Origin: an uncultured Myxococcales bacterium
Lineage (GTDB): Bacteria; Myxococcota_A; UBA9042
Direction of reading: 5' to 3'
Length of the DNA: 63,174 bases
Assembly (NCBI GenBank): GCA_937910235.1
Contig: CALENB010000328.1
Coordinates: 1 to 63,174 of the forward strand
The position numbers were made by a program, and so were the translations under genes. Positions 1-63,174 of the stretch are shown here, piece by piece (the first letter of the stretch is position 1; each line of letters opens with the position of its first letter). Below the pieces are notes generated by a model. The model was given only the letters and a program-made list of their open reading frames with translations. It did no database searches and had not been told where the DNA came from.

Positions 1-55
1 GTGTTCGCGAGACTGCCTAGTCTACCGTCATGGACGAAACGATGATCGAGGCCCC

Positions 56-955
56 TTATTGCACCATCAGCTCAGCCATCCGCAGCGCGGCGGACGTCAT
101 GATGTCCAGGTTACCGGCATACTTCGGCAGCCAATCCCCGGCGCCCTCAACCTCGAGCAGCACGGTGACTTTCAATCCATCAAACGGGGCTTCTCCGGGC
201 ATGCAGAGGCCTTCGATCGCGTCGATGACCGGCGGTTGCACGAGTCGATACCCCGGCACATAGCTGGCGACCTGGGCGACGGCGTCGTCAATCGCGTCCC
301 GCACGGCGTTCGGGTCGGCGTGCGCCATGAGCAGATACACCGTGTCGCGCATAAGCAGCGGCGGCTCTGCCGGGTTGAGCACGATAATCGCTTTGCCCCG
401 CCCGGCCCCACCCACCTGCTCAATCGCGCGAGCCGTCGTCTGGGTGAACTCATCGATGTTCGCTCGCGTCCCCGGACCCGCAGACCGACTCGAGATGCTC
501 GCCACGATCTCCGCGTAACGCACCGCCGCGACCTGGCTCGCCGCCCAGACAATCGGGATCGTCGCCTGACCACCGCACGTGACCATGTTCACGTTGCGCG
601 CGCCGCGATGCGCGTCGAGGTTGGCGATTGGCACGCAGTAGGGCCCCACCGCCGCCGGCGTCAGGTCGACCGCGAGCTTGCCGTGCGCCGCCAACACCTC
701 GGCGTGATGCAGGTGCGCCGTCGCCGAGGTCGCGTCAAACACCACCGCGATGTCGGCCCAGTCTGGCGAGGCGACCAGCCCCGCGATCCCAGCGCTCGTC
801 GTCGGCACGCCAAGCGCCTGCGCCCGCGCCAAACCAGGGCTCTCCGCGTCGATCCCAGCCATCATGGCCAGCTCGAGCGATGCTGAGCGCTGCACCTTCA
901 TCATCAGATCGGTGCCGATATTCCCGCTACCCAAAATCGCAACACGCGTCGCCAT
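56..955 (-). CDS. mhpF: Acetaldehyde dehydrogenase (acylating)
   Basis: This 299-residue protein is the CoA-acylating acetaldehyde dehydrogenase that ends meta-cleavage pathways, converting acetaldehyde, NAD+ and CoA to acetyl-CoA. The N-terminal Rossmann glycine motif (GSGNIG, residues 9-14) is followed by the family active site [12 protein letters not shown], with the catalytic cysteine near residue 127. The length matches the DmpF/MhpF/BphJ family. The ATG at 955 has a purine-rich GGGGG four bases upstream. In this family the enzyme normally pairs with 4-hydroxy-2-oxovalerate aldolase. No aldolase starts in the 55 bases left downstream, so it would lie beyond the window if present. The gene is 66 bases behind the FAD oxidoreductase gene and on the same strand. 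Confidence 0.95.
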
Positions 956-1021
956 GGAACCCCCAAAAACAGCGCGTAGAGCGCGCCGTCATGACCCGTG
1001 CACACCAAGCGCGCGGCCGCC

Positions 1022-2644
1022 TCAACCCGCGTGCCGAGGCAACTTGCGGAGATACCGCATGGTACCGACAGGCTCAGCGGCGACCGCTGCCATCAAGCCC
1101 CCCATCATCGCCCCGATCACCCCGACGCTGGTGATCTCACTTCCCGCGAAATACAGGCGTTTGATCGGGCTCGCCGGCCGCAGCGCGTCCACCGCGAACC
1201 GCTCCGGCGTCGGCTCAATGCCGTAGATCGACCCCTTCATCGGCCGGCAGAAGGTGTCCGTCGAGAGCGGCGTCGACAGCTCGACGTAATCGACCATCCC
1301 GCGCAGGCCCGGCATATGGGTCAACAGCTGCTCCAACAACACCGCCTGCATCTTGGCCTTGAACGCGTCGTAGTCGTCGCCGCGCTTGCGCCACTTGCTG
1401 TCCTCCCACTGCGTGAAGGTCTGCCACGGCACAAACGTCACGACCTCGCCAGTGTGGCGCACCTCTGGGCCGGGGTCGTGGTGGGGGTCTTTGAGGGACG
1501 GGAAGCTGCAATACAGGATGTCCGCCGTGGCGAGGTTGTCGGGATCGGAGACGTCCCAGGCCTCGAAGTCGAGACTCCACGTGTCGTAGAACCACTTGTT
1601 GGCGGAGCCGGCGCCCGCGGTCGTGATGTCGCCTTTGAAGCCAATATACAGGCAGACGTGCGCAGAGGCCGGGCGCAGCTCAGCGACCTCTTGGGCCCAC
1701 GGCTGCTGCTGAACGCGACCGGGCAGCAACCTTCGCACCGTCGACTGCACCCCGGCCGCGCTGATGATTTGCTTGGCGTGAAAGGTCTGACCGTCCTTGA
1801 GGCGCACGCCCACGGCGGTGTCGCCGTTCAGGAGGATCTCCGCCACGTCGGCCATCGTCATCGTCCAGCCGCCGGCGTCAGCGACGGTCTGCAACAGCGT
1901 CTCTGCGATGACCCCCGAGCCACCAATTGGGTAGTACCCGCCATACCAGAAGTGTTTCACCACCAACGCCTGCATCACCCACGACGAGCGCGATGGGATC
2001 GAGCCGTAGTAGCCCCACTGCGCCGCGAAGACCATCTGCAGCTTGGGGTTGTCGGTCAGCTCCTCGATGACGGCCTTCGTCGTCCGGCTGAAGTCGACGT
2101 CCGTCTTCTTGCCCGGCAAAAAACCGCTGACAAAGTCGAGTTTTCGCGGCAACGCGCGGCGCAGGTAGTAGCTCTGCATCTCCTGGCAGGTGAGCCGCAC
2201 GAGGCTCAGGTAGCCGTCGATGGCCGCCTCTTCGTCGGGAAACGCGGCGACGAGGTTCTCGCGAAAGGTGTCTTTGTCGTTGGGGAAGTCGATCCGCAGC
2301 TGCTCGGGGAAGTGGAACTCGTCGTAGACCGGACCAAGCGACGCCCACTGCAGCTTGCCGTCGGTGAGCGCGTGCAGGATGCGGCCGGGCTGGCTGCGGG
2401 TGGTGACCTCGCCCACAGCGTGGACCCCGACATCCCAGAGATAGCCTTTGCGTTTGAAGGTGTGGGTGAAGCCGCCCGGCACATAATGTTGCTCCAGGAC
2501 GAGGACCTTCTTGCCCTGTTTGGCGAGCAGCGCGGCGGCCGTCATGCCGCCCATGCCCGAGCCGATGACGACCGTGTCGAAGGCGACGTCTTCCGGTGCG
2601 CGGCGGCTCCACGGCAGCGTGCTGCGTTTGGTGTGCGTGCTCAT
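1022..2644 (-). CDS. FAD-dependent oxidoreductase, phytoene desaturase/retinol saturase type
   Basis: This 540-residue flavoprotein has the dinucleotide-binding motif GSGMGG at residues 28-33 and the ribose-binding acidic residue at the end of the second strand (VLVLEQ). The following HYVPGGFTHTF segment is typical of the CrtI/carotene isomerase/all-trans-retinol 13,14-reductase superfamily. The C-terminal half has the FAD-contact segment LYFAGSEITSVGVIGAMMGG. The substrate cannot be read from sequence: carotenoids, retinoids or another polyunsaturated lipid are all possible, and no other carotenoid gene is nearby. The ATG has an AGGAG five bases upstream. It sits among meta-pathway genes but has no obvious role in that pathway. 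Confidence 0.85.
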   Translation of the reverse strand: MSTHTKRSTLPWSRRAPEDVAFDTVVIGSGMGGMTAAALLAKQGKKVLVLEQHYVPGGFTHTFKRKGYLWDVGVHAVGEVTTRSQPGRILHALTDGKLQWASLGPVYDEFHFPEQLRIDFPNDKDTFRENLVAAFPDEEAAIDGYLSLVRLTCQEMQSYYLRRALPRKLDFVSGFLPGKKTDVDFSRTTKAVIEELTDNPKLQMVFAAQWGYYGSIPSRSSWVMQALVVKHFWYGGYYPIGGSGVIAETLLQTVADAGGWTMTMADVAEILLNGDTAVGVRLKDGQTFHAKQIISAAGVQSTVRRLLPGRVQQQPWAQEVAELRPASAHVCLYIGFKGDITTAGAGSANKWFYDTWSLDFEAWDVSDPDNLATADILYCSFPSLKDPHHDPGPEVRHTGEVVTFVPWQTFTQWEDSKWRKRGDDYDAFKAKMQAVLLEQLLTHMPGLRGMVDYVELSTPLSTDTFCRPMKGSIYGIEPTPERFAVDALRPASPIKRLYFAGSEITSVGVIGAMMGGLMAAVAAEPVGTMRYLRKLPRHAG

Positions 2645-3002
2645 GGGCGCTCCTAGGCGGTGTCTGTGGGAGGCGGCGACGATCGAGGCGGACTGCGGGA
2701 GTGACCGTTGTACCGGACGAAGCGGTCGAAATCACCTGGGCCGCGTCGGATCGCCCTCAGCGCTGGACGGTGCGACAGCGGGCAGATCGGGCCAGCGGTC
2801 GCCCGAAAGCCAACGTCCGGCGCCCTGATACGCTCGATTCGGGGCGCCTGTCGCGGCAACCGACCCGGAGGAGTTGTGCGCTTCGACCAAGCTAGGATCG
2901 CCTGGTGCCAGCGCTGCATCACCGCGCCCATCACCGACGCCCGCGGCCTGGCGCACGCGCGGCAAGCGCACCGACCCGCAGCGAGGTGACCGGCGCTGCC
3001 AG
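2645..3002. other. Intergenic region without a recognised gene
   Basis: These 358 bases separate the phosphatase gene from the FAD oxidoreductase gene on the minus strand. The minus-strand Shine-Dalgarno sequence of the oxidoreductase lies at its left edge. A 37-codon plus-strand frame from GTG 2877 has a GGAGGA just upstream, but its translation looks like no protein I know. I see no RNA gene or clear terminator. Confidence 0.5.
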
Positions 3003-4163
3003 CTACTTCGCGATCACCACCGAAGCGCCCTCAACCACGAGCACCTGGGCCAGACCGCCGTAGTGCTTGGAGATGCCGACGTCGATCCGCCACACCAGCC
3101 CACCGCAGACCGAGTTGATGCCCTTGGACTGCACCGTGTGCGCCACGACCATGCGTTTGACGTGCAGCGCAGCCAACGCCTGAGCGGCGAGCTTGCAGTC
3201 CTCAGCGTCCACATCGAGGGAGTAGTGCCGGCTCCACACGGGCGACGTCTCGCTGGAGATGCTCTGCGGCGCCGGCGCTTGGTTGTTCATCCAGGCGCTG
3301 ATCTCCTGATTGATCTTGGCGATGCCATACGTCACGTGCTGCGGCAAGACGCCGCCGTGCACGAAGACCGTGTCGCCGATGACCTGAATCGTGTTGTGGC
3401 CCGCCAGCAGCTTCGCGTACGGCCCACCGGGACGCAGCGCCGAGACGCGGCCGCGCTGATGCGGCGCGAACTTTCCGAGCAGCGCGTCGTTGGGCACGTG
3501 CGGCACGTCCGCGAAGTCCAGCCAGCCGCCTGGCGTCACGTAACCGAACTGCTGCGCGACGTTCATCGTCTCGTGGTTGCCGTTCAGCACATGCAGCGCG
3601 CCGCCCGCTTGATGCGCTTGGTCCGCGACGCTGTCGAGCAACAGCAGGATCGCCTTCTCGCCGTCGCCGCGGTCGAGCTGGTCGCCGACCTGCACCACAA
3701 CGAGCTTGCCGCCAATCCAGTGGTCTGCGTCGTCGATCGCCCCGGCCAGCTTCAAGACCGCCCGTGTCGCGGTGATGTCGCCGTGCAGGTCACCGATCGC
3801 GACGATCTTTGGGACGCCGGGCAAGACCGCGGGCTGCGGGATCGGGCGCGGCGGACGGGCCGCGCGACGTCTGCCAGCGGCGTCAGGGCTGCCGGCGCCT
3901 CCTGAGTCGACGTCAGCCCCGGCAGCCCGAGGCGCAGCGCTACCCTGGGCGGTGTCAGCGTCTGTGAGGGCCGTGGTGGCGACGGTGTCATCCGAGTCCA
4001 CAACGGCCGTCGGTGGCGTCACAGGCCCCGCGCAGCCGAGCGACGCCGTGAACCCGACGCACAGCGCCGCCAACAGCGGGCTCAGCCACGACAGGCGGGG
4101 CTGAGGCGGCGCGACCGGAGCGGCGACGGAGAGGCCGTGCAGACGGGAGATTAGCGCTGTCAC
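3003..4163 (-). CDS. Shewanella-like (PPP-family) metallophosphatase lipoprotein
   Basis: This 386-residue protein has a signal peptide with lipobox ASLGC (lipidated Cys44), a low-complexity Ala/Asp/Thr linker and a catalytic metallophosphoesterase domain from about residue 115. The PPP signature motifs are complete and in order: GDLHGD near residue 125, GDQLDRG and GNHE, with a C-terminal H-containing metal-site segment (VVAHTVQSKG). These match bacterial Shewanella-like protein phosphatases, so a lipid-anchored periplasmic phosphoesterase is likely; protein phosphatase activity is inferred from the family. The start is GTG, two bases after the stop of the repeat lipoprotein gene. Its likely Shine-Dalgarno GAGG lies inside that upstream gene, which suggests translational coupling. 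Confidence 0.85.
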   Translation of the reverse strand: MTALISRLHGLSVAAPVAPPQPRLSWLSPLLAALCVGFTASLGCAGPVTPPTAVVDSDDTVATTALTDADTAQGSAAPRAAGADVDSGGAGSPDAAGRRRAARPPRPIPQPAVLPGVPKIVAIGDLHGDITATRAVLKLAGAIDDADHWIGGKLVVVQVGDQLDRGDGEKAILLLLDSVADQAHQAGGALHVLNGNHETMNVAQQFGYVTPGGWLDFADVPHVPNDALLGKFAPHQRGRVSALRPGGPYAKLLAGHNTIQVIGDTVFVHGGVLPQHVTYGIAKINQEISAWMNNQAPAPQSISSETSPVWSRHYSLDVDAEDCKLAAQALAALHVKRMVVAHTVQSKGINSVCGGLVWRIDVGISKHYGGLAQVLVVEGASVVIAK

Positions 4164-4165
4164 CG

Positions 4166-6769
4166 CTACTTCACCTCAAGCTGGTCGATGATGATCTGCT
4201 GGGTCGTAGGCAGGTCCGCATACGCCGGGTTATAGCCCGACACGGTGACCCGATACGTGCCAGGGAAGACGTCGCCGGTGAAGCTAAAGTCGTGTGGCGT
4301 GTCGTTGCAGCTCCGCGCGAACTCAAACGAATAGCCCTTCTTCACCTCGCTAAACCGCACGCGCATGTACTTGCTGCTCGAGCTCGCAGTGCAGTACTGA
4401 CCGAACTTCGGCGTCGCGCCGTTGAGCGTCACCCACCCCGCGACGGCGACGGTGGTGACGTTGAGCAAGATGCCGGAGGTCGCCTTCGTCAGCGTCAGCT
4501 CGTCGTAGAGCACCTGCTGTGTCGTCGGCAGATTGGCGTAGGCCGCGTTGTACCCCGCCACAGCGACGGTATAGGTGCCCGGAAACACGCTGCCTTCGAA
4601 CGTGAAGTCATGCGGCGAGCTGCTGCAGGCTCGCGTGAACTCAAAGGAGTAGCCCTTCTTCACTTCGGTGAAGCGCACGCGCAGGTACTTGCTGCTCGAG
4701 TTCGCCGTGCAGTACTGCCCGAACGTCGGTTTGGCGCCATTGAGCGTCACCACGCCGGAGACCGGGACGGTCGTCACGTTCAGCAAGATCCCCGATGTCG
4801 CCTTGGTCAGCGTCAGGTCGTCGTACAGGGTCTGAAGCGTCGTGGGCAGGTCTGCGTAGGCGGCGTTATAGCCCGACACGCTGACGCGATAGGTGCCCGG
4901 AAAGACGTCGCCCTCGAAGGTGAAGTCATGCGGCGAACTGTTGCAGGCCCGCGTAAACTCGAAGCTGTAGCCCTTCTTCACCTCGTCAAACCGCACGCGC
5001 AGGTACTTGCTGCTCGAGGTCGCCGTGCAGTACTGGCCAAACTTCGGCTTGACGCCGTTGAGCGTCACAACGCCGGAGAGGGGCACTGTCGTCACATTGA
5101 GCTGGATCCCAGACGTCACCTTGGTCAGCGTCAGCTCGTCGTACAACACCTGCTGCGTCGTGGGCAGGTTGGCGTAGGCCGCGTTGTAGCCCGACACCGT
5201 GACGCGATAGGTGCCTGGAAACACGCTGCCTTCAAACGTAAAGTCATGCGGCGAGCTGCTGCAGGCCCGCGTGAACTCGAAGGAATAGCCCTTCTTCACC
5301 TCGGTGAAGTGCACACGCAGGTACTTGCTGCTCGAGTTCGCCGTGCAGTACTGGCCAAACTGCGGCTTGGCGCCGTTGAGCGTCACCACGCCAGACACCG
5401 GCACGGTCGTCACGTTAAGCAAGATGCCGGACGTCGCCTTCGTGAGCGTCAGCTTGTCGTACAAGATCTGCAGCGTCGTCGGCAGATCCGCGTAGGCGGG
5501 GTTGTAGCCCGACACGGTGACGGGATAGGTGCCCGGAAACACGCTGCCTTCGAACGTAAAGTCATGCGGCGAGCTGTTGCACGACCGCGTGAACTCAAAG
5601 GAATAGCCCTTGGTGGTCTCGTCGAATCGCACCCGCATGTACTTGCTGCTTGAGGTCGCCGTGCAGTACTGGCCAAACGCCGGTTTCGCGCCGTTGAGCT
5701 TCACCACACCCGAGATCGGCACGGTCGTGACGTTGAGCGCGATGCCCGACGTCGCCTTCGAGAGCTTCAGCGCGTCGTACAGCACCTGCTCAGTCGTCGG
5801 CAAGTCGGCGTAGGCGGCGTTGTAGCCCGACACAGAGACGCGGTACGTGCCCGGAAATACGCTGCCTTCGAAGGTGAAGTCATGCGGCGAGCTGTTGCAG
5901 GCGCGCGTGAATTCGAACGAATAGCCCTTCTTGACCTCGGAGAACCGCACCCGCAGATATTTGCTGCTCGAGCTCGCGGTGCAGTACTGACCGAACTTTG
6001 GCTTGGCGCCGTTGAGGGTCACCAAGCCCGAGATCGGCACCGACACCATGTTCAGCTTGAGCTGCGTGAGGTCGCCGCCCGCGCAGACGCCCACGCCGCT
6101 GCAATTGAAGCCCGTGGGGCAGCCAACGTCGCAGGTCGGGCAGACGCCACAATTCAGCGCGCCGCCGCAGCCATCGTCGACGCTGCCGCAGGTCGCGCCC
6201 AGCTGTGCGCAGCTCTGCGGTTGGCAGACACACTGGTTGGCGCTGCAGGCCTGATTTGCGGCGCAGGAGCCGCATGACTGCGTGCCGCCGCAGCCGTCCG
6301 TCGCTGTGCCGCACGCCGCGCCCACCGCTTGGCAGGTCTTGTTCTGGCACACCGCCGTCGAGCACGTATTGCCCGCGCCGCAGTTGGTGCCGGTCGGGCA
6401 GGTGCCGCAGGTGAGCGTGCCGCCGCAGCCGTCGGGCAGCGTGCCGCACACAGCCGCCGCGCTGGCGCAGGTCTTGGCCACACAGCCACCGTCCGTGGCG
6501 CCGGCGGTGGTGTCGGTACCGGTCGACCCACCCGTGTCGCCAGTGCTGACGCCGTCGCCCGTAGCCACCGCGTCGCCAGCGCCGCCGCCGTCGAACGGGA
6601 AGTACGTGCCGGGTGCGCCGCCGCCGCCGCCGGCGGAGCTGCCGCACGCGCCGAGGGCGAGCGCGCCGATGCTGGCCGCGAGCAGCTGCGCCCAGCGCGG
6701 CGGGGTCCCACCCCGTCGCGGGTAGGTGGGCGAACATGGCAGGAGGGCGGATTGGCGTAGCGCAGACAT
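4166..6769 (-). CDS. Lipoprotein with cysteine-rich head and six 106-residue repeats
   Basis: This protein has 867 residues from the ATG at 6769, chosen because GAGG lies six bases upstream; an in-frame extension further upstream lacks such a site. Residues 1-42 form a lipoprotein signal ending LALGAC. A Gly/Asp/Thr linker follows, then about 130 residues of three cysteine modules of the form CGxxxDGCGGxxxCGxC. From about residue 235 to the end come six tandem repeats of about 106 residues. Each carries a VSGxVTLNGxxPxFGQYC core, SSPHDFTFEGxVFPGTY and SGYNxAYADLPTT. The SGxVTLNG...FPGTYxVTVSGY pattern resembles carboxypeptidase-regulatory-like beta-sandwich repeats. A surface, binding or structural role is likely but the ligand is unknown. 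The gene lies between the hydratase and the phosphatase and is closely followed by the latter. Confidence 0.85.
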   Translation of the reverse strand: MSALRQSALLPCSPTYPRRGGTPPRWAQLLAASIGALALGACGSSAGGGGGAPGTYFPFDGGGAGDAVATGDGVSTGDTGGSTGTDTTAGATDGGCVAKTCASAAAVCGTLPDGCGGTLTCGTCPTGTNCGAGNTCSTAVCQNKTCQAVGAACGTATDGCGGTQSCGSCAANQACSANQCVCQPQSCAQLGATCGSVDDGCGGALNCGVCPTCDVGCPTGFNCSGVGVCAGGDLTQLKLNMVSVPISGLVTLNGAKPKFGQYCTASSSSKYLRVRFSEVKKGYSFEFTRACNSSPHDFTFEGSVFPGTYRVSVSGYNAAYADLPTTEQVLYDALKLSKATSGIALNVTTVPISGVVKLNGAKPAFGQYCTATSSSKYMRVRFDETTKGYSFEFTRSCNSSPHDFTFEGSVFPGTYPVTVSGYNPAYADLPTTLQILYDKLTLTKATSGILLNVTTVPVSGVVTLNGAKPQFGQYCTANSSSKYLRVHFTEVKKGYSFEFTRACSSSPHDFTFEGSVFPGTYRVTVSGYNAAYANLPTTQQVLYDELTLTKVTSGIQLNVTTVPLSGVVTLNGVKPKFGQYCTATSSSKYLRVRFDEVKKGYSFEFTRACNSSPHDFTFEGDVFPGTYRVSVSGYNAAYADLPTTLQTLYDDLTLTKATSGILLNVTTVPVSGVVTLNGAKPTFGQYCTANSSSKYLRVRFTEVKKGYSFEFTRACSSSPHDFTFEGSVFPGTYTVAVAGYNAAYANLPTTQQVLYDELTLTKATSGILLNVTTVAVAGWVTLNGATPKFGQYCTASSSSKYMRVRFSEVKKGYSFEFARSCNDTPHDFSFTGDVFPGTYRVTVSGYNPAYADLPTTQQIIIDQLEVK
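4169..6058 (-). repeat. Six tandem 318-base coding repeats
   Basis: A block recurs with a period of 318 bases through the 3' three quarters of the repeat lipoprotein gene. For example, the GCAGTACTG core is at 4391 and again at 4709. Five units are full length and the last is 300 bases. The units are very similar at DNA level, which indicates duplication or homogenisation by recombination. Single substitutions in the repeats are mostly conservative. Confidence 0.95.
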
Positions 6770-6858
6770 AGAGAACCTCACGTTTCGGACGCGGACCGTG
6801 CCGAAAAACGTGTGGTAATTCAATCGAAAGGTTCCCGGCGACGGGTCAACGGCGGCGC

Positions 6859-7644
6859 CTACTGGCAGCGAAACCCGCAGCGGCCGATGCGCGCGATGTC
6901 GACTTCAAGCCAATCGCCCGGATCCAAGGGCGTCGGCGGCCCGAGGGCGCCGGACAACACCAGATCGCCGGCCAGCAGCGGCGTGCCCAGCGTGCCGAGC
7001 GTGTTCGCCAGCCACACGACCGCGTGCACCGGGTTGCCGAGGCAGGCCGCGCCCGCGCCCGTCGAGATGACGCGGCCCCGCTTGCGCAGCGCCATGCCCA
7101 CCAAGCCAAGCTCTAGGTCCTCGATAGACACCGGCGTCGTCCCGAGCACAAAGCGACCGCTGCTGGCGTTGTCCGCGACCGTGTCGGCAAACGTGATCTT
7201 CCAGTTCGCGATGCGCGAATCGATCACCTCGATGGCCGGCAGCACAAAGTCCGTCGCTGACAGCACGTCGGCGACCGTCACGCCAGGGCCGATGAGGTCG
7301 TCGCCCAGCACAAACGCGATCTCTCCCTCCGCGCGTGGCTGTAGCAGACCATCGAGGCGCAGCAGGCCACCGTCTGGTATCTCCATCGTGTTGAGCAGCC
7401 CACCGAAGTCAGGCCGGTCGACGCCGAGCCAGCGCTGGATGGCGTCGCTCGTCAGGCCAACTTTTCGCCCGACAATCCGCGCGCCCAGCTCCACGCGCCG
7501 CGACAGGTTGATGCTCTGAATGGCGTAGGCGTCCGTCGTTGAGATGACCGCCTCATCGCCCACGAGCGGGGCGCAGGCGGTGCGGGTCTGCTCGGCCTGC
7601 CACAGCCGTTCGGCGAGACCCGCGCGGTGGCGATCACTGAGCAT
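6859..7644 (-). CDS. dmpE: 2-oxopent-4-enoate hydratase
   Basis: This 261-residue enzyme hydrates 2-oxopent-4-enoate to 4-hydroxy-2-oxovalerate in the meta-cleavage lower pathway. The blocks QPRAEGEIAFVL, DSRIANWKITFADTVADNAS and STGAGAACLGNPV match the DmpE/XylJ/MhpD hydratases. They fit these better than the related 4-oxalocrotonate decarboxylase (DmpH/XylI), which has a different sequence at those blocks. The ATG at 7644 is chosen because GGAG lies six bases upstream; a TTG four codons earlier is the alternative. The start overlaps the end of the RidA gene by 11 bases, so the two are very likely co-translated. Confidence 0.93.
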   Translation of the reverse strand: MLSDRHRAGLAERLWQAEQTRTACAPLVGDEAVISTTDAYAIQSINLSRRVELGARIVGRKVGLTSDAIQRWLGVDRPDFGGLLNTMEIPDGGLLRLDGLLQPRAEGEIAFVLGDDLIGPGVTVADVLSATDFVLPAIEVIDSRIANWKITFADTVADNASSGRFVLGTTPVSIEDLELGLVGMALRKRGRVISTGAGAACLGNPVHAVVWLANTLGTLGTPLLAGDLVLSGALGPPTPLDPGDWLEVDIARIGRCGFRCQ

Positions 7645-8086
7645 GATTGGCTCCAAGAGGTTGGTAGGCGACGACCTTGAGCTCGACCAGCAGGTTCGGA
7701 TGCGGCAGCTGATGCACCGCCACCGTGGTGCGAGTCGGCCCCGTCTGCGCGTCGAAGAACGTGTTGTAGACCGCGTTGAAGCCCGGATAATCGGCCATAT
7801 CGACGAGAAAAACGGTGCAATCGACGACCTCAGCCAGCGACGCCCCGGCGCGCGCGAGGATCGTTGAGATGTTGGTGAGGACGGCGCGGGCCTGCGCGTC
7901 GATGTCTGTGACGACCCGCACCACCGCGCCGGCGGCGTCGCGCTCGAGGATCACACCGGCGTGGCTGTCATCGGCCCGCCGCGAGGAGACACCGCTGACG
8001 AAGATGAAGTCGCCCGCCCGTCGCGCGTGCGGATAGTTCGCCAGCGCACCAGCGCGGTCGGCCAAAATGTAGGGGGTCGTGGTCAT
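7634..8086 (-). CDS. amnD: RidA-family 2-aminomuconate deaminase
   Basis: This 150-residue RidA/YjgF-family protein is close in pattern to 2-aminomuconate deaminases. It has YPHARRAGDFIFVSGVSSRR near the N-terminus and TTVAVHQLPHPNLLVE near the C-terminus, blocks I recall from AmnD/NbzE proteins and not from housekeeping RidA. That activity releases ammonia from 2-aminomuconate to give 4-oxalocrotonate. Its position between a semialdehyde dehydrogenase and an oxopentenoate hydratase fits degradation of 2-aminophenol or of 3-hydroxyanthranilate (kynurenine route). The ring-cleavage dioxygenase and 4-oxalocrotonate decarboxylase needed to complete the route are not in the window. The assignment rests on remembered family motifs. 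Confidence 0.8.
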   Translation of the reverse strand: MTTTPYILADRAGALANYPHARRAGDFIFVSGVSSRRADDSHAGVILERDAAGAVVRVVTDIDAQARAVLTNISTILARAGASLAEVVDCTVFLVDMADYPGFNAVYNTFFDAQTGPTRTTVAVHQLPHPNLLVELKVVAYQPLGANHAQ

Positions 8087-8134
8087 GCAACGTCCGTCTC
8101 AGGGTGGTTCGTGGAAGGGTGGTTCGTGGCGGGC

Positions 8135-9592
8135 TTACAGCTTGATGCACACGTTCTTCAGCTCGGTGTAGAACTCGGTCGAGTAGTGCCCGCCTTCGCG
8201 GCCGATCCCGCTCGCTTTCATCCCACCGAAGGGTGTGCGCAGGTCGCGCAGGAACCACGTATTCACCCACACCATCCCCGCGTCAATCGCTCCGGCGACT
8301 CGATGCGCGCGGCCCACGTCACGGGTCCACACCGCCGCACAGAGGCCATACTCCGTATCATTGGCGAGGGCCACCGCCTCAGCCTCGGTGTCGAACGGCA
8401 TGACGTGGCACACCGGGCCGAAGATCTCCTCTCGCAGCACGCGGGCGCTGTGGTCGAGCCCCGTCCAGACGGTCGGTTGCACCCAGTACCCACCAGTGAA
8501 GCCGGCTGCGTCATCGACGGTGCCGCCGGCGTGCACCACCGCGCCCTCGGCCACGGCCAGCTTCAGGTAACGCGCGACTTTATCCCGATGCACCCTGGAG
8601 ATCAGCGGCCCCATGCCCGTCGCAGGATCGAGCGGATCCCCCGGCACCAGGGCGCGCGCGGCCGCCGCCAACCGCGCTACGAACGCCTCGAAGATGGCTC
8701 GCTCCACGTAGATCCGCTCGGTGCACAGGCAGATCTGACCACAGTTGCTGAAGGCCGAACGCACCGTGCCCGCCACCGCCGCGTCGAGGTCGCAATCGGC
8801 GAACACCAGCGCCGGGTTCTTGCCGCCGAGCTCAAAACTCACCCGTTTCAGGTCCGTCGCGCAGGCAGCCATGATCGCGCGGCCGGTGGCGCTCTCCCCC
8901 GTGAACGTGATCGCGTCCACGCCTGGGTGCTGTACGATGGCCTCGCCCGCAGATCCGGGCCCAAAGCCGTGCACGACGTTGTAGACGCCGTCCGGGATCC
9001 CGACGTCACGCATCACCTCGCCCAGCAGGGTCGCCGTCGACGGCGTCTCCTCGCTCGGTTTCACCACCACCGCGTTGCCCGCCGCCAACGCCGGCGCCAC
9101 CTTCCAGGTCATCAACAGCAGCGGCAGATTCCACGGACAGATCACGCCCACCACGCCGAGCGGCGAGCGCTGGGTGATGTGCACCGCGCCACGGCCGTCG
9201 GCGGTATCTTGGTGATAAGCCTCGTCGTGCTGCCCCGCCAACATGTCCGCGAAGATTCGGAAGTTGGCGGCGCCGCGCGGGATGTCGACCGTGCCTGCGA
9301 ACGACACCGGTTTGCCCGTGTCTCGCACCTCGAGCGCCAGAAACTCATCTCGACGCGCGTCCACGCCATCGGCGACGGCGCGCAGCAGCTGCAGCCGCTG
9401 CGCCACCGGCATCTGACCCCAAGGCCCCGAGAGCGCCCGTCGCGCCGCCTGGACGGCGAGGTCCACATCAGCGGCCCCAGCCTCACAGACGCGCGCGACC
9501 TCCACGCCGCGGGTCGGATCGTAGAGCGGAAATGTCCGACCCATCGCGGCGTCACGAAACGCGCCATCAATGAACAGCTGGACTCGGTCCAT
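8135..9592 (-). CDS. amnC: 2-aminomuconate/2-hydroxymuconate 6-semialdehyde dehydrogenase
   Basis: This is a 485-residue aldehyde dehydrogenase of the ALDH8/DmpC/AmnC type. Key segments are PWNLPLLLMTWKVAPALAAG (oxyanion Asn), FELGGKNP (general-base Glu), NCGQICLCTER (nucleophilic Cys near residue 286) and EEIFGPV. It would oxidise the muconic semialdehyde produced by extradiol cleavage to muconate, using NAD+. Whether the natural substrate is the amino or hydroxy form cannot be read directly; the adjacent deaminase gene favours the amino form. The ATG at 9592 is preferred over one at 9604 because GGAGG lies five bases before it. It is the first pathway gene in the transcript direction and lies 48 bases before the RidA gene. 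Confidence 0.9.
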   Translation of the reverse strand: MDRVQLFIDGAFRDAAMGRTFPLYDPTRGVEVARVCEAGAADVDLAVQAARRALSGPWGQMPVAQRLQLLRAVADGVDARRDEFLALEVRDTGKPVSFAGTVDIPRGAANFRIFADMLAGQHDEAYHQDTADGRGAVHITQRSPLGVVGVICPWNLPLLLMTWKVAPALAAGNAVVVKPSEETPSTATLLGEVMRDVGIPDGVYNVVHGFGPGSAGEAIVQHPGVDAITFTGESATGRAIMAACATDLKRVSFELGGKNPALVFADCDLDAAVAGTVRSAFSNCGQICLCTERIYVERAIFEAFVARLAAAARALVPGDPLDPATGMGPLISRVHRDKVARYLKLAVAEGAVVHAGGTVDDAAGFTGGYWVQPTVWTGLDHSARVLREEIFGPVCHVMPFDTEAEAVALANDTEYGLCAAVWTRDVGRAHRVAGAIDAGMVWVNTWFLRDLRTPFGGMKASGIGREGGHYSTEFYTELKNVCIKL

Positions 9593-9656
9593 GCGCGCCT
9601 CCATGCGAGCGCGCAGGATCAGCCCGGGGCCAGACCCCTGTCAACACGGCGCCAAC

Positions 9657-12600
9657 CTACTTACAGCCCGGAATCGCGAAGTAGTTGCAGTACGTGAGCA
9701 CACACATGTCGACGGTGCACTTGTCGTTGTCGTTGCACGGCGTCGGGTCAACCCCGGTGCACTTCTTCGGCGTGCAGTTCGCCTTCTTCGAGTACACGCA
9801 GGCGCCGGTGCTGTTGTTGCAGTAGTCGTTCGTGCACGGGTTCGCGTCGTTGCAGACCTTGGCCGCAGACTGGCACTTGCCCAGCACACAGGCATCGATC
9901 GTGCACGCGTAGTTGTCCTTGCACTCAAGGTCCGACTTACACGGTAGGTCGGTCGTGCAGCCCGGGATCTTGTAGTGCCCGCATGCCCCCGACGCCTTGT
10001 TGCAGTAGTCCGTCGTGCAGGCGTCCTTGTCATTGCAGTCGGTGGTGCTGCTACAAGGCGGATTGTTCGGGTCGCAGCCGTTGATCGGGATGTGAAAACA
10101 GCGGTTGTAGAACGTGTAGCAGTAGTCGTTGGTACACGGCTTGTTGTCGTTGCACTGCGACGTCGCGCTGCACTTCTCATTCTCAAAGCAGTTGTTGATC
10201 GGGTTGTGAAAGCAGATCCCAATGGCAACGTTACAGACATCCTGCGTGCAGCCCTTGCCGTCGCTGCACTGGCTGCTGGCCTTGCACGCCGTGCAGTTGC
10301 TGATGGCGAAGTTCTGGCATTTGCCGTTGCTCTGGTTGCATTGGTCTGACGTACACGCCTTGCCGTCATCGCAGTCCGCCGCGCTCTTGCAGTTGCCACA
10401 GCTGCCGTTCGCCACGTTGCTGCAAGCGCCCGTCTTCGGATTACAGCTGTCGGTCGTGCAGCTGTCGTTGTCGTCACAGCTCTTCGCCTTGGTCTGGCAC
10501 TTGCCAGCCACACAGGTGTCGATGGTGCACGGGCTGCCGTCGTCGCAGCCGCTGTCGCTCGTGCAGCCCGTGCTGCAGCCTGCAATCAGGTAGTGCACGC
10601 AAGCCCCGCTCTTGCCGTCGCAGGCGTCCTTCGTGCAGGGGTTGTTGTCGTCGCAGCTCTTGGCCTGGCCGCCGCCGCACTTGCCGCCCTTGCACTGCTC
10701 GCCCGTGGTGCAGGGGTTGCCGTCATCACAAGGCGAGCTCAGCGACTTGTGCACACAGCCCGACTTCACGTCGCAGCCGTCCGCCGTGCAGGGGTTGCCG
10801 TCGTCGCACGAGATCACCGGCCCGGCGTAGCAGATGCCACCCTTACAGTGGTCGCCAGCGCTGCACACGCTGCCGTCTGCGTCACAGGCCTTGCCGTCGT
10901 TGATGACTTGTTTGGCGCACTGCCCGGTCTTGGGCTGGCAAGCCACCGCAATGCAGGGCCCCGAGCCAGCGCACACCACCGCAGAGCCAGGCTTGACCTG
11001 GCACACCGCCGATGTACCGGCGTCGCTCTTGGCGCAATACCAGCTGCCCGCGCAGAGGTTGCCGTCACCCTTGCAGTCCGAGTCGCTGTTGCACTTGCAC
11101 TGATTGGCCCCCGCCACACACTTGGCGCTCTTGCAGACGTCCCCTGTCGTGCAGGCGTTGCCATCGGAGCACGCCAACCCGTCGAGCGGCTTGCTCACGC
11201 ACCCAGAGGCAGCGTTGCACGCCGTGGCCGTGCACGGGTTGCCGTCGTCACAGTTCAACTTTGAGCCCGCGCAGCCGGTGTTTCCGCAGGTGTCACCGCT
11301 TGTGCAGGCGTTGCCGTCGTCGCATGGCGCGCCGACGTGCGGCTTCGACACACAGCCCAGCTTGCTGTCGCAGCCATTGTACGTGCACGGGTTGCCGTCG
11401 TCGCAATCCAGCTTCTTCACCTCGCACTTGCCGGTGGCCGCATTGCAGCCCTCCTTGGTGCACGCGTTGCCGTCGTCGCACGCCGCGTCGCTCTTGCAAC
11501 CGTTCACGCAACCCGGGACGGGCTTGAAGATGCACTTGCCGCTGTTGGGGTCACACACATCCGCCGTGCACGCGTCACCGTCGTTACAGGCCATCGGCGC
11601 GCCCGCGTAACACTTGCCCGACTTGCACTGGTCACCACTCGAGCACGCGTTGCCGTCGTCGCACTTGTGGCTGTTGGGCTTGCTCACGCAGCCGCCTCCC
11701 AAGGCGCCAGGCTGGGCCGCGCAGGCGTTGTCGGTGCATGCGTTACCGTCGTCGCACTTGCTGTTGTCGGGCTTGAACTGGCAGCCATGCTGGGCGTCGC
11801 AGCTGTCGAGCGTGCAATCCACCCCGTCTTTGCAGGCGATGCTCTTCGACACACACTTGCCCTGGCCGCTGGCGGAGATGACACAGGCTTCCGTGGTGCA
11901 GGCGTTGTTGTCGTAGCACTGCTTGTCGTTCACGCACGCCCCACCGCAGCCCGGGATAGCGATGTGCAGGCACTTGCCGCTCTGTGGGTCACACTTGTCA
12001 GCCGTACAGGGGTCCTTGTCGTCGCAGCTGGTGGTCTGGCCCGGCCAGCACTTGCTCGATTTGCAGGCGTCGCCGGTCGTGCACGCGTCACCGTCCTGAC
12101 AGCTCGCGGCGTTGGCCTTGTGCACACACCCCTGGCTCGCGTCACACGCGTCGGTTGTGCACGGGTTCTTGTCGTCGCACGCGTCAGCGCCGATGACCGC
12201 ACCAAAGCACTTGCCGTTCTTGCAGGTGTCACCGCTGGTGCAGACGTTGCCGTCGTCGCACTTGGCCGCGTTGGAGAGGAACTGGCACCCCGCTGTCGTC
12301 GAGCACTTGTCGTCCGTACACGGGTTGCCGTCGTCACAAATCACCGGTTTGGCGTCGCACTTGCCGTTCTGACAGGTTGACGTCGTGCAGGCGTTGCCGT
12401 CGCTGCAGTCCGCCGCGCCGAGGCAGGGTTTTACGCAGTTCGGCAGGGCCTTGCTGACGCAACCCGCATCGGGCTGGCAGATCGAGACGGTGCAGGCGTC
12501 GCCGTCGTCGCACTTCGCGTTCGACGCGACATGCTGGCAAAAGCCGTTCGTGGCGTTGCAGCTGTCAGCCGTGCAGCTGACCTTGTCGTCACAGCTCTTG

Positions 12601-13967
12601 GGCGTGTGCGCGCAGAGCCCGCCGATGCAGCTATCCGCGGTGCAGAGGTCGTTGTCGTCGCAAGCGCCATCGCTCTGGCAACCGGTGCCACAGCCCGGAA
12701 TCTTCGCGTGTGCGCACTGTCCGGTGCTGAGATCGCAGGCGTCCGTGGTGCAGGTGTCGCCGTCGTTGCAGGCCTTGTCTTCCTTGCAGCCACACTCGGG
12801 GCCGGCGATGTGCACGCAGCCCTTGCTGTCGGGCTTTGTCGAGCTCATCCCAGGCGCGCAGGCGTCCTTGGTGCAGGAATCACCGTCGTCACACACCTTG
12901 TGGTTTGGCTCAGCCTTGCAGGCGCCGGTCTGCGGGTCGCAGCTGTCGATCGTGCACGAGAACCCGTCGCTGCAGGCCTTCGTCGCGGCGACCACACAGA
13001 CACCGGCCTTGCAGGCGTCGTCGGTGCAGGGGTTCTTGTCGTTGCAGTCGTAGTCGGTGATGCAGGCCGGCGGCTGGCAGTTGGGGATTGGGGCGTTCAC
13101 GCACACGCCCGACGAGCAGACGTCCGCGGTACACACGTCATAATCAGCGCACTCCAGGTCGCCCGTACACGCCTTGCAGCCCTCGAGCTGGACGTGCACG
13201 CACTTGCCGCTCTGCGGGTCGCAGCCGTCCTTCGTGCAGCTGTTCTGGTCGTCACACATGTCATCGCTTTTGCAGCCGCCGCAGTCGGGCTTCGGCGTGT
13301 GGTTGCAGGCGCCCGTCGCCGGGTCACACACATCCAACGTGCAATCGTTGCCGTCGTCGCAGCTCGCGCCCGAGGCGCAGAGCGTCGAGCCGCAGCCGGG
13401 GAGCTTGATGTGCTGGCAGGTGCCGGTCTGCTGGTCGCAGCTGTCGGCCGTGCAATCGTCGGCGTCGTCGCAGGCCTTCGGCGTACCGACGCACGCGCCG
13501 CTGACGCACTGGGCGACACTGACGCACTTGTCTTTGGAGAAGCAGAGCGTGCCGTCGTCGAGGTTGCTCGCGGTGCAGAGGCCGGCGACGCACGCGCTCG
13601 ACGCGCAGGGCCCCAATCCAGCGGGCTCGGGGCAGTCGTTGTCGGTGGTGCAGGCCGTCGCGCCGACGTCTTGCGGGTCCGTAGTCGTGTCGTCTGTCGG
13701 CGCCGCGCTGTCCGCAGCAGAGATGTCGGTCGCGGAGATGTCCGTCGCGGAGATGTCCGTCGCGGAGATGTCGGACTTCGTGTCGGCGCCGCCGCCGGTC
13801 CCGCCGCTGGCGACCCCTACGTCGCTGCCGCCGCAGCCGCCGAGCGTGAACAGCGCGGCTGTCAGCGCGACCACGAGCCGCAAGGTGACGGGCATTGCAG
13901 CAGCTCGCTCAGCGCCAATGGCGCAGCGCGCCGGGCGACAAGCGCCTTCCGAATCGATCGTAGTCAT
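9657..13967 (-). CDS. Giant cysteine-rich lipoprotein with about 40 CDDGN/CTxDxC repeats
   Basis: This protein has 1436 residues from the ATG at 13967, which has AGGAGG eight bases upstream. The signal ends in the lipobox TLGGC (Cys45). A linker containing four DISAT-type pentapeptides follows, encoded by a 15-base repeat. The rest is about forty short modules of the form CDDGNxCTxDxCDxxxGxC, like the slime-mould CTDC repeat and myxobacterial cysteine-rich repeats. The even spacing of cysteines and Asp/Asn residues predicts many disulfides and possible Ca2+ sites in an extended rod. There is no catalytic domain. A surface role (adhesion, stalk or matrix) is inference. The neighbour downstream on the strand is the semialdehyde dehydrogenase, 64 bases away. 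Confidence 0.85.
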   Translation of the reverse strand: MTTIDSEGACRPARCAIGAERAAAMPVTLRLVVALTAALFTLGGCGGSDVGVASGGTGGGADTKSDISATDISATDISATDISAADSAAPTDDTTTDPQDVGATACTTDNDCPEPAGLGPCASSACVAGLCTASNLDDGTLCFSKDKCVSVAQCVSGACVGTPKACDDADDCTADSCDQQTGTCQHIKLPGCGSTLCASGASCDDGNDCTLDVCDPATGACNHTPKPDCGGCKSDDMCDDQNSCTKDGCDPQSGKCVHVQLEGCKACTGDLECADYDVCTADVCSSGVCVNAPIPNCQPPACITDYDCNDKNPCTDDACKAGVCVVAATKACSDGFSCTIDSCDPQTGACKAEPNHKVCDDGDSCTKDACAPGMSSTKPDSKGCVHIAGPECGCKEDKACNDGDTCTTDACDLSTGQCAHAKIPGCGTGCQSDGACDDNDLCTADSCIGGLCAHTPKSCDDKVSCTADSCNATNGFCQHVASNAKCDDGDACTVSICQPDAGCVSKALPNCVKPCLGAADCSDGNACTTSTCQNGKCDAKPVICDDGNPCTDDKCSTTAGCQFLSNAAKCDDGNVCTSGDTCKNGKCFGAVIGADACDDKNPCTTDACDASQGCVHKANAASCQDGDACTTGDACKSSKCWPGQTTSCDDKDPCTADKCDPQSGKCLHIAIPGCGGACVNDKQCYDNNACTTEACVISASGQGKCVSKSIACKDGVDCTLDSCDAQHGCQFKPDNSKCDDGNACTDNACAAQPGALGGGCVSKPNSHKCDDGNACSSGDQCKSGKCYAGAPMACNDGDACTADVCDPNSGKCIFKPVPGCVNGCKSDAACDDGNACTKEGCNAATGKCEVKKLDCDDGNPCTYNGCDSKLGCVSKPHVGAPCDDGNACTSGDTCGNTGCAGSKLNCDDGNPCTATACNAASGCVSKPLDGLACSDGNACTTGDVCKSAKCVAGANQCKCNSDSDCKGDGNLCAGSWYCAKSDAGTSAVCQVKPGSAVVCAGSGPCIAVACQPKTGQCAKQVINDGKACDADGSVCSAGDHCKGGICYAGPVISCDDGNPCTADGCDVKSGCVHKSLSSPCDDGNPCTTGEQCKGGKCGGGQAKSCDDNNPCTKDACDGKSGACVHYLIAGCSTGCTSDSGCDDGSPCTIDTCVAGKCQTKAKSCDDNDSCTTDSCNPKTGACSNVANGSCGNCKSAADCDDGKACTSDQCNQSNGKCQNFAISNCTACKASSQCSDGKGCTQDVCNVAIGICFHNPINNCFENEKCSATSQCNDNKPCTNDYCYTFYNRCFHIPINGCDPNNPPCSSTTDCNDKDACTTDYCNKASGACGHYKIPGCTTDLPCKSDLECKDNYACTIDACVLGKCQSAAKVCNDANPCTNDYCNNSTGACVYSKKANCTPKKCTGVDPTPCNDNDKCTVDMCVLTYCNYFAIPGCK
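13721..13780 (-). repeat. 15-base tandem repeat in lipoprotein linker
   Basis: A 15-base unit (GAGATGTCCGTCGCG on the plus strand) occurs about four times in a row with one or two substitutions. It encodes a repeated Asp-Ile-Ser-Ala-Thr pentapeptide just after the lipidation site and keeps the reading frame. Confidence 0.85.
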
Positions 13968-14091
13968 AACACCATCCTCCTGGGCGTCCGTTGGTAGACG
14001 CGGCCTCTCCACCCGCGAAGGTACCGCTCGCCGCGCTCGATCCCCACGGCGCACACATACCTTCACACGCTACGACGCGTCATCCGGCGCC

Positions 14092-14829
14092 TTAGAACTC
14101 CGTGATCACGCGGTCCTTCGGCATTCCAAGCGCTTGCAAGGCGGCGCGGGTCTCGACGGTCATGGCGACACCGCCGCACAGGATGGCAACGTCTCGATTC
14201 GGGTCGATCGACTGCGCCAGCAGCAGCTCGAATGCCCCGTTCATGAGCAGCGCTGGGATTCGCGGGGCGGCGATCGTGTCGTCTCTGTGCCGGGTGACGA
14301 GTGGCAGGTAACGCAGGCGCCCGGCGTCGGACTCCGCGGTCAGCTCGGCGCGCCAGGCCAGCTGTTCGGAGTGGCGCACCGAATGCACCATCACGACAGT
14401 CTCAAAGCCCGTGTCTCCGGCCCGGTAGATCGACATCAGCGGCGCGAGGCCCGTGCCAGCACCCAGCAACCAGAGCGTTCCGCCACCACCGGCGGGCACC
14501 ACCAACTTGCCAGCGCCGACGCGGCTGAAGATCACGTCATCACCGACACGAAGGGCCGCGGGATCTCCGGGGGTCACGTCACCGGTGACCGGGGCCACCA
14601 GCAGCTCCGGCGCCGCGCCAGGGGCAGAGGCGAGGGACAGGTACCGCACGCCCCACTCGCCGGCCGCGTTCGCGGTGGCGAGCCGGATGTACTGCCCACC
14701 CCGTCGCGGCGTCACCTGACCACTCAGCCGGAGACTGACGAGGCCCTCGCTGCCCGGCCAATCCCGCCGCCAGGTCACGGTGCCTCGCTGCCAGTCGTCG
14801 AGATCGAGCGTGTTCGGATCAAGCGTCAT
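14092..14829 (-). CDS. fpr: Ferredoxin-NADP+ reductase, bacterial type
   Basis: This 245-residue protein has the two-domain FNR fold. The FAD-binding beta barrel has RYLSLASAP in place of the usual RxYSxxSxP, and the NADP domain has LLGAGTGLAPLMSIYR and the CGG near the C-terminus (ILCGGVAM). It ends VITEF, a short aromatic terminus that in this family can stack on the flavin. It would pass electrons between NADPH and ferredoxin or flavodoxin in the cytoplasm. The ATG at 14829 has AGGAG nine bases upstream; an upstream in-frame start adds an unconvincing leader. It is divergent from the membrane protein gene. Supply of electrons to a dioxygenase or hydroxylase is possible but not shown. Confidence 0.85.
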   Translation of the reverse strand: MTLDPNTLDLDDWQRGTVTWRRDWPGSEGLVSLRLSGQVTPRRGGQYIRLATANAAGEWGVRYLSLASAPGAAPELLVAPVTGDVTPGDPAALRVGDDVIFSRVGAGKLVVPAGGGGTLWLLGAGTGLAPLMSIYRAGDTGFETVVMVHSVRHSEQLAWRAELTAESDAGRLRYLPLVTRHRDDTIAAPRIPALLMNGAFELLLAQSIDPNRDVAILCGGVAMTVETRAALQALGMPKDRVITEF

Positions 14830-14987
14830 GCAGGTGTGCTCCTGGGATGGCAGTGGGCCGACACTGGCCCGGCATTCGCCCGGCATCGCCGGACCTCAGC
14901 ACAGGTCACAGGCCGCTAGCAAGCGCACCGCGCGTCGAGACCGCGCGGCGATAGCCGTGACGACGCGGCTGCTCTAGGCTGCGCGCC

Positions 14988-16628
14988 ATGTCCGACGTCA
15001 CCCACCACCGCCGCTTGCCCTGGAGTCGTTGGCTCACGCTCGCGCTGACGCTGTGCTCCGCTGCCCTGGCCGCGCCGTTCTTCGCGGGGCGCTACCTGCC
15101 CTTCCTCGATCTGCCCCAGCATGTGGGCGCCGTCGCGGTCCTCGCTAACGCCGACGAGGCGTTCCGATTCGCCCACTACTACAGCGTCGACCTCGCCACC
15201 TCGCCCTACCTGCTTCCCTACCTCGTCGCCGCCGGGCTCGCCTGGTTTGTCGGCCCAGTCGTGGCTGTCCACCTCCTGTTCGCCGTCGCCGCCTGCACCC
15301 TGCCCTGGGCTGCGGCGTGGGCTGCGTGGCGTTTTGAGCGCGATCCCTGGATCGGGCTGCTCGCCGCGCCGTTCGCGTTCGGCGCGTTTGCGTTCATGGG
15401 GTTTTTGAACTTCGTGCTTAGTTTTCCGGTCTTTTTGCTGTGGCTCGGCTGGTGGCGCGGCGCGGTGGGTCGCCCTCGATTTGGCCCGGCGAGCTACTTG
15501 GTTGGCGGCGCGCTGTCGATCGGCCTGTTCTACGGCCACGTCATGACCTTCGGGTTCGCCATGGGCGCCTGCGGCCTCGTCGCCCTGCTCGCCGAGACAC
15601 CCGACGAAGGCCACCGCCCATGGCCGGCGCTCGCGCGTCGCCTGCTGCGGGGGCTGCACTTCTTGCCCGGCGTGGCGCTGTTTGGCGCGTGGACCGCCCT
15701 GTCGGAGACGGCCAAGCGTGGCGAGCTGGGGCGGATGGTGAGCCAAACCATCGCCGCTGAGCCGCCGCGCTGGGATCACCCCCTCGATCGGCTGAAAGGG
15801 CTGCTCGACTACGCGCTGAGCGTCTATCAGGACCAGAGCGACGAGTGGCTGCTCTACGGTTGGATCTTCGCCTTGGTGCTGTTCGCCATCCTGCGAAAGC
15901 CCGCCCCCCGCGATCCGGGCCCGCCGCCGCCACAGGGGTCTTTGGCGACCCGCGCCGCCCACGCTCGGAGTCGCGCTGAGCTGCTGCCAGCCCTGCTCGC
16001 GCTGAGCGCGCTGCTCTTGGCCCTGCTCCTGCCGGCGACGTATCGCGGCATCTGGCCGATCGCCACCCGGATGGCGCCGCTGCTGGCGCTGCTGCTGCTG
16101 TTGTTGCCCCGCGGCCCGGTGCTGTGGCAGCCCGCCGCGTTGGCCATCGGGCTGACCCTGGCGGGCGCGACCGGGTGGGTTCACGCCAGCCACGTCGCAG
16201 CGTTTCAGCCCGAAGTTGGGCCGCTGCACGAGGTGGTGCAGGAGGTGCCGAAGGGCGCCCGCGTGATGACGCTCATCTGGGAGCGCGACAGCGCCGTGGT
16301 GCGCTGGCCAACGTTTCTGCACTTCTCGCAGTACGTGCTCGCGGCCCGCGGTGGCGTCAGCGAGTTCTCGTTCGTCAACTTCACGAAGAGCCCGATTCAC
16401 TACGTCGAAGCGCACGCCCCACCGCGCTTGCCGGCTCGCTTTGAATGGACCCCGCACACCTACAATCACGGCCGCGATGGCGCCTGGTACGATCGCGTCT
16501 TGATGCGCGACGGCGGCCGATCCCGCGCCCGCCAGATCTTCCGCGACGGCCCGAAGATGCAGCTCGTGAAGCGCGCTGGCCCGTGGGCGCTGTTCGCCAA
16601 GGTGCCTGCGCCGGCACCGCAACCCTAA
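14988..16628 (+). CDS. Polytopic membrane protein of unknown function
   Basis: This 546-residue protein has roughly ten to twelve hydrophobic segments. The first is at residues 16-33, and a loop with the motif FLDLPQH follows it. A short acidic/aromatic loop after TM1 is a layout seen in GT-C glycosyltransferases, but I see no decisive catalytic motif, so this is only a suggestion. The last 140 residues form a soluble tail after the final membrane helix. No strong Shine-Dalgarno precedes the ATG. The MscS gene follows after 24 bases on the same strand, so the two may be co-transcribed. Confidence 0.7.
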   Translation: MSDVTHHRRLPWSRWLTLALTLCSAALAAPFFAGRYLPFLDLPQHVGAVAVLANADEAFRFAHYYSVDLATSPYLLPYLVAAGLAWFVGPVVAVHLLFAVAACTLPWAAAWAAWRFERDPWIGLLAAPFAFGAFAFMGFLNFVLSFPVFLLWLGWWRGAVGRPRFGPASYLVGGALSIGLFYGHVMTFGFAMGACGLVALLAETPDEGHRPWPALARRLLRGLHFLPGVALFGAWTALSETAKRGELGRMVSQTIAAEPPRWDHPLDRLKGLLDYALSVYQDQSDEWLLYGWIFALVLFAILRKPAPRDPGPPPPQGSLATRAAHARSRAELLPALLALSALLLALLLPATYRGIWPIATRMAPLLALLLLLLPRGPVLWQPAALAIGLTLAGATGWVHASHVAAFQPEVGPLHEVVQEVPKGARVMTLIWERDSAVVRWPTFLHFSQYVLAARGGVSEFSFVNFTKSPIHYVEAHAPPRLPARFEWTPHTYNHGRDGAWYDRVLMRDGGRSRARQIFRDGPKMQLVKRAGPWALFAKVPAPAPQP

Positions 16629-16652
16629 GCCCACGCACCCCGAGGCCCCACC

Positions 16653-17777
16653 ATGGATTTGCAGGAACTCGACACCTGGCTCAACACGGCCACGCTGCTG
16701 CAAAACAGCGCCCGCACCTGGTTTGTGTCCGCGTTGGTGCTGATGCTCGGCGTCCTGCTGAGCCGCATGGCGCGCGCAGGCTTAGGCTACTACGGCGGAC
16801 GGCTGGCAGCCGCGACGGAGACAGAGCTCGACGACGCCATGGTCGAGACCTCGATCGGGCCGGTCTCTTCGATGGTCATCCTCGTCGCCATGCACGTCGT
16901 GGTGCACCTGTTTAAGATGGCCGCCGGCACGCTTGAGCTGCTGGTCGATGGGCTCACGATCGCCGCGGCCATCCTCGTCACGCAGATGTTGCTCGGCTGG
17001 GTCGACGCCTTCTTCGTCCACTTCGTGCGCCCGCTGCAGCTGAGGAAACACGCCAACGTCGATCCGCAGGTCACCGAGTTCGGCCGCAAATTCAGCCGAA
17101 TCGCGGTGGTCCTGGGCGCTGTGCTGACGGTGATGCAGACGGTTGGGCTCGACGTGATGAGCTTGGTCACCGGGCTCGGCATCGGCGGCCTCGCCGTCGC
17201 CCTGGCCGCACAGGAGACGCTGGGCAACGTGCTCGGCAGCCTCCAGGTGATGACCGATCAGCCCTTCTCCACCGGGGACTTCATCAAAGTCGACGGCATG
17301 TTCGGTCGCGTGCAGGAGGTCGGGTTGCGGTCGACCAAGCTCATGACGCCGGAAGGCGTGCGCATCATCATCCCGAATCGACTCATCGCCCAGGCTGCGA
17401 TTCACAACTGCAGCGTTCATCGCGGCATCACGGAGACCTTCGATCTCGGCCTGACGTACGACACCTCGGCCGCTAGGCTCGAAGAGGCCGCCCGGATTAT
17501 TCGCGACGTCGTCGGCGCCCAGCCCAACACGGGGGAGGACGTGACGGTGCACATGCTGAGTTTTGGCAACTTCTCGCTCAACTTGCGTGTGGTGTATTTT
17601 CACACGGACTTCGAGGCCGTGGCCCAGACCCGCCACCAGGTCAACCTCGCGATCAAGCGCGCGTTCGACGACGCCCACCTCAACTTCGCGTTCCCAACCC
17701 AGACGCTGCATCTCAGTGGCGAAGGCCCCGGTGATCCCGTGCGGCTGCAGCGCTCACAGGCTGATTTGTCGGCCTAG
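16653..17777 (+). CDS. Mechanosensitive channel, MscS family
   Basis: This 374-residue protein has three to four N-terminal membrane helices followed by the MscS pore and beta domain. The diagnostic segment GIGGLAVALAAQETLGNVLGS is the pore-lining TM3 rich in Gly/Ala. It is followed by PFSTGDFIKVDGMFGRVQEVGLRSTKL and IIIPNRLI, the MscS beta-domain signature. The size is larger than E. coli MscS (286) and closer to YnaI-type channels. It should gate ion or solute release under membrane tension. The last 20 residues are polar and variable. The gene ends 29 bases from the convergent giant cysteine-rich gene, with no clear terminator between. Confidence 0.93.
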   Translation: MDLQELDTWLNTATLLQNSARTWFVSALVLMLGVLLSRMARAGLGYYGGRLAAATETELDDAMVETSIGPVSSMVILVAMHVVVHLFKMAAGTLELLVDGLTIAAAILVTQMLLGWVDAFFVHFVRPLQLRKHANVDPQVTEFGRKFSRIAVVLGAVLTVMQTVGLDVMSLVTGLGIGGLAVALAAQETLGNVLGSLQVMTDQPFSTGDFIKVDGMFGRVQEVGLRSTKLMTPEGVRIIIPNRLIAQAAIHNCSVHRGITETFDLGLTYDTSAARLEEAARIIRDVVGAQPNTGEDVTVHMLSFGNFSLNLRVVYFHTDFEAVAQTRHQVNLAIKRAFDDAHLNFAFPTQTLHLSGEGPGDPVRLQRSQADLSA

Positions 17778-17806
17778 CAGCGCGCCGCACGACGACTCCG
17801 ACGATC

Positions 17807-20800
17807 CTACGGGCTGCATTTCGGGATCGGCACGTGTTTGCAGCCGCCGGCCACACAGTAGTCGCCGGTGCAGTTGTTGTTGTCATCGCAGTTCTTGGGT
17901 TGCCCCGTCACGCACGCGCCGCTCTGGCACACCTCCGTGGCGAAGCAGCCGGCGCCGCAGCTCGCGCCGGTCTGCTTGGAGGCAAACGCGCAGACGCCCG
18001 TCTTCTTGTCGCACGCGTCGGTGGTGCACGGGTTGCCGTCGTCGCACTGCGTCACCGGCAAGCGAAAACGGTGGATCTGGTTCTGGGTAAAGCTCGCCAC
18101 CCAGCCACCGCCGGTGCCGTCTATCGCGACGCCAAAAGGCTCGTCGAGCGTGGCTTTGGTGCCGTCGCCGTAGACGGTGTAGACCAAGCCGTCCAACCCG
18201 ACCCGACGCACGCGACGATTGCCGATCTCCGCGACGTACACCGCGCCATCCACACCGACGGCGATCCCGTACGGCGTGTCGAGGAGCGCGACTTGAATCG
18301 GACCGTCCTGAAACCCCTGCGTCGTCCCCGCGACGGTCAGCACGGTGCCCGCCGACGTGATGAAGCGCACGCGGTGGTTGCCAGAGTCCGCGACGTACAG
18401 CCCGCCGTCGATGCCCCGGGCGATGCCGTAGGGCGCCGAGAACTGCGCCTGCGCCGCCGGACCGTCCTTGAGGCCCGCCTTGCCCGTGCCGGCCAGCGTC
18501 ACGACCTGGCCATCCACCGTCACCAGTCGCACGGCGTGGTTGCCGAGATCGGTGACGTACACCCCGGATTCATCGACCGCGAGGCTCGTCGGCAGGTTGA
18601 AGCGCGCGACGGTCTTGTAGCCGTCCACAAACCCCGAGACCCCCTTGCCGGCGAACGTGCTGACTTGGCCCTTGTCGTCGATCACACGCACCACGTTGTT
18701 GTTCAAGTCCGCGACGTAGACCTCTCCGTCCAGGCCGGGTTGCGCGTCGGCCGGGGCGTAGAACTGGGCTGCGGCTTTGGCGCCATTGACCAAGCCGGCC
18801 GTGCCGCTGCCCGCGAACGTGCTGACGGTGCCGTCCTGCGCGATCGCGCGGATGCGATGGGATCCTAGCTCCGCGACGTAGATCACGCCGCCCGGTCCAC
18901 GTCGAGCACTCCAAGGCTGCGCAAACATCGCCTTGTCGGCCGCGCCGTCGAGATACCCGGCCTTGCCCGTGCCGACCCGCACCAGCGTTTTGCCCAACTG
19001 CGCGGGCTTGCAGGCGCCCTTGTCGCAGGTCTCCCCCGTGGTGCAGGCGTCGCCGTCATCGCAGGGCACGTCGCTCGTCGCCGTGTGCAAGCACTGCCCG
19101 GTCTTGGGCGCGCAGGCGTCGATGGTGCAGACGTCCTTGTCGTCACACGCCTTCTTGCTGCCAGAGGTGCATTTCGCGAACGCGCAGACGTCGCCCTCGG
19201 TGCAGGGGTCGCCGTCGTCGCAGGCCTTGCTGTGGCCCGTGAAGACACACTGCCCGCTGCTCCCCTCACAGGTGTCGGTCGTGCACGCGTTGCCGTCGTC
19301 ACACTTGGCCTTGTTGCCGCCGACGCAGCTGCCATCGCTGCACACGCCGTACAGCCAGCACTTGTCGCCGTCCTTGCAGTTGCCAACCCGCGGCACGCTT
19401 TTGCAGCCGCCGGTCGACACATCGCAGCTGTTGACGGTGCAGCCGTTGCTGTCGTCGCAGTCTGCGTCTTTCGCGCAAAAACCCCCGCAACCCGGGATCG
19501 GCGTCGCCGCGCAGCCGCCGGTCTTGCTGTCACACGCGTCCGTGGTGCACGCCTTGCCGTCGTCACAGCTCTTGGTCTTACCCGTCACGCACACGCCCTT
19601 GGCGCAGCTGTCACCAACCGTGCACGCGTCGCCGTCCTCGCAGGTGCCGGCGGCGTGGCTGAACACACAGCCGGTCTTTGGGTCGCAGCTGTCGGTGGTG
19701 CAGACGTTGTTGTCGTCACAGGCGAGCGCCTTGCCCTTGGCGCAGATGCCGCCCGCGCACGTGTCCGCGACGGTGCAGGCCGAGCCGTCGGCGTCGCAGG
19801 GGTCACCGGCGAAGATCGCGGCGTCGTGGGCGCAGGCCCCCGTCTTTCCGTCGCAGCTGTCCTTTGTGCAAGCGTTGCCGTCATCACAGGCTTTTTTGGG
19901 CCCGATTGTGCAGCCCTTGTCCTTACAGAGGTCCACCGGCGTGCACTTGTCGCCGTCGGCATCACACGGCGCGCTGTTCGCCGTCGCCTGGCAGCCGGCC
20001 TTGGGATGGCAGCTGTCGTCGGTGCAGGGGTTGCCGTCATCGCAGCTCTTCGCGCCGCTCGCCACGCACGCGCCACCGCTGCACGCCTCGCCCGAGGTGC
20101 ACACGCTGCCATCATCACATTGCGCCGCGTTTGCGGGGTTTTTGCAGATGCCGCTGTCGCAGATGTCGTTGGTGCAGGGGTTGTTGTCATCGCAGTTCGC
20201 CGCGTTGGTGCACTTCTTCGAGCACCCCACGATCTCCACGAACGTGCACGACCCGGTCTTGGCGTCGCAGCCATCGAGGGTGCACTTGTCGCCGTCGATA
20301 CAGGTCTTGAGGTCGCCCGCCTTGCACCCACCATCCGTGCAGACGTCGCCAACCGTGCAGCCGTTGCCGTCGCTGCACCCCTGCGCGTTCTTGGCGTGGG
20401 TGCAGCCGGTGAGGGGATTGCAGCCATCGCTCGTACACGGGTTCTCGTCGTCGCACTTCAGGTCGCTGCCCGGCAGGCAAACGCCAGCTTTACAGACGTC
20501 TTTGAGCGTGCAGATCGAGGCGTCCGCGTCGCACGGCGCGCCGTCTTTCGCGGCGCTGTCGTAGATGCAGTTGCCCGTCTTGCTGTCACAGCTGTCGGCG
20601 GTGCAAGCCTTGCCGTCGCCGCAGAGTTTGGGGGAGCCGGGCACACAACCGCCATTCTGGCAGTAGTCGACGACCGTGCACGTGTCCCCGTCCGCGTCGC
20701 AGACCTTGTTGTTCGGGCTGTGCAGGCAGCCCTGCTTCGGGTTGCAGGCGTCGTCGGTGCAGGGGTTCTTGTCGTCGCAGTCGGTGGTCGCGCCGGCGAC

Positions 20801-21841
20801 GCAGGCGCCGGCCTTACAAGCGTCTGCGACCGTGCACGCGCTGCCATCGGCGTCACAGGCGGTGCCGTCTTTCTCGGTCGTCTTCACGCAGCTGCCGGTC
20901 TTCTTATCGCACGCCTCCGTGCCGCAGGCGCCGGGCGCCGCGCAGACCACCGCGCTGCCGGGTTTCAGGACGCACTGCTTGGTTGTCGTGTCGCACGCGA
21001 GCTTGCCAGCGCACAGATCACCAGTCGCAAACTTGGCGCAATCGGCGTCAGCGGTGCAGCCGCAGGTGCCGTTGGAGACCCCGGCGCACGTGCCGCCCGC
21101 GCACGTGTCACCGCCGGTGCACGGGTCACTGTCGTCGCAGCCCTTGGCGTCTGTCGCGCTGTGTTTACAGCCTTTGAGCGGGTCGCAGCTGTCCGCCGTG
21201 CAGGCCTCGCCGTCGTCGCAGTTCAGGGCCGGCCCGCCGACACAGTCGCCCTTAGCGCACGCGTCCGCCGTCGTGCAGGCGTCGCCGTCGTCACACCCTC
21301 CAGCCGCAGCGCCGTGGCTACATCCCGCGTTGGCGCCAGTGGGCTCACAGCCATCGGTGGTGCACGGATTGCCGTCGTCGCAGCTCAGCGCGGTGCCCGT
21401 GCAGACCGTGCCCACGCACAGATCCTTGGTCGTGCAGCCATTGCCATCACTGCACGGCGCGCTCGTCGCCACGTGGCTGCAGGCGCCGGTCGCCGGATCA
21501 CAGGTGTCGAGCGTGCAGACGTTGCCGTCGTCACATGCCCCACAAAGCGCGGCCGCATCAGCGCTGCTGACCGAATCTGTCGCCGTGTCCCCGCCGCCGT
21601 CGCCCGCATCCGGCCCAGCGTCCACCGCCGTATCAGGCGTCTCTCCTGCATCACCTGTGTTGGTGTCCTGCTGCACGATCGCGTCGATCAGCACGTCGGC
21701 GCCGATCCCGACGTCCCCCGCCTTCGCCTCGTAGACCCCAGCAGCGTACGGGCCCAGATCGAGGAGATCCGTGTCCGAACAACCGGCTGCGATGAGCAAG
21801 GACCAGGCGATCACGATACGATGAGTGACGCGGTGGGACAT
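17807..21841 (-). CDS. Giant cysteine-rich lipoprotein with internal NHL propeller
   Basis: This protein has 1344 residues from the ATG at 21841, which has GGAGG five bases upstream. The signal ends SLLIAAGC (lipidated Cys about 20). Residues about 75-940 contain some 28 CDDGN/CTxDxC modules. From about 945 to 1260 there are about six NHL blades (GVYVTDLGNHAVRLV, GLYVADSGNHRVRFI, AVYVAEIGNRRVRRV), each followed by a TLAGTGKAGLKDG-type linker. A final pair of cysteine modules closes the protein. NHL propellers are usually binding modules; here one is displayed at the end of a disulfide-rich rod, so an exposed recognition or anchoring function is a reasonable inference. Its promoter region is shared divergently with glgC. 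Confidence 0.87.
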   Translation of the reverse strand: MSHRVTHRIVIAWSLLIAAGCSDTDLLDLGPYAAGVYEAKAGDVGIGADVLIDAIVQQDTNTGDAGETPDTAVDAGPDAGDGGGDTATDSVSSADAAALCGACDDGNVCTLDTCDPATGACSHVATSAPCSDGNGCTTKDLCVGTVCTGTALSCDDGNPCTTDGCEPTGANAGCSHGAAAGGCDDGDACTTADACAKGDCVGGPALNCDDGEACTADSCDPLKGCKHSATDAKGCDDSDPCTGGDTCAGGTCAGVSNGTCGCTADADCAKFATGDLCAGKLACDTTTKQCVLKPGSAVVCAAPGACGTEACDKKTGSCVKTTEKDGTACDADGSACTVADACKAGACVAGATTDCDDKNPCTDDACNPKQGCLHSPNNKVCDADGDTCTVVDYCQNGGCVPGSPKLCGDGKACTADSCDSKTGNCIYDSAAKDGAPCDADASICTLKDVCKAGVCLPGSDLKCDDENPCTSDGCNPLTGCTHAKNAQGCSDGNGCTVGDVCTDGGCKAGDLKTCIDGDKCTLDGCDAKTGSCTFVEIVGCSKKCTNAANCDDNNPCTNDICDSGICKNPANAAQCDDGSVCTSGEACSGGACVASGAKSCDDGNPCTDDSCHPKAGCQATANSAPCDADGDKCTPVDLCKDKGCTIGPKKACDDGNACTKDSCDGKTGACAHDAAIFAGDPCDADGSACTVADTCAGGICAKGKALACDDNNVCTTDSCDPKTGCVFSHAAGTCEDGDACTVGDSCAKGVCVTGKTKSCDDGKACTTDACDSKTGGCAATPIPGCGGFCAKDADCDDSNGCTVNSCDVSTGGCKSVPRVGNCKDGDKCWLYGVCSDGSCVGGNKAKCDDGNACTTDTCEGSSGQCVFTGHSKACDDGDPCTEGDVCAFAKCTSGSKKACDDKDVCTIDACAPKTGQCLHTATSDVPCDDGDACTTGETCDKGACKPAQLGKTLVRVGTGKAGYLDGAADKAMFAQPWSARRGPGGVIYVAELGSHRIRAIAQDGTVSTFAGSGTAGLVNGAKAAAQFYAPADAQPGLDGEVYVADLNNNVVRVIDDKGQVSTFAGKGVSGFVDGYKTVARFNLPTSLAVDESGVYVTDLGNHAVRLVTVDGQVVTLAGTGKAGLKDGPAAQAQFSAPYGIARGIDGGLYVADSGNHRVRFITSAGTVLTVAGTTQGFQDGPIQVALLDTPYGIAVGVDGAVYVAEIGNRRVRRVGLDGLVYTVYGDGTKATLDEPFGVAIDGTGGGWVASFTQNQIHRFRLPVTQCDDGNPCTTDACDKKTGVCAFASKQTGASCGAGCFATEVCQSGACVTGQPKNCDDNNNCTGDYCVAGGCKHVPIPKCSP

Positions 21842-21988
21842 GGAGACCTCCAGCAGAATGGCCAAATCGGCAGCGGGTACGCTGCAACATAACTGTCGCC
21901 AGCGCGCGGGGAAAGTGCGATCGCGGTTGACGTAGTTCGCAGCGCGCATAGCGTAGAGACGCCCAACCGCGGACGCAGGAGTCTTACT

Positions 21989-23362
21989 GTGCAAACTCTC
22001 GTGATGATCATGGCCGGCGGCAAGGGTTCTCGCCTCGCCCCACTGACTTGCCACCGCGCTAAACCGGCCGTCCCCTTCGGAGGGCGCTATCGGATCATCG
22101 ACTTTGTGCTGAGCAACTTCGTCAACTCGGGCTATCGCCACGTCTACGTGCTGACCCAGTTCATGGCGTCGAGCCTCATTCAACACCTGAACCGCAACTG
22201 GTCACTGTCCAGCTTCGGCATGTTCATCGAGGCCGTTCCTGCGCAGATGCGGCGCGGCAACCACTGGTACGAGGGCACCGCCGACAGCGTCTGGCAGAAC
22301 ATGAACCTCATCCGCGACGCGCACTGCCAGCATGTCGCGGTGTTTGGTGGCGACCACATCTATCGCTTCGCCGTCGACCAGATGGAAGCGGCTCACATCG
22401 AGACGGGCGCCGAGCTCACCATCGCGGCCTGCCCGATGCCGGTGGCGGAGGCGTCGCGGTTTGGCGTCATCGAGGTCGACAAAAGCGGCAGGATCACGGG
22501 CTTTCAGGAGAAACCTGCCGTGCCAACCGAGATGCCGGGGCGGCCGGGGTGGAGCCTCGTCAGCATGGGCAACTACATCTTCCGCGCCGACGTGTTGGAG
22601 GAGGTGCTCATCGCAGACGCGGACCGACCCGACTCCGATCACGACTTTGGCAACGACATCATCCCCGGCATGCTCAAGGACGGGCGCCCGATCTACGTCT
22701 ATGACTTCCACAACAACCGCATCCCCGGCGAGGCGACGGCGCACACACCATACTGGCGCGACGTGGGGACGCTCGACAGCTACTTCGACGCCAACATGGA
22801 CCTGCGGGCCGCGCTGCCGGAGTTCAACCTCTACAACCGCGAGTGGCCCATCCGCATGGCGCAGCGCAACTATCCGCCCGCCAAGTTTGTGCGCGACGGC
22901 GGCATCGGCCGGAGCGGCGAGCTGGTCGACTCGTTGGTCTGCGAAGGCACCATCGTCAGCTCCGCCAGCTTGGCCAACGTAATCGCCGGCTACGACTGTC
23001 TGTTCGAGGTCAACAGTCAGGTCGACGAGTCCATCGTCCTGAGCGGCTGCACCATCGGCGCCGGCGCGCGGTTGCGGCGGGTCTTGCTCGACAAGAACTG
23101 CTCGATCGAGGCGGGCACCGTCATCGGCTACGACCAGGCGGCGGACCGCGCGCGTTTTCCGTGGGTGACCCCCGGCGGCGTGGTCGTGCTCCCCAAAGGC
23201 ACCCATGTGCCCGCGAGGGGGCCGATTGAGTCAGCGTGGGACATGGTGACCCTGCTCGAGCGCGATCCCCACGCTGGCCCGGTGATGCGGAAAAAACGCG
23301 GCTCCTACGTCGCAGCCACACGCAGCCGGCACTCCCACGACTCGACGATGTCACGCGGATGA
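21989..23362 (+). CDS. glgC: Glucose-1-phosphate adenylyltransferase
   Basis: This 457-residue protein makes ADP-glucose, the donor for glycogen synthesis. It begins at a GTG with AGGAG seven bases upstream. The nucleotidyltransferase motif GGKGSRLAPLT, the AKPAVPFGGRYRIIDFVLSN segment, GDHIYR, and the ADP-glucose pyrophosphorylase block FQEKP are all present. The C-terminal third is the left-handed beta-helix that normally carries allosteric contacts. The last 35 or so residues are a basic, low-homology tail. The stop codon overlaps the glgA start as ATGA, so synthesis of the two enzymes is coupled. Confidence 0.96.
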   Translation: MQTLVMIMAGGKGSRLAPLTCHRAKPAVPFGGRYRIIDFVLSNFVNSGYRHVYVLTQFMASSLIQHLNRNWSLSSFGMFIEAVPAQMRRGNHWYEGTADSVWQNMNLIRDAHCQHVAVFGGDHIYRFAVDQMEAAHIETGAELTIAACPMPVAEASRFGVIEVDKSGRITGFQEKPAVPTEMPGRPGWSLVSMGNYIFRADVLEEVLIADADRPDSDHDFGNDIIPGMLKDGRPIYVYDFHNNRIPGEATAHTPYWRDVGTLDSYFDANMDLRAALPEFNLYNREWPIRMAQRNYPPAKFVRDGGIGRSGELVDSLVCEGTIVSSASLANVIAGYDCLFEVNSQVDESIVLSGCTIGAGARLRRVLLDKNCSIEAGTVIGYDQAADRARFPWVTPGGVVVLPKGTHVPARGPIESAWDMVTLLERDPHAGPVMRKKRGSYVAATRSRHSHDSTMSRG

Positions 23363-25065
23363 AGATCGTTCATCTCAGCTCAGAGGGTCGGCCATGGGCG
23401 AGCAGCGGCGGGCTGGCCGAAGTGACGAGCGCGCTGAGCGCCGCGCAACACCGCAACGGCGACGACGTCTGGCTGTGGCTGCCGGCCTATCGCGACGCGA
23501 AAGCAGCGGTGGCGGCGGCCGGTTGGCGACTGCGCGACACGGGCGTGGCCGGCGTGGTGGCGCTGCCCGTCGGGCGATGGCGATGGCGCGCGCTGGTGGC
23601 CGAGCCGGCGGCGCAGACTGACGGCGTCGACAGCTCGGGCCGCCGCGTCGGCTTCATCGATTGCCCAGATTTTTTCGACCGGGACGGCCTCTACCACGGC
23701 GCTGACCACCGCGCGTTTGGCGACAACGCGCTGCGCTTCGCGGTCTTTGTGCGCGCAGCCATGGCCGCGGCGCCGGAGCTGCTCGGCGGCGCGCCGGACA
23801 TCCTGCACGCCCACGACTGGCAGACGGCCCTGGCGCCGTACTGGCTGGCGACGGAGCGACCGAGCGCGTGGCGCGGCTGCCGCTCGGTCTTCACCATCCA
23901 CAACCTCGGCTATCCGGGTCGGTTCCCCGTACGCGCGGCCTACGAGCTGGGCTTGCCGAGCCATGACTTCAACCCCGGCGGCCTCGAGTTTTTCGGCGAT
24001 CTCATGCTGATGAAAGCCGGCATCGTGTGGGCCGACGCGGTGACGACCGTGAGCCCAACCTACGCCAAAGAGATCTGCACACCTGCCTATGCCGGTGGAC
24101 TTGACGGCCTGCTCCGCCGCCACCGCGGCAAGCTGCTCGGCGTGCTCAACGGGATCGACGACACGTGGAACCCAGCCACGGATCCCCACCTGGCCGCGCC
24201 GTACGACGCGACGAACCTGACCGGCAAAGCGACGTGCAGGAGCGCCTTGCTCAGCGAGGTGGGGTTGCAGGCCACGGCGACCCAGCCCGTGTTGGCCAGC
24301 ATCAGCCGATTTGCTTGGCAAAAAGGCCTCGATCTGCTCGCGGAGGTCGCCACAGACGTGATCGCCGCCGACGCGCGGCTCATCGTGCTCGGGGGCGGTG
24401 ATCCAGCGCTCGAACACCGATTTTCCAGGCTCGCGGCGCGGTATCCACGCCACATCGCCGTCCACATTGGCTACGACCAGGGGCTGAGTCATCGCATCGA
24501 GGCCGGCGCGGACGCCTTCGTGATGCCGAGTCGCTACGAACCGTGCGGCCTCAACCAGCTCTACTCCATGGCCTATGGCACGCCGCCGATCGTGCACAGC
24601 ACCGGAGGGCTCGCCGATACGGTGGTCCACGCGAGCCCGGACGCCCTGCGCCGCAAGGTCGCCACAGGGGTGGTGTTTGACGACGCCGACCCGCAAGGCC
24701 TGCGCTGGGCGATCGAGGAGGCCGTCCGGCTGTTTCGCCACCAACCGGCGGCGTGGCGCGCTATGCAGCAGGCCGGGATGGCGCGTGATCCGAGTTGGAC
24801 GGTGTCGGCGAAGCGGTATCGGGAGATCTACTGGGGATTGCACGGCCGGCATCCGGGCCCGGAGGCGCAGGCAGCCCAGTCGGCCAGCCCCCAGTCGGCC
24901 AGCCCCCAGTCGGCCAGCCCCCAGTCGGCCAGCCCCAACTCACCCGGCCGTAAGTCACCCGATCGCAAGTCACCCGGTCGCAAGTCACCCGGTCGCAAGT
25001 CGGCGAAAGCTAGTCTCCCAGGCGCGGGCCTCGCTCCGCCAAGTGCCAAGCCAACGTCGCCATAG
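23359..25065 (+). CDS. glgA: Glycogen synthase (ADP-glucose), with extended repeat tail
   Basis: This 568-residue GT5 glycogen synthase transfers glucose from ADP-glucose to the growing glucan. Its start overlaps the glgC stop as ATGA. Conserved parts include HAHDWQTAL, Arg317 and Lys322 in SRFAWQKGLDLL (counterparts of E. coli R300 and K305), and SRYEPCGLNQLYSMAYG with Glu394. The N-terminal KxGG motif of the family reads SSGG here (residues 15-18), so the usual lysine is serine. The fold ends near residue 495. The last 70 residues are low complexity: four PQSAS and four SPGRK-type pentapeptides, then about 20 residues read antisense to a peptidase remnant. The tail looks like a late addition. 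Confidence 0.93.
   Translation: MKIVHLSSEGRPWASSGGLAEVTSALSAAQHRNGDDVWLWLPAYRDAKAAVAAAGWRLRDTGVAGVVALPVGRWRWRALVAEPAAQTDGVDSSGRRVGFIDCPDFFDRDGLYHGADHRAFGDNALRFAVFVRAAMAAAPELLGGAPDILHAHDWQTALAPYWLATERPSAWRGCRSVFTIHNLGYPGRFPVRAAYELGLPSHDFNPGGLEFFGDLMLMKAGIVWADAVTTVSPTYAKEICTPAYAGGLDGLLRRHRGKLLGVLNGIDDTWNPATDPHLAAPYDATNLTGKATCRSALLSEVGLQATATQPVLASISRFAWQKGLDLLAEVATDVIAADARLIVLGGGDPALEHRFSRLAARYPRHIAVHIGYDQGLSHRIEAGADAFVMPSRYEPCGLNQLYSMAYGTPPIVHSTGGLADTVVHASPDALRRKVATGVVFDDADPQGLRWAIEEAVRLFRHQPAAWRAMQQAGMARDPSWTVSAKRYREIYWGLHGRHPGPEAQAAQSASPQSASPQSASPQSASPNSPGRKSPDRKSPGRKSPGRKSAKASLPGAGLAPPSAKPTSP
24876..24997 (+). repeat. Two adjacent 15-base repeat arrays in the glgA tail
   Basis: The first array (24876-24935) has four copies of a CCAGTCGGCCAGCCC-type unit and encodes Pro-Gln-Ser-Ala-Ser repeats. 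The second (24938-24997) has four copies of an AGTCACCCGGTCGCA-type unit and encodes Ser-Pro-Gly-Arg-Lys repeats. Both keep the glgA frame and lie after the conserved enzyme domain. Confidence 0.92.
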
Positions 25066-25405
25066 CCGCCGCGGCGCGGCCGAGCTCGGCGGGATCCACC
25101 TTGTCGACCGTGTCCGCGGCGGTGTGGTGATAATCGAAGTAGCGCTCGCCATGGGTGAACAACCCAAGCGACGGCACGCCGAGTCGGCGGAACCAGCCGA
25201 CGTCCGGCGCTGAAGCCCCAGGTTTCACGCGCATCGGCCCAATAGGCGCGGCCTTGGTGTCGATGAGCGGCAAGAACGCACGCAGGGTCTGAGCGGCGCG
25301 GTCCTGCCGCGCCTTGTCTGCCACCGCCACGCCCCATTGTACGGGCGCAAAGCAGCCAGCGTCGGCCTCAATCGCGGCGACATCTCAAGCGTGGTCTCGC
25401 CGTAC
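25010..25405 (-). pseudogene. Remnant of an M28-family metallopeptidase
   Basis: The minus strand reads the C-terminal part of an M28 peptidase: AAIEADAGCFAP (Asp ligand region), then SAPDVGWFRRLGVPSLGL and YFDYHHTAADTVDKVDPAEL with the conserved metal-binding His, ending at 25010. An in-frame TGA at 25385-25387 interrupts it where an Arg codon (CGA) would fit the context, and recognisable similarity fades just upstream. The N-terminal half with the first three metal ligands is missing, and only a GTG at 25330 could start the remaining frame. I read this as a decayed gene. Its 3' end overlaps the end of glgA on the opposite strand by 56 bases. Confidence 0.75.
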
Positions 25406-25565
25406 ACGACGGGCGTGGCGGCCACATCGCTCGGTACAACGCGTCCAGATCCTCGCGTCACACGTCGGCGCTCACGTGGATTTTGTTGGGCTGGACTGCC
25501 GTGTAGGATCGCCGCACCCATTGGGTGCCGCCCGATTATCTGTTGTTCCGCACTTGGAGTCCGCG

Positions 25566-26279
25566 ATGCTGATGCCGTCTCACCCCGTACGCCTGTCTTC
25601 TGCCACCTCTCGTCCCGGGAGCGAAGCCGACGCGCTCCGTCGCGTCCTGCTGGGGCTACTGCTGCCGACGCTGCTGCTGAGCCCCATGATGGCGGGATGC
25701 GGCGGCGCCTCTGGCGGCATCGGCGCGGTCAACAGCATGCCCAATCGGGCGACCGGCAAAGCGATGTCGAAGGCCGAGGAATGCGACGACGGCGACATGA
25801 AATCGTGCAACTGGATCGGTATCTGGTTCATGGTCGGCGGCGCTGGCAAGGATCGAAAGGACGAGGGGCGGCGCTTCCTGCGCCACGCCTGCAAAGAGGG
25901 CTACCAGCCATCGTGCAAGCGCGCGAACGTGCTGGCCCGTCGGGGCAGCTCGTCGACCACCAGCGGCACGACGAGCAGCCCCGCCAGCTCGTCCTCAAGC
26001 GGCGCGCGGCAGGTCTCGGAGTCTGCCCTGCCCTACAGCGCGCCCGAGAACGTGCGCACGGTGGCGCGGCGCTGTGACGGCGGCAACCTCAAATCGTGCC
26101 ATGGCGTCGGCGCGTGGCTGTTGCTCGGCAAAGGCGACACGCCGGGTAAAAAGCGCCGCATTGAAGGCCTCAAGATCATCCAGACGAACTGCAAGAACGG
26201 CTACGAGAAGAGCTGCGAGCTCATCGCGAAGCTCAAAGAGATGATCCGAAAGAAGAAGCAGGAGTCGGGCAGTATCTAG
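25566..26279 (+). CDS. Small lipoprotein with Sel1-like cysteine repeats
   Basis: This 237-residue protein starts at an ATG with GGAG six bases upstream. A signal of about 45 residues ends in the lipobox MMAGC. Two paired modules follow, separated by a Ser/Thr linker: CDDGDMKSCNWIGIWFMVG...ACKEGYQPSCKRA and CDGGNLKSCHGVGAWLLLG...NCKNGYEKSCELI. Each is a CxxGxxxSC helix pair spaced like Sel1/TPR-type cysteine repeats, so a small protein-interaction scaffold on the outer or inner membrane is likely. The partner is unknown. Its TAG stop lies in the sequence CTAG, which also supplies the stop codon of the convergent gene. Confidence 0.8.
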   Translation: MLMPSHPVRLSSATSRPGSEADALRRVLLGLLLPTLLLSPMMAGCGGASGGIGAVNSMPNRATGKAMSKAEECDDGDMKSCNWIGIWFMVGGAGKDRKDEGRRFLRHACKEGYQPSCKRANVLARRGSSSTTSGTTSSPASSSSSGARQVSESALPYSAPENVRTVARRCDGGNLKSCHGVGAWLLLGKGDTPGKKRRIEGLKIIQTNCKNGYEKSCELIAKLKEMIRKKKQESGSI

Positions 26280-27157
26280 CCGGCCGGCGGCAAGCCAAAG
26301 ACAGCGCGCGTCTCGGCGATGGTGGCGACGCCACGGCCGACCTCGCGCGCGGTCTTCACCAGCGCTTCGACCAGCGGTCCGTTGCTCGTGGCCTTGCTGC
26401 CATCTGGGAGATAGAACGTGTCTTCCAGCCCGGTGCGCAGGTGACCACCCAGCTCCGCGCTGGCGCGATGCACCGGCCAGACCTCCTGCCGACCGATGAG
26501 GATCGTCTGCCAGTGAGCGCCCTCGGGCATCTCCTCCACCAAGAGCGGCAGCCACGCGGCCTTGGCGGGCATCCCCGAGGCGACCCCCATCACCAAGCTG
26601 ATGTGCACCGGATCGGCCAGCATCCCGGCGCGGCGGAACATGGCGACGCTGCGGACGATGCCCGTGTCGAAGCACTCGCACTCCGGCACGATGTTGAGCT
26701 CGCTCATGGCGGCGATGAAGCCCTCGACCTTGGCCACGGCGTTGTCAAAAAGCATCGGTGGCCACGCCCACCTGCCGTCGCGGCGCAGCTTAAGGTAGTT
26801 GAGCGAGCCCGCGTTTAGCGCCGCGATCTCGGGCCGCGCAGCACGTAGACACGCGAGCGGGGCCGAAATATCGGGGCCAAAGACGCCGGTGCTGAAGTTG
26901 AGCAGCAGCTCCGGGCAGCGCGCGCGGATCGCCTCGGCGACGTCGGTTGCGTCCTCCGGGCGCCACGACGGCAGATGCCCCTTGCCGGGCCGTTGGTCAC
27001 GGAAATGCAGGTGTACGACCGTCGCGCCGGCGTTCCACGCGCGCTCCGCCTCATCGGCCATCTGCGCCGGTGTGACCGGGACCGGGTGCTGCGCCGGGTC
27101 GGTGAGCACGCCGGTGAGCGCACAGGTGATCACGGCTGGTTGGTTGGGATCGCTCAT
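26276..27157 (-). CDS. BKACE-family beta-keto acid cleavage enzyme
   Basis: This 293-residue TIM-barrel protein belongs to the 3-keto-5-aminohexanoate cleavage enzyme family (formerly DUF849). These enzymes condense a beta-keto acid with acetyl-CoA, releasing acetoacetate and a new acyl-CoA. The metal-binding VHLHFRD near residue 50 and the late catalytic segment (HLRTGLEDTFYLPDG) are both visible. The exact keto acid cannot be predicted; the nearby carboxylase and acyl-CoA dehydrogenase suggest work in amino-acid or acyl-CoA breakdown. The ATG has GGAGGAG upstream and overlaps the stop of the preceding lipoprotein gene as ATGA. Confidence 0.9.
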   Translation of the reverse strand: MSDPNQPAVITCALTGVLTDPAQHPVPVTPAQMADEAERAWNAGATVVHLHFRDQRPGKGHLPSWRPEDATDVAEAIRARCPELLLNFSTGVFGPDISAPLACLRAARPEIAALNAGSLNYLKLRRDGRWAWPPMLFDNAVAKVEGFIAAMSELNIVPECECFDTGIVRSVAMFRRAGMLADPVHISLVMGVASGMPAKAAWLPLLVEEMPEGAHWQTILIGRQEVWPVHRASAELGGHLRTGLEDTFYLPDGSKATSNGPLVEALVKTAREVGRGVATIAETRAVFGLPPAG

Positions 27158-29466
27158 CGACTCCTCCGGGATGGCTGGGGCGCGTGGGTAGAATGCGCAT
27201 GCGCCGATTTCCGGCGGCTGGGTGGCGGGCGGCTGGACACGTCTGCTGCGCCGGTCTCAAGTGCGTTGGCTGGCGCGCAACCACGTAACATCGCACCGAC
27301 TTCCCAGCAGACCCACGCGTCATCCGGTACCGTCGTGTGCACGCTGGGCTCGACGCGCCGCGTGAGGCGGGGCGAGCGCACGGTCCAAGTCACCCACGGT
27401 GTACCCTCGTCGAACGCGCGCCCCCAGGTCATACCCAGCTCAAGCCAGCGGTCCTCCCCCCGACGCAGCGACCGGATCACCACCGGTTGCGCCCACAGCG
27501 CGGCCTGCCACGCGGCGCGCCACGCGGCGTCACGCGGCGCCGGGCTGTGGGCGTGGCTGTCTGCATGGCCGGCGTCCTGCCCTGGCGTGGGCGACGGCGG
27601 GGGTGGTGTAGCCGGCGGTGGCGGCGGCGGCGAGGCGCCCGTCAAAGGCGGCGGTGGGGCCGGTTTCTTCGGCCAGAAGTCGTGTCCGGCCGGATCGTTG
27701 CGCCAGTCGCAGTGCACGTGAGTCGTGTAGAGCTGCGTGTAGTCCGCGCTGTTGGCTTTGCAGACGTCGATGATCTTCTGCAGCGTGGTCTTGCCCTTGG
27801 TGGTCACGTCGGCGGCGTCGCCCCATTGGTGCCGAGACAACGGCGCGGCGCCGGAGATGCCCTTGTTGTGGCCTGGACTGCGAAAGCCGCTGTTCACCGT
27901 CAGCGCCGTCCCCAGCTGCGATCGCACCGCTTGCAGGCGCGCCACCGTCTGGGCGGAGAACACGCCATACTTGCCCTTGCTCGCCGACATCACCTCACTC
28001 AACACGAAGTTCTTCGCGATCTTCGTGCTCGCCGAGACCTTCGTCAGGTCCAGCACATAGACCGGCGGCTTGTAGTTCGACGCGCTGCTCGCCGGCCACA
28101 CGTAGGCAGAATCCTTGATGGTGGAGAGCGCCACCAGCCCGTAGCAGCCGGTGTACTTGTTGTCGACGCCCGGGTAGCAGACCTGCGGCGTGGCCGGCGC
28201 GCAGACGCCGCCCTCATCCTTGCCGCCCTTGCAGTTGTCGTCTTTGCCGTTGCAGACCTCGGCCTGGCCTGGGTTCACAGCCTTGTCGCTGTCCACGCAA
28301 TCGCCGCCTTTCGTCGCGCTGTAGGTCCCGGTGGCGGCGCACAGGCACGCCTTGGCCGCGCCGCCGTAGCCGTCCTCGTCGGCGTCGACGTAGTACGTCT
28401 TGCAGCCCGTCGCGCCGGCCTCATCCACAGCTTTGTCGCAGTCGTTGTCCTTGCCGTCGCAGACCTCGGTCGCGCCCGGATACACGGTCTTGTTGGTGTC
28501 GTCGCAGTCGCCGCCCTTGCTGACGCCGGGGCTCTTGCACAGACACGGGCCCAGCTTGCCGCTGCCGTGGCCGTCTCCATCGAGGTCGACATAGGTCTGC
28601 GTGCACCCAGCCGCGCCGGCTTCATCCGTGACGCCGTCGCAGTCGTTGTCGGCGCCATCACACGTCTCGGCGCTGCCCTTGGGTGCCGAGCAGGCCGAGA
28701 GTCCCGTGGTGGTGCAGGTGCGGGTGCCCAAGCAGCTACCCGCGCCGCAGCTTGTTTTTGCAGCCGATTCGACGGCGCTGACGCTGCAACTGCAGACGCC
28801 GCCAGCCGCGGGTCGGCACTGCTTCACGGCGAGGCCAGCGACATCCTTGCCAGGGGCGCAGACAAAGTCGGTGGGGCAATCGGCGTCGGCCGCGCACCAG
28901 CTGCCGCAGAAGTTGCCGGCGCTACCCCACGCCACGCAGGCGCTGGCGTCGCCGCCCAGGTGGCGGCAAGCGATCGAGCTGCTGCACGGATCGCACAGGC
29001 TGAGGTGCGCGTCGACGCAGAGGTTGGTTTGGTACGCCGCCGCGTAGACACATCGCTGGCCGGTCGGGCAGGTCTTGTCACAGCTCGCAGCGCAGCGTTT
29101 GCCGCCGCCGCGCGCCAAGACACAGGCGCCGGTGGCGCAGTCGTCATCTCCGGCGCAGGCCGCCCCGGCGCCGCCACCCGCGGCGTCTGTCGCGCGCGCA
29201 GCCGCGTCGGTCGCGCCACGCGCCGCCGTGTCCCCGCTGCCGGTTGCATCACTCGCAGCGGTGACGCGGCTGTCCGCGGTGGCGCCATCGTCTGACGACG
29301 CGGTGTCATCTCCGGCTGCGACGCGCGCGTCCGATGCGGGACCGTCGAGCGACGCGTCGACCGCCAAGCCGGAGCCGGCGGGTTCGCTGCTGCAGGCGAC
29401 GAGCCCAAACGCGACGGCGATCACGCGCAGGCTGCGCACGTTGCGATCGCGAGGTGTTCGTCTCAT
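27154..29466 (-). CDS. Lipoprotein with MopE-like repeats and an M15 peptidase domain
   Basis: This 770-residue protein has a lipobox FGLVAC (Cys25), then an Ala/Thr/Asp linker to about residue 105 and a cysteine-rich segment to about 255. Three MopE-type modules with CDGKDNDCD and YVDADEDGYGG motifs follow (about 255-415). A domain at about 470-600 has the zinc-site pattern of M15 D,D-peptidases: GFRSPGHNKG, SRHQWGDAADV near 547 and THVHCDW near 583. A proline-rich stretch and a 130-residue tail end the protein. It is probably an anchored peptidoglycan-active hydrolase with metal-binding or rod-like modules. The ATG has GGAGG four bases upstream. Its stop overlaps the BKACE start by four bases. 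Confidence 0.82.
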   Translation of the reverse strand: MRRTPRDRNVRSLRVIAVAFGLVACSSEPAGSGLAVDASLDGPASDARVAAGDDTASSDDGATADSRVTAASDATGSGDTAARGATDAAARATDAAGGGAGAACAGDDDCATGACVLARGGGKRCAASCDKTCPTGQRCVYAAAYQTNLCVDAHLSLCDPCSSSIACRHLGGDASACVAWGSAGNFCGSWCAADADCPTDFVCAPGKDVAGLAVKQCRPAAGGVCSCSVSAVESAAKTSCGAGSCLGTRTCTTTGLSACSAPKGSAETCDGADNDCDGVTDEAGAAGCTQTYVDLDGDGHGSGKLGPCLCKSPGVSKGGDCDDTNKTVYPGATEVCDGKDNDCDKAVDEAGATGCKTYYVDADEDGYGGAAKACLCAATGTYSATKGGDCVDSDKAVNPGQAEVCNGKDDNCKGGKDEGGVCAPATPQVCYPGVDNKYTGCYGLVALSTIKDSAYVWPASSASNYKPPVYVLDLTKVSASTKIAKNFVLSEVMSASKGKYGVFSAQTVARLQAVRSQLGTALTVNSGFRSPGHNKGISGAAPLSRHQWGDAADVTTKGKTTLQKIIDVCKANSADYTQLYTTHVHCDWRNDPAGHDFWPKKPAPPPPLTGASPPPPPPATPPPPSPTPGQDAGHADSHAHSPAPRDAAWRAAWQAALWAQPVVIRSLRRGEDRWLELGMTWGRAFDEGTPWVTWTVRSPRLTRRVEPSVHTTVPDDAWVCWEVGAMLRGCAPANALETGAADVSSRPPPSRRKSAHAHSTHAPQPSRRSR

Positions 29467-29515
29467 TCGTCCTCCCTGAGCCCATCCACGCGCGGCCGTC
29501 GCACCGAGGCTGCCA

Positions 29516-31513
29516 CTACGCCGTGATGGACACTAGCAGTTGACCGGCGCTCACGCTCTCGCCCACGGCACAATGCAGCGCCCGCACCAGCCCAGCTTCC
29601 GGGGCGCGCAGCACGGTCAGCATCTTCATGGCTTCGACGGTGACCAAGTCGTCGCCCGCCGCCACGGTCGCCCCAACCTCGACATGCACCGCGCCAACCA
29701 TCGCAGCGCTCGGTGAGATCACGGCACCGGCCGGGAGCGGCTCCGGCGCTGGCTCCGGCAACAGCGTGCCTTCGACCAGCGCTTCCGAGTCGTGGCCGGG
29801 TCGTTGAATCCACACGGTGCGGCCTAGCTCGCCTGGCACGTGCGCCGTCTCGCGCACACGATACGTCGCCAGACGGCCCTCCACCTCGAGGCGCAGCCAG
29901 CCATCGCCGGCCGCGATCAGCCGCGCGTGGCCGGTCGGCGAGACGGGGAGGAGCAGGTCGGGATCGGGGTGATGATCCACCGCGAACCGCCACGCGTTGT
30001 CGCCCGCGTAGTCTAGGTAGACATGGGCGCGATCGCCTGATGACTGGGTCAGCAGCGTGACGTCCGCACGCCACGCGTTGCTGCGAAATCGGCCTTTCAG
30101 CCGCTCACCATGGCGCAGGAGGGCAGCGGCGACGAGCCAGCCATCGCCGATCGGGTCTCGCGGCGCGGCGATGTCGTGGGTGTCGAGGAACCGGGTCGTC
30201 ACGCCGCCGGCGCGGAAGCGGGCGTGGTCGAGAACGGCGGCCAGAAAGGCGCGATTGCTGCTGAGACCGGTGAGCTCCGTCACATCGAGCGCGCGCCGGA
30301 GCCGACGCAGCGTGGTCAGGCGATCCGGGCCGTGAGCGATGAGCTTGGCGACCATGGAGTCGTAGTGCACCGAGACCCGGTCGGAGGCCTGCAGCGCCGT
30401 GTCGACGCGCACACCGGGCGGCGCACGCCAAGCCTGCACCTCGCCGGCCTGAGGGCGATGGTCGTCACGCGCGTCCTCAGCGCACAGCCGCACCTCCATG
30501 GCGTGACCTTGGGTCAGGATATCGGCCTGGGTGAGCCAGAGCGGTTCACCCATCGCGATGCGCAGCTGGCTTTGCACGAGGTCGACGCCCGTGATCAGCT
30601 CCGTCACCGGATGTTCGACCTGAATGCGGGCGTTGACCTCCAAGAAGAAGCGTTCACCGGTCGCGTCGTCGAGCAAGAACTCGACCGTGCCTGCGCCGGC
30701 ATAGCCAATCGACTGCACTAGGCGGACGGCGTCATCGTAGAGGGCCTGACGCGTGGCCGTGGTCAGCCCAGGGGCCGGAGACTCTTCGATCAGCTTCTGA
30801 TGCCGCCGCTGCACGGAGCACTCACGCTCGAAGAGATGCACCGCGCCACCGTGGTGGTCACAGAGCACCTGCACCTCGATGTGACGCCCGCACGCGACGT
30901 AGCGCTCAAGCAGCAGCGTATCGTCGCCAAACGCGTTGGCCGCCTCGCGCCGGGCCAACGTAATCACCGGCTCCAGATCGTCCGGCTCGTGGACCACACG
31001 CATGCCGCGACCGCCACCACCGGACACCGCCTTGACGAGCAACGGAAAACCGATCCGGTTCGCGCCATCGGCCAGCTCGGACCAGCTCAAGCCGCGGGCC
31101 TGCACGCCCGGCACGACCGCGACGCCGATCGCCTCGGCGCGCGCCTTCGCCGTGTCCTTCTCGGCCATGGCCGTCATCGCGTGGGGCGGCGGACCGACCC
31201 AGACCAACTCTGCGTCGATGACCGCGCGCGCAAAGTCGGCCCGCTCGGCCAAGAAGCCGTAGCCAGGATGCACCGCTTGGGCGCCCGTCTGCGCTGCGGC
31301 CTCGAGAATCCGGTCGATTTGCAGGTACGGCACCGCCGTCGCCTCGTCGCCGATCCACACCGCTTCATCGGCCATCGCCACGTGCGTGGCCTGCCGATCA
31401 GCCGTGCCGTAGACGGCGACGGTGCGCAGACCGAGGGCCCGCGCCGCTTGGATGATGCGCACAGCGATCTCACCGCGATTGGCGATGAGCAAGGTCTCGA
31501 AGGGTCCGTGCAT
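29516..31513 (-). CDS. mccA: Acyl-CoA carboxylase alpha subunit, methylcrotonyl-CoA type
   Basis: This 665-residue subunit has an N-terminal biotin carboxylase (ANRGEIAVRI at 8-17, the ATP loop KAVSGGGGRGM, HIEVQVLCD, EVNARIQVEHPVTE). A linker domain and a C-terminal biotinyl domain with VEAMKM (biotin Lys near 628) complete it. The length and partner fit 3-methylcrotonyl-CoA carboxylase of leucine breakdown; propionyl- or geranyl-CoA specificity cannot be excluded. The ATG at 31513 has GGAG seven bases upstream, while the GTG one codon earlier is too close. It follows the beta-subunit gene after 73 bases. Confidence 0.9.
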   Translation of the reverse strand: MHGPFETLLIANRGEIAVRIIQAARALGLRTVAVYGTADRQATHVAMADEAVWIGDEATAVPYLQIDRILEAAAQTGAQAVHPGYGFLAERADFARAVIDAELVWVGPPPHAMTAMAEKDTAKARAEAIGVAVVPGVQARGLSWSELADGANRIGFPLLVKAVSGGGGRGMRVVHEPDDLEPVITLARREAANAFGDDTLLLERYVACGRHIEVQVLCDHHGGAVHLFERECSVQRRHQKLIEESPAPGLTTATRQALYDDAVRLVQSIGYAGAGTVEFLLDDATGERFFLEVNARIQVEHPVTELITGVDLVQSQLRIAMGEPLWLTQADILTQGHAMEVRLCAEDARDDHRPQAGEVQAWRAPPGVRVDTALQASDRVSVHYDSMVAKLIAHGPDRLTTLRRLRRALDVTELTGLSSNRAFLAAVLDHARFRAGGVTTRFLDTHDIAAPRDPIGDGWLVAAALLRHGERLKGRFRSNAWRADVTLLTQSSGDRAHVYLDYAGDNAWRFAVDHHPDPDLLLPVSPTGHARLIAAGDGWLRLEVEGRLATYRVRETAHVPGELGRTVWIQRPGHDSEALVEGTLLPEPAPEPLPAGAVISPSAAMVGAVHVEVGATVAAGDDLVTVEAMKMLTVLRAPEAGLVRALHCAVGESVSAGQLLVSITA

Positions 31514-31586
31514 CACGAGGCTCCTGGCCCGAAGGTGGCATCCATCTGAGAGAGCGTCTGGGCGGCTCTGTGGCGGCCCCGGTGGG

Positions 31587-33200
31587 CTACATGCGCAGCA
31601 CGCCGAACCGCGGCTGACCCTCAGCGCGCACGTCTCGATTCCACGCCGCCGCCAGCCCGATCGCGAGCGCCTGCCGGGTGTGACGCGGGTCGATCATGCC
31701 GTCATCCCAGAGCCGACTGGTGGCGTAGTAGGGGTCCGCGGTGCGGTCGAACTCCTCGATCACGGCGGCTTCCATGTCGTCCATATCCGACGCCAACGCC
31801 TGCCCGCCCATGCGCTGAAGCGCCGCCTCCTGCACGATCCGCATCACCCGCGCGGCCTGCGGGCCACCCATGACGCCAATCTTGGCGCAGGGCCACGTCA
31901 GCAGCATTCTCGGGTCGAAAGCGCGCCCACACATGCCGTAGTTGCCGGCGCCATAGCTGCCGCCGACCAGCACGGTGAACTGCGGCACGGTGGCGGTGGA
32001 GACGGCGTGCACCATCTTCGAGCCGTCTTTGACGATGCCGCCGCGCTCCGCCTTCACGCCGACCATGTAGCCCGTGATGTTTTGGAGGTAGACGAGCGGG
32101 GTGCGCTGCTGGTTGCAGAGCTGGATGAAGTGCGTCGCCTTCTGAGCGGCGCTAGAGAACAGCGGCCCGTTGTTGGCCAGGATCCCGACCCGATAGCCGT
32201 CGATGTGGGCGATGCCACACACCAGCGTCTCGCCATAGCCCGGACGAAACGCGTCGAAGCGGCTGCCATCGACGATGCGCGCGATCACGTCGCGGATATC
32301 GAAGGGCACCCGCAGGTCAGCCGGCACGATGCCCAGCAGCTCGTCGGGATCGTAGCGCGGCGGCTCCGGGGTCGCCCGCTCCACGGCGTGCATCGGCCGG
32401 CCCAGGTTGGCGACGACCTCCCGACCGATGCGGATCGCGTCGGCGTCGTCTTCGGCGAGGTAGTCGCAGAGCCCGCTCACGGTGTGATGCATCTCCGCGC
32501 CGCCAAGCTCGGCGTCCGTGGCGTCCTCACCCAGCGCGGCTTTGACCAAGGGCGGACCGGCCAGATAGACGCTCGCTTTGCCACGCACCATCACGTTGAT
32601 GTCGCTCATGCCAGGCACATACGCGCCGCCGGCCGTGGAGGAACCAAAGACTAGGCTGATCTGGGCCAGCCCCTCGCGCGACATGCGCGCCTGATTGCAG
32701 AAGCTGCGGCCGCCGCGGTTGCCCATGGCGAACAGCTCGGCTTGGTAGAGCAGGTTGGCGCCCGCCGACTCCGTCAACGCGACGCTGGGTAGCCCGTTTT
32801 CCTGGGCGATTTGCTGCGCGCGCACGATCTTGTCCGCCGTCGCCGGGTAGATCGCGCCGCCTTTGACCCGGGTGTCGTTGGCGGAGATGACACACAGCCG
32901 CCCCGCGACGTGACCGATCCCAGTGATGCAGCCGGCGCCCGGGCTATCGTCGTCGTACTGGCCAAAAGCAGCGAGCGGCGACAGCTCCAGAAAGCTGCCG
33001 TCGCGGTCCAGCAATCGCTCGACACGCTCCCGTGCGCTGAGTTTGCCGTGTTTTCGCAGCTTATTGAGGGCCCGGTCGCCGCCCACGCTGCGCGCGTGCA
33101 GGAGGTGGCCGTGCAGGGTCGCGAGCAGCTGCTGCATGTGCGCCCGGCGCTCACGATAGTCGACGCTGTGGGTCGAGAGGCGACTTGGCAACACGGCCAT
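31587..33200 (-). CDS. mccB: Acyl-CoA carboxylase carboxyltransferase subunit, methylcrotonyl-CoA type
   Basis: This 537-residue carboxyltransferase carries the family landmarks ARERVERLLDRDGSFLELS, NQARMSREGLAQISLVFGSSTAGGAYVPGMSD and the C-terminal crotonase half with FGGSYGAGNYGMCGRAFDPR-like residues. This arrangement matches MccB more than PccB. It transfers the carboxyl group from biotin on the alpha subunit to the acyl-CoA. The ATG at 33200 has GGAG six bases upstream. It is transcribed divergently from the HI0933-type gene across 237 bases and begins the operon mccB-mccA. Confidence 0.92.
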   Translation of the reverse strand: MAVLPSRLSTHSVDYRERRAHMQQLLATLHGHLLHARSVGGDRALNKLRKHGKLSARERVERLLDRDGSFLELSPLAAFGQYDDDSPGAGCITGIGHVAGRLCVISANDTRVKGGAIYPATADKIVRAQQIAQENGLPSVALTESAGANLLYQAELFAMGNRGGRSFCNQARMSREGLAQISLVFGSSTAGGAYVPGMSDINVMVRGKASVYLAGPPLVKAALGEDATDAELGGAEMHHTVSGLCDYLAEDDADAIRIGREVVANLGRPMHAVERATPEPPRYDPDELLGIVPADLRVPFDIRDVIARIVDGSRFDAFRPGYGETLVCGIAHIDGYRVGILANNGPLFSSAAQKATHFIQLCNQQRTPLVYLQNITGYMVGVKAERGGIVKDGSKMVHAVSTATVPQFTVLVGGSYGAGNYGMCGRAFDPRMLLTWPCAKIGVMGGPQAARVMRIVQEAALQRMGGQALASDMDDMEAAVIEEFDRTADPYYATSRLWDDGMIDPRHTRQALAIGLAAAWNRDVRAEGQPRFGVLRM

Positions 33201-33437
33201 GGGCAGCTCCGCTTGGTTGGGGACGAGGGGAGGAAGGCGCCGAAGAGGCGAGCCGGGCAGCGCGCGGCGAAGCTTCTCCGAGGTGGTCTGGACGGCTTGT
33301 GCTGCTCCTCCTTACCGCAGTTTACCATGGTAGGTCGAGGCGCAGCGGCGTGGGCGGAATGCTGCCCGCGCTTTCGTCTCGGCTCCATGCACGGCGGAAC
33401 TTTTCATCCGCGCCGAAACCGGCTACAGCGCGTGGCG

Positions 33438-34703
33438 ATGACGCCACCACGCCCAACGCAAACGCCCCCGCACGCCAGCCACGCCGCCGAACCCGTCTTG
33501 CCGCTGGTGGTGGTCGGCGCTGGTGCCGCGGGCCTCACCGCCGCGCTCTTCGCGGCGCGGGCCGGCGCGGACGTCACGCTGCTGGAGAGCGGCCGCAGAC
33601 CCGGCGTCAAGATCCTCGCCAGCGGCGGCGGGCGCTGCAACGTGCTGCCGTCCGAGGTGCAGCTCAGCGATTTCTTCACCCATGGCTCCGACAACGCGAT
33701 GCGCAACGTGCTGCGCGGCTGGCCACTTGCGGACGTACACCGCTTCTTCACCGAAGATCTGGGCCTGCCGCTCAAGACAGAGCCCGGCGGCAAGGTCTTT
33801 CCGCGCAGCGACAGCGCCCGCGACGTGCTGACCGCGCTGCTGCGGGCCTGCAAGTCGGCGGGGGTGCACCTCGTCACCGGCGCCCGAGTCCACGCGCTCG
33901 CCGCGGACGGCGACGGCATCTGGCAGCTCCGGCTCGACGACCGACCAGCGCTGCGTGCCCAGCGTGTACTGCTGGCGACGGGCGGGCTGTCGCTGCCCAA
34001 GTCCGGCAGCGACGGCACCGGCTGGCGCGTCGTGCAGCAGCTCGGCCACACGCTGACGCCGCGGTTCCCGGCGCTGGTCCCCATCACGATGAGCGACGCT
34101 GGCTTCGCGGGCCTCGCCGGGATCAGCCTCCGCGCGACGCTCGAGGTGCGCGACAACGACCGTCTGATCGCCCGTGAACACGGCGATCTGCTCTTCACCC
34201 ACCGCGGTCTCTCTGGACCCGCGGTGCTGCAGATCAGCCACCATCTCGCCTGCCCGGGCGGAGAGTCGCGCACGCTGCTGCTGCGTTTTGGCGAGCAGGA
34301 CTGGCGCGCCGCCCTGGCCGACGGCCGCGGCGGTCGCACGGTGGCCTCGCCGCTGCGCGACGCGTTGCCGACCCGGCTCGCCGATCTGTTGCTGAGTCGC
34401 GCCGGCGTCGCGTCCGACGCGCGACTGGCGACGCTGGCCAAACCCGCCCGCAAAGCCCTGATGCGCGAGCTGGAGCGCTGCGCGGTGCCGTGGCGGGGCA
34501 CCGAAGGCTACAAAACGGCCGAGGTGACGGCGGGCGGCGTGCCCCTGAGCGAGCTGCGGCTCAAGACGTTGGAGAGTCGCGTCGCGCCGGGGCTGTTTCT
34601 GTGTGGCGAGCTGCTCGATGTGACGGGCAGGCTCGGTGGCTACAATTTCCTCTGGGCCTGGGTCAGCGGCAGGCGCGCTGGCGAGGGCGCCGCCCAGACC
34701 TGA
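33438..34703 (+). CDS. HI0933/YhiN-family flavoprotein
   Basis: This 421-residue NAD(P)/FAD-dependent oxidoreductase starts at an ATG that leads directly into the FAD motif VVVGAGAAGLTAALFAARAG. The family signature ASGGGRCNV follows, and the C-terminal segment GRLGGYNFLWAWVSGRRAG is diagnostic. The family's substrate is generally unknown; one member, BaiN, reduces bile-acid intermediates, so specific function should not be inferred. It is convergent with the acyl-CoA dehydrogenase gene, 40 bases apart. Confidence 0.9.
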   Translation: MTPPRPTQTPPHASHAAEPVLPLVVVGAGAAGLTAALFAARAGADVTLLESGRRPGVKILASGGGRCNVLPSEVQLSDFFTHGSDNAMRNVLRGWPLADVHRFFTEDLGLPLKTEPGGKVFPRSDSARDVLTALLRACKSAGVHLVTGARVHALAADGDGIWQLRLDDRPALRAQRVLLATGGLSLPKSGSDGTGWRVVQQLGHTLTPRFPALVPITMSDAGFAGLAGISLRATLEVRDNDRLIAREHGDLLFTHRGLSGPAVLQISHHLACPGGESRTLLLRFGEQDWRAALADGRGGRTVASPLRDALPTRLADLLLSRAGVASDARLATLAKPARKALMRELERCAVPWRGTEGYKTAEVTAGGVPLSELRLKTLESRVAPGLFLCGELLDVTGRLGGYNFLWAWVSGRRAGEGAAQT

Positions 34704-34743
34704 ACGCAGCGCAGCGCTGAACACAGCGCGGCACTCAAAGCAG

Positions 34744-35916
34744 CTAGATCCCCTGCACCTTGGTCAGGATCTCGCGCATGATCGCCGACGTACCGCCGCC
34801 GATCGTGATCAGCCGCGCGTCCCGCCATATCCGGCTGACTTCCGTCTCTGCCATGTAGCCCATGCCGCCGTGCAGCTGCAGGCAGCGGTCCGCGACACGG
34901 TTGGCCAGCTCGCCGCAGATGAGCTTGGCCATCGAGATCTCGCGGATGGCCATGTCGTCACCCGCCTCCACCAGCTGCACGGCGCGATAGCACAGCTGCC
35001 GACCCGCCTCGATCTCGGCTTCGAGCTGCACGAGCAGGTGGCGCACGGTCTGAAAACCGGTCAGCGGCTTGTTGAAGGCGCTGCGGTCGCGACAATACTG
35101 CACCGTCAGGTCCAAACAGCGCTGCGCGGCCGAGATCGTCGACAGCGAGCCGACCAGCCGCTCGCCCTGAAAGTTCTGCATGATGTAGTAAAACCCCATG
35201 TTCTCCATGCCGAGCAGGTTGCGAACAGGGATGCGGCAGTCTTCAAACGCGATCTCAGCGGTGTCGGAGCAGTGGTTGCCGATCTTCTCGAGCTTGCGGG
35301 TGACCCGATAGCCCTTGGTGTTGGTGGGGAAGAGCACGAGGCTGATGCCGCCATAGCCCGCCTCGCCGGTGCGCACAGCGAGGGTGATGAAATCGGCGCG
35401 GGTGCCGTTGGTGATGTAGGTCTTGGCGCCGTTGATCACGAAATCGTCGCCGTCCCGCACGGCGGTGGTGCGGATCGAGGCGACGTCGCTGCCTGCGTCT
35501 GGCTCCGTCACCCCCAGCGCTGCGATCGCGTCGCCCTGCACGGCCGGCTGCCAGAAGTTGCGTTTGTGGTAGTCGTCGCCGATCTCGCCGATGACCGGCG
35601 TGGCCATGTCGCTCTGCACCAGCAACGCCATCCCGAGGCCCGCCATGCCGCAGTGCGCGAGCTCCTCCGCCCAGACCGTCGTGAACCACCAGTCTAGGCC
35701 GAGGCCGCCGTATTCTTCGGGCACCCGAATGCCAAGCAGGCCCAGATCTGCGGCCTCCTTGAAGATCTCGCGGGGAAATAGCCGCGCCGCTTCCCACGCC
35801 TCAGCGTGCGGATGCAGCCGATTCACACACCAGTCGTGCACGGTCTTGCGCAGGGCGTCGTGCTCCTCGGTGAACTGCGGGTAGTGACGGTAGCGCTGGT
35901 TTTGCATGTCGGCCAT
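34744..35916 (-). CDS. Acyl-CoA dehydrogenase, isovaleryl/long-chain type
   Basis: This 390-residue flavoprotein oxidises acyl-CoA to enoyl-CoA and passes electrons to ETF. Signatures are GVTEPDAGSDVASIRTTA, YITNGTRAD and LQLHGGMGYMAE. The usual C-terminal catalytic Glu (YEGT) is replaced by IGGGT, while a Glu is present at residue 252 in FQGERLVGS. This swap marks isovaleryl-, long-chain- and citronellyl-CoA dehydrogenases. Together with the MCC-type carboxylase next door it points to leucine or acyclic-isoprenoid breakdown. The ATG at 35916 has GGAG seven bases upstream; longer in-frame starts lack a ribosome site. Confidence 0.9.
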   Translation of the reverse strand: MADMQNQRYRHYPQFTEEHDALRKTVHDWCVNRLHPHAEAWEAARLFPREIFKEAADLGLLGIRVPEEYGGLGLDWWFTTVWAEELAHCGMAGLGMALLVQSDMATPVIGEIGDDYHKRNFWQPAVQGDAIAALGVTEPDAGSDVASIRTTAVRDGDDFVINGAKTYITNGTRADFITLAVRTGEAGYGGISLVLFPTNTKGYRVTRKLEKIGNHCSDTAEIAFEDCRIPVRNLLGMENMGFYYIMQNFQGERLVGSLSTISAAQRCLDLTVQYCRDRSAFNKPLTGFQTVRHLLVQLEAEIEAGRQLCYRAVQLVEAGDDMAIREISMAKLICGELANRVADRCLQLHGGMGYMAETEVSRIWRDARLITIGGGTSAIMREILTKVQGI

Positions 35917-36015
35917 GGCGCGACTCCGGAGGTGGCGAGCGTAAAGACTGATTCTGTCGGCGTAGCGTACGAAGACGAGCGACCGTCGGTCAACGCAGCG
36001 CACGCAGATGCCAGC

Positions 36016-36966
36016 CTAGATCTCAAGCACCGAGCCGCGCGGGTCGACCCCGGCCGCAGCCTCGGCGCTGACGGGGGTGAGCTCGCTGTCGCCATGGACC
36101 GCCAGATAGTCACTTCGCATGCCGTGGCACCACTTCCGCACCGCGCAGGCGTCGCAACGGTCGACGTAGACCCTCTGCTCGATGGAGCTCTTCTCCAGCA
36201 TGAAGACGTGACCGCCGGGATTGACGACGGCTAAGTCCATCCCCGCCGCGTTGAACTGCATGGACCAGTGGCTCGGCGGCACCATGCAGTGCGGCGTGTT
36301 GAGGCTGCAGAGCGTCGCGCCGTGCGCCCGCGCGACGTCGGACGCCTCGACCATCGCAGCCATGCAGTCGCTCACCTTCGGCACGAGGCGTCGCAGATCA
36401 CGGCTGCCTTGGTCGACGAGCGAAAACAACCAGATGTTAAAATGCACGAGGCCACGATCTGCGTAGTGCGCGACGACGGCCGGCAGCTCTGACCAGTTGC
36501 GCGTCGTCATCAAAAAGTCACCCTCCAAACGCAGCGGGGCGTCGCGGGCGGCCAAGCGCAGCTGCTCCAAGCCGGCCGTGAGCAGCTCATGCGAGCGGGG
36601 CGTGCGGTTGAGCGCGTCGTGGACCTTAGGATCCAGGCTTTTGAGCAGCAGGTTGACCTCGTTCATGCCGGCAGCGACCGCGCGCTCGGCGAAGCCCTCA
36701 TAGGCGAACAACATGCCGTTGGTCTGCACTTTGATGCGTTCATAGCCGAGGTGCTTGGCGAGCTTCAGGGTCTTGCGGAAGTCGCGCCGCAGCGTCGGTT
36801 CGCCGCCTGACAGCCAGAGGTGTTTGGCGCCGCGCTCACGGCCGAAATACAGCCAGCGCTGGACCTCGGCCCAGTCCATCTGCGCGCCGGCCTCGGCCGA
36901 GCACGAAAAGCAACCGGAGCAACGACAATTGCAGGCGAAGCCGGGAGAAATCTCAATCCAGCGCAT
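36016..36966 (-). CDS. Radical SAM protein with SPASM-like C-terminal cysteines
   Basis: This 316-residue protein has the radical SAM 4Fe-4S motif CxxxCxxC at Cys12, Cys16 and Cys19 within FACNCRCSGCFSC, and the SAM-contacting LSGGEPTLRRDF segment. A late CDACAVRKWCHGMR motif could hold part of an auxiliary cluster, as in SPASM proteins. The proteins of this type that act on peptides or as anaerobic sulfatase maturases share this layout, but no substrate peptide or sulfatase is adjacent. The ATG has GGTGGAG four bases upstream. It lies 115 bases downstream of the small kinase gene on the same strand. Confidence 0.85.
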   Translation of the reverse strand: MRWIEISPGFACNCRCSGCFSCSAEAGAQMDWAEVQRWLYFGRERGAKHLWLSGGEPTLRRDFRKTLKLAKHLGYERIKVQTNGMLFAYEGFAERAVAAGMNEVNLLLKSLDPKVHDALNRTPRSHELLTAGLEQLRLAARDAPLRLEGDFLMTTRNWSELPAVVAHYADRGLVHFNIWLFSLVDQGSRDLRRLVPKVSDCMAAMVEASDVARAHGATLCSLNTPHCMVPPSHWSMQFNAAGMDLAVVNPGGHVFMLEKSSIEQRVYVDRCDACAVRKWCHGMRSDYLAVHGDSELTPVSAEAAAGVDPRGSVLEI

Positions 36967-37081
36967 GACGCTCCACCTGGGCGATCGGAGGTGTGTGCGA
37001 GCTGCTGCGGGGCGCGTGGGGTGTCAGCCGAAGCGACGCGGGGATCACGCCCGCTAAGGATAGTCGACCGCGCCCGCAAGC

Positions 37082-38032
37082 TCAACGACTAGTGGTGCGC
37101 AAGCCTACGCGGGTCACCGTCTCACCGCGTGGATCCGTGACCTGCTCGCCGCGCTCCTCGGCAGCGTCCAGCGTGGTGACTCTGGCGCTGGGAGCCCGTA
37201 AAACCAGGGTTGCGAGCGCATCACGGCGCGCCACCGGCGCCAGCGCCGCCGCGAAGGTCGCCGCGGAGGGCGGCGACGACCGACTGCGCAGCGCGGCGAC
37301 CACGCAGTCAGCGGCGGCCTGCGGCAAGTCTGCGATCGCGGCGGCGACGAGGCCCAAATCGAGGTCGCCGACGGCGGCGCGACGGCGCTGGTCGGCGGCT
37401 GGACCCGCGCCCAGCGGCGAGGTGCCGACGCGCGTGCGCACCCAGAGCAAAGCGAGGCCAAAAACGTCGCTCTGGGGCGAACGGCGGCGCCCACTGGCTG
37501 CCTCTGGGTCGAGGAACGCGGGCGTGCCAGCGCCGCCGACACGGTCTGGCCCACCTGGGCTGGCGGCGAGGCCAAAGTCGCTGAGGCGCGCGGTGCCAAG
37601 CCGGTCGATCAGCACGTTGCCGGGCGCCAGATCACCGTGCAGCACGTCGACAGCGTGACACGCCACCAAACCTAACGCTGCGTCGTGCAGCGCCGCCGCG
37701 GCGGGTCCCTGCGCGAGCGGTCCGGAGCGCAACAGCTGCCAGAGGCTGACACCGTCCACCAGCCCGAGCGCCAACCAGCACAGCCGTCGCGTCTCGCCGG
37801 TCTGGAGCAGCTGGACGACGTGGCGATCCCGAACCAGCGCCAGCGCGACGCGCTCCGCCTCAAAGGCCGCACGCGCGGCCGGCGAGTCGACGAGCATCGG
37901 CAGCAGGCGCTTCAGCGCGACCGCGTCGCCACCGACCACCGGCGTCGCACGCCGCACCTCGGCAAAACCACCGAGACCCAACACCTCACCGAGCAACCAG
38001 GGACCAAAAGCAATCGCGGGCGCCAGCGTCAT
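37082..38032 (-). CDS. Serine/threonine protein kinase without membrane anchor
   Basis: This 316-residue kinase has a glycine loop GLGGFAEV, the lysine in VALKRLL, HGDLAPGNVL as the catalytic loop and SDFGLA as the metal-binding DFG. The HRD arginine is glycine (HGD), so it is a non-RD kinase that probably does not need activation-loop phosphorylation. The C-terminal 60 residues have no clear domain and no membrane helix. Its ATG follows the TGA of the large regulator directly (TGAATG), so it is probably co-translated and acts with that protein. Confidence 0.88.
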   Translation of the reverse strand: MTLAPAIAFGPWLLGEVLGLGGFAEVRRATPVVGGDAVALKRLLPMLVDSPAARAAFEAERVALALVRDRHVVQLLQTGETRRLCWLALGLVDGVSLWQLLRSGPLAQGPAAAALHDAALGLVACHAVDVLHGDLAPGNVLIDRLGTARLSDFGLAASPGGPDRVGGAGTPAFLDPEAASGRRRSPQSDVFGLALLWVRTRVGTSPLGAGPAADQRRRAAVGDLDLGLVAAAIADLPQAAADCVVAALRSRSSPPSAATFAAALAPVARRDALATLVLRAPSARVTTLDAAEERGEQVTDPRGETVTRVGLRTTSR

Positions 38033-41000
38033 TCACAGCGCCTTGTAGGCGCGCAGCTTGTTGTAGAGCGTGCCCCGATCGATCCCCAAGCTCAGCGCCA
38101 CCTGCCGCTTGTTACCGTCCATGCGCTCCAGACGGTCGAGGATCACCTGCTGTTCCAGATCTGCGAGCGTGCCCTCGCTCGGCAGCTCCCCCGTCCCTCC
38201 GCGCGGTCCGCCGGGCGCGCCCTTGCCGCCCCGCTCCAGCAGCGGCGCGACGTCTGCCACGTCGAGCGTGTCGCTCTCAGCGAAGATGCAGGCGCTCTTC
38301 AGAAACATCTCCAGCTCACGAACATTGCCTGGCCACGGGTACCGCTGCATGACGCGCAACGCGCGCGGCGTGATGCGCGACACATCGCCGATCCCCGCCG
38401 CACGGTGACGCCCGAGAAAGAACTCCACCAGCACGGGGATGTCGCCCGTCCGATCCCGCAGCGGTGGGATCATCAGATCGACGACGCGGAGGCGGTACAG
38501 CAGATCTTCGCGAAAGCTGCCTTCCGTCACCATGTCATCGAGATCACGGTGGGTCGCCGCGAGCACACGCACGTCCACCTTCCGCACACGATTGCCACCG
38601 ACCCGCGTCAGCTCCCCGGTCTGCAGCACACGCAGCAGCTTGACCTGCATCGCCAAGGGCATCTCGCCGATCTCATCGAGAAAGAGCGTGCCGCCATCCG
38701 ATTGCTCAAACAGACCACGACGTTCCGCGACAGCGCCCGTGAAAGCGCCGCGCACATGGCCAAACAGCTCACTCTCCAGAAGATTCTCGGGCAACGCGCC
38801 GCAGTTGATCGCGACGAAGGGCCCCTCTTTGCGGGCGCCGGTGAAGTGAATCGCCCTGGCCACGAGCTCCTTACCCGTGCCGCTCTCGCCGATGATCAGC
38901 ACGCTAAACGGATGGTCACGGACCCGATCCATCAGGGAGAACAGGCGTGTCAGCTGCGCGCTTCGACCCTTGATGGCCTCATAATCGCTGCGCCTCGCCA
39001 GCTCATGGCGCTCCGCCGCGAGGGCTTCACGCGCGGTGCTGAGCGCGTCCGTGGTGCTCTCCAGTTGCTCCTGGAGTTGGGCGTTGAGGCCCGCGACCTC
39101 TGCGTGACTGCGCGCCAAGGCGGCCTCGCTGGTCTTGTAGCGCGCGATGAGCCGAGCGGTGTGCAGCGCGATGGCCGCCTGCGACGCCAGCGCCTCCAAG
39201 ACGGCGGCCTGCTCGTTGGAGAACGCGCCGGAGGTAAAACGGTTATCGACATAGAGCACGCCGATGGTGCGGCCGCGCAGGTTCATCGGCACACACAGGA
39301 TCGAGCGCAGGTTGGCGGAATGCACGCTGTGATGGCTCTGGTAGCGCGGGTCCGCCTGCGCGTCGATCGAGAGCACGGGTTCGCCGCGGGCAAACACCTC
39401 CAGCGCGATCGAGTTGCTCAACTTATGGGCCGGTTTCTTCAGGTTTTCGCGGTCCAGGTTCCGCGCCACCGCGATGTCGAGATCGTCGGGGCCGGGGAGG
39501 TGATCGGCCTGCGGCGCGTCGCGGGTATCGAGCAACAGGAAGCCGCGCTCGCCACCGGTCAGCGCGACGGCGGCGTCCATCAGCACCTCGAGCAGGCGAT
39601 CCATGTCGTGCTCTGCGCTCAGGCGTCGGTTGAGGGCCAGCACAGCCGAGACGGTGTTGCGGCCCCGGATTCGACTGGTCTCGGTGAGGTCGGCCGTCGC
39701 GTTGCCGGCTTGGCCGGTGAGCAAGCGCAGCAGGGTGCGGGTGGCTTGGTGCTCCGGGGCGCTGCGCAGCCGCTGCGCGCGGGCGGTGTCGAGCGATCCG
39801 ATGACACGGTCCATGCGCGCGAGCTGTAGATCCGCGACGCGGGAGGCCTCGCCTCGGCGGCCGCGCAGGGCGAGCACGAGCGCGCGATCGACGTCGACAG
39901 CGAGCGCTGTCATGCCCTTACCGGCGGGCAACCCCTGAGCGGCGGCATCGAGGTGCGTCGCGGCTTGGCGGAGCGCGGTCTGGCCGCCGCCGTCGGGATC
40001 AGCGTCGAATCTCGCCAGGGCGACGCGGCCCAACAAGTGCGCAGCGCGGGCACGCAGCTCGTCACTCTCGAGGCCCTCACCCGCGGCAACGACCTCCTCA
40101 GCGATGCGCTCGGCCTCGTCGACCCGCCCAGCGGCGAGCCACTGCCAGCCGCGCTCCAGACGAATCTCGCGCAGCTCATTGCTGGCGCCGGCCTCGCGCA
40201 GCGCGTGCTCTGCCTGGCTGATCCACGCACCGGCCTCATCAGGGCGCCCGGCGCGGCGGGCGAGCTCCGCCAGCACACAGCAGACGTTGCCGACGAGGTA
40301 GTGGTTGCCGACCTCTTGCAGATCGGCGAGGGCCGCGCGCAGGTCCTCTTCGGCATGTTCAGCGTCACCGAGCAGCGCCAGCAGGTTGCCGCGGTTGTTG
40401 CGTGACCGCGTCAGCGCGCCAGCGTTGCCGAGCCGCCGCGCGCTGGCGATCACCCGGTCGTAGCCGGCCAAAGCGCGCCCCAGATCGCCGGCCTCATGGT
40501 CGATCGTGGCGATGTTCATCGTCATGTTCAGCACACGACCGCGGTCGCCGGCCGTCTCCGCGAGGCGGCGGCTGCGGTCGTAGGCCGAGCGGGCCGCCTC
40601 CAAGTCACCGGCGCGGTGCGCCACGAGCCCCAGACCGGCGGCGGCCGCCGACTGCACGGCGATGGGTGTCTCGGCGGCGTCGAGCGACGCGAAGTGGGTG
40701 CGTGCGTCATCGAGGGCGCCGGCGTAATAGCAGGCCAATCCCTTCAAATAGCGGAACTGCGAGTGCAGCTGAGGGCGACCGACGGCGACCTGCATGCCGC
40801 GCGCCACATCCGTCGCCGCCGCGCGCGACTCGCCTTGCCACGTCCGCGCGAAGCTGCGCCAAAGGAGCGCGAGCGCCGCCAGATCGGGCCATGGCCCCTC
40901 CGTTGGCGGAGAGAGGCTGTCGAGCGCCGCGTCGGCGGCGAGCACGGCGGCCGGGTAGTCGCCCTGACGGAAGGCCAACTCAGCGAAGGCGACCTGCATC

Positions 41001-43066
41001 TCCGGAGCCTGCTGCGAGGCCGGATCGTCGGCGTCGTGGCGCTGTCGCGCGGTCGCGAAGCGCCCCAGGGCGACCTCTGCGCGCAGCGCCGCCAACCGCA
41101 CCGGCCCGCCGGTTTGGTCGGACGAGACCGACAGCCAAGCGTCGGCGAGCGTCAGCGCGCGACCCGCTTCTGCGCGCTGTCGCAGGCCCTCGCACACGGC
41201 GGTGACGGCCGCGGCGGACGGCAACGTGTCACCGCCGTAGCGCGCCGCGAGGACGCGCATCAGCACCGACGCCTCAGGGGCACGATCCAGCAACCACGCC
41301 GCGCGCTCGCTGGCGGCCTTCACCAAGGCGGCTGGCGGCAGCTGCCCCTGCCACAGCTCCGCCTGCGTGGGGCTGATGCGCAGGGCGCCGCCGGGCAGGC
41401 GCCGCACACCGGGCGTCGCCAAGGCAGCCTGGGGCAGCGCCGGCATCGGATCGCCGTCCTGCCCCGGCGCGCAGGTCCCGGCCACTGCGAGGTGCGCGAG
41501 CGCGGCGGACAGGTCGGCCGGCAGCGCCGCCGCCGTGGTCAACTCGTCGGCGAGCAGCCGGCGCGCATCCGCGGCTGTGCCGACCAACTCGACGCGATCG
41601 GGGGCTTCGGAGACGAGGTCAGAGCGGATGAGTCGCGCCGCAGCGGACCAGATTCGCGCGCGGTTGGTCCCGATCTCCTCGGCGATCGCCTCGCACAGCG
41701 CGAGGTCCCAGCTGCGACCGCCGTCTGCGGCGTGCAGCGCCGCGGCGACTTCATCAGCGCCACAAGCCGGCAGGTGCAACACCGCACCGACCTCGCCGAC
41801 GGTCGCGCCGACACAGGCGATCCGAGGGCCGCCGCCGCCCCGGGCCACGAGGCGCACGACGGCGTCGCGGACGGGTTCGATGAGGTCAGGCAGGTCGTCA
41901 ATGAGCAGCAGGCCGTCTTCGCCCAGCGCGTCAACGATGCGGGCGAGGCGGCGGTCGATGTGCGCAGCGACCTCGCCACCCGGCTCACCGAGGGCGCCGG
42001 CCTGCGGTTCGGCGTGGCCAGCGGCGGCGCCCGGCACGGCGAGGCGCCCCTGCCGAACCAGCTCCGATTCAACGCGACGCAGCGGATCTGCGCCTGGCGC
42101 ATGCGCGGGCTCCAACCACACGACGTCGCCCTCTGTCGCTAGCGCCAACGCACGCAAGGCCCCTGTGCGCCCTGAGCCCTGCTCGCCAGCGACCGTGACG
42201 GCGCGGCATTGCTCCGGCCAAGCCAGCGGCGGCTGGCCCTGCCAGCGACCCCAGCGCCAGGGATGGTCCGTCAACGCGACGAGCCGTTCGCCGCGCGACA
42301 GCTGCACGTTTGTGCGGGTGCACCACGCTCGGAGCGCAGCCTCTGCGTCAGCGGGTCGGTCGGCCCGCCGCGGTCGCAGCCAACTTGCGATGAGGGTCAA
42401 CAAGCCGGCGTGGGGCGCCCCGGCGGGGATGACGGGCGCGGCGCTCCCCTGTGGCAAGGCCGCCGGATACGCCGGCCACGGCGTGTCGAGACCCAACGAC
42501 CGCCAGATCGCGAGCCCGAACGAGAACAAGTCATCGCGCGCGTCGACGCCCTCGCCGCGCAAGCGCTCAGGGGCCGAATAGGCCGGGAGACCGGCGCCCC
42601 AGGCGGCTACGTCACCTGGACCTTGGGCGAGGCCAAGGTCGAGCAGCGACACCTGCCCGGCCGCATCCACCAGCAGATTACCGGGGTGCAGATCACCGTG
42701 CACAAAGCCGGCGGCATGCAGCGCGCGGAGCGCCTCCAAGCCCTGCGCGACGACCGTGGCCAGCCGCGCCTCGTCACAATCGACCAAGCCGTCGGTCAGC
42801 GGCACGCCAGGGCGACGCGCCATGACCAGCGCCGCGGCGCCGTCGACACCAGGCGCGAGCCACGCCACCGGGGTCGGCAGCGCGGCACACGGCACGTCGA
42901 GGAGCGCGCGATATTCGCGTTTGAGCGCGGCGATCTGGTCACCATCGTGGGCGCGAGTGTGCTTGAGCACCACGGTCTCGCCGCCGCCAACGCGACGCGC
43001 CAGCCACACCTGTCCGCCACCGCCCTCGCCGATCAAACGCTCCGCTCGCCAACTTCCAAAGCGCAT
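38033..43066 (-). CDS. Kinase-ATPase-TPR-GAF-sigma54 activator fusion
   Basis: This single 1677-residue chain has at least six segments. (1) A Hanks-type kinase, about 1-270: [24 protein letters not shown], and DLG in place of DFG. (2) A P-loop ATPase, about 285-480: GEQGSGRT near 294 and [10 protein letters not shown] near 389. (3) TPR-like helical repeats, about 560-1120. (4) A GAF domain, about 1150-1310. (5) A sigma-54 AAA+ domain, about 1360-1600: GESGTGKE near 1394, the GAFTGA loop that contacts sigma-54 near 1442, and [11 protein letters not shown]. (6) A Fis-type HTH ending [21 protein letters not shown]. The AAA+ and HTH motifs are intact, so it should activate sigma-54 promoters. 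The ATG has AGGAG five bases upstream. Confidence 0.93.
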
Positions 43067-43198
43067 GTCGTCTCCTACCAGAGTGCTGAATCATAGGACA
43101 GTAGTGGAAAGATTGAACACTTCCTGCCGGCGCGTCAATGGAGACGGCCGGCGCTCAGGTCGGCAGATGACGGCGAATTCGACGTAGGACGCGGCATC

Positions 43199-43214
43199 CG
43201 GCATGTTGGTTGCA
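43199..43214 (+). promoter_or_regulatory. Sigma-54 (-24/-12) promoter
   Basis: The sequence CGGCATGTTGGTTGCA matches the consensus TGGCACGnnnnTTGCA closely. The invariant GG is at 43200-43201 and GC at 43212-43213, twelve bases apart as required. It faces the short lipoprotein gene that starts 74 bases downstream. The 132 bases between it and the divergent activator gene leave room for enhancer sites. Confidence 0.72.
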
Positions 43215-43287
43215 TCCAGGGACACCAGACGGCGGCGCGACCGCGACGACGCCAGACGCAGACGTTCGGCCAATCCGGAGTGGAACC

Positions 43288-43692
43288 ATGAACCAGACAT
43301 TCGACACGCGCAGTGAGCACGACGAGCACGACCTGCCATCTCCCGTCGGCGCCCAGCGTGGCCGCTGGCTGCGAATCTACGTCCTGTGCGCGGTCCTCGG
43401 CGGCTGCGTGGTGAACCCGGTTCCGACCCCGGCCACGGGCGGCAACGCGGCCTTCGACGTGAGCGCTGCGATGGACGGTGGGGTGACGGACGCCGCCGTC
43501 GGAGGTTCGGATACGAGCGCGGCTGCAGACACGGGGTCGGCGGCGAGCGACGCGAGCGCCAGTGACACCAGCGCCAGTGACACCAGCGCCAGTGACACCA
43601 GCGCCGCCAGCGACACCGGTCTACCAGGGGACGCGACCGTGAGCGGAGACGCCGGCCTCAGCGATGACGCCACGCAAACTGACGCCGACTGA
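43288..43692 (+). CDS. Short lipoprotein with DTSAS linker repeats
   Basis: This 134-residue protein starts at an ATG with GGAG seven bases upstream and lies behind the -24/-12 promoter. A hydrophobic stretch ends in the lipobox VLGGC, about 45 residues in. The rest is only Ala/Ser/Thr/Asp/Gly with three DTSAS-type pentapeptides, and no folded domain follows. In the larger lipoproteins of this window such a tract links the lipid anchor to a cysteine-rich domain; here the protein ends after the linker. It may be a truncated member of that class or a true small surface lipoprotein. Confidence 0.75.
   Translation: MNQTFDTRSEHDEHDLPSPVGAQRGRWLRIYVLCAVLGGCVVNPVPTPATGGNAAFDVSAAMDGGVTDAAVGGSDTSAAADTGSAASDASASDTSASDTSASDTSAASDTGLPGDATVSGDAGLSDDATQTDAD
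43561..43605 (+). repeat. 15-base tandem repeat (three copies)
   Basis: Three identical copies of AGTGACACCAGCGCC encode Ser-Asp-Thr-Ser-Ala in the linker of the short lipoprotein and keep its frame. Confidence 0.93.
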
Positions 43693-43725
43693 CGCCGCGC
43701 CCCGCTCCGCTGGGGAGGTTCGCCG

Positions 43726-45564
43726 CTAAGGCGCTCGCATCCCGACGGACGCGGGAGGGTTCCCCGGCAGGCCCTGCAACCGCGCCGCGTCCGCGGCCTG
43801 CCAGCGGCGGCGGTCCGGTTCGTCGAAGTGATACACATCGGGATACAGCCGCACTTGGCCCGTGGCGGTCACATCGGCGGTCCAGTAGACCAGCTCGATA
43901 CGAATCACCGAGCGCAGCGGTTTCCACTTGTTGGAGACGCGCGCCATCAGCTTGCCCCAGCTACGTGTGGTGAACCCCTCTGGTCGGTCGATTTTGAGGA
44001 GGTACCGAGCGAGCTCCTCGGCGTGCTGCACACGCACGCAGCCGTGACTCGTCGTGCGCCGCGGCCGGCTGAACTGCCATTGGCTCGGCGTGTCGTGCAG
44101 GTAGACCAGGTGGTCGTTGGCGAACAGGAACTTGACCCGCCCGAGCAGGTTTCCGGCGCCCGCGCGCATGACCAGCGTCGTCCCGCGAGCCGTGGTGCGC
44201 TCCTCGAAGCCGTGTTTGGCGAGGTAGTCGGGATCGCGTTTGATCTTCGGTCGATACTCGCGACGAATGGAGCTCGGCACGACCCACTCTGGGTTGAGGA
44301 CGAGGAACTTCAGCTGTGAGCCGATCTGCGGCGTCCACGAACCCGGCACCCAGCGCCGGCCGCGCCGCTTAATGCCCCGGCCCACCTGCACGCGGTGACT
44401 CCGGACCAGCTTGGCGTCGCGCCACACGTCGAGCCGAAACGCCGGGATGGTGACGAGGAAGAGGTGGTCATCACCGCCGACGCTCGCGTCGCGCATCCGC
44501 TGCAGCGCCAGGCGAATGGTGTCGACACGACGCCGCATCGGCACCGCGAGCGCCGCGACCGTCGCGCGATCGAGCAGGCCATGGTCGCGCAGTCCGCGAT
44601 GGCGCTGCCACACGCGCAGCTGCTCAGCGAGGTCAGCCTGCAGCCCTGGCGGCGCGGGCCGAACGGGATCGCCAGGGCGCGGCGCGGGTGGCGGCTGGGC
44701 GCAGTACCCTTCAAAACACAGCCGCGTCCGGAGCGCTTGGCGGTGGGTATCCTTCACGTTGCGCTGCCACTTGCGGCGGAGCTTGGCGTCGTGCCAAGCG
44801 AGCTTCGCGGCGACCGGCGTGGCGGCAGGCAGCGGCGGCTGGGGCTGGGCGCTGAGGCTGCGGTAGTGGGCGAGACCCGCGACGAGGCCACGGTAGGCAG
44901 CCCATTTGCCGGGGCCGAGCTCGGCCAGCCATTGCTGGGTGTGCGCGGCGAGGTCCGTCGGTGCCGCGACGGCGGCCGCCACCTGCCGCACGGCCCGGAA
45001 GCGGCGCGCGAGCGTGTCCCTGGCGTCGGCGAGGCGCTGCTTCTGGGTGGGACGGCGCAGGTTGGGGGACAGCGGCTGCGAACGGGCGCCCATCGCCGCG
45101 CCGTCGACCAAGGCATGCTGCCCCCAGACGACCGCGTCCAACCAGCAGCCGAGGCGCTGCGCCTGGTCCATCGGGCCACCGCAGAGCCGCCCCGCCAGCT
45201 GGGCCGCGGCCGCGTCGTTGGCGAGCAGCCCGTGCTGCACACACACAGCGAGCAGCGCCGCGAGGCCGCCTGGTGGCACATGCAGCGGCTGAGGCGCGGG
45301 TTGGCTGAGCACGAGCTCGGGATCACCCTCCACCGCGCCGGGCGCGGAGATGCGCCCGGTGGCGAGCAAGGCGCGCACCAGCGTGGCCCGCCGCCCGACC
45401 TCGCCGCTGAGGCGGGTTGGTGCGACGGCGAAGGACGCTGAGGTCGCCGCGCCGCGAGGGCCCACGACGGACGGCTGCCCGTGCGCGAGCGTCCCGTAAA
45501 AACAAAGGATCAGCGCGATCGGGAGCGCGCGGGGGATCAAGGTCTGGAGGTGCGCATTACCCAA
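43726..45564 (-). CDS. L,D-transpeptidase with peptidoglycan-binding domain
   Basis: This 612-residue exported protein resembles YcbB/LdtD-type L,D-transpeptidases, which make 3-3 cross-links in peptidoglycan or attach proteins to it. A hydrophobic signal (LPIALILCFYGTLAHG) is followed by a long helical region, a peptidoglycan-binding helix set (LRVWQRHRGLRDHGLLDRATVAAL) and the YkuD domain. The catalytic motif is SHGCVRV with Cys near residue 509. The start appears to be a TTG at 45564 with GGAGG nine bases upstream, overlapping the preceding stop by eight bases; another in-frame TTG eight codons on is possible. Confidence 0.88.
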   Translation of the reverse strand: MGNAHLQTLIPRALPIALILCFYGTLAHGQPSVVGPRGAATSASFAVAPTRLSGEVGRRATLVRALLATGRISAPGAVEGDPELVLSQPAPQPLHVPPGGLAALLAVCVQHGLLANDAAAAQLAGRLCGGPMDQAQRLGCWLDAVVWGQHALVDGAAMGARSQPLSPNLRRPTQKQRLADARDTLARRFRAVRQVAAAVAAPTDLAAHTQQWLAELGPGKWAAYRGLVAGLAHYRSLSAQPQPPLPAATPVAAKLAWHDAKLRRKWQRNVKDTHRQALRTRLCFEGYCAQPPPAPRPGDPVRPAPPGLQADLAEQLRVWQRHRGLRDHGLLDRATVAALAVPMRRRVDTIRLALQRMRDASVGGDDHLFLVTIPAFRLDVWRDAKLVRSHRVQVGRGIKRRGRRWVPGSWTPQIGSQLKFLVLNPEWVVPSSIRREYRPKIKRDPDYLAKHGFEERTTARGTTLVMRAGAGNLLGRVKFLFANDHLVYLHDTPSQWQFSRPRRTTSHGCVRVQHAEELARYLLKIDRPEGFTTRSWGKLMARVSNKWKPLRSVIRIELVYWTADVTATGQVRLYPDVYHFDEPDRRRWQAADAARLQGLPGNPPASVGMRAP

Positions 45565-46873
45565 TCCAGGCGTCCTCCATGGCGACCAGCGCTGCGCGGT
45601 CGCGGTCGGTCATCACCTCGCTCCAGGGCTGGAAATCTGCGTCGAGATCGACCGCCGGCAGGCCCTCAGCGTCGAGGAAGGAGGCGAGCAGCTGTCCGCG
45701 CGCGACGAGGGTGCGTTCGACGGCGGCGCGGGTCTGGAGCGCGCCCTGGAGCGCAGGCGACTCCGCTGCGAGCACCGCCGCACGGCGTGCCACACGCGGG
45801 CAGCGACTCAGTATGCTGGCGCCGAGATCTGGGAGTGGCGGTATCCAAGGTAGCGCCGTCGCATCATCGGCTGGGCATGGCGCGCCGAGGCTATGGAGTC
45901 GGGCCTCCACCTGCGGCAGAAACCAAGCCACATCGTGCTGCCCGCCAGCGGCGTAGGCGGCTTGCAGCATCGGCACCGTCGCCTCGCCGAGCAGCCGCGA
46001 CAGCAAGTCGAGCGCTAGCCAGCGCACCCATCCGTCGGAAAGATGGCTCGCAGCGGCTGCGCTCGCGGCGACTCCCGCAGATCCAGCCTGGGAGGCCGGA
46101 TCGGAGCCAGCGTCTTCAAGCGAGGCGAGCGAGACGGGGACCGCGACCAACAGCGCCTCGATCACCTGGCCCAGCGCGGCTTCATCGCCGTCTCCATGCA
46201 CCCGCGCTGCCACAAAACTCAGCGCCTGCACGGCCTCCATGAGACCTGCGCCGCTGCGAACGACGCCGTGGAGCCATCCGGGCACCCGCGGGTCGGGAAA
46301 GCGGCCGAGGGCGACGAGGGCGGCGAGCCGGTCGCTGGCGTCTTCTGGTCCGTCGCGAAACGCGGTGAGCGCCACGGTGGGTAAGCAGCTGTCGGGGCCG
46401 CGCTCAGCGACGAGGTTCGCCGCGTCGAGGTCGGGCACCAGCTGATGCCGGCCGCGGCGCGCGACCGCGCAGATCCGCCGCCAGCCCTTTGAGTCGAGGG
46501 GGTCATCCGCCGCTTCACGCAGCACCCAGAGCGCGGCGTTGGCGGACCCAGCGTCGACGGGCGTCGCCTCGGTCGTCGCGCTGCGGCCATGTGGCGCGGC
46601 GCAGGCGCCGTCGATGCTCTCGAGCAGCGCGTCCACCAAGGCGGAGCCGAGCATGACACCGTCGAACAGATCGCGGAGACCGTGAACACGCAGGTTCGCG
46701 TCGGCGGCGCGCCACGCCGCGGCCAACCGAGTGTCCACCGCCGCCCGTGAGGGTCCGGCGGCGAGCATCGTCGCGCGCAGCGCGCGCGTGTCCAAGTCAT
46801 CCAACCCACCGCGCCGCGCGGCCGTGGTGAGTAGGGTGTCCAGCTGTGCCATCGTCTTTGCCGTGCCGGTCAT
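45557..46873 (-). CDS. Uncharacterised helical protein
   Basis: I do not recognise this 438-residue protein. It begins at the ATG at 46873, which overlaps the upstream stop as ATGA and has GGAGG five bases upstream. The sequence is Ala/Leu-rich and predicts helices, with repeated DxRVPGWLHGVV- and WVRWLALDLLSRLL-type segments that could be HEAT-like repeats. There is no signal peptide or membrane helix, so it is probably cytoplasmic. It lies between a PLC-like exported protein and an L,D-transpeptidase and is coupled to both by overlaps, which suggests a shared envelope-related task. Confidence 0.7.
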   Translation of the reverse strand: MTGTAKTMAQLDTLLTTAARRGGLDDLDTRALRATMLAAGPSRAAVDTRLAAAWRAADANLRVHGLRDLFDGVMLGSALVDALLESIDGACAAPHGRSATTEATPVDAGSANAALWVLREAADDPLDSKGWRRICAVARRGRHQLVPDLDAANLVAERGPDSCLPTVALTAFRDGPEDASDRLAALVALGRFPDPRVPGWLHGVVRSGAGLMEAVQALSFVAARVHGDGDEAALGQVIEALLVAVPVSLASLEDAGSDPASQAGSAGVAASAAAASHLSDGWVRWLALDLLSRLLGEATVPMLQAAYAAGGQHDVAWFLPQVEARLHSLGAPCPADDATALPWIPPLPDLGASILSRCPRVARRAAVLAAESPALQGALQTRAAVERTLVARGQLLASFLDAEGLPAVDLDADFQPWSEVMTDRDRAALVAMEDAWIG

Positions 46874-48483
46874 CGGCGCCTCCTTCGTCGGATCCATAGG
46901 CCGCCGAGCACCACAACGAGCAGGCCAGCCGCACCTTCGCCATAGGCCCACCGCGGGTCGCGGAGGCCGGCGGGGTTCTCCACACGCGTCACCCAGGCCG
47001 CCATGTCGACCGCCTCGCGCTCAAGCGCCACCGTCCGTACGCGTCGCAGTCGATCGAGCGCTGCGTGCGGGTTGGCGTTCAGCCAAGCGTCAAAGGCCAG
47101 GATGGTGGCGGTGCCGCCGCGGCGCAGCGCGCGCGTCTGAATGTCCTCGATCGTCGCCCAGGCCGCCGCCGTGCCTTCGCCCCAGGGTGGCGCGGCGAGA
47201 CCGCCCATCTCCTGCAACGCCTGATCTCCGGACCGCCAGCGCGGTTTGGTCACCGCGGCGAGGGCGTCATAGAGCGCGGCGCCATCGGCGGCGCCAGCCG
47301 CCGCCAACGAATCGACGAGCACGGAGACCGCGCCGCGGCCCTTCGCTGATGGCTCCGCCTTGGACGGCGGCTGCAGCCACGGCTGCAGACCCGGTCGCAC
47401 GGCCATCTCGAAAGGGGATCCGGTCTTGCGCAGCTCGGCGAGGGCGGTGACGACCGACTTCGGCGCAGCTGCGTCATCGAGCGCCGCCGCCACCTGCGCG
47501 GCCAGCCACCGGTCGCCAACGATGCGCAGGTTGCGCCGCATCCGCAGGCCAGCGATGACGGGGTTGGGCAACGGCCCCCAAAGCCCGCCGCCCGTCTTCA
47601 GCGCCGCGGTGCGATGCCGGGCGGCCATCGCCTCAAGCAGCTTCGGGCTGCCGAGCTGCACGTTGTGGAGCGGACTAGCCGCCTCTTGCACGTAATGAAG
47701 CGCCGCCCCCAGCCACACCAAGCTCAGGTACTCCGCGGTCTGCTTGTATTGCGAATCACCCCAATACAAGGCGAGCACCGACAGGTCCATGTGCACCTGC
47801 GCCATCTCCGCAGCACCGCCACGCACCGCGACGCCCGCCACATACGGCACCACGCGCAGCCCGGAGGACGCTGGCGCCGACGTGGAGGTCAACGCTGAGG
47901 GGAGCGCCGTGCGCGCCCACGTCTCGCTGCCCTCCCCGACCGCGGGACCCAGATTCAGGGTGCGGGGGTCGAGCGGCACCGGCAGCCCCCACGGCCCCTT
48001 GATCTGCGTCCGCTGGAGGCTGAACCGCACGCGATTGCGGTCGCGCCGATCGGTGATCGGGCGCGCCGACGCATCTGCGGCGGTGCTGAAGCGGTCCGGC
48101 TCCGGCTCTTTCGTCACCTCCGTGATGCCCCAGATCTCGATGCTGGGATCGTGGCTCAAGCCGAGCAGGCGCCGCACGCCGATGGCGTCAAAGTCGTTGC
48201 GCGCCGGGAACAGCTTCCGGAATCGCTGCTTGCCAGCCTCGTCGCCGCCACGCTGAGCCAGCGACCAACCGAGCCACGAGTAGAAGTCGATGAGCGCGGC
48301 CATGTCGGGCGGCAGCACGGTGCCGTGCTGGATCTGACCGCGCAGGGAGCGCACCGTGAGAATTCGGTGCACATCGGGATCAAACGCGTGACTGCGGCTT
48401 GGGACGACGAGCGCGCCGAGCGTCGCCGCGCAGATGAGGAGGCTGACCCGGTTGGTAGCACTGGCGGTGCGGCGCTGCGTCAT
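46870..48483 (-). CDS. Secreted, membrane-anchored PLC/P1-nuclease-like protein
   Basis: This 537-residue protein has a cleavable signal ending near SRSHA, followed by FDPDVHRILT. The central segment WLGAALHYVQEAASPLHNVQ (residues about 258-278) resembles the zinc-binding helix of phospholipase C and S1/P1 nucleases, which has the form LGxxLHYxQDxxxPxH. The C-terminal helix GAAGLLVVVLGGLWI followed by Arg-rich residues is a membrane anchor of the sorting-signal kind. The enzymatic claim rests on that one motif and on the N-terminal His, so it is tentative. No good Shine-Dalgarno precedes the ATG. Confidence 0.68.
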   Translation of the reverse strand: MTQRRTASATNRVSLLICAATLGALVVPSRSHAFDPDVHRILTVRSLRGQIQHGTVLPPDMAALIDFYSWLGWSLAQRGGDEAGKQRFRKLFPARNDFDAIGVRRLLGLSHDPSIEIWGITEVTKEPEPDRFSTAADASARPITDRRDRNRVRFSLQRTQIKGPWGLPVPLDPRTLNLGPAVGEGSETWARTALPSALTSTSAPASSGLRVVPYVAGVAVRGGAAEMAQVHMDLSVLALYWGDSQYKQTAEYLSLVWLGAALHYVQEAASPLHNVQLGSPKLLEAMAARHRTAALKTGGGLWGPLPNPVIAGLRMRRNLRIVGDRWLAAQVAAALDDAAAPKSVVTALAELRKTGSPFEMAVRPGLQPWLQPPSKAEPSAKGRGAVSVLVDSLAAAGAADGAALYDALAAVTKPRWRSGDQALQEMGGLAAPPWGEGTAAAWATIEDIQTRALRRGGTATILAFDAWLNANPHAALDRLRRVRTVALEREAVDMAAWVTRVENPAGLRDPRWAYGEGAAGLLVVVLGGLWIRRRRRR

Positions 48484-48552
48484 GACGACCCATAGGAGGT
48501 GAGGTTGGGGACTGGGCTAGCCTGGAGCGTACCAGCACGGCGTACCGCCTCG

Positions 48553-48664
48553 GAGAGTAAAAGGCGACTGCAAGAAAGGCGACTGCGCTAACGACGGCGA
48601 CAAGGCTGCCTTCACGATGCTTCCCGCGGCGGACCTGCTCAAACAGATCGACGCCAACGCCTAG
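48553..48664 (+). pseudogene. Possible C-terminal fragment of a lost gene
   Basis: Read on the plus strand, this stretch gives a short acidic, cysteine-containing sequence: KGDCKKGDCANDGDKAAFT followed by ADLLKQIDANA and TAG at 48662-48664. It is open for only about 45 codons after an upstream stop and has no usable start codon. The composition looks like a real protein C-terminus. I could not identify the family. Confidence 0.35.
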
Positions 48665-48704
48665 CCCCGACCGACGCGCCACTGCGCGCAACTGGCGTCC
48701 CGTT

Positions 48705-48741
48705 GAAGGCCCCAGCCACGCTTGCCGTACACGGGGCCTTC
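48705..48741 (+). terminator. Stem-loop, possible terminator of the lost gene
   Basis: GAAGGCCCC (48705-48713) and GGGGCCTTC (48733-48741) form a perfect 9-base stem with a 19-base loop. It lies 40 bases after the stop of the fragment. There is no T-run behind it, so factor-independent termination is uncertain. Confidence 0.4.
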
Positions 48742-48805
48742 CCTTACCTTCGCGGCGCATTTTCCCCGGACAACCCCGATCTAGCGGGCTGATCAGAGTG
48801 TCACG

Positions 48806-49972
48806 ATGGCGAGCGTCACCCTTACCGCGATCAACAAGAGCTTCGAGAAAGTGCAGGTCGTTCGAGACTTCAACCTCGCTGTAGAAGATGGCGAGCTCGT
48901 CGTGCTTGTGGGCCCATCCGGCTGCGGTAAGTCGACGACGTTGCGCATGGTCGCGGGGCTGGAGGGCATCAGCAGCGGCGAGCTCCGAATCGGCGATCGC
49001 GTGGTGAATGACCTCACGCCGCGCGACCGCGACATCGCCATGGTGTTTCAGAGTTACGCGCTCTACCCGCACATGACGGTGTACGAGAACATGGCGTTTG
49101 GCCTTCGAATCCGAAAGATGCCCCAGGCTGAGATCGCGCAGCGCGTGGGCGAAGCGGCCGCGTTGCTGGGCCTAAGTGACTTGTTGGAGCGGCGACCCAA
49201 GGCGCTCAGCGGCGGTCAACGGCAGCGGGTGGCCATGGGTCGGGCGGTGGTGCGCGAGCCAGCGGTCTTCCTCTTCGACGAACCCCTGAGCAACCTCGAC
49301 GCCAAGCTACGCGTCCAGATGCGACTCGAGGTCGCGCGGCTGCACAAGCGGCTCGGCGCCACGATCCTGTACGTGACCCATGATCAGGTGGAGGCGATGA
49401 CGCTCGCCGATCGCATCGCGGTCATGCACGCGGGCATCCTGCAGCAGTGTGATTCGCCCAATGAGATCTACTCGCGACCCGTGAACACGTTCGTGGCGAC
49501 GTTTATCGGCTCGCCGTCGATGAACCTGTTCCCGGTGACGGCGCGCACGCAAGACGCCGGCGTGACGGGCACGACCGACCTCCTGCTCGAAGGTGTGGGG
49601 GTGCACATGCCGCTCGGCAAGGACGCAGACAGCGTCGCGGCGCTGGCGACGAGCGCCGAGTGGACCCTGGGCGTTCGACCGCAAGACCTTGAGGTCGTCT
49701 CGGAAGCGGACGCGCAGCTGCATCTGCGTGTCGATGTGCTGGAGCCCCTCGGCGCTGAGACCTTTGTTTACGGCACATTGGAGGGCGGCCCTGGCGTGGT
49801 GTCCCCTGCGCGCGACGCGTCGACCGAAGAGCGCTTGGCCTCCCCGTGCATCGTGCGGCTACCGCCCGAGCAGCACGTCGCGCCCGGCCAGCTGCTGCCG
49901 CTGCGCATCATCGCTGGGCGGGCCCACGTCTTCGATCGTGTCGGCGATCGCATCGCCAGCCTCGACACCTGA
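48806..49972 (+). CDS. malK: Sugar ABC importer ATP-binding protein, MalK/UgpC type
   Basis: This 388-residue ATPase has Walker A GPSGCGKS (residues 36-43), the Q-loop in [26 protein letters not shown], Walker [13 protein letters not shown] and the switch His in YVTHDQ. A C-terminal TOBE regulatory half follows. It powers the importer encoded by the next three genes. Oligosaccharide uptake (maltose, trehalose or similar) is inferred from the family; the precise sugar is not visible. The TOBE part has a 20-residue insertion-like loop before the end. Confidence 0.95.
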
Positions 49973-50060
49973 GCGCCGCTGCGCGAGCCGGCCCAAGCCC
50001 GACGCAGCGCGCAACACGAACCCCAGTGGCCCCCCTGCGGGCTTGGAAATGTGACCCATC

Positions 50061-51431
50061 ATGGCCAACCCACTCCGCCTGCTCCCCTCAGCTCGAACCA
50101 CCAATCGCCTCGCGCTTTTGGCCCTGATTGTCGGCCTCACAGCGGGCTGCGGCCAGAAGAAGGCAGCGGCGCCGGCGGCCACAGCAACGACGACGGCGGT
50201 GAAACCAGGCGCGCCTGGAGGCGCCCCCGCGGCGGCGACGGCGACCAAAGCCGCCGGCAAGGTGGCGGCGAAGGTCGTGAAGGCGGCCGGTCCGCCGCAG
50301 AAGGTCGTGCTCTGGCATGCGTATCGGGACACGGAACGCAAGGCGCTCGACCACCTGATCGACCACTGGAACAAGATCCATCCCGAGGTCGTGGTGACGG
50401 CGCTGGCGATCCCGTTCGACGCGCTGATCGACAAAGCCCAGATCGCGATTCCCCGCGGCAACGGCCCCGATCTCGTCATCTTCGCGCACGATAAGGTCGG
50501 GGTGTGGGCTCGCGACAAGCTCATCGCGCCGCTCGGCGATTTCGCCACGGCCGCCCGCCTGCAGCGCTTTCTACCGCAGACCGTGAAGCCGCTGGTTTTT
50601 GAGCGCGCCGTCTACGGGCTGCCGTTGGCGTTCAAGAGCGCGGTGCTGTTCTACAACAAGAAGCTCGTCCCCAAACCACCCAAGACCGTGGCGGAGATGA
50701 TCGAGATCGCGAAGGCCCGCACGAACAAGAAGAACGGCGAATTCGGTCTGGCCTACGACGCCGCCGACCTCTACTTCCACGCCGGCTGGCTGCACGCGTT
50801 CGGCGGCAAAGTCTTCGACGAGCGCGCGCGAACGCTCGCCATCAACAGCCCAGAAGCGGTCGCTGCAGTGGAGGCGGTGCGCGATCTACACAAGAAGCAT
50901 CACATCCTGCCCAAGGGCATGACCGGTTTTGTCGTCACCGCCATGTTCAACGAAGGCAAGGTCGCCATGGTGTTCAATGGGCCGTGGTTCCTTAGCGAGA
51001 TCGAGAAGGGCGTCGAGTTCGGCGTGACGCTGATGCCGGAGGTCGCGCCAGGCAAGCCGATGAAACCCTACCTCGGCAGCGAGGGCATCATGCTTAGCGC
51101 CAAGACGAAGGTGCGCGACGCGGCGCTGCAGCTGATGGACTACCTCACCAGCGACGAGGCCGCGCTGACCCGCATCACCATGGGTCGGCAGCTCGTGGCC
51201 AACAAGAAAATCTACGAAGACCCGAAGTTCGGCAACGACCCTGTGGTGAAGGTGTTCCGCGCGCAGGCAGACATGGCGGTGCCGATGCCCAACGCGGTGG
51301 AGGCCAACGTCGCTTGGTCGCCGTACAGCAACGCGCTGCGCAAGGTGATTTTTGGCACAACGCCGGCTCCCGAAGCGCTAAAAGCCGCGGCGGATCAGGC
51401 CGCGACGGCGATGACCAAGCTGCGCAAGTAG
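50061..51431 (+). CDS. malE: Sugar-binding lipoprotein, MalE type
   Basis: This 456-residue solute-binding protein has a signal with lipobox GLTAGC and then an Ala/Lys linker of about 55 residues. The mature cluster-B-type binding fold begins with VVLWHAYRDTERKALDHLI. GEFGLAYDAADLYFHAGWLHAFGG and PYLGSEGIMLS match maltose/trehalose receptors. It would capture oligosaccharide in the periplasm and deliver it to the permease pair. The gene follows malK after 88 bases; the permease ATG begins nine bases after its stop. Confidence 0.93.
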   Translation: MANPLRLLPSARTTNRLALLALIVGLTAGCGQKKAAAPAATATTTAVKPGAPGGAPAAATATKAAGKVAAKVVKAAGPPQKVVLWHAYRDTERKALDHLIDHWNKIHPEVVVTALAIPFDALIDKAQIAIPRGNGPDLVIFAHDKVGVWARDKLIAPLGDFATAARLQRFLPQTVKPLVFERAVYGLPLAFKSAVLFYNKKLVPKPPKTVAEMIEIAKARTNKKNGEFGLAYDAADLYFHAGWLHAFGGKVFDERARTLAINSPEAVAAVEAVRDLHKKHHILPKGMTGFVVTAMFNEGKVAMVFNGPWFLSEIEKGVEFGVTLMPEVAPGKPMKPYLGSEGIMLSAKTKVRDAALQLMDYLTSDEAALTRITMGRQLVANKKIYEDPKFGNDPVVKVFRAQADMAVPMPNAVEANVAWSPYSNALRKVIFGTTPAPEALKAAADQAATAMTKLRK

Positions 51432-51440
51432 GGGTTGGCG

Positions 51441-53210
51441 ATGGACCGGAGCACCGCAGACGCCAGCCGCACCCATCGCCTCGCCGAGACGGTCGTCGCG
51501 GCGTTGTGCGCTGTTGTGGTCGTCTGGATCGGCGCTTGGGGCTACGCCGCGCTGGAGTCGACACGGCAAGTAGGCCACCGCACCCAACGCGCGGTTGGTA
51601 TCGCGGACGCTTTGGCCGCGGTCGCCGGCCTGGAGCACACGAGAGCTGGGGTGCTCGCGCCAGAAGCGAAGCGGCTGTTACAGGCCCACGGCCCGCTCAT
51701 CAGCCACGTCTTCGTGACGGAGCAGGGCGGCGTCGACGAGTTTGGCATCGCCCGCGGCGCGGCGCTCAAAGTCGGCGCGGAGGGGATGCAAGCGGCGCTG
51801 AAGCAGGCGATCATCAATCACGAAAAGGGCCTGATCTCGGCGGCGAACCGGGCCACGCAGCGGCACCAGCCGCTCGGTTGGTCGCGTCTCATCGCCGGAC
51901 TCGATGACGGTCGCGCCATCATCGCCGTACCGTACCGCAACGACGCCAAGGCCCCGGTGAGCGGCATCGCCGGCGTCATCCTGCGCCCCATCCCAGCGCC
52001 GACGGGCAGCCCGGCGTGGATTTGGCTCGCCCCGCTCGCTGCGGCCCTGCTGACCCTCGCGGCCCTGCTCGCCGGCCTGCCGGTGATGGCGGCGGGCACG
52101 TTGGGGCAGCTCATCGCGGCGGCTGTTGTGATCGTCGCCGCACCGTCGGTGGTGTCATCGCCAGAGGGTGGCGTTCACATCCTCGCCGCGGACCACATCG
52201 TGCCCCACGGCGCGACGCCGGTGAACGCCGCGCTGAACGCGGCAGAGGCTTGGTTGGCGGGCTCCCTGCTGGTTCTGGCGGCCGTTCTCGGCGGTATCTT
52301 GGGCTTCTGCGCCAGCTTGCTGCGCGCCATCCGCAAAGATCCGACGCCGTACGCCTACGTCGGCCCGGCGATGGCGGCGACGGCGGTGCTCATCTTCGTC
52401 CCCTTCTTTGTCGGCGTCGGCCTCAGCTTCACGGCGGCAGACGGCACGTTCATCGGCATCGAGAACTACATCGAGGTCATCCGCTCGCTCTCCGATCCCA
52501 ACAGCGCGACCCACTTCAGCCGCACCCTGCTGCACACCATCGTCTGGACGGCGCTCAACGTCGTGGCGCACGTCACCATCGGCCTCGGCCTCGCGCTGAT
52601 CCTGAACCGACCCAACCTGAAAGGCCGGAAAATCTACCGGTTGTTGCTCATCGTGCCGTGGGCCGTGCCCAACTACATCACCGCGCTCATCTGGAAGTGG
52701 ATGTTCAACACCCAGTACGGCCCGGTGAACGTGATGCTCGGCCTGCTGGGCGTCGACGGCGTCGATTGGCTTGGCGAGTCGATGATCACCAACTTCGCCG
52801 CGAACCTGCTCACGAACATCTGGCTGGGTTTTCCGTTCATGATGGTCATCAGCCTCGGCGCGCTGCAGTCGATCCCGGCCGATCTCTACGAGGCCGCCTC
52901 CATCGACGGCGCCAGCGCTTGGCAGAAGTTCCGCCACATCACGGTGCCGCTGCTGCGCCCTGCCCTCTTTCCGGCGATTATCCTCGGCACGATCTGGACG
53001 TTCAACGCGTTCAACGTCATCTACCTCGTCAGCGGCGGTGGCCCGGATCACCAGACGGAGATCCTAATCACAGAGGCGTACTACCTCTTCACAGTCCTGC
53101 GCCGGATGGGGCTGGCGGCTGCGTACTCCGTGTTCATCTTTGTGCTCTTGATGGCCTACACCTTGATCACCAACCGCCTCACCAGCGCGACAGAGGCGGT
53201 AGACGAATGA
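51441..53210 (+). CDS. malF: Sugar ABC permease MalF with N-terminal sensor-like extension
   Basis: This permease has 589 residues from the ATG at 51441 (AGGGG six bases upstream). The C-terminal 290 residues are a normal MalF core with the coupling motif EAASIDGASAWQKFRHITVP. Before it lie about 300 extra residues: a first membrane helix (16-38), an extracytoplasmic stretch of about 145 residues and more helices (186-300). The loop includes a GVDEFGIARG- and DDGRAIIAVPY-type sequence that looks like a small folded domain. It is placed differently from the P2 loop of E. coli MalF, so it may be a ligand-sensing or docking module. Its stop overlaps malG as ATGA. Confidence 0.9.
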   Translation: MDRSTADASRTHRLAETVVAALCAVVVVWIGAWGYAALESTRQVGHRTQRAVGIADALAAVAGLEHTRAGVLAPEAKRLLQAHGPLISHVFVTEQGGVDEFGIARGAALKVGAEGMQAALKQAIINHEKGLISAANRATQRHQPLGWSRLIAGLDDGRAIIAVPYRNDAKAPVSGIAGVILRPIPAPTGSPAWIWLAPLAAALLTLAALLAGLPVMAAGTLGQLIAAAVVIVAAPSVVSSPEGGVHILAADHIVPHGATPVNAALNAAEAWLAGSLLVLAAVLGGILGFCASLLRAIRKDPTPYAYVGPAMAATAVLIFVPFFVGVGLSFTAADGTFIGIENYIEVIRSLSDPNSATHFSRTLLHTIVWTALNVVAHVTIGLGLALILNRPNLKGRKIYRLLLIVPWAVPNYITALIWKWMFNTQYGPVNVMLGLLGVDGVDWLGESMITNFAANLLTNIWLGFPFMMVISLGALQSIPADLYEAASIDGASAWQKFRHITVPLLRPALFPAIILGTIWTFNAFNVIYLVSGGGPDHQTEILITEAYYLFTVLRRMGLAAAYSVFIFVLLMAYTLITNRLTSATEAVDE

Positions 53211-54076
53211 GCAAGCCACGACCCGACAACAACCCAAGCCTTCGCGGCGCTGGCCCAGCCTGGCTGCCCCACGTGCTGCTGGTGCCCATCTCGGTGGCGA
53301 CGCTCTACCCGGTGCTCTACGTCGTCAAACTCGCGTTTTCGGGCAACGACGGCGGCTCTGCCTCGCCGATCCCGACCAGCATCAGCTTCGACGCGTTCAC
53401 CGCCGTCATCGGCAACACCGACAGCCACGGCAACTGGCTCTTTGGCCAACAGCTGCTGAACTCACTGGTGATCGCGGGGCTGACGACGGTGCTCGGCATC
53501 ATCTTGGCCTGCACGGCGGCCTACGGGTTTGCCCGTTTCGAGTTTCCGGGGCGACGCGTCGGGCTGCTCGGCTTCCTCGCCACCCAGATGTTCCCGGGTA
53601 TCTTGACGATGATTCCGCTCTACGTGCTGATGCAGAAGCTCAACCTGCTCGACTCCATCGCTGGCCTCACCCTGGTCTACGCCACCACGTCCATCCCGTT
53701 TTGCACGTGGACCCTCAAGGGCTACTTCGACACGCTGCCGCCGGAGTTGGAGGAGTCGGCCTACATCGACGGCGCGAGCCGATTCACCATCTTCACCAAG
53801 ATCATCTTGCCGCTTTCGGCCCCAGCAATCGCGGTCACAGCGCTGTTTTCGTTCATGAGCGCTTGGAACGAGTTCGTGCTGGCCTACACGTTCCTGAGCT
53901 CGGAGCAGGCGTTCACCTTGCCGGTTCAGATCCGCAACTACGTCGGCGATAAGGACGTACAGTGGAGCTTATTCGCGGCCTCGTCGCTGCTCGTGTCGTT
54001 GCCGGTGATGGCCCTGTTCTACGCGCTTGAGAAGCATCTGGTCGGTGGACTCACCGCTGGCGGCGTCAAGGGCTAG
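53207..54076 (+). CDS. malG: Sugar ABC permease MalG
   Basis: This 289-residue permease has six membrane helices and the coupling motif EESAYIDGASRFTIFTKIILPLS. Its start overlaps malF as ATGA. The C-terminus GGLTAGGVKG is typical of MalG proteins, where the tail reaches the nucleotide-binding site. It forms the transport channel with the larger permease. The convergent YceI-like gene ends 72 bases away. Confidence 0.95.
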   Translation: MSKPRPDNNPSLRGAGPAWLPHVLLVPISVATLYPVLYVVKLAFSGNDGGSASPIPTSISFDAFTAVIGNTDSHGNWLFGQQLLNSLVIAGLTTVLGIILACTAAYGFARFEFPGRRVGLLGFLATQMFPGILTMIPLYVLMQKLNLLDSIAGLTLVYATTSIPFCTWTLKGYFDTLPPELEESAYIDGASRFTIFTKIILPLSAPAIAVTALFSFMSAWNEFVLAYTFLSSEQAFTLPVQIRNYVGDKDVQWSLFAASSLLVSLPVMALFYALEKHLVGGLTAGGVKG

Positions 54077-54148
54077 CCGACCGTCGAACCGGTGACCGCC
54101 GCAGCGTCAGCGCGCACCGTGGCGGGGTCGGCAGGTCCGGTGACGGGC

Positions 54149-54712
54149 TCAGCCGACGCTCAGCCCGGCGGGGCCCGTGGCCGCGGCGATGGCGTCGAAC
54201 GGCAGCGAGATCTCAATCTCCAGCTCGGGGCGCACGCGCAGGGCTCCCAGCGCGGCGCTAAAAGGCTTGATACCAAACTCTCGCTGGTCCAGCGTCACCG
54301 TGAACCGCACGCGCCCAGCCGTGATCGTGCCACGCAGCGTCATCGGACGCTCGGCGCCATGCAGTCTCAGTCGCCCTTCGACGCACACCTGCGCGCCGGT
54401 GACGTGCAGCTCGGTCCAGTCGTAGGCGATTTGCGGATGACGGCGCACATCGAGCACGTCTTGGCGCAGGTTGGCCAGGACCCGACGCTGGTCGGTGAGG
54501 CTGAGCAGCCCACGGTCCACGACCCCGTCTCGCTCGGCGCCCAGCAGCTGGATCACCATCGGATCGATTCGGGCGCGCCCGCTGCCATCTGACCGCACCT
54601 CGAGGTCCACGACGGTGGTCTCAAAACAAAGATCATGTGCGATCTTCGACAGTAGCCCGTGTTTGCGGGTGTGCACACGCAACGTGATGTCTTGCGGAGT
54701 GAATTGCTGCAT
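54149..54712 (-). CDS. YceI-like domain protein
   Basis: This 187-residue protein has the YceI lipocalin-type beta-barrel pattern: HGLLSKIAHDLCFE at the start and repeated strands ending TVTLDQREFGIKPFSAALGALRV. It lacks a signal peptide, unlike many YceI proteins, so it may stay in the cytoplasm. Family members bind amphiphilic lipids such as isoprenoids, but the ligand here cannot be read. The ATG has only a weak ribosome site (GGAC). Confidence 0.83.
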   Translation of the reverse strand: MQQFTPQDITLRVHTRKHGLLSKIAHDLCFETTVVDLEVRSDGSGRARIDPMVIQLLGAERDGVVDRGLLSLTDQRRVLANLRQDVLDVRRHPQIAYDWTELHVTGAQVCVEGRLRLHGAERPMTLRGTITAGRVRFTVTLDQREFGIKPFSAALGALRVRPELEIEISLPFDAIAAATGPAGLSVG

Positions 54713-54853
54713 CGTCGAGTCCGTTCGGTCACGTGTGCTGAGGCTGGGTGGCTAAGGCCTTGCCAGGATGGGTTTCGTCGGGCAGACACGAGCCCACGTG
54801 ACATAAGATAGGCTGGATGTGGGCTGGCGCTCGCAGGACAGCGGGAGGCAGAG

Positions 54854-56767
54854 ATGAGTGCTACGCAAACACAACAGCTGATCAAAAAAGCGCAACAGCT
54901 GAACGCCGACGCGCGCGGCCGAGCCCACAAGCACGGCGCGATCGCGACGGGACTGATGGCCGCGGTCTCCCTGCTGCTCGTGGCGAGCGGCTGCGGCCCG
55001 CTGTACGTGCAAGGCCAGGACGACGGCTACTACCAGCCCGCGCAGCCCGCGCAGCCCGTGCAACCAGCCCAGCCCGCGCAGCCGGCCTACCAGCCGCCCG
55101 TGCAACCCGCGCAGCCGGCCTACCAGCCGCCCGTGCAGCCCGAGACCTACGCGACGCAGGATGATCCGGCGACCTACTTCGCCGGACTCTCGCCGTACGG
55201 CCGATGGCAGAACCTGCCTGGCTACGGTCGCATCTGGTACCCGTACGCCAACCGCACGGCTGGCTGGCGCCCCTATTACCTCGGCTACTGGGAGAACACG
55301 GCCTACGGCTGGACGTGGGTGAGCAGCGAGTCGTGGGGCTGGGCGCCGTATCACTACGGTCGCTGGTTCTGGAGCAACCAGCTCAGCGGATGGGCTTGGC
55401 AGCCCGGCTACGAGTGGGCACCCGCGTGGGTCACCTGGCGAACTGGCGGCGGCTGCGTTGGCTGGGCGCCGATGGGGCCAACCGGTGGTCACGTGAACCA
55501 CTACAGCTACTGGATCTTCGTTCGCCAAAATCACTTCTATCGTCGCCAGGTCAACACGGTCGTCGTCCAGCCAACGGTGGCATCTCGCGTCTACACGCAG
55601 ACGGTCGTGCTCGGCCATCAGGGCCGCGTTCGCACGAGCGGAGGCCAGGTCGTCGTCTACAATCGCGGTCCGCAGACCACGACGGTTCGGACGTGGAATC
55701 GCACGGCGGTCCCGGTTCGCAACATCAACACGCTGCCATCGGCGCGACCGCGGCAGCTCCCGACGCGACACGGTGCCGCCCCAGGTGTGACGCCGCGCGG
55801 CGCGACCCCGCAGGACACCGGCACACGGCCGCGACCGGGCACCACCACGCGACCCGGACCGGGCGTGAGTCCTGGCGCTGCTCACCCAGGTTCTCAGCCG
55901 GTCGGACGGCCAGCGCCGGGCGCTCGCGCGCCGATGAACGGCACTTCGATGACGGGATCGACCACGACTGGCACGACGTACGGCCGCCCGGCGCCGAGCT
56001 ATCGCCCCGACTCCGGCACACGCCCAGCCCCTGGCACGTCGATGCGCCCCGGCCCTGGTGTCGACCCGCGGACCGGGCGCCCTGCCACGGGCTCCACAAC
56101 GCCCGGTTCCAGGGCGCCGGACGCGGCCGCTCCTGGCCGGACCGCGCCCACCTACGGCCGCCCAGCGCCAAGCTACCGACCCGCGCCGGGCGCCCAACCT
56201 GCGCCAAGCTACCGACCCGCGCCGGGCGCCCAACCTGCGCCGACCTACCGTCCCGCACCCACCACGCAACCGACCTACCGGCCGGCGCCGACAACCCGGC
56301 CCGCGCCGACAACCCGGCCCGCGCCGACGTACCGCCCGGCACCCACCACGCGACCGGCACCCACCTACCGTCCAGCGCCCACCACGCGACCGGCACCAAC
56401 CACCCGACCGGCACCCACCTACCGTCCAGCGCCCACCACGCGACCTGCGCCCACCACGCGCCCGACCTACCGACCAGCACCGACGACGCGGTACACGCGT
56501 CCAGCGCCGAGCGGCCGACCGCCCGCGCGGGCCGCACCGACCACCCGCCCAGCACCTTCACGTGCCGCTCCAGCGCGAGCTGCCCCGGCGCGCGGTAGGG
56601 CCGCGCCGCGCATCAACAGCAGCACCCAGCATGCCCCGGCGCCACGTCGAGCGCCGACAGCGACCCGGCCGAAGGCCAAGGCGAAGCGCCCCGACAATCG
56701 CGGCGTCCCGAGTCGCGTCGACACACGTGCGCCGCCCGGCGATCGACCCACGCCGCGTGGTCGCTAG
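54854..56767 (+). CDS. Lipoprotein with DUF6600-like domain and proline-rich tail
   Basis: This 637-residue protein has a lipobox VASGC near residue 47. A Pro/Gln tract (QPAQP repeats) leads to a tryptophan- and tyrosine-rich domain at about 105-225 with YGRW, RIWYPY, GWTWVSSESWGWAPYHYGRW and GWAPMGPTGG motifs, the DUF6600 pattern. The remaining 400 residues are Pro/Ala/Thr/Arg repeats such as TYRPAPTTRPAP. The head may sit in the envelope with an extended tail. Function is unknown. The ATG has GGGAGG five bases upstream. Confidence 0.83.
   Translation: MSATQTQQLIKKAQQLNADARGRAHKHGAIATGLMAAVSLLLVASGCGPLYVQGQDDGYYQPAQPAQPVQPAQPAQPAYQPPVQPAQPAYQPPVQPETYATQDDPATYFAGLSPYGRWQNLPGYGRIWYPYANRTAGWRPYYLGYWENTAYGWTWVSSESWGWAPYHYGRWFWSNQLSGWAWQPGYEWAPAWVTWRTGGGCVGWAPMGPTGGHVNHYSYWIFVRQNHFYRRQVNTVVVQPTVASRVYTQTVVLGHQGRVRTSGGQVVVYNRGPQTTTVRTWNRTAVPVRNINTLPSARPRQLPTRHGAAPGVTPRGATPQDTGTRPRPGTTTRPGPGVSPGAAHPGSQPVGRPAPGARAPMNGTSMTGSTTTGTTYGRPAPSYRPDSGTRPAPGTSMRPGPGVDPRTGRPATGSTTPGSRAPDAAAPGRTAPTYGRPAPSYRPAPGAQPAPSYRPAPGAQPAPTYRPAPTTQPTYRPAPTTRPAPTTRPAPTYRPAPTTRPAPTYRPAPTTRPAPTTRPAPTYRPAPTTRPAPTTRPTYRPAPTTRYTRPAPSGRPPARAAPTTRPAPSRAAPARAAPARGRAAPRINSSTQHAPAPRRAPTATRPKAKAKRPDNRGVPSRVDTRAPPGDRPTPRGR
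56160..56478 (+). repeat. Proline-rich codon repeats in the DUF6600-like gene
   Basis: Short related units encode RPAPTTRPAP and TYRPAPTTR in varied order across about 320 bases. The copies are imperfect at DNA level but keep frame, so they arose by repeated in-frame duplication. Confidence 0.8.
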
Positions 56768-56840
56768 GCGTCCAGGTCGGTCCAGCCGGCTCCCCGGCGC
56801 TCCGGCGTAGCGGTTCAGGCCGCTCGCCAACCCAGCCAGC

Positions 56841-56868
56841 CAGCGCAATCACCCCAGCGCAATCACCC
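56841..56868. repeat. 14-base direct repeat, two copies
   Basis: CAGCGCAATCACCC occurs twice with no spacer. It may be a chance duplication or a paired protein site. Confidence 0.85.
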
Positions 56869-56876
56869 CATCGCGT

Positions 56877-56892
56877 CGACTCCCCGGAGTCG
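56877..56892 (+). terminator. Hairpin followed by a T-run, weak terminator candidate
   Basis: CGACTCC and GGAGTCG form an inverted repeat with a two-base centre (six pairs if the loop opens to four bases). A TTTTT run is at 56904-56908, about 12 bases after the stem. That spacing is longer than usual for intrinsic terminators. It would end the DUF6600-like transcript, 110 bases after its stop. Confidence 0.4.
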
Positions 56893-57131
56893 GCGCGTTG
56901 GCATTTTTGTCGGCGCGACGGCGCATCGGCTGGCGACGGCGACGACCCGGTCACCCGATCCTGACGCCTCACTGCGGCCCGACGCGCGACCGCGATCTCA
57001 TCGGCCGCCACCCGGGATCGCCGCGTTGGGTCGCCACCTTTCGCCCGTGTCGTACGTAGGTTAAGGTCGCGCGCTCCACCGCAGCGGCGCGCTCTGCGCA
57101 GCGACCGCCCGCCACCCTGACGAGGATCCCC

Positions 57132-58655
57132 ATGTCGACAGACCTGAAACAGGCCGAGGTCAAACAGCTCGGTCTTTTTGCCGCCATCGCGTCTCTGAGC
57201 TACGTGTTCTGGGTCGTTGGCGGCATGGAGATGATCGAGCGGCTCGCCTACTACGGCGTCAAAGCCGTCGCGACCCTGTACGCCAAAGCCCCGTCGAGCG
57301 AAGGGGGGCTCGGCATCGACATGAACGAGTTCGGCACCATCTTGATGGTCTGGGCGCTGGTGCAGTCGGTCATCCCGGTGTTCACGGGTGGCCTCTCCGA
57401 CCGATACGGCTACAAGGAGACCATCGCCGCCTCCACCATCACGAAGATCGTCGGCTACGTCATCATGGCCATGTTCGCCACCTACTGGGGCTTCTTCGCT
57501 GGCGCCGTCGTCCTGGCGACCGGCACCGCCATCTTCAAGCCTGGAATTCAGGGCACATTGGTCAAATCAACGACTCCGCAGAACAGCTCCATGGCGTGGG
57601 GAGTGTTTTATCAAACCGTCAATATCGGCGGTTTCATGGGCCCCCTGCTGGCCGGGTATATGCGAAAGATGGCGTGGTCCAACGTATTTTATGCCTGCGC
57701 TGCCATCATCAGTCTGAACTTCCTGATGTTGCTCATCTACAAGGAGCCGGGCAAAGCTGAGCGGTTGCAGCGCGCTGATGACGTCAAGGCGGGACGCTTG
57801 GAGCAGGGCAACCTGCTCAAGGAGAGCCTGCACGAGCTCGCCAAGCCCCATGTCTGGCTCTACCTGCTGATCTTCTCGGGCTTCTGGTTCATGTTCAACG
57901 CCTTGTTCGACGTGCTCCCCGCCCACCTCGACGACTGGGTCGACACGCGCGACATCGTCGCCACCTTGTTCGGCACCAAAGGCACCGACAGCGAGCTCAT
58001 CAAGTTCTTTATCGTCATGAACCCCGAGGGCACCGAGATCCGCCCTGAAGGCATGCTCAACCTCAACGCCGGCCTCATCATGCTGACGTGTTTTATGTTC
58101 GCTTGGCTCAGCGGCAGGATGCGCGCCACAAGCTCCATGGTGCTCGGCACCCTGCTGGCCACCATCGCCATCTTCCTGAGCGGTCACAGCACCGCCGGCT
58201 GGTTCTCAGTTATCGCGATCCTCACGTTCTCGGTCGGCGAGATGCTGTCGAGCCCGAAGTTCTCGGAGTACATCGGCAACTTCGCACCATCGGACAAAAA
58301 GGCCATGTACCTGGGCTTTTCGCAGATCCCGCTCGCGATTGGCTGGTCCCTGGAGGGCAAGATCGGACCGGCGCTCTACGGCCACTACGCCTCCAAGGAT
58401 CGCTTCGCGCGCGAGCTGATCGGCGAGCGGAACCTGCTCGACGTCGCCAGCATCGCCAAGCTGCCTAAAGGCGAGGCGTTTGATCACCTCGTCAAACTCA
58501 CAGGCGAGGACCCCTTCGCCCTGACGCAGCTGCTCTACGACACACATAGCGTCGACATGGTGTGGAACATCATGGGCGTCGTCGGCATCGTCAGCGCCAT
58601 TGGCATCTGGATGTATGGCCGATGGGTGCTGACCTTGACCAACAAGTCGGCATGA
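57132..58655 (+). CDS. POT/PTR2-type transporter, first of a pair
   Basis: This 507-residue member of the major facilitator superfamily has the POT helix 1 motif as EMIERLAYYG (ExxER with Leu for the usual Phe). GLSDRYGYKET, ATGTAIFKPGIQGTL and GVFYQTVNIGGFMGPLLAG (the FYxxxNxG motif of PTR2 proteins) follow. A conserved ExxER suggests proton-coupled uptake of di- or tripeptides or related solutes. There is a long cytoplasmic or loop segment around residues 290-310. Its stop overlaps the start of the second transporter as ATGA. Confidence 0.87.
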   Translation: MSTDLKQAEVKQLGLFAAIASLSYVFWVVGGMEMIERLAYYGVKAVATLYAKAPSSEGGLGIDMNEFGTILMVWALVQSVIPVFTGGLSDRYGYKETIAASTITKIVGYVIMAMFATYWGFFAGAVVLATGTAIFKPGIQGTLVKSTTPQNSSMAWGVFYQTVNIGGFMGPLLAGYMRKMAWSNVFYACAAIISLNFLMLLIYKEPGKAERLQRADDVKAGRLEQGNLLKESLHELAKPHVWLYLLIFSGFWFMFNALFDVLPAHLDDWVDTRDIVATLFGTKGTDSELIKFFIVMNPEGTEIRPEGMLNLNAGLIMLTCFMFAWLSGRMRATSSMVLGTLLATIAIFLSGHSTAGWFSVIAILTFSVGEMLSSPKFSEYIGNFAPSDKKAMYLGFSQIPLAIGWSLEGKIGPALYGHYASKDRFARELIGERNLLDVASIAKLPKGEAFDHLVKLTGEDPFALTQLLYDTHSVDMVWNIMGVVGIVSAIGIWMYGRWVLTLTNKSA

Positions 58656-60349
58656 CGGAGGCGACGACACAGCAGAGCGAAATCGCCGATGAAGGTCTCG
58701 TAGAGCAGCTCAAACATTTCTCGCGGCCCTTCTGGATCGCGAACCTCATGGAGATGCTCGAGCGGTTGGCTTACTACGGCCTGCGCACGGTGCTGCCGAT
58801 CTACATGGTGCTCAGCATCGAAGAGGGCGGCCCCCAGTTTTCGCACATTCAAAAGGGCGCCATCTACATGTGGTGGGCCGCGGTGCAGTCCGGTCTACCC
58901 ATCTTCACGGGTGGGTACGCGGATCGGTATGGCTACAAGCTGACGGTCGCGGTGTCGATCGCCATCAAGATCATCGGCTACCTGGGCATGGCGTACGCGC
59001 TCGAGATCGCGTCGGCGCTCAGCGGCGGCGCGAGCGTAGGTGTGCCAGGTCACGACGCCGCCTTTTGGGTCTTTGGCGTCGGCGCGATGTTCCTCGCCGC
59101 CGGCACTGCTGTCTTTAAGCCCGGACTGCAGGGCATTATCGCGGTGAACCTCGACAACAAGCGCGCGTCGCTCGGCTGGTCGGTGTTCTACCAGCTCGTG
59201 AACGTCGGCGGCTTTCTGGGGCCCATCCTCGCTGGTGTGATGCGGCTCATGGCGTGGAAGTGGGTGTTCATCTCGTGCGCCGTCATCGTCAGCCTGAACT
59301 ATCTCTTCCTGCTCACCTTTGAAGAACCGGCCGGCAAGAACGTGCAGGACAGCGGCAGCGATCGTCCCAACTTCTTACGGGTGCTGTGGGACAGCTCGGT
59401 CGGCATCCTCGAGCCCCGCCTCTTCGCGTTCCTCGTCATCTTCAGTGGCTTCTGGATGATGTTTCACCAGCTCTTCGACCTCCTGCCGAACTTCATCGAC
59501 GATTGGGTCGACTCACGCGGCGTCATCGACGTGTTGGTGCGCCCCATCTTCGAGGCCGTTGGCGGCAACATCCCGGCGCAGTGGCACGGTAACTTGCCGC
59601 AGGAGTACATGATCAACGTCAACGCCGGCATGTGCATGCTGCTGGCGTTCATCATCGGCTACTGGACCGGCAAGATCAGATCGATGGTCGCCATGATCGG
59701 CGGCATCCTCATCAGCGCTGCGGCCATCTACGCGTTGGGGCTCTCGAGCAACGGCTGGTCCACCATCCTGGCCATCGCTGCGTTCTCCCTCGGTGAGCTC
59801 ATGGCCAGCCCAACCAAGATGCGCTACTTCGGCAGCATCGCCCCGGCCGGCAAGAAGGGCCTCTACATGGGCTACATCAACGCCACAGGCGGGATTGGCT
59901 GGGCGATCGGCAGTCACATCGCGGGCAAGATGTATGAGGCCGACGGCGACAAGGTCGTGCTGGCGCGGCGCTACTTAGTCAACAACCTCCAGCAGGGTGC
60001 CGAGCAAGTCGCCGCGCTGCCCAAGACCGCCGTGATCCCGCGGCTCGCTGAGTTGACGCACAAGACGGCTGACGTCGAAGTGCGGCAGCTGCTTTGGGAC
60101 ACGTATCATCCCCAGGAGATCTGGGCTCATTTCGCGCTGATTGGCGTCATCTCCATGTGTGGCCTCATCGCATTCGACCTCGTCACACGCAGCAAGCTCA
60201 GCCAGTGGCGCGAGTGGGCTGTTTTGCTCGGCCTCACGTTCGTCACCAGCTCCCTCTGCTACAGCTGGTCCCACGGCTTCGTCTTCGCCGCCTTGATGGG
60301 CGTTTGGCTCCTGCTGCGGCGGTTCGCGCCGAAAGTGCTGCCCGCCTGA
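58652..60349 (+). CDS. POT/PTR2-type transporter, second of a pair
   Basis: This 565-residue transporter is related to the one before it: EMLERLAYYGLR, GGYADRYGYKLTVAV, AAGTAVFKPGLQGII and SVFYQLVNVGGFLGPILAG. It has an extra N-terminal cytoplasmic segment of about 25 residues and additional helices at its end (LLGLTFVTSSLCYSW and FAALMGVWLLLRRFA). The 4-base overlap with its neighbour strongly implies fixed co-expression, which would suit a hetero-oligomer or two transporters with different ranges. Confidence 0.87.
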   Translation: MTEATTQQSEIADEGLVEQLKHFSRPFWIANLMEMLERLAYYGLRTVLPIYMVLSIEEGGPQFSHIQKGAIYMWWAAVQSGLPIFTGGYADRYGYKLTVAVSIAIKIIGYLGMAYALEIASALSGGASVGVPGHDAAFWVFGVGAMFLAAGTAVFKPGLQGIIAVNLDNKRASLGWSVFYQLVNVGGFLGPILAGVMRLMAWKWVFISCAVIVSLNYLFLLTFEEPAGKNVQDSGSDRPNFLRVLWDSSVGILEPRLFAFLVIFSGFWMMFHQLFDLLPNFIDDWVDSRGVIDVLVRPIFEAVGGNIPAQWHGNLPQEYMINVNAGMCMLLAFIIGYWTGKIRSMVAMIGGILISAAAIYALGLSSNGWSTILAIAAFSLGELMASPTKMRYFGSIAPAGKKGLYMGYINATGGIGWAIGSHIAGKMYEADGDKVVLARRYLVNNLQQGAEQVAALPKTAVIPRLAELTHKTADVEVRQLLWDTYHPQEIWAHFALIGVISMCGLIAFDLVTRSKLSQWREWAVLLGLTFVTSSLCYSWSHGFVFAALMGVWLLLRRFAPKVLPA

Positions 60350-60470
60350 CGTGGCGGCTGCGGCGACAGAACACGCCTGAAACCCCGCAATCTCGGCGAA
60401 ATAGCTGGATGCTACGATCCACGCCAAACCGGGAACCGGTCGGATCCAGGGCTCAACCCCGACCCGCTGG

Positions 60471-61070
60471 CTACGCGGCGGAGCGAACCTCCGTGTGGCC
60501 GAACGCAAACTCGCGCAGCGCCGCGGGCTCAAGCGTCTCGACCCGATGAACCTTGCGGCGCGAGATACGACGGCGCGAGCAGCCCACTTCGTCGCCCGCA
60601 CCTGCGGCACGAGCCAACGCGGCTGGAGCCGACGCGGCTGGAGCCGACGCGGCTGGAGCCAACGCGGCTGGAGCCGAGGCGGCGCAGGCCAAGGTAGCCG
60701 CGGCGACGGCGGCGGCCGCGCGGGCCGCAGACGCGGCGGCGAGCAACGGACGGCCGAACCGGTCAAACTCCTCGCGTGCTCGGCCGAACCGGGTATTGCA
60801 GGCCGAACACGCCCACTGCGGCTCGTTGCGACCATGGTTCACGGGGCCGATGACCACCTCGCCGCGGCGCGCCTGCGCATAGACGCTCACCGCCACCATC
60901 CCGTAGCGAATTGGCCGCCACGCTGCGGCTGAGGCGCCACAGCAGGGGCATGCGCTGTGGCGCATGACCGGCGACGAGCGGCGCCGGAACAGCGATGCCA
61001 GGGCATGATGTGAAGCGAGGGCATGATGTGAAGCGAGGGTGGGGCGCGGCAGGGTGGTCTCGGTGTTCAT
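60471..61070 (-). CDS. Small zinc-ribbon-like protein with alanine-rich repeats
   Basis: I do not recognise this 199-residue protein as a whole. It starts at an ATG with AGGAG six bases upstream. Residues 41-44 (CPCC) and 88-91 (CSAC) give two cysteine pairs 45 residues apart, as in zinc ribbons. N-terminal to these is a duplicated ASHHAL motif. After them come an Ala-rich stretch built from four 15-base repeats and a basic tail (RRRISRRKVHR). A nucleic-acid-binding or regulatory role is possible. Its promoter region holds several palindromes. Confidence 0.7.
   Translation of the reverse strand: MNTETTLPRPTLASHHALASHHALASLFRRRSSPVMRHSACPCCGASAAAWRPIRYGMVAVSVYAQARRGEVVIGPVNHGRNEPQWACSACNTRFGRAREEFDRFGRPLLAAASAARAAAAVAAATLACAASAPAALAPAASAPAASAPAALARAAGAGDEVGCSRRRISRRKVHRVETLEPAALREFAFGHTEVRSAA
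60621..60680 (-). repeat. 15-base tandem repeat (four copies)
   Basis: The plus-strand unit GGCTGGAGCCGACGC occurs four times with one or two base changes in the last copies. It encodes an Ala/Ser/Pro pentapeptide repeat of the zinc-ribbon-like protein. Confidence 0.92.
61000..61035 (-). repeat. 18-base tandem repeat (two copies)
   Basis: Two perfect copies of AGGGCATGATGTGAAGCG (plus strand) encode the duplicated ASHHAL segment near the N-terminus of the zinc-ribbon-like protein. Confidence 0.9.
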
Positions 61071-61413
61071 CGGGTACTCCTGGGATGACCGGTTCGTCAA
61101 TCGAACCTGAACTCATGTTCACCTGAACAGGTGTATACCCGATCAGGACTGAACACAAGTTCAGCGCACAATAGGACTTGCTCTGTCCTATCACTGAACA
61201 AATCCCGGTGGTAGACCGGTGTCGGTGACGCCCAACTTGCCGCTGCGGGCTCGCTTCTGTATCTTGCGCGCGCTTACGCCGGGAGAGCCCGATGTAGACA
61301 CAAAATCCGGCGGAAGCGTGTGCAGGTGGTTAGCATTACCGGCACGAACGGACCTGCGACGGCGATCCATCTCGGAGTCACCATCCAACGGACAATTGAA
61401 ACGGAGTCATTCC
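61071..61413. other. Divergent intergenic region with palindromes
   Basis: The 343 bases between the zinc-ribbon-like gene and pckA are visibly less GC-rich at their left end. The left 130 bases hold a cluster of palindromes described separately. The right 200 bases lead to pckA and show no clear promoter; GGAG is seven bases before the pckA ATG. Confidence 0.7.
61091..61191 (-). promoter_or_regulatory. Cluster of palindromic operator-like sites at a promoter
   Basis: Five inverted repeats occur in about 100 bases: GGTTCG-n5-CGAACC (61091-61107), TGAAC-n4-GTTCA (61108-61121), ACCTG-AA-CAGGT (61121-61132), CTGAAC-n4-GTTCAG (61149-61164) and ATAGGAC-n7-GTCCTAT (61171-61191). On the minus strand TATACA (61132-61137) could be the -10 of the zinc-ribbon-like gene, so the CTGAAC sites flank or cover its promoter. 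The two GAAC-n4-GTTC sites are 42 bases apart centre to centre, four helical turns. They resemble the SOS (LexA) boxes I recall from Gram-positive bacteria and from Myxococcus. Confidence 0.6.
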
Positions 61414-63002
<1,589 letters not shown>

Positions 63003-63003
<1 letters not shown>

Positions 63004-63174
63004 TGCGAAGGTCGGCGACGCGGCGCGCAGCCAGCCAAATCTGCGTCGAGAACCACCTTCTGAGCTGGTTTCGCGGGGCGCTGGCGCTTGGCGTACTGCT
63101 CCTGAGCGGCCCCGTGTCTGCCAGTGTTGTAGCGGCCCCAATCGTAGCGGCCCCGGTTGTAGCGGCCCCAGTCG
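63003..63174 (+). CDS. Exported protein with AAP repeats (5' end only)
   Basis: A gene begins at ATG 63003, overlapping the pckA stop as TAATG, and runs off the window after 57 codons. The translation has a basic N-terminus, a hydrophobic segment (LALGVLLLSGPVSA) that looks like a cleavable signal, then VVAAPIVAAPVVAAPV. That repeat is encoded by a 15-base unit (GTAGCGGCCCCAATC and variants). The rest of the protein is not visible, so no function can be given. Confidence 0.65.

Follow-up and report, generated by a model that had tools for sequence, protein, structure and literature searches.

A predicted family-specific sigma-54 regulon of exported proteins in uncultured Myxococcota, including a short lipoprotein and probably driven by a divergent kinase-activator

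Our analysis leads us to propose that the element CGGCATGTTGGTTGCA, found in a 63-kb window (the whole stretch of DNA analysed, the relevant features of which are collected in Table 1), serves as the sigma-54 promoter of a short lipoprotein gene, and that this gene is part of a sigma-54 regulon for exported proteins that is specific to the family and whose probable driver is the divergently encoded kinase-activator, acting at a tandem dyad. Taken as a whole, we regard this reading as likely, if by no means secure. The conservation of the promoter, the dyads with their fixed spacing, the wider dyad-promoter association, its restriction to one family and the intact motifs of the activator can all be read, as far as sequence goes, from the genomes compared. 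We infer that the dyads are bound by this activator and not another one, and that the signal it answers to is cytoplasmic.

Table 1. Features of the predicted sigma-54 unit and its neighbours (coordinates are those of the window)
Feature	Position	Strand	Remarks
Predicted -24/-12 sigma-54 promoter element CGGCATGTTGGTTGCA	43199..43214	+	GG 43200-43201, GC 43212-43213; predicted start ~43225
Short lipoprotein gene (134 aa; no folded domain identified)	43288..43692	+	ORF; LGG/C lipobox
Mature N-terminus codons C-V-V-N-P-V-P-T-P	43405..43431	+	begins at lipobox cysteine
L,D-transpeptidase gene, convergent	43726-45564	-	domain scan
Activator gene, 1677 aa, soluble	38033..43066	-	Pkinase, TPR, GAF, Sigma54_activat, HTH_8 domains
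Second Ser/Thr kinase gene (Pkinase)	37082..38032	-	directly 3' of activator gene; also follows activator in same-genus G001
Upstream dyad TGCTGAATCATAGGACA of candidate activator site	43084..43100	.	8/10 consensus positions
Downstream dyad AGTGGAAAGATTGAACA of candidate activator site	43103..43119	.	8/10 consensus positions; 11.0 bits

Situated in the 221-bp intergenic region between the activator gene and the lipoprotein gene, CGGCATGTTGGTTGCA displays the GG-N10-GC spacing that is standard for -24/-12 promoters and deviates from TGGCACGNNNNTTGCW at two positions, which bears out the first-pass annotation in calling it near-consensus; measured against TGGCACG-N4-TTGC, it likewise has two mismatches and the correct spacing. 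Transcription from the predicted start would give a 63-nt leader ahead of the lipoprotein gene. The genome encodes rpoN (one gene, PF04552 above cut-off). Sites were scored with a fixed sigma-54 matrix, the weights of which approximate the published consensus and were not fitted to these data. CGGCATGTTGGTTGCA is the best sigma-54-like site on both strands of the window, albeit by a narrow margin (13.1 bits vs 12.8 and 12.5), and it stands out from shuffles of its own intergenic region (p=0.0025). Rfam elements at the gathering score were not found in the window.

For a comparison across the family, loci were oriented and their upstream regions examined with 2000 dinucleotide shuffles per region, and 17 short-lipoprotein loci could be scored. 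A copy on contig C458 of genome G009, identical to the window locus, was excluded as probable contamination, and G009's own locus was used. This contig (L010, L131) carries an activator fragment and a lipoprotein locus that are 100% identical to the window at the protein level, and G009 is assigned to a different genus than the window and has a homologous locus of its own; C458 has probably been mis-binned. Conservation at orthologous loci, a check that had been set beforehand as a refutation test, came out in favour of the element: a -24/-12 site on the same strand is kept in 16 of the 17 loci (each p<=0.008 vs shuffles), with no site of p<0.1 on their opposite strand under the same matrix and shuffles. 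The sole exception is G011, in which activator and lipoprotein are present and the -24/-12 element was not found; two further homologues have a damaged -12 GC (GT in G001, GG in G010). A chance match in GC-rich intergenic DNA would agree with the behavior of the bare motif, which is not significant in the window (TGGCAYGNNNNTTGCW at <=1 mismatch: 1 match vs 1.34 expected) and occurs at chance frequency in the whole genome (86 matches vs 85 for the reversed control). Despite this background, however, the recurrence of the element in 16 homologous loci, on the same strand and with nearly constant spacing to the dyads, led us to reject a chance origin, which is hardly credible.

Within the ~80-150 bp upstream of the promoter in which an activator site was sought lies the tandem dyad (43084-43119), which is probably that site and which the first-pass account did not include. 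In homologous loci, two copies of TGTnGnAnnnTnCnACA spaced at a pitch of 19-20 bp closely precede the start codon of the activator, each unit being 17 bp long with the form TGT-N11-ACA; the pitch of the window pair is 19. With a matrix built from other genera only, the window's own genus being left out, the pair starting at 43084 and 43103 is the top tandem in the 63 kb, scoring 16.0 vs -8.6 for the next one. A tandem search of 22 genomes allowing <=3 mismatches hit the upstream region of the activator in 10 genomes and 4 other places (reversed control, 3); both copies are weaker in the window's genus (8/10 positions) and were missed by this search. The distance from the GG to the dyad start is 99-145 bp in 14 of 16 loci, with many at 110-116, the remaining two being 80 in G016 and 362 in G021. 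In G021 (L130), where dyads and -24/-12 element are 362 bp apart, repeat-like, GC-rich inverted sequence lies between them, possibly an insertion. A further strong dyad at 17588 of the window (14.3 bits) falls inside an mscS-like coding sequence and has no sigma-54 element; we treated it as a chance occurrence.

The combination of dyad and promoter is not confined to this locus. Single exact dyads are enriched over the reversed control in the family genomes, and among the 68 non-focal ones examined (about four fifths of those present in the family) 25 are accompanied by a sigma-54 site of >=13 bits at 70-160 bp, compared with 1.1% of positions drawn at random from these loci (binomial p ~3e-31); random positions served as the control, since scrambled dyads yielded no sites in these loci. 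Up to 600 bp, the histogram of dyad-promoter distances contains 27 cases at 50-150 bp and 2 elsewhere. The other 43 of the 68 have no strong promoter nearby. The genes behind all 25 dyad-promoter loci look exported (lipoproteins or secreted), a count that is somewhat favoured by our start-codon heuristic because it prefers signal-peptide-like starts. The domain results do not depend on this heuristic: domains in ten scanned targets include DUF2330, DUF3160, VWA, Kazal, Ig-like and beta-helix. Some putative targets bear MYXO-CTERM-like tails. A stricter dyad-promoter composite, which misses the window's own weaker copy, gave 15 matches in 8 genomes, all of them in the family, and no control match in 52 genomes. 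Since dyad and sigma-54 promoter also precede other exported-protein genes, the short lipoprotein would, of all members of a family-specific regulon, be the most constant one, and since this switch recurs before many exported proteins of the family, it looks like a program of coordinated cell-surface remodelling. Two side observations concern cysteine-rich proteins: a secreted one (GGYC/SYC..PC.SA..TC) recurs behind dyad and sigma-54 promoter at L275, L277, L279, L283 and L286, in three genomes with the gene of a response-regulator-type sigma-54 activator at a distance of 3-5 kb, and the window itself encodes, at 17807-22186 on the minus strand, a large repeat protein, rich in Cys, that starts like a lipoprotein (AAGC/SDTD...) and has NHL-like repeats.

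The pairing of a local regulator with a local target, as suggested in the first-pass annotation, therefore holds in so far as the promoter is conserved and a link to the activator is probable, and fails in so far as the arrangement occurs family-wide. It could still be argued that the activator controls only the divergent lipoprotein gene and itself, the other dyads being similar sites of unrelated regulators. The best tandem dyads are indeed confined to the activator locus, and the window's genome has only two other exact dyads with a strong promoter, both preceding lipoprotein genes (L269, L270). Against such a restricted role, the short lipoprotein gene of G007, which resides on a contig other than that of the activator, has kept its dyads and promoter; G010 has dyad and promoter before a CAINPVPTP lipoprotein; spacing and type of target agree at 25 loci; and the composite is limited to the family. 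We thus consider a purely local pair quite unlikely. When sigma-54 sites were picked in the window's genome regardless of dyads, some had a dyad-like sequence and a lipoprotein gene (L251, L253).

The regulon that we favour requires an activator, and the divergent gene encodes a protein with all the hallmarks of a sigma-54 enhancer-binding protein: as claimed in the first-pass annotation, its GAFTGA motif is intact and a Fis-type HTH is present, and the Walker A motif of the AAA+ domain is intact as well. The Ser/Thr kinase-like domain (aa 8-198) is followed by TPR (~807-877), GAF (1152-1302), sigma-54 AAA+ (1366-1531) and the Fis-type HTH (1633-1674), and a transmembrane-like stretch was not found in the protein. 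The kinase domain contains the motifs expected of an active Ser/Thr kinase (glycine-rich loop, VAIK Lys, and the HxD..N and DFG positions, retained as HGD..N and DLG). An upstream P-loop-like motif reads GEQGSGRT, with Arg replacing Lys. In the orthologues of genus g6 (L011-L015) the glycine-rich loop of the kinase is lost while HGD..N and DLG are retained, so kinase activity may not be universal among orthologues, and the N-terminus of the g6 proteins is possibly a pseudokinase. The second kinase gene, directly 3' of the activator gene, probably belongs to the same operon as an accessory component.

It is conceivable that promoter and dyads are real and yet are controlled by a different sigma-54 activator, the kinase-activator being no more than a conserved divergent neighbour. 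Family genomes contain dozens of other sigma-54 activators, and in G008, G017 and G004 one of the response-regulator type has its gene 3-5 kb away from a secreted-protein gene that carries a dyad. On the other hand, the strongest, tandem dyad pair is found almost exclusively upstream of the kinase-activator gene, it is the kinase-activator whose orthologues span the family (20 of 22 genomes), and the recognition helices of the sampled alternatives are unlike its own, the HTH core GNKR..A.SLGIDR being common to its orthologues and different in the other activators sampled. Control by another activator hence strikes us as improbable, though it deserves more weight than the other alternatives considered here. 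We base the link between activator and dyad on position, on the tandem site being restricted to the activator's own gene and on the HTH core. It may gain some support from an apparent co-variation in genus g6, where the recognition helix reads RTTLYA vs RGTLYN/RSTLYN in other orthologues, and where base 6 of the half-site is G in 15 of 20 half-sites; elsewhere 23 of 24 have A if genus g5, which is mixed, is left aside. As a single clade is involved, this is only suggestive.

On the target side, the lipoprotein gene is the only gene before the convergent L,D-transpeptidase gene, in keeping with the first-pass claim of a single gene downstream of the promoter. The 3' neighbour varies between loci (L,D-transpeptidase, CinA-like, others), and we therefore rejected it as part of the unit. 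The product gave no match to Pfam or NCBIfam domains. It is a predicted bacterial lipoprotein, with a long n-region (~29 aa) and a signal ending in ...VLCAVLGG/C, and would presumably be lipidated and exported, in which case surface remodelling is the presumable output. The first-pass description of a lipid anchor plus a linker was right about the lipobox and the tail, rich in Asp/Thr/Ser/Ala, and overlooked a family-specific mature N-terminus: CxVNPVPTP directly follows the lipobox in 20 of 22 family genomes and in none of 30 genomes from elsewhere in the class, with no match for the reversed control, the two family genomes that lack it being 58-67% complete. This start occurs once in the window's genome and heads short lipoproteins here; elsewhere it heads lipoproteins with unrelated C-terminal parts or domains. 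We hypothesize that it has a role in sorting or anchoring. Loci of this kind vary somewhat in content: a tandem duplicate of the short CVVNPVPTP lipoprotein gene lies directly 3' of the first copy at L119 (G001) and L203 (G009), and in G013 and G018 activator and dyads are present with no short lipoprotein found nearby.

Could the untranslated leader, or divergent control of the activator, be what is under selection, with the lipoprotein only incidental? The tail of the lipoprotein evolves fast across loci, and six relatives (G008, G015, G017, G020, G005 and G004; L124, L126, L127, L128, L120 and L121) have a long hairpin in the 5' leader, whose loop region GGGTGCGCCTCGG is invariant (UGCGC loop) and whose stem sequences change yet still pair. 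This hairpin is possibly a regulatory element in those six; we rejected it as part of the window system, as it does not occur in the window's leader and is not multi-copy in the family. The hairpin is missing from the window and at least 9 other loci, however, the protein sequence CxVNPVPTP is preserved although its codons differ at synonymous positions between homologues, and the lipoprotein gene has been tandemly duplicated in G001 and G009, all of which makes an incidental lipoprotein very improbable.

According to the regulon model, a presumably cytoplasmic signal would be received by the N-terminal GAF, TPR or kinase parts of the activator, which would oligomerise at the tandem dyad ~100 bp upstream of the promoter and, once dyad-bound, would loop to the sigma-54 polymerase to bring about open complex formation and, as the output, expression of the short lipoprotein and of other exported proteins. 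The activator is also likely to regulate itself, given the position of the dyad immediately before the start codon of the activator gene. A bolder version, in which this is an undescribed regulon of one Myxococcota family whose soluble kinase-TPR-GAF-sigma-54 activator switches on surface lipoproteins, in which CxVNPVPTP is a new sorting tag shared across unrelated domains and the focal protein consists of tag and linker alone, is one that we entertain only tentatively. Were the model true, it would offer a sequence-level handle on surface control in an uncultured myxobacterial family, in the form of a predicted regulator, DNA site, promoter and target list open to joint testing. The small number of sigma-54 regulons known for sorted surface proteins, PEP-CTERM/PrsR being the best described, would thereby gain one with a kinase-fused regulator, and the CxVNPVPTP start would be a candidate lineage-specific lipoprotein sorting signal.

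The first-pass annotation knew of no described module of this type, and in our own, incomplete coverage of the literature we too found no paper on a kinase-fused sigma-54 activator controlling such a lipoprotein. The individual parts have known relatives. The GAF-AAA+-Fis core of the activator is related to the NifA and NorR models, and its kinase domain is of the kind found in the large set of myxobacterial kinases; what sets it apart is that kinase, TPR, GAF and AAA+ are united in a single polypeptide, for which no NCBIfam equivalog reached its cut-off (NifA 361.7 of 528.85; NorR 329.9 of 476). Some putative regulon members have the Cys-TM-Arg tail of the MYXO-CTERM/myxosortase system (PMC11980579), with one sub-threshold match to TIGR03901 among putative targets, whereas the focal lipoprotein lacks this tail and bears a lipobox at its N-terminus. 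That sigma-54 controls the bacterial exterior, lipoproteins included, is an established theme, and for the control of lipoproteins in Borrelia the response regulator listed is Rrp2 (Francke et al. 2011, PMC3162934); our case resembles it in tying sigma-54 to cell exterior and lipoproteins, and differs in the dyad, the activator architecture and the CxVNPVPTP lipoprotein, which are not described in the parts of that survey consulted.

Among described systems, the one that comes closest is the PEP-CTERM regulon (PrsK/PrsR) of proteobacteria, in which a 17-nt activator motif, sometimes repeated, is followed by a ~63 nt spacer, a -24/-12 site and, after ~71 nt, the gene for an exported surface protein, in single-gene units; its Fis-type sigma-54 activator PrsR was inferred by comparative genomics, and subsequent work demonstrated that one gene depends on RpoN (Haft et al. 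2006, PMC1569441; PMC9850573). Our activator scores 295.1 bits against the PrsR model TIGR02915 (cut-off 502.6) and has no receiver domain, and PEP-CTERM models gave no match to the focal lipoprotein and eight other putative targets. Where the PEP-CTERM system employs a response regulator with a histidine kinase, a first motif ending in TTTACA and targets ending in PEP-CTERM, we find a single soluble Ser/Thr-kinase-like/TPR/GAF polypeptide, a pair of TGT-N11-ACA dyads, and lipoproteins, secreted or MYXO-CTERM-like proteins. The logic of the two is nonetheless the same: a 17-nt motif, a spacer, a -24/-12 site and a gene for an exported protein.
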